Program-made: the position numbers and the translations under genes
The notes under the pieces: generated by a model
The model's input: the letters and a program-made list of their open reading frames with translations, nothing else
The model's database searches: none
What the model was told of the DNA's origin: nothing
Assembly: GCF_026151205.1 (NCBI RefSeq)
Contig: NC_087076.1
Location: 3,185,902 to 3,249,901 of the forward strand
Source: Bolinopsis microptera
Lineage: Eukaryota; Ctenophora; Tentaculata; Lobata; Bolinopsidae
Length of the DNA stretch: 64,000 nt
Direction: 5' to 3'
Part shown: in pieces, positions 1 through 64,000 of the stretch
Position numbering within the stretch: the first letter of the stretch is position 1
Layout of the letters: each line of letters opens with the position of its first letter

Positions 1-20
1 TTAAATGTGATTTTATAGAG

Positions 21-126
21 ACACAAGATCTAGTAAGATCTAGTAAGATCTAGCAAGATCTAGCAAGATCTAGTAAGATCTAGTAAGATTTAGTAAGATC
101 TAGCAAGATCTAGTAAGATCTAGCAA
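21..126. repeat. 10-bp minisatellite (AAGATCTAGT)
   Basis: About ten tandem copies of AAGATCTAG(T/C) lie in the TTC28-like intron following exon 18. Confidence 0.9.
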
Positions 127-172
127 TATACACGTAGCAATATAGACAAGATTGAGCAAGCTGGAAATTTAC

Positions 173-23132
<22,960 letters not shown>

Positions 23133-23139
23133 TATGAGA

Positions 23140-25390
23140 CCACGTGACTTTTGTTTACAATCTTAGTTTTCATTAGCTCTTTAAATCATGACATGCTGAA
23201 AATGTATTGTTTATAAATTTATGATATTTATTTTGCATAATTTATTGGCAAGCTGAATTGTAAAACTCAGTGTATAATTCTTCAAGTTTTTATAGTTTGA
23301 CAAAACATTGAAATATTGGAATAGATAAATAATTCAGTGTTGACTGTTGTTACACCATGGAATATAATTGGTGAATCTTTAGATCCAGTCACTATAATAC
23401 TAAACAGTTGATCACATTAATAAAACAAAGTAAGTCTGTTATGAATTAGAGCTTTCAAAACAACTTTACAAACAATTCAGCTTGATAGTATTTATAAAAC
23501 AACAATGATTAATATAGTTTGGGGCTAATAGATTGCACAGATTACAATAAAATCATGCCTTATTAAGTTAAAACACATGCACTAGCCAGCGTGCTTCGAC
23601 TGCCAATCTTTTAGCTAAGGCCCATACACTAAGAGAAGGCCGAATGACTATAAAGCTATGATCATCTGAACTACTTTGAACTTTAGATTCCCAGCCGGAT
23701 CAGAAGCACTCTTGAATTGAGTGGTAGATACAGGAGCTACGTACCGAGCCTAACAAACCTGTTTGTCATCAGGGACCTGCTCCACACAGACGATTTACAC
23801 AAGTATTTTGGAAGCTCCTGCTTAATAAATATTTTGTATCACTTATATGTTTTAAACAACCCCCTCCAGGCTCCACATACATCCATGTGACCGCCTCTGA
23901 CGACGGAAAACATTCTAATTTTGCTCCACCTCAATTTGTCTTTTCCAAATGTAAAGGCATAGGACATGGGGCTCTTTAGGAGATTTGTTTTCTGGAATAA
24001 GAAGTCTCGAGCATTCTCTAATATTGGGGGTGTGGGTTCATCGATTTTGTCGAGTAGACAGGAAGAAAGAGTGGATTGGTGGTTACAGCAGTTTGTAAGA
24101 GCTATACTAGCACATCTCTCAAGATACATATCCACCTATTTTCATATTAATTAGTGATTTATTGAGTTGTCACTTCCACAAACACATTTATTGCAGAATA
24201 TTTAATGTCAAAGCCATAATAAAACTAGCACTGCCATGGGGTTCAAAAAGGGTCATTGTAAGCCTCCAGCGTAATGGTCCTAAGTCTCTGCCCCATGCAG
24301 TGCCTGTCAGCATCAGCTAACAGAATAGCCCTAACATAACAATCAAGCCACAAATTAGGTTCTATAATGATTTAATATTGTTGAATAAAGAGATTTGAAT
24401 ATAATATTTGTTTTATTCTGAATATTTGTTTTATTCTGAAAGCTGTACCTAAGGCCAAGGGCTAGGGTGTATCAAATTCTTGCTTGTTGAGATAGAATCC
24501 AAATGACTTAAGCGAGACTGATGAAAGCCAGGAACTTTCCACTTTTTTGATGTAAGATCTAACTACAGTTATTGTGTTTCGTCCAGTTCTTTAACCTTTT
24601 TCTCCTTGAAAAACTCTATTCTTCATTTTCGGATTATGGTCTTGTAGCCAGTTATTTTAAGATTTTCATTATCATCCAATCTTTTTTCTGGTCGTCACAA
24701 AAGTCTGGGTGTTGACTGTATATTTCTTCTATAAGATTTGATGTTGCATGGCAGGAGTATTTGTACTCTAGGTCAGACATCAAACTTAGTTTGTAAATTC
24801 CGTGACCTTCTTTGACTGGTAATGCAACGAGTTATTTACTGGATTGTTCTATCCAAGATACCATTCATATGATCTGTTTACCATCTTGTTATAAGCGAAT
24901 TAGTCCACGGATCTATTTGACGATTTTATTGTATTGTATTGTGGCCTACATACGCTTGTATTCGTTACTTAGGTTGACAGTCTCTTGCTCAGTTCCAAGG
25001 AGTTTTCTACTGGATTGATCTATCCAAGATACCATTCATATGATCTGTTTACCATTTTGTTATACGCTGGTGGATATGGATACACATGTGGGCATTTTTT
25101 GTGACTGACATTACATGCTATAGCAAATTTTAGGCTTTGTGGCTGTCCAGAGTGGCCAAGCTAACTGTTTCTTGCATCATATATGTACTTTAGACGTTTT
25201 TCAAACTATAATAAAGAGATTATGGGTACACATTTTGCGGTTTTCGGGGTACAACGTCTTGAAAAAACGTGACAGACATTACAGTAGAACATCATACTTC
25301 TCTAAAACGTCCCACACATAGATAAAATTATCATATTCAACATCATCCGAAATAATAAACGATAAATTGGACAGATGCTTTCTAGTTTTA
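23140..25390. other. Upstream of the TTC28-like gene, no gene seen
   Basis: It should contain the 5' UTR and promoter of the TTC28-like gene, but no start site is evident. A 98-codon minus-strand frame at 24135-23839 has no recognisable domain. Confidence 0.55.
24839..25074 (+). repeat. Pair of direct repeats of about 60 bp
   Basis: CTATCCAAGATACCATTCAT and the following ATGATCTGTTTACCAT block occur at 24848 and 25020 with a few differences. They are about 170 bp apart. Confidence 0.85.
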
Positions 25391-26640
25391 CCTAACCATG
25401 TGCTTTTGCGCCTCTGCGGGCGCGCTTGTTTCACAAGTACCACTAAAAGGCTTAAGGCGGGCGCTCGATACTGCAAGCGCAAGGGCTACCGATTTAGTTA
25501 GAGCAACTTTCTAGTTAGTAACATACTGACATTACAAGGCCGGCATTTGCGTTTGAATCTAAAAAATCTATCGATTATTCGAATTTAATGTATTGTGTAT
25601 ACAGATGATAGTGAAATATGTTAGTATCAATAAAGATAATATAATGCTGTGAGGGTATGGTATTGGTACATAGAAGCATAATTTAAATGCACTTCTATAT
25701 ATACTATATAAAAAGTAAACTGATAACATTTAGTTTTTCTTTACCTAAATTTTGAGTTTATTGCTCGCTTCTCTGATCGATCATATCACGTATATGAAGC
25801 TTGAAATGAGGTCGCCGCTGCGCGCACAAGGATTTGTGAGCCAATTCACCTAACCATGTGCTTTCGCGCAGCTGCGGGCGCGCTTGTTTTACCTTGTCAT
25901 ACGTTGTATGACCCGCCGCGCAGTGCGCGGCTCCCCATGTATCGTCAGGACGATAAAGTGAAACGACCGTGGGGGTTGCAACGTGATACAAGTTTTACAA
26001 GTTTTACTTCACCTAACCATGTGCTTTCGCGCCACTGCGGGCGCGCTTGTTTCACAAGTCTGAAGTCAAGAAAAGCCTTTTACCGCCGTGAGGCGGGCGC
26101 GCGCTACTGCAAGCGCAAGGGCTCTGGATAGAGCAAACGTTTTACCGCCGGGAGGCGGGCGGGCGCCACTGCAAGCGCAAGAGCTCTGGATAAAGCAAGT
26201 GAGCCAAGTAAGTTTTATTTTACCAGGCACGCCAATCTTTGTGCACGGTGATTTTTCAAGCTTCCTGAACATGAGAAAAGCGAGCACAAAGCAATAAACT
26301 TGCAAGCTAAGTAATTCTTCTCCGTAAAATGGAAAATTCATAAATCTACTTTTTAAGTTTTTTGATGTACGGCATGTTTGAGCAAAAAAACTAAAATAGG
26401 TCTATTAAATCTATTTAGCTCAGCTTTGCTTCAATGTATTTATTGGTTATAGTACGCGAACTGCGAAGGCCGAAGATTGCTGAATTCTTTATGATTATCA
26501 TTTATATAATTATTGTGCTTACTAATTCGCTTCAAATAGCCATGTGTAACTGTATACGCGTTAACGCGCGTACTGCGTGACGCGCTTCGGCGGTCGCACC
26601 GCACTACTGCAAGCGAAATCAAAGGGCTCTGGTTAGAGCA
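25391..26640. repeat. Cluster of GC-rich short interspersed repeats
   Basis: The motif CTAACCATGTGCTTTCGCGC followed by a CTGCGGGCGCGCTTGTTT block occurs at about 25394, 25851 and 26013. A second motif (TACTGCAAGCGCAAGGGCTC with flanking GGCGGGCG and TAGAGCAA) occurs near 25470, 26095, 26155 and, diverged, 26600. The copies are far more GC-rich than their surroundings. No gene is visible. Confidence 0.8.
25899..25989. repeat. Double-hairpin element 1
   Basis: Stem GCCGCGC/GCGCGGC with loop AGT at 25915-25931 and stem ATCGTC/GACGAT with loop AG at 25941-25954. An outer inverted repeat (ACGTTGTATGACCC against GGGTTGCAACGT) encloses both. Confidence 0.6.
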
Positions 26641-26715
26641 ACTAATTCGCTCGCCCAAAAATTCCACGTGACTTTGGTTTTTATGGTTTTGCAGCCGTAC
26701 AAAACGGTTTTACAT

Positions 26716-26800
26716 AAACCCTAATCCTAACCCTAACCATAACCCCAAAGCTATCCATAACCCTTACCACAACCCTAATCCTAATCCGAGCCATAAACAA
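26716..26800. repeat. Degenerate interstitial telomere-like tract
   Basis: About 12 imperfect units of CCCTAA type (CCTAACCCTAACCATAACCC and similar) occur in one block. This is the C-rich strand of a TTAGGG repeat, the usual animal telomere unit. Confidence 0.7.
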
Positions 26801-27064
26801 TCGAATTCATGTTTTTACCACCGGGAGGCGGGCGCGCTACTATACTATACTAGCTACTATACTATACGCGCTACTATACTAGCTACTAATAGCCTGTCAC
26901 GTGACCAAAACGGTTTTTTGCCCATAACTCTCTAGGAAAGCATTTTTACCCTACGTCATGGGGGTTGATTCGGAATCAGCGTCTAAAAATACACCGATTC
27001 ATATCAATTTCATATCCAAAGGGCCTTTTCACAAGAATTTTCTTGCTACACGTTGTATACCTCT

Positions 27065-27085
27065 CGTGCACGCGAAGCGTGCACG
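27065..27085. repeat. Perfect hairpin, 9-bp stem, GAA loop
   Basis: CGTGCACGC, loop GAA, then GCGTGCACG. Imperfect outer arms (ACACGTTGTA against TTACAGCGTGT) flank it. Confidence 0.75.
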
Positions 27086-27358
27086 CCGGCCAAAGGGGTT
27101 ACAGCGTGTGTCAAGAATTTTCTTAAAATTTGGGCGGGCGATTTAGTAGGAGCGTATAATTATAGTGTATAGGCATATCACGTGATTGGTGATCGAGACA
27201 GTTTTTCGCCAATATCAAATATTTTGCTAAGGGAGCAATTTAACCCTTTTTTGTATTATGTGTTATATATGTCATGGGAGTAATTATATTCGGAATCAGC
27301 GTTCGAAATTTAATCGATTCAAGTTTAATTTTAAAGTTTCAACTGTGAACCGCACTAA

Positions 27359-27417
27359 GTATCGTTGATCGTGGCGAAAGCCACGATCAACGATACAGCT
27401 GCGCACTCGTGCGCGGC
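27359..27417. repeat. Double-hairpin element: perfect 17-bp stem with GAAA loop plus second stem
   Basis: The first stem is 27359-27375 paired with 27380-27396 around a GAAA tetraloop, with no mismatch. The second is 27398-27406 paired with 27409-27417 around TC with one G-T wobble. Sequence AACGTGTGACAAGGGGG follows. Confidence 0.85.
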
Positions 27418-27479
27418 AGGTCTAAAACGTGTGACAAGGGGGCCGCTCTTTTAGAAAAATCTCGAAGATCGAGTGTAGT

Positions 27480-28780
27480 ATAAATGATATATAATACGGT
27501 GATTTAGCACGCTCACAGTCGCACATTACCAATAAACTACAAATAACCTACAACTTACCTAGCTTGTTCATTGTTACTTGTTAGTCTAGTTTAATTATAA
27601 ACTATTGTATAAGTATACCTTATATTTGATATTATAAGTCTATTGCTCGCTCCTCTCACGTATAATTATATGTACAATACACAAGACGCGCACCAAGTTG
27701 AACTCTTCAAGTTCAATTTATATATTTTCCGAGTATCACCCGTTAACTGGGCTGGCCCATTATTGTCATTTCATTCATATATAAAAAGGAATTGATACTG
27801 TTTATGAATTAAATTAAAAATACAAAAGTAACATTTGTATTAACGTTAATAAAATACGATTAAAATAAATTTAATTGCATATTGGTCCAATATCACTTGG
27901 TATATTACTAATACTATTTATGATTAAGGGGTTAAATCCAAAAAACTTAAATCTAAATTACTGCTAAATTCTAGTACTAACCAATATTCTTAAACAGGGT
28001 TTACCAGAAACTTCCGAGGTTATAACTTTATGAATCAATGACAATATAAAACGGATGTAATTACGAGCACGGTCATTGTTCAATGGTATTTCGCTAAAAC
28101 AAACGGGTTTAATTTAAATATTGTCACTTGCAAACTTTATAGAAATTAACCCTGGACTTGTTAAATTACATTTACAAATTTACTCGAAATTGATCGTAGT
28201 GATATCAATTGAATCAAGAATGAAAAACCTTACCGGTGATAATTTAGAAGGTCATAATTGTGGATAATAGTATCTACAATCTATGATCATGTTAACGTCA
28301 AAATTATCATCAAATAGAATAATAAGCTATCATAACAATATCACATTAAAATTGTGATATAAACGATTAAATATTAGAAATATAATTAGAAACGATTTAA
28401 AAACTTGTATCACTATCAGTCACCAACCTAAAAAAATGACCATAAAAACCGTTCACTTATGATCGTACATAAAAATAAAAATTACAAAAAAAACTTTACA
28501 AATGTGTGTCGTCTTGTGTAACGCTCCTTCCTAGGTCAAGGTGCTAGGTAAAAATTAAAAAAATTATTTGTTTTATTTATATTGAAAACGCTTAATCAGT
28601 TTGGCACTTAAGATCCACAAATAGATCAATAAAAAACAAACGCATGGTATATTAGCTGTTAAACATCACCTCAGACCCTTAGCGTGAATTGAAAACAAAA
28701 TTTCCTCTCTAACTTTAATAAAAATGAGGGTTCTTTGTCATCCTTTCAGTTTAATAGCGCAACTAATAAAATTCGTTTCC
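27480..28780. other. AT-rich intergenic DNA downstream of receptor gene A
   Basis: No open frame, RNA gene or tandem repeat is evident. Confidence 0.6.
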
Positions 28781-28786
28781 TTTATT
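28781..28786 (-). terminator. Candidate polyadenylation signal of receptor gene A
   Basis: AATAAA on the minus strand about 56 bp after the stop codon at 28844-28842. Confidence 0.5.
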
Positions 28787-28841
28787 TAAGATTGCTAAAT
28801 GGTAAGTTTGGTAACCAGCAAACAAGTAAACTTGATATCGT

Positions 28842-31800
28842 TTACAAGGCAGTACTGTTGTTTTTATCCGCCGCAGTCGAATTATCAGAAAGCAGTTTCG
28901 TATTAACTGCATTTCGGTCTGACTCGATGTTTAGGGACGATTTAAGCCGCGTCAGGTTTGTATTCACTGAGGTAAATAGAGGTGCGTTATAGTATGTAGT
29001 ATTGAATAAAGAGCTTTATCAAGATTAAATTGTAAAGCAATGAATAATAATATGTTTAAGTGGTCTTTATTAAGGAGCACTAAGTAGATTTAAAATGATT
29101 AACCAGGAAAACAAACCTGATGAAGCGAGATTTTTCTTCTTTTTGATCAAGAACGATCTGATACTTGCCATTCTGATAGGGTATAGCCATGGGTTGAATA
29201 TTGGTCCCAGAAATGTCAGTGTACGAGAAATGACTTTATAGTGCTAAGGGGAGGACAGTGATAAATTATTTATTTGATACAAATTATATGCACATAAATC
29301 AATGGTTGTTAATGTATGAATTTTGTAAATTTGGATAATGAAATTTTACCAAAACCCATAATCATGGGTAGAGTGGACCGCTGCCAGTGTCTCTCTTTCC
29401 CAAACAAAAGGAAATGATATTAATTTGATTGACCGTTCTCAAATGCAAAATGATACCGAGAATGAAATCGGTCGCTCGCTTTTCCCATTCATTCACGGCT
29501 TACGAATTGTATAAATAAGTTTCGATTGATTACATCAATCAGATGCTGTAAAAATCTCTTTGGGTTGCGTTCGGGTCGATACCTAGTATTTCGGGGTAAG
29601 GGACAAGGGTGGTAGTTATTACTTATTGAACAAGCTGGAGTTTATTGAATCTTCATTGCCGAGTACAGCTGCCTTTGGGTAGTTCTTCTTAATCTATTAC
29701 AATTGTAAATGAATGGGAAAAGCGAGCGACCGATTTCATTCTCGGTATCATTTTGCATTTGAGAACGGTCAATCAAATTAATATCATTTCCTTTTGTTTG
29801 GGAAAGAGAGACACTGGCAGCGGTCCACTCTACCCATGATTATGGGTTTTGGTAAAATATCATCTCTTTTTGATTATAATGTCAGGGTACTTTATAAAGT
29901 CGAAATATAAACTGATATCTTCATTAATAAGGAGGCAGTTTCAACGATTTCGAAATTTTTCCTTTAAAAACATATCCTTGTGTTTAGGGAAGCATATCGG
30001 TCGATCACTGACTGAATATTCCACTTAATACTTATTCAAGTTGGCATTAAATTCATATATAATGACATTAAACTGTCGTGGCAAAGCAGAATTTGTTGGA
30101 AATCACGAATGAGCAAAATTCTCACCTTTCGCACGTGCAAACTTTGAGCGGACGTTGCGTGCGCATCCAATATTGAATCGCCGTAAATTTGTGCATGTAA
30201 TTGTTTTATATATAGCTTGATAAGCATGCAAAGTTTCAAAGTATTTCAAGAAGAACTGTAATCACAACGGCACTCTAAAGTTGACAGAAAATGACGAAAA
30301 CAGCAATTTTCAGTGATTTTAGCAATTTTCTATCAATTTGGGCGTGTCCCCACGTGTGCAACTTTTCGATTTTAAACTTTAAAACTAGCCTAATGCACAA
30401 TTTATACCTATAAGAAGCAGAAATGAGCTCCACAACCCAAGGCATGGCCCAACACCAGAGAATACTAAATCGCAAAATTGACGTTTTTATAAAATAATTC
30501 TTCAAAAAAGCACAAACTTCAATAACGAATATCTTTATGAAGGAGCAAGCTAGAAAAACTTTCCGGTAGATTTTCAGAATGCTTGAACAATTATCTAAGA
30601 TAAAATTTTCCTCAGATTTTGAATAAAATTACATCTTAATGGTTTAAAATTAATTTTAAAAGTTATTACTTTGTCAAAAATCAAGTTTTAAAAACGGTTA
30701 ACTTGATGACGTCATCAAGGGGTGTTTATGACGTCAAATAATTTTTTTATACAATGTAAACTAAAGTGTAAACAATTATTTGCAAGACCTGTGGTCGGAA
30801 ATGGCTGTATCTTTTATAGGTACAAATCTACAGACACCTGAATGTAGCCTATAATTGACTGGCAAAGCGTCTATCCCTGAATATATGTATGTATGTATGT
30901 ATCACGACAATCTGTCGTAAAACAGGGGTTCTAGAAAACCCATTCCCCGATGCTCCTGAAACTTGAAACTTTTTTTGCAATCGATTTGGTCAACGTCTAG
31001 ACGTCCTAAAAAATTTCAGATCTCTAACTCAATTTTAACATGGTTTTTAAGGCACCTGAATATGGCGATTTTGGGTTTTTTACCGAATTTCGTATAACAG
31101 TGCTGGCGAGTATTTTATGCAAATTTCTTAAAAATCTCAACGTAACTATTTTTTATTCCTGTCATCTTTGACATCAAATTAGAATGTTTTGAACTAAAAA
31201 TAAATCTGTCGAACGACTTCCGATGAGTCTTAATGCCTGAAAAACTCCTGCCGGAGGAGGCGGCCTTCGGCCGCCGCCTCCGGCCGGAGTGCACGCTTCG
31301 CGTGCACGAAAGAGGCTTGTAACGTGTACCAAAGGGGGTATAATAGTAAAGGGGGTATAATAGTAAAGGGGGTACATAGTATACCCACAATAAATGCACC
31401 GGTCGTGCTTGCCAGCACTGTGATTGATCATGAAATTGTCGTTTTATCATGGTATCACCTGCCTCAGAATCAAAAGTAAATTAATCGAATTTTTAAAAAC
31501 TTGACAATCTCAAGGCAAACTGCATTAATCTTCTCCCAATTCCTCGGTATACTTTTTTTAAAATAAGATAAAGAACTTACGCTAGTGTAAATTTTGGTTC
31601 CTCGGACTCTGTCATCAATCGAGTACCAGTGGTAGGGCATTTGTGAAACTAATATCAAAACAGCTTGAAAGAAAGACACTGTACAGGTGAGTCTGATACT
31701 CCTAGCTACCCTGAGATATTTTGAAAGTTACAGAGAGCTCGAACAAAGTCTGCTTTATGAGAAGTTGAGTATTTTATAGTTTATATGAGAAGTTCAGTAA

Positions 31801-33396
31801 TTTATATGAGAAGTTGAGTATTCTATATGAGAAGTTGAATAATTTATATGAGAAGTCGAGTATTCTATATGAGTAGTTTACTTACTCATCCTGTCTCTTT
31901 GTATTGTCTTTTTGCATTCTAGCGCTTTTGTTAAGCTTGACGATGATGATGACGCAAGTGACTGACAGAGCAGTGATTGCCAGAATAGTGAGAAGGGGGT
32001 ATGCCACGTTCATCCACATCTGATACGCGGCATGTCCTTCCGGCCACGTGTCTTCGTTCACATGTAGAACACAACCTGATAATCACATTTCTTATAGGAT
32101 AATTCACATGTAGAACACAACCTGATAATCACATTTCTTATAAGAATTCCATCACTCAGAATAGCATTCGTTAAAATAATGAGCACAGAAAGGAAACTAA
32201 ATAATTATCATGTTAGTTAAGTTTTCACCCACCCATGAATAAGTCCCGATCTGAGATTAACTGCATTCCGTTATCATCAAACTCGTTAGCCACATCACAC
32301 ATAAAGGCAGCTGCACCAGTTCCATTTCTACTCGTATAATAGCTCATTGCAGAGACAGCACCGATTGTGTAGGGCAGGATCATGGTAAAGAATGGAATGG
32401 CAGTGCAAGTTGCTAGAATAATCACCATCTTAAAGACAGTGATGTTGTAGGTGTAGCGGAGAGGTCTACAAATGTGTCCAGCTCGGTCCATACAGATAGC
32501 CACAACCAACATTAGTTGGAGCCACGTTGAGTATTCCAGTATAGGATTTGCAGCAGCCCTGTAGTAAAATTGTAATGAAACTTATTTATTAAAACTTATT
32601 TCGAATGGGCTGTCGAAAAATTCTTGTATATTATAATTTTATGCTATGGTCATAATGGCATTTCATTTAAGAATCACGAAATGAGACAGAAGACAAACGG
32701 CAATTGGAAAAGGAATAAGATTAGGAGACACTTACTTATTGTACATGCCGTTTCCGTAAGATGCATCATTAGTAGTAAAAGAAAGCGCAGCCGGTATTGC
32801 TACGAAGACTATTTGGAGCACATCCACAAAGGAGAGATACACACAAAACACATTAGACTGGAAAAACGGATGCTGCAGGAGTGGCTGAGGAAGTGGATGG
32901 TGAGGAATAGCAGAAGATTTCTTTGGTTCATAACTTTTTAAATAGTAAAAATTTACCTTTAAGATTTACGTAAAATCCGGATTGGAGTATTATTTATTTT
33001 TTACTTGTCGCAACAACCGGGATAAAGATAATTTTACACAGAATACATTTAAGATTTACCATAGAAAAATACTTACCATAGAAAAAGATTTGAAATGAAA
33101 TGATCGATAAAATATACCTTCAGATTCTTGATGACGGCGTAAAAGCAAGCCACGTTGCCAACAATGGTAATAACGATGATGACCCAGAGAATAGCTCCGA
33201 GGATCTTCAACTCATCAACAGTCCAACTGCTCGAGAAGGAAAGTTTTGTTGAGAAGATTGGTTCTGTCGTTGAATTGAATACGGAGGTGGTTAAATGAGA
33301 GAGGTGGGTAAGAGCATCACTGGTTTGGTTGATGGGAACTCTACCGGAGTGCTGTGTGACTACGGGACTGAACGCTGTAACTGATACCGCCGACAT
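28842..33396 (-). CDS. Rhodopsin-like GPCR gene A, 7 exons
   Basis: Coding exons are 33396-33118, 32884-32736, 32558-32233, 32075-31886, 31710-31581, 29243-29117 and 28966-28842. All junctions keep phase, giving 441 residues. Exon 1 has an extracellular Ser/Thr-rich tail with NQT and NST glycosylation sites, then TM1 with VGNVACFYAVI. Exon 2 holds TM2 and exon 3 TM3-TM4 with CMDRAGHICRPL in place of the DRY motif. Exon 4 holds TM5, exon 5 TM6, and exon 6 TM7 with FNPWLYPIRMAS. The tail (VNTNLTRLKSSLN) is in a short last exon. No Cys is seen at the usual start of TM3; two Cys flank extracellular loop 2. Ligand unknown. It is a tandem paralog of gene B. A minus-strand AATAAA (28786-28781) lies 56 bp past the stop. 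Confidence 0.83.
29338..29861. mobile_element. Foldback element with arms of about 160 bp
   Basis: 29338-29497 is an inverted copy of 29703-29861. Outer ends read TTTTACCAAAACCCATAATC and its complement, with a spacer of about 205 bp. Both arms contain CTCTCTTTCCCAAACAAAAG. A similar arm end occurs at about 17954-18010. No coding frame is present. It lies in intron 5 of receptor gene A. Confidence 0.8.
30895..31235 (+). repeat. Interspersed repeat family R2, copy 2
   Basis: Collinear with 16710-16975 at roughly three quarters identity by eye. A GTAT microsatellite precedes it and a GC-rich double hairpin follows it. It lies in intron 5 of receptor gene A. Confidence 0.65.
31251..31307. repeat. 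Double-hairpin element in receptor gene A intron 5
   Basis: The first stem is 31251-31265 paired with 31269-31283 around TTC with one mismatch. The second is GTGCACGC/GCGTGCAC around TTC at 31289-31307, the same stem as at 27065-27085. Sequence AACGTGTACCAAAGGGGG follows, like the flank at 27.4 kb. Confidence 0.85.
31758..31878. repeat. Short tandem repeat (TATATGAGAAGTTGAGTAT type)
   Basis: About six units of 19-20 bp lie in intron 4 of receptor gene A. Confidence 0.8.
32059..32151. repeat. Tandem duplication across the exon 4 acceptor of receptor gene A
   Basis: A block of about 46 bp containing CACATGTAGAACACAACCTG occurs twice in a row. The duplicated block includes the 3' splice site and the first exon bases, leaving a decoy acceptor upstream. 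Confidence 0.85.
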
Positions 33397-34441
33397 TTCA
33401 GATCAGATTCGGAGATGAGCTCTCTAAACCATAGCTTGAGCTTTGATAATAAAGTTAGCAACAAACATAATATAGAAAGCACAGCAACTTAATTCTAATG
33501 TATAAATATAATAATAAAGTAATCTGTAAAAAGTTAACTTTTGATAACCGAGAAAAATTAAACAGTTAAAAACAAATTTTGTGGGACATTTTTCGTCAAT
33601 TTACAATGATATTTACAATATTATACAAGATCACAGCATTTCAGGAAACATTAACTGCGATACGTGACGAGTGTTAACGCCAAAAGAAACATTAAAATAA
33701 AATCATCGAAAATTTCAAGAAAATAACATCAGGCCAATAAATATGACAAGTAATGAGCTCTTAAGTCACTGTAAAAGTTAATCAAATGATCTTCTGCACA
33801 TCACACCGCAACGTAAGAGCACATTACATGGTGTCAAACTCCAAACAGAGTGTAGGAGAAAAAAGCTTTATAGAACGTAAAGCATATCATACAAGGTAAC
33901 ACTTAACGTAGTTATATCCGGTATGTAGTTCTGTAACCTTGTTTACTTTCATCATTGCAGACAAATACGATTGCTCAGTGCTGCTGAGTTTCAGTAAAAT
34001 ACCCTAACACAGTAGACCCTCTCCAATGTTTGGAACTAACTCAATTTCATAAAACTGTCGATGCACCAAATTAGCAGTCTACACGACGAATAAACAACAT
34101 TGGAAATGAATTACTGAAATTTATAACTGATCAGTATCGCCTTAGAAATATCGCTCAACATGGATAAAGAACGGCATGCTAGTCAAGTGGTATGAACTGA
34201 AAGTTTTTGGGGTGAATCTAACGGAAAGTGTGCGAATTATTCAAGTTAGCAAAAGGGGTCTACCGTTAAGTTCAAGTAAAATAATTGAATCATTTCCTTA
34301 GTCGTACTAACACATAATTAAAATTTTCATCAGTTATTAAAAGAATTAAAATAGGAAATAGTAAAAACCTTGCTCCACCAAACCCGGCCGGAGCACCACA
34401 GTGTCTCTATCACAAAACCTTTCTCTCTCACCTCATTTCCC
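33397..34441. other. Between receptor genes A and B
   Basis: About 1 kb upstream of the receptor A start and downstream of the distal B terminal exon. It probably holds the A promoter. No specific element is seen. Confidence 0.6.
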
Positions 34442-34578
34442 TCAGGCTTCAGTAAGCGCGGTGAGAGCCAGAGGGTCGGTGATGGCAGTGGAGTTGTTGG
34501 CAAAGAGTTGGGTGTGCTGTGCTGTACTCTCTCCGGAGGGAGTCAGGGAGGACTTGAGTCTTAGCAGGGAGGTGTTCA
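34442..34578 (-). CDS. Distal copy of receptor B terminal exon, native stop
   Basis: Sequence matches the proximal copy base for base as far as I can compare through ALTALTEA, then stops at TGA 34444-34442, just at the duplication edge. It encodes 45 residues plus stop. This is probably the original exon, since its stop fits the length of gene A's tail. Confidence 0.6.
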
Positions 34579-37500
34579 CTGCAATAGTACAACTTAGGTC
34601 AACTGTAACTTACAACTCTCACAAGTTATAAGTTTATAACACACCACACAAGTCACAAGATAGGAAATAGGATTCATACAAGATAAACAACAAGATAAAC
34701 AACAAGATAAACAACATGATAAACAACAAGATAAACAACAAGATAAACAACAAGATAAACAACAAGATAAACAACAAGATAAACAACAAGATAAACAACA
34801 AGATAAACAACAAGATAAACAACAAGATAAACAACAAGATAAACAACAAGATAAACAACAAGATAAACAACAAGATAAACAACAAGATAAACAACAAGAT
34901 AAACAACAAGATAAACAACAAGATAAACAACAAGATAAACAACAAGATAAACAACAAGATAAACAACAAGATAAACAACAAGATAAACAACAAGATAAAC
35001 AACAAGATAAACAACAAGATAAACAACAAGATAAACAACAAGATAAACAACAAGATAAACAACAAGATAAACAACAAGATAAACAACAAGATAAACAACA
35101 AGATAAACAACAAGATAAACAACAAGATAAACAACAAGATAAACAACAAGATAAACAACAAGATAAACAACAAGATAAACAACAAGATAAACAACAAGAT
35201 AAACAACAAGATAAACAACAAGATAAACAACAAGATAAACAACAAGATAAACAACAAGATAAACAACAAGGTAAACAACAAGATAAACAACAAGATAAAC
35301 AACAAGGTAACAACCAAATTCTATTGGCTACACAGATTTTGGCTACACAGATTTTGATTTTTAGACCGCCTATTCATTTTCAATCCCCGACATAAATCTC
35401 CCAAAATGTGGCTGACACGCAAAATGACACAGAATGATGTTTTAAAAGTGACAGATTTCTGTGGGCAGCCATGCATCTTCTTACCGAGACACAACAGGAC
35501 CGCTGCATTGTAGCTGAGATAATTGTTGCTGAGATAATTTTATTTCAATATTTCAATATGACTCAAACTAGAGAACAAGGTCCATTAAGATGGAAGAGCT
35601 CGAATAGCATCCTAATTGTAGATGCGTCGTAAAACTGAAAGTTAAAGGCTTCTTCAATAGTTCAGCACTCAAGTAACCATGGAGGTGCCTAGAGAAATAT
35701 CTGATGACCTGGTCGATAACACAGACTTAATGAGTGTGGTACTGTGGCACTGTGGCACTGTGGCACTGTGGCACTGTGTTACTGTGGCTGATGTACGATG
35801 CACAAGGGTTCAGTGAGACAGCTGAAGTCACACGGAGCTATTAGCTAGATTTAATCAAGATCAACGTAAAATTAGGGAAAAGAACAATCGCAGAAAAAGT
35901 TTCAACCGAGTGTAGAAACTAGAAGCCTCATGGGGCTCTAGCAGCTAAGTGTACCACATAACACTAGATATCAGCTCAAGTGGGTTCAACTAATCTACAA
36001 TGCTAAATCACGAACACTCGTGGCGAAGCTTCAACACCTAAAAATAGTGTCATTGTGCTAATGGCCAGTAGAGGCAGGAGTCCCGGCTCTACTGGCTCTA
36101 CACTTTACCTCAAGAGCTCAATACGGTACTAAGGAATAGTAAATTCAACGAATAGAAAATATTTCATGAACGTCGTGTGAAATTAAGACATGTTATGAAA
36201 ATTTGATGGTTACAATTACATTTGTGGTGCTTCTGCAAACAGGCTTCAGTAAGCGCGGTGAGAGCCAGAGGGTCGGTGATGGCAGTGGAGTTGTTGGCAA
36301 AGAGTTGGGTGTGCTGTGCTGTACTCTCTCCGGAGGGAGTCAGGGAGGACTTGAGTCTTAGCAGGGAGGTGTTCACTGCAATAGTACAACTTAGGTCAAC
36401 TGTAACTTACAACTCTCACAAGTTATAAGTTTATAACACACCACACAAGTCACAAGATAGGAAATAGGATTCATACAAGATAAACAACAAGATAAACAAC
36501 AAGATAAACAACAAGATAAACAACAAGATAAACAACAAGATAAACAACAAGATAAACAACAAGATAAACAACAAGATAAACAACAAGATAAACAACAAGA
36601 TAAACAACAAGATAAACAACAAGATAAACAACAAGATAAACAACAAGATAAACAACAAGATAAACAACAAGATAAACAACAAGATAAACAACAAGATAAA
36701 CAACAAGATAAACAACAAGATAAACAACAAGATAAACAACAAGATAAACAACAAGATAAACAACAAGATAAACAACAAGATAAACAACAAGATAAACAAC
36801 AAGATAAACAACAAGATAAACAACAAGATAAACAACAAGATAAACAACAAGATAAACAACAAGATAAACAACAAGATAAACAACAAGATAAACAACAAGA
36901 TAAACAACAAGATAAACAACAAGATAAACAACAAGATAAACAACAAGATAAACAACAAGATAAACAACAAGATAAACAACAAGATAAACAACAAGATAAA
37001 CAACAAGATAAACAACAAGATAAACAACAAGATAAACAACAAGATAAACAACAAGATAAACAACAAGATAAACAACAAGATAAACAACAAGATAAACAAC
37101 AAGATAAACAACAAGATAAACAACAAGGTAAACAACAAGATAAACAACAAGATAAACAACAAGATAAACAACCAAATTCTATTGGCTACACAGATTTTGG
37201 CTACACAGATTTTGATTTTTAGACCGCCTATTCATTTTCAATCCCCGACATAAATCTCCCAAAATGTGGCTGACACGCAAAATGACACAAAATGATGTTT
37301 TAAAAGTGACAGATTTCTGTGGGCAGCCATGCATCTTCTTACCGAGACACAACAGGACCGCTGCATTGTAGCTGAGATAATTGTTGCTGAGATAATTTTA
37401 TTTCAATATTTCAATATGACTCAAACTAAAGAACAAGGTACAAGGTTCTTCTAGTCTCGGTACACCCACATTTGATATGTATCAGTTATCAAAACATTCT

Positions 37501-40500
37501 GTAAGCGAGCTAACAAACAATACGCAGACGACAAATCATCACCATGATGTTGCGACGTATGAGTATGGGTTGACGTATGAGTATGAACAGTGTAGGGTTA
37601 CTTTCACTTCCATGATACTGATAACAACAATATCTTTGTGCTGGAAGTTGAACTGAACTAGATAACTAGACCTCTAGGTTTAGGTGCTCATATCAATCAA
37701 AGTAACCTAGGAATGTAGTTGAAAAAGCCGTGGATTCCATCTGCTAACAGACTACATTGATTTGCACTTCCAGCCAAGAAAACGAGTGCAGAAAACAGAC
37801 TGAAGAAGAAACAGACCGAAGAAATTTGACGTAAAAGCTCCTGACGAATATGCGAGAGACACGAAATTATTAAAATGGAAGAGCTCGAATAGCATCCTAA
37901 TTGTAGATGCGTCGTAAAACTGAAAGTTAAAGGCTTCTTCAATAGTTCAGCGCTCAAGTAACCATGGAGGTGCCTAGAGAAATATCTGATGACCTGGTCG
38001 ATAACACAGACTTAATGAGTGTGGCACTGTGGCACTGTGGCACTGTGGCAATTTGGCTGATGTACGATGCACAAGGGTTCAGTGAGACAGCTGAAGTCAC
38101 ACGGAGCTATTAGCTAGATTTAATCAAGATCAACGTAAAATTAGGGAAAAGAACAATCGCAGAAAAATATTCAACCGAGTGTAGAAACAAGAAGCCTCAT
38201 GGGGCTCTAGCAGCTAAGTGTACCACATAACACTAGATATCAGCTCAAGTGGGTTCAACTAATCTACAATGCTAAATCACGAACACTCGTGGCGAAGCTT
38301 CAACACCTAAAAATAGTGTCATTGTGCTAATGGCCAGTAGAGGCAGGAGTCCCGGCTCTACTGGCTCTACACTTTACCTCAAGAGCTCAATACGGTACTA
38401 AGGAATAGTAAATTCAACGAATAGAAAATATTTCATGAACGTCGTGTGAAATTAAGACATGTTATGAAAATTGGATGGTTACAATTACATTTGTGGTGAT
38501 TCTGCAAACTTGTGAAACCGGAGACTGGTCAGTACACGTTCTGCAGCTGTGAAATATTTCATGACTTATACCGTCTACCAGTGAGACAGAATAATCAATC
38601 AAAAATATTAAGCAGCTGGTATGAAATGAATCCCATGCAACCCGCCCACACCCACTACAGCGAACAGCAAATAGCAAACAGCCATGCATTAGGAACACGT
38701 TAGAGGGCGCCCCATATAATGTAACTATAATATGTTAACGGAAAATAAGAATTAGATACTATTATTGCTTCAAACACAAGGCACGCAAAATATTGAGATG
38801 TGTCCAAAATGTAACGGAAATGACTATATTTTTGAAGGAAGCGGCTGGATAAAGACCAGAAATATGTTATAAAAATACACTAAACACAGATATTTCACGG
38901 TATCACGTTTTACGACAATCATGCGCTAGTTGGCTTGTTAGCAACACCACACATACCGTTACTATTCATTTAGGATTTGTTATTTGATCTGGTCAAAGTA
39001 GATTGGGTATGTTTGAGCCTGGAGGTTAACCTTCTGGCTTTGAATTTGATCACCGACGCTGAAAATGGGAGTTCAAATGTCTTCACATGGTCCTCTGAAG
39101 ACCTTATCTTTATCATTTGTGGGTTATCGAAAAATGTAGAGGAACTGCACGAAAAACAAAGCAGCTTCGTTCGTTTGACTTCGTCTTGGAGAAGGTTAGT
39201 GGAAATCTTATACGAGAAGAAGGTTTTAACTTGAAAGCTCTTCTAGTTGGAGGTATTCTCAACTCATAGTGCACTCATGTTTAACAGTTGACTGGTCACA
39301 GAGGCATTGGATTAGAAACATATGTTCAAATGTTTTTTAAACGCCGTATTTTATAACATGTAAATACTAGCCCATAATTTTAACCCTCAAGGAAAAGTAA
39401 AACGAAATATTCAGCGTGGAGAGATGTTTGATATTTTCTCGCGTTATCCGTTTCTTTTTCTGTCAACACCACCCGACATTTTAATACTCTCTAATAATCA
39501 GATATTAATTACAGTTTACACTGTATTTAATACCATCATAAAACTAAATATTCTGAATATCAGGGATACTTCTTTCATTGAGGAGGGGAAATGTTAGTCT
39601 CCGACTCAATGCTTGATTGACATATTTTGCCGAGGTCAGATCCGTTTGTATTTTTGATCAAATTTATTCATTTTATACGTGTGCTTCATTTTTACTCGAA
39701 TGATGATCTAATAAGTTAACATATGACTTTTTTTTGACGCTTAAAAAATTCTTCCAATTTTGATGAACAAAGCAATCTGATAAGGTGCTATTAGTATTTT
39801 TCTCACCTGACGAGGCAAGAGACTTCTGTTTCGTCACTAGGAATGATCTGATGCTAGCCATTCTGATTGGATACATCCAGGGGTTCAGCATGGGTCCCAG
39901 GAAGACAAGCACCCGGGCTATCACCTTGTAGTGCTGAAATTTAGTGCAAATTAGAAACGTTTATCTCATTTCGATAACATCGTGAAAAAGCTATCACCTG
40001 CATTTTGTTGCAAATTAGAAACATTTCAATAACTTATAATCTGTTTTACAGCGTGAAATATAAAAACAGCCCTGAAGAATGTTTGTCTCATAACTCACAC
40101 TTGAATAGACTCTGTAACAGTTCTTAGTGTTACAAGTAGCGTGAAGTCTGTCGTCAATCTGATACCAGCGAAGAGGCAGAGTAGACACTAAGATGACAAC
40201 TGCTTGTATGAAGGAGACTGTGCAGGTCATCCTTACACTTCTAGCTACCCTGTTGATATTCATATTCATAAACAATAAAGAAATGATCGAAAAGGTTATT
40301 GTCAAATCGAAACAAGAAAGTAGCCGACCGTGCAATTCCAATTGATGCATTCACAAATTGTAAGTAAGTGAAGGAAATTCCAACAATTGTCAATTAATCA
40401 ATAAAGTCAAGTTTTGAAAGAATGCAAAATTGTGAAAAAATGAGTTTTGTTAAATGATAATATGTAATAGCAAATTCTAAAAATTGTTTTTTTCACAAAT

Positions 40501-41988
40501 CTGTCTAACTTACAAGTTTTGTTTAGCGGGGTTGTTTTTGTGGAGCTTGTAGCTCTCGCCAAGTTTCCAAATAATGATAGCACTGGTGCCACCGAGAGCT
40601 GCCACTGCCAGGAACATTAAAAGAGGACTAGCCACATTCTCCCACATCATGAAGCTCTTGGATCCCGGCCAAGATGTGTCGTTTGATTGCAAAACACAAC
40701 CTGCAGAAGTATATGCTGTTATATATGACTCAAAACCAATTAAATAGAAGTATCCGTCTTCTAAAGTGTTAATTTGTATTTTCAAAAGAGGAAAAAAACT
40801 GGAGAGGACTGAAATTAAAATACAGAGAAAATAAGAATACGGATAAAATTAGAGTACTGATAAACTGAAATTAGAATGCACATGACTCACTCATAAAGAT
40901 TTTCACGATAACGTCGGTCCCATTGGTATGGGTTTTTCCAGAGCGCGCCACATCGCACACGAAAGCAATATCTGGCTCAGCACCCATACTCTTGTACCAA
41001 CTCATAACGGATCTGGAGGCGATTATATGAGGAAGGGTTAGCGTTAAAAAAGGAATGGCGGTGCACACTATGAGCGCTATCACTGTCTTGTAGGCCTTGA
41101 TAGTGTAGGTGTAGGATAGGGGTCTCCAGATGTGGCCAGCTCGGTCCACACAGATAGCAACAACCAGGAGCAGCTGGAGCCAAACCACAAAGTCCAGGAT
41201 GGGATCTGCGGCTGCTCTGCGATAAAGGGTTTTTTTTGGAAGGTGGCTCTTTTTTTAAATTTTTAAATTTACAAGATCACTTTCACTCCAGAGACTCGGA
41301 GCAACAATTCAATTCTTAAGATGCTCGAGCTTATTTGACAAGTTCTTATTTGACAAGTTCTAATTACTAATTACTAATTGCTAATTACTAATTACTTATT
41401 GTAGAGACTGTCTCGGAGTCCGGGACTATCTGTAGTGTAGCTAATTGCAGCAGGCACACCCACCAAAACTACTTGGAATATGTCTACAAAAGAGAGGTAC
41501 ACACAGAATATGTTGGACTGGAAGAATGGGTGCTGCAACAGTATCTGAAATATTTCAGGTTTTATATAAAAAGTAAATCTTTAGTTGTTAACTAACATCA
41601 GATAGTAATTACGGTGCACACATGTCCACGAACTGACAATGTAAAACATAATGAAAATAACCTTCATATTTCTGATAACAGCGTAGAAGCAGGCGAGGTT
41701 GCCCACCAAAGTAATGAACATGACGAGCCAGAGCACACCACCCAGTAGTGTTAGCTCGTGTACAGTCCAGCCCCCACTCTCAAAGTTAGGGGGTGGAGCC
41801 AGGGTGGTGTAGAGGAATGTGGAGGAGGTCGTCTCACCAGCTGCTCCTATACTTCCCTTAGTGGTCTGGTGTCCGTGAGATATGTGATCTGTGGAGGGGA
41901 TACCACCACCTCCGTCAGTCAGTCCTTTTGTTGTGAACATGTTTAGAGAGGATGTGTCGTTCAAACCGTGTATTGTGGACATTTGCAT
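34442..41988 (-). CDS. Rhodopsin-like GPCR gene B, 6 exons plus alternative terminal exons
   Basis: Coding exons are 41988-41662, 41544-41396, 41216-40891, 40700-40514, 40249-40099 and 39933-39807, all in phase. Exons 2, 3 and 6 have exactly the same lengths as in gene A (149, 326, 127 bp). TM1 has LVGNLACFYAVI, TM3 ends ICVDRAGHIWRPLSY, and TM7 has LNPWMYPIRMAS. Loop 2 has two Cys; the TM3 Cys is not seen. A homolog of gene A's last exon lies far downstream in two copies: 34578-34442 (467-residue product) and 36375-36164 (492 residues). If the donor at 39807 is not used, the frame instead runs to a stop at 39673 (466 residues). Ligand unknown. The last-exon assignment rests on homology and phase with A. 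Confidence 0.8.
34443..36239. repeat. Tandem duplication unit 1 (1.8 kb)
   Basis: It starts with the terminal exon of receptor B, followed by the 12-bp minisatellite and a block containing TTCTATTGGCTACACAGATT. It ends TTCTGCAAAC next to unit 2. Flank-to-flank identity with 36240-38508 is very high, so the duplication is recent. Confidence 0.9.
34678..35309. repeat. 12-bp minisatellite (ACAAGATAAACA), about 52 copies
   Basis: Nearly perfect 12-bp units with rare variants (CATGATAAAC, AAGGTAAAC). Because 12 is a multiple of 3 and several frames of the unit lack stops, long open frames run on both strands. They are not genes. Confidence 0.97.
36164..36375 (-). CDS. Proximal copy of receptor B terminal exon, read-through tail
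   Basis: The acceptor CTATTGCAG precedes TGAACACC, giving VNTSLLRLKSSL after the phase-1 donor of exon 6, as in gene A (VNTNLTRLKSSL). The copy ends at the duplication junction before its native stop, so the frame runs 25 residues further (CLQKHHKCNCNHQ...) to a stop at 36164. Confidence 0.6.
36240..38508. repeat. Tandem duplication unit 2 (2.3 kb)
   Basis: Collinear with unit 1. It differs by more minisatellite units, a segment of about 430 bp at 37440-37870 absent from unit 1, fewer GTGGCACT units near 38025, and scattered single-base changes. Confidence 0.9.
36475..37172. repeat. 12-bp minisatellite, second array, about 58 copies
   Basis: Same unit as the first array, in duplication unit 2, with a different copy number. 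Confidence 0.97.
38509..39806. other. Last intron of receptor gene B, unduplicated part
   Basis: No tandem repeat. A plus-strand frame at 38977-39234 has no recognisable domain. If the exon 6 donor is skipped, 39806-39673 is coding. Confidence 0.55.
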
Positions 41989-42828
41989 TGTCAGCTAATC
42001 TGAGAAGTACAGCAGTGAAGTGAGAGTGTTGGTTCTCAGAGCGGCAGTATCTTCTAGTCTCTATTATAGCAGTGCTGATGAATCATTCACACGTCTCATT
42101 CGCTAATCAACCTGTTGCAGAGTTAAGTAGTATTCATTTGTATGATGTGATATCTGGCAACTGGCTATAACAGACAGTTATAAATCCAAAACGATATGCC
42201 AAGTACGCCGAATTTCAGCCTAACAATTTACACACTTAAACAATAACTGGGGCAAAGGGAACATTGGAATATTGTGAATGATGTCAGGTAAAGGTCGACA
42301 GTGGAAACCAGAAAAGTTTTAATGTTTTAATGTTCTGTCACATTGAAAAATCTAATATTAGAAACGTTATGTCCGAAAACTTGGGTGAAACGTACAGAAT
42401 GCACACAGAGCTCTATCATATTACTGATGTGATAAAATTAAAGGAATTTGAAGCAAGCAAACAAACGCTGACAAAAATTCTGTGATCTGCAAAGCGGCGT
42501 TTATTACTTAGTACTCATGCTATAGTAGCTCATCGACAAATATTAACAGTGGCATTAAAGGTGATGTGTTGATATGAACTTGGTACGAAGCCTTGATAAA
42601 CTGATAAAACAAGAATCTTAAGGACTCAAATTACAGAGATCGAGATGAGATCTCAACCATTACATATAAATTATCGATATAAAATTATAGACGGAACCCC
42701 TTGAAGTGACACTGGCAACCATAGAATTAACATGCCAATCTTCTTCTACAGTTTGGAGATAACGTCGTGTTTATTATTAACTTGCCAGCTACTCTGGTAC
42801 TTGGGTCAACTTAGTGTTCTAGTGTAGG
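41989..42828. other. Upstream flank of receptor gene B
   Basis: Likely 5' UTR and promoter. No specific element is seen before the 11-bp minisatellite. Confidence 0.5.
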
Positions 42829-43130
42829 AACAACACTGTAACAACACTGTAACAACACTGTAACAACATTGTAACAACACTGTAACAACACTGTAACAAC
42901 ATTGCAACAACACTGTAACAACATTGTAACAACACTGTAACAACACTGTAACAACACTGTAACAACACTGTAACAACACTGTAACAACACTGTAACAACA
43001 CTGTAACAACACTGTAACAACACTGTAACAACACTGTAACAACACTGTAACAACACTGTAACAACACTGTAACAACACTGTAACAACACTGTAACAACAC
43101 TGTAACAACACTGTAACAACACTGTAACAA
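42829..43130. repeat. 11-bp minisatellite (AACAACACTGT), about 27 copies
   Basis: Tandem array about 0.8 kb upstream of the receptor B start codon. The open frames with an 11-residue period on the minus strand come from the repeat. Confidence 0.96.
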
Positions 43131-46100
43131 TTGACCGTGGAAACCGCGGCATAAAAGCTGCAGATCATTAAGGTAATAAGGTATCGGTAATTCGAGGAGC
43201 AAATCGATAAACAGTACTAATAACTCCACTGCAGGTGAATATGCTCCTAAAGTCAGGGAGCGGTGACGGCTGAGCGATAATAAGTATATAAATAGAATAT
43301 AAGAAATGTATGGAGACATTGGTGCAGGTTTGGGTAGGTTAAATTGTGTTGCAATAACTACGAGTATTTTAACGGGCGTCTACTGGGTAAGCTTTGAACA
43401 GCGTCAGCAGAAACCTTTAATACGTAAGAAAATGGGTCTAAGTAAAGAATAAGTAGCAGTAATAGCAGTAATAGTAGTAAGGAATAAGTAGACTAAGTTT
43501 GAATAAATTATAACCCCCCGGAATTGGTAGTATTTCATTATGGTTGCGTCTTAAAGTGGTTCTACTGACGCAATCAAAATTATAAGGTATATTTATCTGT
43601 GTATATTTGAGAGGTATATTTAGGAGCCCTAGTGCAAAGTGGCCTGGTTGAGGTAAACATGTTCTAAATGTTACTTTAAGTGGTGAAGTTTACTAGATTC
43701 ACGTACTCTAGTTCGACAACTGAACTTCGCTAGAAATCACCCTGTCGAACTTCGGTACGTGTCGAACTAGAGTCCAGGTAGTGTATTCTAGATCGACAGA
43801 GTCGAACTTTAGGATTTGTCAAGCTACAGTATACCTGTCGAAAATAGGTAATTGTAAAACTAGAGTACATGTACCAAGATTATGCATCATACAATCAATC
43901 TCGGGCTATAATTCTAATAAATTTTCACATTTCTTGTACTTTATCCAATGTGGTATAAACTTCAGGATTATTGTGTTACAATGGAGTCTGAGGTCAGCTG
44001 AGCACCAAAATTTAACGATCAATTGTCTCGACTCTCCATCAGCTCCTCTTAAGATTAAATGTACAGAGTTTTAAATCAAAACTAATTGGGATAACAAGCT
44101 CACATGTTGAGATGGTATATAAGCCATGAAAGTATAATAATATCTTGTGGTCCGTTCTTCGGCTTCTAAAATTGTTGATATGTCACGAGGGTCACTGGGT
44201 AAGGTAAGTACTGATTCACTATATAAGATGATCCTAGCAGACAAGTTACAAATATTCCAGTCATAGAAGATACGGACAGATCAAGAGAAGAGACACTTTT
44301 GAATAATCAAATATTTTCTGAAATTCGTTTGTCCAGTCAATCCAAACTTGATATCACAGATGGCTTCAAAAATAGGTCATCAAATAGAATTAGAGACGGG
44401 CTAGTTGATCATGGGAACTGTCGAGCACAGACAAATAGCAATTGAAGTTTTAAAATATTGCTACGATCTAATGACAAGCTGGGATTGGTTCGCATTATTC
44501 AGATCAGGGAGTGCTAATGTTACGCAATTGCATTCATTATAATTAATCGCAAATTTATGGATTCAGGGGTTCAGAAAATCGCAGACTTGTATATAATGCA
44601 GAATATTACAATTATTTGTTACCCTCTGAATTTGTGTATAAGAAATATGTTGCTCAACGAAAAGCATTAACAAAAATGTTCTCAATTTCTGTATATCTAA
44701 CGAACAGGAATGAAACGTTCTTGTACCGACAATACACAAAAAACGTACAGTAATGAGGTAACATATGATTGAGCACTGTTTTAATTGGGCAGCAAGTGGT
44801 TTGTAGTAACCACGTGCCACTTATAATGTGGTTTCTTAACTGTAACAACTAACTAACTAAGGTAATCCTGCTCGGTACTCACCTCTAGACAAAATCTTTG
44901 AATTTATACCCGCACTCATTACATGGAATGTTTATAGTCACCATCTCACTAGATTTCAAGATAATTCCTCGATTAGAAATTACTTTTCGAGGTAATTACC
45001 ACCTGCTCGAACTTTAGAGCATTAGTATCCCGCACAGCTGGAAAAGTTTTTAAATTCCAGTGAATATAGTAAAAAGGTCCTCAGCTTTGATAACAGCTTT
45101 TATCACTTAATGTGAGATTAGTCCTTAATGTGAAATTAGGCAAAGTAAAGTGTGATTATGGAACGATTATTATCATTATAAAACAGGATCTTACCGACAA
45201 AAATGATTCATAAAAATACCGTAATGCAGTAAACTGTACCCTTGAAACAGATTTTCCCAACATCTGTTGCATGAAGCTATATCTTTGATTTCGTTTAATT
45301 CATGCAAGTTATCTATGTGCAAATTTCTACTACTTAAATCACTTCTTAAAACAGATAACAAGTTCATTCTAGGTCTCCCCAATCTGGAACGATAACATCT
45401 GAATTTAGCCAAGCATAAAGGACATCGGTGTCTGAATTGTACTGTTAGCTAAATGAACCAGACGAATCTAAGAGGATCGCCATCCAAAAGTTAAAATTTT
45501 ATCAACTAAGAATATTAATGATCCTGTGCCTTGGTAGACAGTGCTCTCTTGTCGGTGTCCAAAGAGTAATCACTAATTCAGAATTTGGTTGGTTGAGTCG
45601 CTAAGCGTTTCCAAGAATTTACTGAGCCTGTTCATCTTAGACCAATAACAGAGAGATTGGATTACTTAATCATTTTAGGAGACTGACAGATAGTTTCCAA
45701 CCCTTAACTCTAACTTGTACAAGTAGTAGAAATCTATAACATTAACTCTAATTCTAGAAAGCCGGAAGGTCCTATATGAAGTACAGTCGCTTGTTTGGTT
45801 GTTTTAATTTTAATAAGTTTGTAATTTCTAAACGTTAAAAATAACATGGCTCAACGTCAATTGTGAAAGTGCAAGATATATTGGATCTTTTTCTTTAAAA
45901 ATATCAGTTTTGAAGTGTAATCTGACTTTTTAAGAAATATAAGTTTATATAATCAGAATGTTATTCATGCCGATATAGCTAGATTCAACAATTTATTATT
46001 ACAATACTGCATGGAAATGAAATGAAAATAATCGAAAACTTGTCATTTGATGAACAATATTCAAGAATGATGGAAAAGCGAATAGTTCTTTGCTAAAAAA

Positions 46101-46588
46101 ACTCGTAAAACTAAAACATTGTTCGTGTTTTCCAATTGAGAACACAGATATATTAACATGAACGCAGTATTGTCATTTGGTATTTAATGTTATTGTTATT
46201 GGTCTCTAACTAATTGTTTACTAAAAATCAAGGAGCCGGCTGCAACATTTTATACGCATGCTATTGATATGAAATATAATTAAGAACAATGGCCCATACA
46301 AGGATATTATCTTAAAACAAAGGATCAAGCGGTTCAGTACTACATTCTATAAAAACAAAAAATAACAAGAATTTACACTGGACAAAGTTTGCATAAAACT
46401 TTGGTACAAAAAGTGAAGGAGGGACAGGTAGGAAGGAACAAAAATAATAAATTACTAAAATATAGAGACGGTGTAAGGATATTCCAATGAATAAATTATA
46501 ATAATACCAAAGAAATGTCAAAGAAACTGGAAAGTACTTCAGGATATAGTCATGAGTCCTCAAGTTATCAATAACAAGAAAGTGTAGA
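43131..46588. other. Gene-poor DNA with one LINE relic
   Basis: A loose cluster of GTCGAACT motifs at about 43700-43820 and the LINE-like relic at 45.2-45.5 kb are all that could be identified. Confidence 0.55.
45191..45480 (-). pseudogene. Possible LINE ORF2 C-terminal relic
   Basis: A 73-codon frame with an upstream extension reads HRCPLCLAKFRCYRSR, then LGRPRMNLLSVLRSDL and CNRCWENLF. The Cys-rich turn, GRPR motif and terminal W-x-x-LF resemble the end of some non-LTR retroelement ORF2 proteins. No RT core is present next to it. The assignment is tentative. Confidence 0.35.
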
Positions 46589-46674
46589 CACGTGACGTCA
46601 CCACAACACCACGTGACGTCACCACAACACCACGTGACGTCACCACAACACCACGTGACGTCATCACAACACCA
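46589..46674. promoter_or_regulatory. Four 21-bp repeats each with E-box plus CRE (CACGTGACGTCA)
   Basis: CACGTGACGTCA occurs at 46589-46600, 46610-46621, 46631-46642 and 46652-46663. Each contains CACGTG (bHLH E-box) overlapping TGACGTCA (palindromic CREB/ATF site). Spacing is exactly 21 bp, about two helical turns, so sites face the same side of the helix. It lies about 4.6 kb upstream of receptor B. A regulatory role is inferred. Confidence 0.45.
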
Positions 46675-47004
46675 CAAGAAAGCGGACTGGACTTCTACTC
46701 CAGACAAATTATATAATTCGATGATGGAGGAAGACTGGAAGTTCAAAGGTACAGTCAATTGAGCAAAATTCATTTTAAAGTTGATTCAATAACAAGCAAT
46801 TCATGCTCCTGTTATGCCAAAATATTTCAAGCACGCAAAGTATGCAAAGTATGCTTGTAGTATTATTAACGTCAAAATTATAATAAAAATCACCTGTTTG
46901 AGTGGGCTGAAGACAAAAATCAAAATATCTACAGTCAGTAGACTGTATTCGATGTGCTATTAATTTCTACGAATAACTATGTCAATCATGCTAATGAGAG
47001 TTCT

Positions 47005-47096
47005 GTTAGTAACAGTGTTAGTAAAAGTGTTAGTAACAGTGTTAGTAACAGTGTTAGTAACAGTGTTAGTCACAGTGTTAGTAACAGTGTTACTCA
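47005..47096. repeat. 12-bp tandem repeat (GTTAGTAACAGT), about 7-8 copies
   Basis: Imperfect units with AAAAGT and CACAGT variants. The Ser-Val-Ser-Asn frame across it is a repeat artefact. Confidence 0.9.
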
Positions 47097-47441
47097 ACAA
47101 TATCATACCCCAGTTTGTGATTCATTGTCCCAGTTCGAATGGTTGAGGAAACTCTGTGACTCTGACAGTCTGACGTGTGCACACTTCGAAGGTTTGTTAG
47201 ATTCTAGAAACTGAATAAACTCCCAATATCCAGCACTGATAACTGTTGACTACTCACTACTCAGCTAGTCGTTATAAAAATGTCAAATATGTAGGTCGCT
47301 TAACTGAAGGTTGTATGTCCTGATCACCAACCTCGAACGTACTACACAATGGCTGGATCGAACACATTAGAGAATATGTTTAAGATTTGTAAGGCTGGGT
47401 TCAAGAATACTTTTCACACAATTTTCTAATAACACTATCGT

Positions 47442-47502
47442 TATTTCTTATACACTATTTCTTATACACTATTTCTTATACACTATTTCTTATACACTAT
47501 TT
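47442..47502. repeat. 14-bp tandem repeat (TATTTCTTATACAC)
   Basis: About four near-perfect copies. Confidence 0.9.
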
Positions 47503-48223
47503 ATTATATAGATTTATTATATAGATTTGTTATATGCAGTTGTTAGATTATTTGTAACATAATCGAGAGATAAAGTTAATCAAGGAGCTTGACACACGTT
47601 GCAACTGGGCACGAGACAACGTGTAGCAACAAGGAGCACTTATATTACATAATTCAAACTTAAAACATTAAGCGAAGATGCCAAGCAAGATTAAAATGAA
47701 AAACGTTTTGCAAGCTGTTGCCCAGCCTAAGGTAAAAGAGTGATGAGTGATAAAGGATCACACAGGGAACAAAAGTTTTACATACTCATCTGTGTGATGT
47801 CTGTGTGGAATTACGCTTAGTTTAGGTTTAAGTTTAACTTATATTCTTTGTTAATTTCGCTAATTAATGATTACAGCGCCAACATGGGGAATGCCATTCA
47901 ATGAAACTTATTCTTATCATATAATTAAACACTAAACAGTTGCAAAGTTGCACTTGCAACACTTGCAAAGTTATAATTATTAATTATCCTTCAAAACAAC
48001 ATAATTAAATCTTTACGGCCACTACACTGTGGGAAGATGTAATGAACATTGCACGTCTTATCTATTCTTGTCGATAATTTGTTGACCGCAACATAAAATT
48101 GTCAATGAAAAGAAATTGTCAATAAAAAGATCAAGACGTTAGTTTTGGCAGTTTAGTTGTCAAACTAATTTTACTTTCCAGTTAACATCTACCGAAGTGT
48201 TTTTGTCACCGACGGAGGCTGAG

Positions 48224-51200
48224 CAATGTTAGGTTGCAGCTAGAGTAAACAGAATGTTAGGTTGCAGCTAGAGTAAACAGGATGTTAGGTTGCAGCTAGA
48301 GTAAACAGAATGTTAGGTTGCAGCTAGAGTAAACAGAATGTTAGGTTGCAGCTAGAGTAAACAGAATGTTAGGTTGCAGCTAGAGTAAACAGAATGTTAG
48401 GTTGCAGCTAGAGTAAACAGAATGTTAGGTTGCAGCTAGAGTAAACAGAATGTTAGGTTGCAGCTAGAGTAAACAGAATGTTAGGTTGCAGCTAGAGTAA
48501 ACACAATGTTAGGTTGCAGCTAGAGTAAACAGAATGTTAGGTTGCAGCTAGAGTAAACAGAATGTTAGGTTGCAGCTAGAGTAAACAGAATGTTAGGTTG
48601 CAGCTAGAGTAAACAGAATGTTAGGTTGCAGCTAGAGTAAACACAATGTTAGGTTGCAGCTAGAGTAAACAGAATGTTAGGTTGCAGCTAGAGTAAACAG
48701 AATGTTAGGTTGCAGCTAGAGTAAACAGAATGTTAGGTTGCAGCTAGAGTAAACAGAATGTTAGGTTGCAGCTAGAGTAAACAGGATGTTAGGTTGCAGC
48801 TAGAGTAAACAGAATGTTAGGTTGCAGCTAGAGTAAACAGAATGTTAGGTTGCAGCTAGAGTAAACAGAATGTTAGGTTGCAGCTAGAGTAAACACAATG
48901 TTAGGTTGCAGCTAGAGTAAACAGAATGTTAGGTTGCAGCTAGAGTAAACAGAATGTTAGGTTGCAGCTAGAGTAAACAGAATGTTAGGTTGCAGCTAGA
49001 GTAAACAGAATGTTAGGTTGCAGCTAGAGTAAACAGAATGTTAGGTTGCAGCTAGAGTAAACAGAATGTTAGGTTGCAGCTAGAGTAAACAGAATGTTAG
49101 GTTGCAGCTAGAGTAAACAGAATGTTAGGTTGCAGCTAGAGTAAACACAATGTTAGGTTGCAGCTAGAGTAAACACAATGTTAGGTTGCAGCTAGAGTAA
49201 ACAGAATGTTAGGTTGCAGCTAGAGTAAACAGAATGTTAGGTTGCAGCTAGAGTAAACACAATGTTAGGTTGCAGCTAGAGTAAACACAATGTTAGGTTG
49301 CAGCTAGAGTAAACAGAATGTTAGGTTGCAGCTAGAGTAAACACAATGTTAGGTTGCAGCTAGAGTAAACAGAATGTTAGGTTGCAGCTAGAGTAAACAG
49401 AATGTTAGGTTGCAGCTAGAGTAAACAGAATGTTAGGTTGCAGCTAGAGTAAACAGAATGTTAGGTTGCAGCTAGAGTAAACAGAATGTTAGGTTGCAGC
49501 TAGAGTAAACAGAATGTTAGGTTGCAGCTAGAGTAAACAGAATGTTAGGTTGCAGCTAGAGTAAACAGAATGTTAGGTTGCAGCTAGAGTAAACAGAATG
49601 TTAGGTTGCAGCTAGAGTAAACAGAATGTTAGGTTGCAGCTAGAGTAAACAGAATGTTAGGTTGCAGGTAGAGTAAACATAATGTTAGGTTGCAGCTAGA
49701 GTAAACAGAATGTTAGGTTGCAGCTAGAGTAAACAGAATGTTAGGTTGCAGCTAGAGTAAACAGAATGTTAGGTTGCAGCTAGAGTAAACAGAATGTTAG
49801 GTTGCAGCTAGAGTAAACAGAATGTTAGGTTGCAGCTAGAGTAAACAGAATGTTAGGTTGCAGCTAGAGTAAACAGAATGTTAGGTTGCAGCTAGAGTAA
49901 ACAGAATGTTAGGTTGCAGCTAGAGTAAACACGATGTTAGGTTGCAGCTAGAGTAAACAGGATGTTAGGTTGCAGCTAGAGTAAACAGAATGTTAGGTTG
50001 CAGCTAGAGTAAACAGAATGTTAGGTTGCAGCTAGAGTAAACAGAATGTTAGGTTGCAGCTAGAGTAAACAGAATGTTAGGTTGCAGCTAGAGTAAACAG
50101 AATGTTAGGTTGCAGCTAGAGTAAACAGAATGTTAGGTTGCAGCTAGAGTAAACAGAATGTTAGGTTGCAGCTAGAGTAAACAGAATGTTAGGTTGCAGC
50201 TAGAGTAAACAGAATGTTAGGTTGCAGCTAGAGTAAACAGAATGTTAGGTTGCAGCTAGAGTAAACAGAATGTTAGGTTGCAGCTAGAGTAAACAGAATG
50301 TTAGGTTGCAGCTAGAGTAAACACAATGTTAGGTTGCAGCTAGAGTAAACACAATGTTAGGTTGCAGCTAGAGTAAACAGAATGTTAGGTTGCAGCTAGA
50401 GTAAACAGAATGTTAGGTTGCAGCTAGAGTAAACAGAATGTTAGGTTGCAGCTAGAGTAAACAGAATGTTAGGTTGCAGCTAGAGTAAACAGAATGTTAG
50501 GTTGCAGCTAGAGTAAACAGAATGTTAGGTTGCAGCTAGAGTAAACAGAATGTTAGGTTGCAGCTAGAGTAAACAGAATGTTAGGTTGCAGCTAGAGTAA
50601 ACAGAATGTTAGGTTGCAGCTAGAGTAAACAGAATGTTAGGTTGCAGCTAGAGTAAACACAATGTTAGGTTGCAGCTAGAGTAAACACAATGTTAGGTTG
50701 CAGCTAGAGTAAACAGAATGTTAGGTTGCAGCTAGAGTAAACAGAATGTTAGGTTGCAGCTAGAGTAAACAGAATGTTAGGTTGCAGCTAGAGTAAACAG
50801 AATGTTAGGTTGCAGCTAGAGTAAACAGAATGTTAGGTTGCAGCTAGAGTAAACAGAATGTTAGGTTGCAGCTAGAGTAAACAGAATGTTAGGTTGCAGC
50901 TAGAGTAAACAGAATGTTAGGTTGCAGCTAGAGTAAACACAATGTTAGGTTGCAGCTAGAGTAAACACAATGTTAGGTTGCAATTAGAGTAAACAGAATG
51001 TTAGGTTGCAGCTAGAGTAAACAGAATGTTAGGTTGCAGCTAGAGTAAACACAATGTTAGGTTGCAGCTAGAGTAAACACAATGTTAGGTTGCAGCTAGA
51101 GTAAACAGAATGTTAGGTTGCAGCTAGAGTAAACACAATGTTAGGTTGCAGCTAGAGTAAACAGAATGTTAGGTTGCAGCTAGAGTAAACAGAATGTTAG

Positions 51201-51944
51201 GTTGCAGCTAGAGTAAACAGAATGTTAGGTTGCAGCTAGAGTAAACAGAATGTTAGGTTGCAGCTAGAGTAAACAGAATGTTAGGTTGCAGCTAGAGTAA
51301 ACAGAATGTTAGGTTGCAGCTAGAGTAAACAGAATGTTAGGTTGCAGCTAGAGTAAACAGAATGTTAGGTTGCAGCTAGAGTAAACAGAATGTTAGGTTG
51401 CAGCTAGAGTAAACACAATGTTAGGTTGCAGCTAGAGTAAACAGAATGTTAGGTTACTAGAGTAAACAGAATGTTAGGTTGCAGCTAGAGTAAACAGAAT
51501 GTTAGGTTGCAGCTAGAGTAAACAGAATGTTAGGTTGCAGCTAGAGTAAACAGAATGTTAGGTTGCAGCTAGAGTAAACAGAATGTTAGGTTGCAGCTAG
51601 AGTAAACAGAATGTTAGGTTGCAGCTAGAGTAAACAGAATGTTAGGTTGCAGCTAGAGTAAACAGAATGTTAGGTTGCAGCTAGAGTAAACACAATGTTA
51701 GGTTGCAGCTAGAGTAAACAGAATGTTAGGTTGCAGCTAGAGTAAACAGAATTTTAGGTTGCAGCTAGAGTAAACAGAATGTTAGGTTGCAGCTAGAGTA
51801 AACAGAATGTTAGGTTGCAGCTAGAGTAAACACAATGTTAGGTTGCAGCTAGAGTAAACAGAATGTTAGGTTGCAGCTAGAGTAAACAGAATGTTAGGTT
51901 GCAGCTAGAGTAAACAGAATGTTAGGTTGCAGCTAGAGTAAACA
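48224..51944. repeat. 28-bp satellite array, about 133 copies
   Basis: Unit AATGTTAGGTTGCAGCTAGA plus GTAAACAG. Most copies are identical; the main variant has CAC for CAG before AATG. There is one shortened unit near 51455 and a few single changes (GGATG, CGATG). All frames contain stops, so it is non-coding. It is the longest array in the window. Confidence 0.98.
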
Positions 51945-52214
51945 CCAAATATAAAAGACAGAAAAGTAATTAAATTAAAACCTAAAAGTATAAAAATGAG
52001 GAATAAGAATTGTGTGGTTATTAAGTCCGTGACCGCAGGCTAAACAGGAGCATTACATTAATAATTTGTCTGCAAGGGAGCGATTTTAGGTCAGCAATGA
52101 ACTACTGTACGTGGCCACCAGGCAAAAAAGGCTGGAAATGTAATTATTTAAATTATAGAAGCTTGCTGCTGGGGCCACAGTATTATATATATATTATTAT
52201 AGATACTTAAAATA

Positions 52215-52500
52215 ATCGAACCTGACGTTGTGAGTTCGAATCCCAGGTGGGCCGAGATTTCAAAATTGATGGCAGTCGTCAATCACCAAACCATGGTGTG
52301 AATGGAAGTGGCTCTCATTAGAGCTGCGAAAATAACACGAGTGCATATGCATGGGGTTGCGTCCCGACTATGCTGCAGGGAAATCTGCATACTGAAAGGA
52401 CCGTGGCCGCACCGCAAAAGAAAAGGAGATCGGCCCCTCGATCCTAGCTTGCTAGGTTCGCCATTGTTGTTGTTGTTGTTGTTGTTGTTTGATACTAATA
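52215..52500 (+). mobile_element. SINE-like element with tRNA-type B box and (GTT)n tail
   Basis: GTGAGTTCGAATCCCAGGTG near 52230 is a good RNA polymerase III B box. A GC-richer body of about 200 bp follows. It ends at a (GTT)n run (about 52463-52490) and TTGATACTAATACT. No intact A box is obvious, so the head may be truncated. Confidence 0.5.
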
Positions 52501-53334
52501 CTTAATAGTATGTGGCCATTAAGTTGAGCTGCTGTGATCATTAAATGCTTAAAGTTACGATATTGGCAGCTGTGACTAATGTGTAGTTATTTACTCTAAT
52601 GTGCAATTATTTACTCCTGCGACAGTAAATCAGAAAGACAAAACTAAAACACTCTCTGCCTAATATGAAATAATAACACTGAATTTTAACAGTCATTCAT
52701 CATTCTGATTATCAAATAATTTAAAAGACAATGGTACTATATATACAGTATTATATATATATACTATATATACAGTTTCTGCCAGACAAAACCACGACTA
52801 TACGGCTGAGTGACTGTTTTAATGTTGAAATAATGATATATTTGACGCGGAGCCTACATATTATTACAGTCAATAATTAAGATCAACTGCAATTAACCTT
52901 GATATTATACTCTGGAACTATAGTGTCTTTGTCAAAGAAACATTTATGTTCTGGTTGACTGACAAGATGTCTAATAAAGGTAACAATAGTAGATATGATA
53001 ATAATTCTTACAAAATATTACCATTAAGTTCTGTTAACTGGTAATTTCAATAAACCAGGACTATCAGCGTGAGTAAGTATCAGTAAGTACTGTGTACAAT
53101 ACATAGTATTTAGTGGTTCGAATAGGCTCGACTTTCAAAGCTTTCTAAATCAAAATTACAACCGAATGTTGGTACTCCACATGTTTCCATTTCGGAAAAT
53201 GCTAGATCATAGATGGATCAGAGATAGATCATAGATAAGATAAGAAGATCTAAATGACAAATAAATATTGGAACTGTTGACCACAGATTCGATTATTGAA
53301 TGAATATGTGCTCCAGAATAGGACTGTTGAAACG

Positions 53335-53460
53335 TGGCATTGGTAGCTAATTAGTAATTAGAGAACTTATTGCTAGCTAATTAGAGAACTTATTGGGAGC
53401 TAATTAGAGAACTTATTGGGAGCTAATTAGAGAACTTATTGGGAGCTAATTAGGGAGCTA
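53335..53460. repeat. 23-bp tandem repeat (GAGCTAATTAGAGAACTTAT)
   Basis: About five units, the first ones diverged. Confidence 0.85.
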
Positions 53461-56167
53461 AACCATTCTCTAAACAAATATTAATTTTATCAATTTACCA
53501 ATAATTCGCTCTGAGCACGAAAGAAACCTTGCAATAGAATGTACTCAACGTTACATACCAATTAGTTTGAGTACATCAGTACAACCTTGGAGAAGTAAAA
53601 CTTTGAAGATGTGAGTAATTACGAGGAGAAGACCCAATAATGAGTTCCAGACATGTGTCTAATTATCGCCTTATCATGTTAGTATCATCAACTTTTCCAG
53701 TTCCAGTTCCAACAACTAATACAGAAGTTTAATTGTGAATGTCATAGCCACTTTAAAGTCACAGTAATGAGTAACAGATACAACTAGATACTACTAGAGC
53801 AGCAGTTAAGAATTAAGGTGCAGGTGCAGGAGACCTGCAGGCAAACTTATAAATTATTCAACGTTTCAAACGATTAACACCAGACCATTGACCTTAGCCC
53901 ATCATCTATTAGATAACTAATAACTAGGCACTAGTATCCATGGTAACTAGTCACTAGTATCCATGGTGATAGATAAATGTGCCAAATGTCAAATCAGTGA
54001 TACACTTTTGGACATGTCTATCAGTCTATTTATTATTTAACTACTAATTAGATTTAGTCTGTGGTCTAGTCCAATAATTTAACCATTTATTTTAGTTTTG
54101 ATTCTTAGAAGAATCCTGGTCAATGATCCCAAAAAAAGTTTAAAAACTGAAAGCAGCAGCTTGTTGTAGTTATAAAATAGGCAAGCATTCAACTTAACGT
54201 AGATTTAATCTACGTTGATCGACATATTTAGCAAATATTATTATTTGACCTATCACGAATCCCATAAACAGCGAAACCTCAAAACAACAAAACATCGCTA
54301 ATTGAATATAGGTATGTCATTATGAAAGAAAGAATGAAAAGAAATTTGTAAGAAAGAAAGAAATAAATAAACATGAACACTAATAATATAACAATATTGA
54401 ACTTGAAAATAACATAACTTAAGCTGTTCGACAGCTCAAAAAGGGTTTAACTAGTGCAACTATTATTACCAGGAGCACATCAAATATTTCAACATTAACA
54501 AGTGAAACAAATTGAGTGCAAATACCCAGTAAAATACGACTGACAGTTTTATTTTTACCGATTGTCAGAATTTTAAAGTCATCTTAAGTTATGTTAATTG
54601 CGAAGAAGACTGACAGGCTTAAAAGAACCTGTATCAAAGTTTAATTACAACGCGTGTCATGTCACGAGAAATGCTCTGACAAAACATAAAAATTGTGAGA
54701 GTCTAAGATCTGATTGAGATAGATAGCGAACAGGGAACTCCCCAACTGTTTGTAGGCTGAGGTAAACAGTAAACTTGTAGGTTTTAACTTGCAGTTAAAC
54801 AGAAAACTGAAGGTCTGGGGATATAATAGTTAAACCTACGAAAGTTTCTCGATTCTTCACATTCATGTTCAAGAGAATTTGTAAAATGTGCCTTGAAGCG
54901 GCAGAATTTCCCCATATATAAAGTCAGTAACTTACAAGACAGAAGAGGGACAACATAGTAACAGCGAGGTGCCTCATAACCTGACATAGTTAATATTAAT
55001 CACCCAAAACAATGAAGTTTCGTATCTAGTGCGGCAGGAGCTGCAGTGAATAACTCGGGTACGGATATAACTGAGAACTGGTGGTGCCAAGTGACTGCAG
55101 ATGAGGATCTCTTATCGCTAGCTCTCCACTTGTACGATAGCTTCGAGCCGTCTGTGATAGTAAACCACTCAGCCATATAACGGACCTCTAGTATGAGCTT
55201 ATTTCCGGATCCAGCAGGATCTAGCAGCGAGGAAGCCCCGAAAGAGATGCCTCATCAGATATCTCCGAAACCGTACAACTATGGACTATCAAATTTCACA
55301 TCAAAGCATCAATGTTTTAAATCCATCTATTGTAATGAATTCGGTCTTTACTAAACTTTCCCAATAGTAACCACGTTAATAACTCATTTATGAGGTCGGC
55401 TCGCAACAGACAGGCTTTATTAGAAAGAGAGAGAGGTGCAGACTTTCCTGAAGCCCTTTTAAACGGGGAAGACGGGTACTGTCAAGCGTGCTCGCGTGAT
55501 TATTGAACAAGAATAATTACGTGGTTATGTCGGTAGTGCGAGAAGTTGTTATTTTTGTGGACAATAGAAGGGTCACAACAGTGCTCAAACCACATTAGAT
55601 AGGAGACAATAGTTTAACAACGTCAGGGTCACGATGTCATTGCCTTGTCATTATGCCACTCCCTCGTCACTGGGGTACTGATCACTGTCGTTTAGCATAC
55701 CATTACTACTATATTAGGCATTTTAATGAAATCTATGTCTCAATGTCACTTGAACTTCCGGCCTATTTCAGTGTCACTTGAATCTGAACTTCAAACCTAT
55801 TGCAGTGTCAATTGAACTTAATTTGAGGTCCATTCAAGATCATTAAATTTCCAGTTCAACACATATCGCATCACATAAATTGTAATCCAGTATCACTAAC
55901 AGACCACAGACCATTTCAGTATCATTCCAACATTCCAAGACCATTTCAATCACTCAAATTTCATTTCAGAATTGTATACCAAGTCCAGTTCAGTTTCATA
56001 TCATGTCGCGTCAATTTTATGTCACTGTCATTAAAATACCATATTAGTGTCAGTTGTGACTTCTTAGTGTCACTTCAAGGCCCCTTCCGGACCATTTCAG
56101 CGTCTAATTTAAATTCTAGGGTTATTTAACATCCCAATTCTACTTCACACGAAAATAACGTATGTGC

Positions 56168-56220
56168 GAATGAGGTAAAGTGCGTTAGAGTGCGGTAAAG
56201 TGCGGTAAAGTGCGTTAGAG
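56168..56220. repeat. Short tandem repeat (GTGCGGTAAA)
   Basis: About five units of GTGCG(G/T)TA(A/G)A. Confidence 0.8.
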
Positions 56221-59200
56221 AGATCACGTCTGTAATTACTTGTTAAAGGTACAGCTGCACTGACATGATCTTTAGGTTCCGGCACGATCACTAATTATAG
56301 CTTGTATGAGGAGCACTATAAAGTAGTTTCTATCATCTTATAATGATCAGAGTTGCAACTCTTCTTTGAAGTTTGGTAGTTTGTAATAAACGCACGGTTA
56401 AGTGTCGAGAATATTGATAATATTGATTATTTTGCCTATAATTCCATGAAATTATACTATTACTAATACTTGCAAGCATATTTCTCAAGCTGTGTCTGAC
56501 TTATATTATTATTAAGCAACCCCCGCGGATGCAATAGTTTACAGACTGTACAAGTTAAACTTATTGAGACTTGTCTGTCAACTGTCCTCCGAATATGACT
56601 AACTACTTACTACTTACAGTTATACAGTAAACATTCTATATCTGACCCTCCAACATATCATACAGAAAATTTAATTTCCCTGAAAATAAACTCCAGTCAA
56701 GTTACTTAGTCTCTTATCTCCCTCAAAGTAGAGTTATATCAAGTTAAATTTGATAACTACATATTATATAATGTGCAGTTCAATATTTTACATAATGTTC
56801 CATTTTTCGCCACCTTATGACTATGAGTTATTTTATTTATTTAGAATAAATAGTTAAATAATGAATAAAGTTAGTGCATGAAAGCGTTTATCTATTATTG
56901 GCTGAAAACCAGTCAACCAGTGTGACTAGACTTCAGATTTGAAACTGGGAGAATAGTCTTGAAAATTGAGACACCTAATATTTGTAACGGAGACATGCAA
57001 TGCCTTTTAATATTTAAATACGCGACAAAGTAATAGTGTGCCGTATAACCATTGATTGGAGTTATAAATTTACGCTCCTAATATAGCCATAGGAGTATAA
57101 TATAATAAATTTCGTAAGTATTATGACAGTAAAATAAGCGACTGATAGTGATATAAATACGGTGTTATGAGGAAGTCGCGTCTTGAAATCTCGAACTATT
57201 AGTATTAGTATTAAAACCCTGAAATGAAAGTTGAAGTTCATGCTCGTACTGGTAGGTATAATATGGTGTTTAGGGAGATCCTCCCCGAGAGAGCAATTAC
57301 CCTGCAATCCAGACAGAAATGATAATCCCAACTTCCACTATTTATGTTCACTTACATTGGATAGTACCAGCTCGGTGCAGGCTTCGTCAGAGATCACGTG
57401 ACTATAGTGCATATATCACTTTGTCACTGCGTGATTCACTTACAGACAGTGGACTTAAAGAGCCGATTGAATGTGCACTATTATCCCTAACATGGCAAGC
57501 CATTGACTACTTGATTGCTCCATTTGCTACCTTCCTTAACTATCGTGCCTCAGATTTACGTGTATTGAAAACATTTTCTGTTGCTTCCGAAATACAATAA
57601 AATGCTACAAATTTGGGGTTTCAGTCTGTTGTGAGCCAGTTAGTGGCTGTTTAAGGTTTTGATCCTAAAGTCACTGTTTTTAATTATCAACAAAAAAATG
57701 CTTTCCAGTTATTAATATTAAGATTTACCTTGGGAATGGGCCAGAAATTTGTTTGTTTTCTGAACTTCCAGTTCCAATAGTATAACACAAACATACTACA
57801 ATTAACTTGCCGAAGCCCGAAACTAGATCGATTTTCTCTGAAGTCTGAAGTGGGTTGTCAGATAGCAGGGCAAACTCGAGTTACCTATGGCCAAAAAGCA
57901 TAGTACCTATTTCTTAAAGTATTTTGATATCAAAATGTTCCCCATATCATCTGGAATTTACCAACTAATAGCACTATAGACATACCGAAATAGAACACTG
58001 CAACAAACACGAAACTATCATCAACAAACTCAACACAACTCACATAAATAACGGAGGAACAGCATGATTGCATCTTCTTGTTTTGAACAGGACTGTAGTC
58101 ACACCATTCGCAAAGCTGACCCTCAGCCTGAGGGTAAGACATTACCAATCTATTGCACAACTATTACTAAGAGGGCATTAATTTCGAGACTATTACCACA
58201 AATAACCTCTCCTTTATTACGAAATTTTTGCCAACTAACAGTAACACATCACCACAACAGTCAATTTCGCAACACTCACTAAACGCCTTATAAGGCGCCT
58301 GAGAAATTGGATCAAGCCGAACTGACCTAGACCGCCCCTCGTCACTACCATTCGAACCATCCTCTCCTTTTTGTCTCTCAACCTGGGCCAAATTTGTTAC
58401 TCCAGTACATTTGCATCACTTTATAATTTAGTTTTTTAATAGACTCTCCGTCGCGTTACCTGACCATACAGTTTAATGTTCGCTACCATGGCTGGGCGCT
58501 CCTTTACTTCGTTGCACTTGCCCTAGCCGGGTTGGGGGCTGATGCGTTTATTGCTCAAGATTGCCGGTCTATGATGCTTACGAACATAATATCCTTATAT
58601 ATATAATGCTATCGCCTATCAGTAATATTATTTCACTGTGATACCCACTAGCAAATATTCGGATACTACTGAAACTCTGCAAAACCCTCCAGCTATTGAT
58701 TTAACCCCCAAAAAACGTTGGTGTATAAAAAATACCTATTCATTAGTCACTGAGCAACATATGACCTAGACTTTTTATTTATTTCGAGTCAAATGTTTTC
58801 TTTTCTGTCTCGAGAGACAAAAAAGTCCAGAAACTCAACAATGTTCCTATCAAATGTTAGCAAAACGGACACACAGTTTCCGGCAATTTTTTCCAAAGGT
58901 GAAGGTTATATGTTCTTCAATAAGTGATAAGTCGTATATATATATACGAGTTAATTAATTAATAAAACATGCATATTCGGTTTCGTTTGGACCCATTCCG
59001 AAGTATTTCATATCTACCCCAAAACCCAAACTCGTTTACCATTCGTGGTTCGGTATTCCCTCTGATAAACCTTTTTCAAACCTCAAGTAGATGCAACAAT
59101 TAATCTATAGTACAACAAGATTGAATACTTGATCCGAGATTCGCATTTCAGGTATAGTCGTGAGTTGACCATAATCGAGGATCACCAGTTACGTGAAGTA

Positions 59201-59329
59201 AATGTCTTAATGAATTAAAAAAATTCCAATGTATATTAAAAATAGTATCGCTAGCAGAATGTTGTAAAAGATAAAGGCAAACATCAGATGCATTTTGCTA
59301 AGTGCATCTATCATAATTACCGAAATAAT

Positions 59330-61440
59330 TGCCAACCTTGCAGAACATTGCTTCTAGTATTCATGTGAACTTCGAAAATCGTCTGTCTCTATGTCTTTCA
59401 GTCCTAATCAAGCATCATTATCATGACTATATACCCGAATTTCTCTGGGACGAATCATTAAATGGATTGATGAGCATCCTAGTGCTGCTCTCTGACAATT
59501 CCAGTTTACCCGCAGTTAGTAACCTCACATAATCGTCTTAGCGATACAATGAGACAAAATGGTGTCTTATTACGGGGGTCCCCAAGTTGTAAATTAACGT
59601 ATCCTTGCAAGAAGGTTGCACCAACAGTAACTCGTCCTATATCATACCAATGGTGGGTTGCTATCGAAGTTATAAGCAAGCTGCTAATAAATGTATCAAC
59701 AACCTATATGTAGTAAGCATGCACGATTTCGTTGACGTTAGTTGCTTTGATAACCTGATTTTGATTAATTTTGGATTGCTATAAGACAATTATGCATGAA
59801 TTTATGATCAATATACTCGCTATGACCAACTTGATAAGTGTCACTAAACCCACTAGCAAAGCTCCAACCATGAAATCCATTCCTAAAATCATTAAAGTGT
59901 GAAATGAGGACGGTTCTGCCTCTCAGACGATCAAACAGTTTTTGTTACGGGCCATTCTTATCATTTGACCCGTTTAATGAGGGAGTTTCATATGTTGACA
60001 AGTAGTATTCGAATTTCGTTGATTTTAAACTTTCGCTTGACACACTCAATTTTCTTGGATACACTAATCCATTGCTCACAAATCCGGAAAGGTTTGATTT
60101 ACGCACCTTCAGAGTCTCAGTGTCTTGAGGTGAAAGCAATTGTGCCTTTCACAGACAAGCAATAGGACATTCTCTAAATTCAACCACCCATATATGTACT
60201 ATTGAACCCCATGTGTGCGTCTGAACACAATCAAACTTCAGTTAAGGCGTAGACGAAGCCTACTCGCTAGGTCTACGGCGGGCCATGTCAATGTATCTTC
60301 TGGTGTCTCCTCACATTCGAGCCATTGAGATCAAGCTCCGAGCCGCAAAGAGGCATATGGGTTTCGTGTTTCAGGATCTCCTCTCAAATGTCTTCACGCT
60401 ATTACCAAATCAATCGTTCGACGTCGATTGAGTTATTTGCGGCATTGGAACCTCAAAATATCAGCGCTTTTCCCAACGAACTGGGATTAGTTACAGAAAG
60501 ATTCACCCCAAATAGCATGGAATGAGCTCGCTTCCACTACTGGGATCTGTTGCATCTATCTCTATGTCTCTACCGCAGCGCGTCGAGTCTTCATGTACAT
60601 ATTGAAAACCCAGGATAAGACGCCACCACTCAATGAAACAAACGTTCTAATCCACCCCACGCTTTGGAAACACTGCAGTTAAATTCCAGTCAAAAGTTAG
60701 AAGTGAACGTTCCAACCAAACTATTGTTAAATCATTTGCAGTTAAGGGACCTAAATTTGGATCTCCCAACAATCTAATCATCAAAATATCTAGAAACTTC
60801 TCAAAGATAATCATCCAAAAGTTCAAGTGTGTCTCTCCCTGATAAGTCGCCGGACCGAGTCATGTTAGTACTCGTCGAACTAGACTTATGTTGTGTTGCC
60901 AAGCGGCGGACTCTATGCGTCTTTGGGGTGGTTAAATGGAAAATGGGTAAGTTTTGACGGAATACTAACAGTAGGCTAAATTGGAAGGCAAATCTCCCAA
61001 GCAAAGACCGTTAGTTTTGACAATATCGTGTTTAGGTTAATCCAGAATGAACGTCCTTTTCAAACCTATTGAAATTTTATAAAAATTAAAGTAATATAAC
61101 AACATACGATTTAAATATTTCCAGTTTTGGACAATTTGCTAGTTAAGTCAAGGATAAGTTGATATAATTGATATCAGTTTAAATTGTATCTTTCCCAATA
61201 AATCTAATAAAAAAACAAATTGTAACTGTGAGTGACAGTGCAAAGACAATATGTTGCAAAGCATTATTATAGTTTAGATGGACTAAAGCAAAATTAACAA
61301 TAAATCATCCGTACAGTGTTTCGAATATTCCAAAGTTCCTATTAAAAGAACCAATGCATTCTATATATCATGTGAAAATTAAATGTCATCTCCTGTTCTT
61401 ATAGTCTTATCTGTATCGTAATACAGCAGCATTATCAATA
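59330..61440. repeat. Tandem duplication, left unit (pseudogene C)
   Basis: Collinear with 61440-64000 well beyond the gene: upstream blocks (AATGGATTGATGAGCATCCT against AATGGATTGGTGAGGATCGT) and downstream blocks (CCAGAATGAACGTCC, AGTGACAGTGCAAAGAC). Confidence 0.75.
59904..60768 (+). pseudogene. Full-length decayed copy of receptor gene C
   Basis: Collinear with 62047-63197. Matching blocks include the start (GTGAAATGA), CCATTCTTATCATTT, the intron stretch TTTAAACTTTCGCT, ACCTTCAGAGTCT, GGCGTAGACGAAGCCTACT against GCGGTAGACAAGGCCTGCT, GCGCGTCGAGTCT, and TTGCAGTTAAGGG near the end. Deletions and frame breaks run through it, and the product would be shorter than the parent by about a quarter. 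It was not rebuilt. It lies in the left unit of a tandem duplication. Confidence 0.75.
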
Positions 61441-62046
61441 ACTTATCTACCTAGAATTCTCTAGCAGGATACCCGAATCTTGTTGCAAATGGATTGGTGA
61501 GGATCGTGTCGTGTCTCTCTTGATAGGATTGCTTTCTGTTTCATCACCGCAGGTTGATAACCTCTACATTAATTTCTTGTTTTATTTGCGGTACTCCACA
61601 GAGAATGAGACAATATGAGTGTCTATACGGTGGTCACCCCAACAGATTGTGAATTAATGAATCCTTGCAGTTCGGTTTGACCCTACTAGTACTCTTGGTT
61701 TGCTGATCATACAATTGGTAGTCGCCTTGCTCCAACTTCTTGATTATATTTTATAAGCACAGCTTTCCTTAAAGTTAAAATGTAACATCAAACATGATAT
61801 GTATTAAGTTGCATAGAATATCGTTTGTACGTAAAGTTCGTTTGATATAAGGCCTTGATTTTAAATTAATTTTGGTTGCTATAAGACCAGATTGAGTGCA
61901 TGACACTATTGCTAAAACACGTGATCGTCTCCAGACTCAACACATTAATAACGTTCACTAACCCACTACAAAGATTCCTGATACCAACACATGAAATAAC
62001 CACTGTGACACAGGTAAAATGAACATTTTTGACGGAGTGTGGTAAA

Positions 62047-63197
62047 ATGAACGGGACCGAGGATCTACTGCCGCCTCTCGAGGAGAGTTCAGGACACATC
62101 TTTAGCCTTACCAAGACCATTCTTATCATTTTACTGATCCTGGTCTTCATTGAGGGTAGGTCATTCATTATTTTGACAAAGTAAGTAAATATCGAAGTTC
62201 AGATTGCCCATTTTAAACTTTCGCTAGCACAACCAATCTCTTGGACACACTAATAAAAAACCATCTCTCCACAGGAATCACGGGAAATGGGTTTGTTATT
62301 CACGCGACCTTCAGAGTCCAGGTGTTTAGAGTGGACAGGAGCACTGTAGCTTTCATCAGACATCTAGCAATCACGGACCTTCTCTACATCATCCTCAACA
62401 TCCCACCCCTCGTACTCTTCATCGTCACTATGACCCCCGGACCCGGCGTCTTGGAGACCAACCTTAAACTTCAGGAGGCGGTAGACAAGGCCTGCTACGT
62501 GTTTGGTAACGCTCACGATGCCATGGTCCACTGCAATGTTATCTTTATCCTGGTGATCTCCATCAACAGGTTCCTGAGGTGCATGAAGCCACTCCAGATC
62601 TCCGTGATGACCTCCCGGCAGGAGGCGTGGTGTTTGGCCGGGTTCTGGGGAGTTGCCCTCGCTCCTTCTCTTGCTAAGATATGTCTTCAGGCTGCTACCG
62701 TTCTACCAGTCTACCATTTCGAGTCCCAGACTGCTCGATGTGAGTTCAGTTTGACCGGAAGTTGGGAAACCTACAATCTCATATCCATCTGCACTGCTTT
62801 CTCCCTTATCACACTCTGCAATCTGGGCCTCCTTATTCTCAGTCTCAACAGACAATCCAGACTTCTCACCAAACGCATGCGGAGGATGAAGCTTCAGGCT
62901 TTTCTCATCACTGGAGGAATCTCTTGCATTTTCATCATGTCATGGCTACCAGCTGTCGCGTCGAGTCTGTTGTCATGGTTACAATTGCAAACACCGATGG
63001 AGCTAAAGTACGCCACACACCTCTACATAATCAACACTTTCTCAAACCCCATCCTCTACGCTTTTGTGAATACTGGCTACTTCAAATTCCTCCAGTTCAA
63101 GATCAAGTTTATGAAGCTGAAGTTCCAGACCAAGCTGATAGGATTAATGTTGCAGTTAAAGGGCGTCACAGGTTCTGACTCCCAAGCAGACGCCTAA
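62047..63197 (+). CDS. Rhodopsin-like GPCR gene C, 2 exons
   Basis: Exon 1 is 62047-62155 and exon 2 is 62275-63197, joined in phase 1 through G|GTAGGT and CCACAG|G, giving 343 residues. The tail is short with an NGT glycosylation site. TM1 spans the junction (GITGNGFVI). TM2 has LAITDLLYI, TM3 starts with KACYVFGNAHDAM (Cys of the conserved disulfide) and ends SINRFLRCMKP, a variant of DRY. Loop 2 has TARCEFSL, the partner Cys. TM6 has IMSWLPA and TM7 has SNPILYAFVNTGYFKF, the NPxxY motif and helix 8. It is a complete class A receptor. The TM motifs fit peptide or amine-like receptors but do not fix the ligand. The exon 2 coding potential is strong; exon 1 rests on phase, the GN motif and length. 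Confidence 0.87.
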
Positions 63198-63438
63198 CTC
63201 AAAACACTATTCCCTTTTTAGAAACCTCCCTCACTGCAACAACAATCATCCATAGGTCAAGGTGTGTATAACAATAGCCCATATAACAGTCGCTTCCGGA
63301 CGGGATGTACAATAGTTTAGTAACTTGTGGAACTAATGATTATGTTTTTGTACCAAATTGCCGGCGACAATATGGCGTGCTTTCGTGCTGATTTTTTAAT
63401 GGAAAAATGTGAATTTTATGTGAATACTAATAAGTGGC

Positions 63439-63444
63439 AATAAA
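63439..63444 (+). terminator. Candidate polyadenylation signal of receptor gene C
   Basis: AATAAA about 240 bp after the stop codon. Confidence 0.45.
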
Positions 63445-64000
63445 TTTGAAACAAATTTCAACCATAAGACCCCTTATTTTAATTCGATTGTAGGTCAACC
63501 AAGAATGAACGTCCCAATTTCAAATATCGTGAAATTATTATAAAAATTAAATAATATAACAAAATATCTTTAATATATTTCTCTTTTGAACAATCATTAA
63601 GCTAGTTGAGTCAAGGATAAAGATAATAATTTATAATCATATCAAATTTCACCTCTTGATCCAATAAAATCTGCAAAAATCATGAAATAAATAACTTGGT
63701 AACTTGTCGAGTGACAGTGCAAAGACTGACAATAATGGTGCAAAGCATATCATACAGACTTTAGTAATGGCTGTACAGAAAAATAATTCAAAACTCAGTC
63801 CGGTCACATGGTTTCGAATTGTTTGAAAATGGTTCCTACTTAAAAAATGACTACATCAACATGCAAAAATTAATTATGATAGAAAGTAACTGAAACGTAA
63901 TGATTTCGGAATATCATAGACATATAAGATTGTCGATAGATAGGGAGACTTTAGAAGTGGTAGCCCTATTACGGTTTCCAGTAACAATGTTGTTGATAAA

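Follow-up and report, generated by a model that had tools for sequence, protein, structure and literature searches.

The window analyzed here is a 64,000-nucleotide stretch of Bolinopsis microptera contig NC_087076.1 (positions 3,185,902 to 3,249,901). It holds two related genes, A and B, whose proteins share 54% identity. Gene B is a ctenophore gene for a probable seven-transmembrane (7TM), class A-like receptor, and occupies the minus strand with six exons over 41988–39807 before any tail exon; the exit phases of these exons match those of exons 1–6 of gene A. The features are as follows, with a slash marking splice junctions.

41662..41988, minus strand: gene B exon 1 (start codon, N-terminus, TM1), exit phase 0, as in gene A
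41396..41544, minus strand: gene B exon 2, exit phase as in gene A
40891..41216, minus strand: gene B exon 3 (TM3, DRA motif), exit phase as in gene A
40514..40700, minus strand: gene B exon 4, exit phase as in gene A
40099..40249, minus strand: gene B exon 5, exit phase as in gene A
39807..39933, minus strand: gene B exon 6 (TM7, NPWMY), phase-1 donor TCAG/GTGAGA at 39807
39673..39806, minus strand: read-through (unspliced) tail, 44 residues, TAA 39675-39673; an AATAAA begins at 39668
36241..38509, minus strand: duplication unit 1, 2269 bp, with proximal tail exon and 12-bp array (58 copies)
36164..36375, minus strand: candidate last exon in the proximal position, encoding the 45-residue tail and a further 25 residues, stop TGA 36166-36164
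36220..36375, minus strand: putative cassette of 156 nt, in frame, made from the proximal exon and ending at donor-like AAT/GTAATT
35539..35544, minus strand: AATAAA lying 620 nt past the proximal stop, with GT-rich sequence after it
34444..36240, minus strand: duplication unit 2, 1797 bp, with distal tail exon and 12-bp array (53 copies)
34442..34578, minus strand: distal last exon, the ancestral copy, encoding a tail of 45 residues, stop TGA 34444-34442, with homologues in gene A and a third paralogue
28842..28966, minus strand: last exon of gene A, encoding a 41-residue tail and related by homology to the tail exon of gene B; AATAAA at 28786

Class A GPCRs are marked by GN in TM1, D/E-R-Y at TM3, and NPxxY in TM7. 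In A and B the GN is present, DRA takes the place of DRY, and NPWMY/NPWLY is present. Kyte-Doolittle peaks, merged by eye, resolve six distinct helices in A and likewise in B, with the TM7 stretch falling below the threshold used. Gene A scores 35.1 bits against Pfam PF00001, above the curated cut-off of 30.5, and gene B in either tail form matches no Pfam family at E values up to 1. The best solved-structure relative of gene B is NPY2R, a weak match only (E 0.011 and 0.045), and a two-sequence A+B profile gave no match at 0.01 against solved structures. No title on gene B appeared among the literature matches listed.

As the original prediction had stated, exon 6 of gene B ends in a phase-1 donor at 39807, and its TCAG/GT is found at the same place in all six of the intron-bearing C5 family genes read. 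The tail exon was also correctly placed twice downstream of this donor, with one copy per unit of a tandem duplication, at distances of 3.43 kb (proximal) and 5.23 kb (distal). The acceptors of the two copies, TTGCAG/TGAAC at 36375 and 34578, are identical. Gene B has two candidate terminal exons, each with an acceptor, a compatible phase, and a stop. Both acceptors score 7.7, within the range of 2.8–14.5 for the gene A and B training set. This score is not outstanding, ranking 8–9 among the 275 AGs scored from 39700 to 33400, and four higher-scoring AGs (two pairs) lie inside the duplicated units.

The tails of A and B are homologous beyond chance: they align with a local score of 77, where none of 2000 shuffles exceeded 48. 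Among other stretches of 12 or more residues in six frames of 39806–33400, the highest score is 32. Within the first 12 codons, 10 residues are identical and 7 differences are synonymous; across all 41 aligned codons, 5 are identical, 16 differ synonymously, and 20 nonsynonymously. These are counts of codon differences rather than a formal dN/dS, and they suggest that the tail beyond codon 12 is kept loosely. At C5:3.82 Mb, 0.6 Mb from gene B, a paralogue carries a matching last exon (VNTSLLRL), likewise entered in phase 1, which is evidence that the gene B tail exon is real. The first eight residues of its tail are identical to those of gene B despite six synonymous differences. Gene A and the 3.82-Mb paralogue resemble gene B in having a similar exon plan, a phase-1 donor, and a last exon of the form VNTxLxRL; unlike gene B, each has one last exon found, with an AATAAA soon after the stop (in the 3.82-Mb gene, 35 nt past it, following a 2393-nt intron before the last exon). 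Intron 1 appears to be absent from the 3.82-Mb gene. The pattern VN[TS]xLxRL was found only in the 3.82-Mb gene among five loci scanned. When three spliced tails and the end of the C7 copy were used as queries, no tail exon was recognised among the matches listed in the 7–8 kb downstream of the genes at C5:3.85, 3.90, and 22.97 Mb.

The two duplicated units are adjacent, each contains virtually the whole exon, and they meet at a defined junction. They differ by 16 mismatches in 1781 aligned columns and by gaps of 16, 427, and 61 bp; because the mismatches are so few, the duplication is judged to be young, in keeping with the recent event originally proposed as the origin of the two candidate exons. 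Outside the 12-bp array there are 13 mismatches in 1144 columns (∼1.1%), and the 234-bp block of acceptor plus exon has none (P about 0.05). The junction, which has 1 bp of microhomology, joins the stop codon to mid-intron sequence outside the array. The 3′ boundary of the unit thus falls inside the stop codon, and the coding part of the exon was copied minus its last base or two. The 427-bp segment missing from unit 2 has a single assembly match among the best candidates scored. Its loss from unit 2 by deletion is therefore the simpler account, and insertion of a mobile element as the source of this difference was rejected. Part of intron 6 (38550–39800) and the downstream flank (33450–34440) likewise have one assembly match each among the best candidates scored. 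A search of unplaced contigs for an un-duplicated allele, using the proximal exon, this part of intron 6, and the flank as queries, found none among the best candidates scored. These single matches thus show neither a leftover allele nor any trace of a mobile element.

The duplication might instead be an assembly or haplotype artefact, in which both alleles of a segment that was never duplicated were set side by side. The divergence outside the array and the indels would suit allelic variation, and the absence of mismatches over 234 bp could reflect shared polishing. The published assembly was made with wtdbg, long-read gap filling by TGS-Gapcloser, Purge Haplotigs, and pilon (PMC10232365), a procedure capable of introducing or obscuring tandem copies. 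However, the junction links otherwise unrelated sequences, the window contains no N, and each unit spans just some 2 kb under a PacBio coverage reported as over 70x (PMC10232365). We therefore regard such an artefact as quite unlikely and the duplication as very probably real.

The consequences for the receptor C-terminus follow from where the junction fell. The distal copy retains its stop and its 45-residue tail, and the proximal copy lost the ancestral TGA at the junction; both points had been anticipated. Reading in the proximal copy continues for 25 codons of former intron to the new stop ending at 36164 and appends CLQKHHKCNCNHQIFITCLNFTRRS, with four Cys and three His, to the same 45 residues. 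The earlier description of different C-termini calls for qualification: the products would differ by 25 residues, with the whole ancestral tail common to both. The proximal form would be an extension of that tail and not an alternative to it, because it retains all 45 residues and only adds intron-derived ones. A stop-free run of at least 25 codons occurs at 18.6% of 2207 hypothetical intron junction positions. The Cys/His content appears mildly unusual, because seven or more such residues are reached by 2.4% of 411 stop-free reads, which overlap and are thus non-independent samples.

It might be supposed that the two exons are regulated alternatives whose differing tails change arrestin, kinase, or trafficking control of the receptor. 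Both acceptors and frames are intact, and precedents exist in OPRM1 C-terminal variants (PMC8534031) and Drosophila pip terminal exons (PMC9013439). Yet the proximal form loses no residue of the 45-residue tail, the added stretch is former intron of a length readily reached by chance, and the copies, identical across 234 bp of exon and acceptor, show no divergence there that might direct a choice between them. Such regulation is improbable, and we hold it to be similarly doubtful that the extension matters to the receptor.

Starting from the duplication, the homology, the frames, and the identical splice sites, which are plain in the DNA, we propose the following sequence of events, which taken as a whole we consider reasonably probable. 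An ancestral last exon, kilobases downstream of exon 6, would have encoded a 45-residue tail with a conserved start. A recent tandem duplication of end-joining type would then have copied about the final 2.3 kb, including this exon, with a junction that cut the TGA, leaving the ancestral exon intact in the distal copy. Having an identical acceptor and phase, the proximal copy may compete with it for exon 6. Its choice would carry translation 25 codons into former intron, and its message may be cleaved after an ATTAAA at 35855 or the AATAAA at 35544. A mixture would be expected, with distal splicing yielding the ancestral tail and proximal splicing the extended one, the extension probably being an unselected by-product. 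The chance that the proximal acceptor is used at a detectable level we put at about even.

Polyadenylation signals bear on whether the proximal copy is instead inert, that is, skipped for want of its lost downstream 3′ end, with the distal exon (perhaps with read-through) used. The first ATTAAA starts 309 nt past the proximal stop and the first AATAAA lies 620 nt past it, and the sole donor-like site in the proximal exon within the training range, at 36220, is weak. On the other hand, the proximal acceptor matches the distal one exactly and lies 1.8 kb closer to exon 6, GT-rich sequence follows the AATAAA at 35544, and splicing from a donor at 36220 would preserve the frame. For the distal copy itself, neither AATAAA nor ATTAAA occurs between the stop and 33400, so termination after it is unexplained; the next listed signal, at 32998, is inside gene A. 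Only variant signals occur over that stretch, such as AATAAC 34338, AATAAT 34241, and TATAAA 34125. A donor-like GAG/GTGAGA 10 nt past the distal stop, which might mark a 3′UTR intron, scores 4.5, below the 12 training donors. We consider an inert proximal copy somewhat unlikely.

The same weak donor at 36220 would let the proximal copy act as an internal cassette spliced onto the distal exon; the tail would then be doubled in frame, a form that the original prediction did not include. The frame closes, reading ...TEACLQKHHKLNTSLLRLKSSL...TEA in a product of 519 residues, and the donor score of 6.4 lies within the training range of 5.6–10.9. AAT/GTAATT, which derives from intron sequence, is nevertheless weak as a donor, and one in three such donors would be in frame by chance; we consider the cassette highly improbable.

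Gene B could also end mainly without its far exons, by read-through into intron 6 to the unspliced TAA at 39673, which is present as originally predicted, and cleavage after the AATAAA at 39668. An AATAAA between 4 nt before and 26 nt after the first base of the read-through stop is found in three of six family genes (A, B, and the 22.97-Mb gene) and is absent from those at 3.82, 3.85, and 3.90 Mb. Against a background of 2.5–7.5% of positions, the binomial probability is 0.0004–0.007, in a test devised post hoc and with the 3.85- and 3.90-Mb genes being near copies. The missing canonical signal at the distal exon also favors read-through, whereas retention of TCAG/GT in 6/6 genes and conservation of the spliced tail exon start through synonymous changes in three genes argue against it. 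That this is the main ending, with the far exons minor, is unlikely. In OPRM1, the exon 3b tail is a read-through of exon 3. An exon 3b tail is included among the OPRM1 tails in PMC8534031.

The splicing model we favor, of a duplicated last exon yielding a mixture of tails, involves an ordinary kind of event, since duplicated terminal exons and GPCR C-terminal variants are both known. PMC9013439 describes tandemly repeated terminal exons of Drosophila pip as mutually exclusive. Drosophila pip and the PGRP-LC 3′ variable regions, as covered there, resemble gene B in having tandem terminal exons served by one upstream donor; gene B differs in having two near-identical young copies, one of them without its stop, and shows no evidence of regulated choice. 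Gene B shares with OPRM1 a constant 7TM core, and OPRM1 tails, set by the exon joined after exon 3, differ in G-protein versus β-arrestin 2 bias (PMC8534031). The OPRM1 tails have different sequences and were isolated as cDNA, whereas gene B would carry the same tail plus an intron-derived extension. A broader reading, in which the chromosome-5 (C5) receptor family has an old C-tail switch between exon 6 read-through, cleaved at the AATAAA by its stop, and a distant tail exon, and in which the duplication has only recently widened this switch in gene B to four possible tails (read-through, ancestral, extended, and doubled), with selection yet to act among them, seems improbable.

If only neutral, the duplication would be an ordinary structural variant, possibly polymorphic. 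It offers a very young case in which losing a stop where two duplicated units meet can extend a receptor tail with intron sequence. Because its copies are identical, it would also allow a clean comparison of two equal acceptors, to see if the nearer one is preferred.

Gene B and its neighbouring paralogue, gene A, are similarly laid out, with exons 1 to 6 exiting in phases 0, 2, 1, 2, 0 and 1 in both and an overall identity of 54%.

41988-39807, minus strand: gene B, six exons
33396-28842, minus strand: gene A, seven exons

All 11 defined introns (six in gene A, five in gene B) are GT-AG, as are both alternative introns leading into the tail copies. Gene A matches the Pfam profile 7tm_1 above the cut-off (35.1 versus 30.5 bits). 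A Pfam search with gene B returned no match at E up to 1, so for its class assignment we rely on gene A and on three motifs, GN, DRA and NPWMY, taken to be receptor-class motifs.

The short last exon of gene A had been proposed to have homologues kilobases beyond exon 6 of gene B (39933-39807), one in each unit of a tandem duplication, and the alignment bears this out. It scores 77 against the gene B copies, versus a maximum of 48 in 2000 shuffles, and the runner-up, sought in all six frames of 39806-33400, reaches 32. Ten of the first 12 residues are identical, 7 of these via synonymous differences, and plain codon counts over 41 aligned codons give 5 identical, 16 synonymous and 20 nonsynonymous, which places the conservation at the start of the tail. 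As judged from its sequence, the tail exon of gene B is real.

Searching the assembly (264.65 Mb, 232 contigs) with protein B gave 39 matches, including genes on the contig of the window (C5:3185902-3249901) at 3.82, 3.85 (L033), 3.90 (L034) and 22.97 Mb (L035), a copy on C7 whose introns appear to be lost, and distant loci on C1, C2 and C6. The 3.82-Mb gene carries the same last exon (CAG/TGAATACGTCACTC) 2393 nt beyond exon 6; the exon opens VNTSLLRL, where 6 of the 8 codons are synonymous variants of those in gene B, and an AATAAA lies 35 nt past its stop. A last exon kilobases away is thus not peculiar to gene B. Among the matches listed, none was recognisable as a tail exon for the other three C5 genes that have introns. 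The receptor paralogues L033 and L034 lie ~53 kb apart and are ~94% identical across the gene region. In the C7 copy (L036, 18.06 Mb), which resembles a retrocopy, exons 2-6 are fused and the frame changes near the old exon 4/5 boundary.

The two tail copies of gene B, a proximal one from 36375 and an ancestral, distal one from 34578, lie in adjacent units.

38509-36241: duplication unit 1, with the proximal copy
36240-34444: duplication unit 2, with the distal copy

The units differ at 16 of 1781 aligned columns, 3 of the mismatches falling within a 12-bp tandem array present in both, and by gaps of 16, 427 and 61 bp. The 427-bp segment is missing in unit 2 and has a single match in the assembly, which makes its deletion from that unit probable. 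The 234-bp block of acceptor plus exon has no mismatches between copies; given 13 mismatches over 1144 non-array columns, this has P = 0.05, too weak as an argument for constraint. The junction, with 1 bp (G) of microhomology, places ...ACTGAAGCCT beside GTTTGCAGAAG..., at a point where the distal copy continues GAGGG; the TGA is cut there, and the proximal copy has lost its stop as originally noted.

Room is left for a false tandem copy produced by assembly, which is conceivable given the published route of wtdbg, long-read gap closing, haplotig purging and pilon, as described in an excerpt of PMC10232365. CLR as well as HiFi libraries are mentioned there for the species studied; the use of wtdbg suggests noisy CLR reads for B. 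microptera. The junction, however, lies outside the 12-bp array, and the sequences it joins are unrelated, which favours a true duplication. The window contains no N, and three queries (proximal exon, part of intron 6, downstream flank) revealed no second allele among the best-scoring candidates in the assembly.

Taking the duplication as true, splicing to the proximal copy is predicted to yield the complete 45-residue tail followed by 25 residues. Of the two different C-termini in the original prediction, the gain of 25 residues stands; no ancestral tail residue is lost, so "extended tail" is the proper wording, not a changed one. Of 2207 positions in intron 6 tried as the junction, 18.6% were followed by 25 or more codons free of stops; among 411 overlapping reads without a stop, 2.4% had at least 7 Cys plus His. 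By these measures the extension would be much what intron sequence gives, and the claimed richness in Cys and His is mild. Tandemly duplicated terminal exons and C-terminal splice variants of GPCRs are already known, according to excerpts of PMC9013439 and PMC8534031, respectively; gene B, with its two candidate last exons, adds a new and very young case.

The proximal and distal acceptors are identical, each scoring 7.7 (the 11 training acceptors of genes A and B span 2.8-14.5), and rank eighth and ninth among 275 AGs from 39700 to 33400; the exon 6 donor is closer to the proximal copy. Beyond the proximal stop, ATTAAA first occurs at 35855 and AATAAA at 35544; CA and GT-rich sequence come after this AATAAA. 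No AATAAA or ATTAAA was found from the distal stop to 33400, the nearest of the variants tried being AATAAC (34338), AATAAT (34241) and TATAAA (34125), which speaks against the distal exon as simply the well-equipped one. A donor-like AAT/GTAATT at 36220 would turn the proximal exon (36375-36220) into an in-frame 156-nt cassette, which could double the tail.

Read-through of unspliced exon 6 of gene B stops at 39673, and an AATAAA starts at 39668 (site 39675-39663, minus strand). With the first base of this stop as reference and a span from 4 nt before it to 26 nt after it allowed, AATAAA occurs in 3 of 6 family genes (A, at 29072-29066, minus strand; B; and L035) and is absent from the 3.82-, 3.85- and 3.90-Mb genes, versus 2.5-7.5% of background positions (binomial 0.0004 to 0.007, tested post hoc and assuming independence). 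This signal may represent a shared option for intronic polyadenylation.

Further features of the window were as follows.

62217-63197, plus strand: open frame of 326 aa matching the whole 7tm_1 profile (59.4 bits), probably a further single-exon receptor
48225-51944: 28-bp satellite upstream of gene B, 133 copies, 98%
42829-43130: 11-bp array (AACAACACTGT), 27.5 copies, ~0.84 kb upstream of the gene B start codon
29338-29496 and 29705-29863: inverted repeat in gene A intron 5, 159 bp arms, 98.7%, which looks like a short inverted-repeat element
26717-26784: degenerate AACCCT repeat, 11 copies, 66% matches, telomere-like and chromosome-internal

At ~32130-32050 (minus strand), the acceptor of gene A exon 4 is doubled by a small tandem repeat, as read by eye (TTATCAG/GTTGTGTTCTACATGTGAA twice, ~46 bp apart); the upstream acceptor, if used, would shift the frame.
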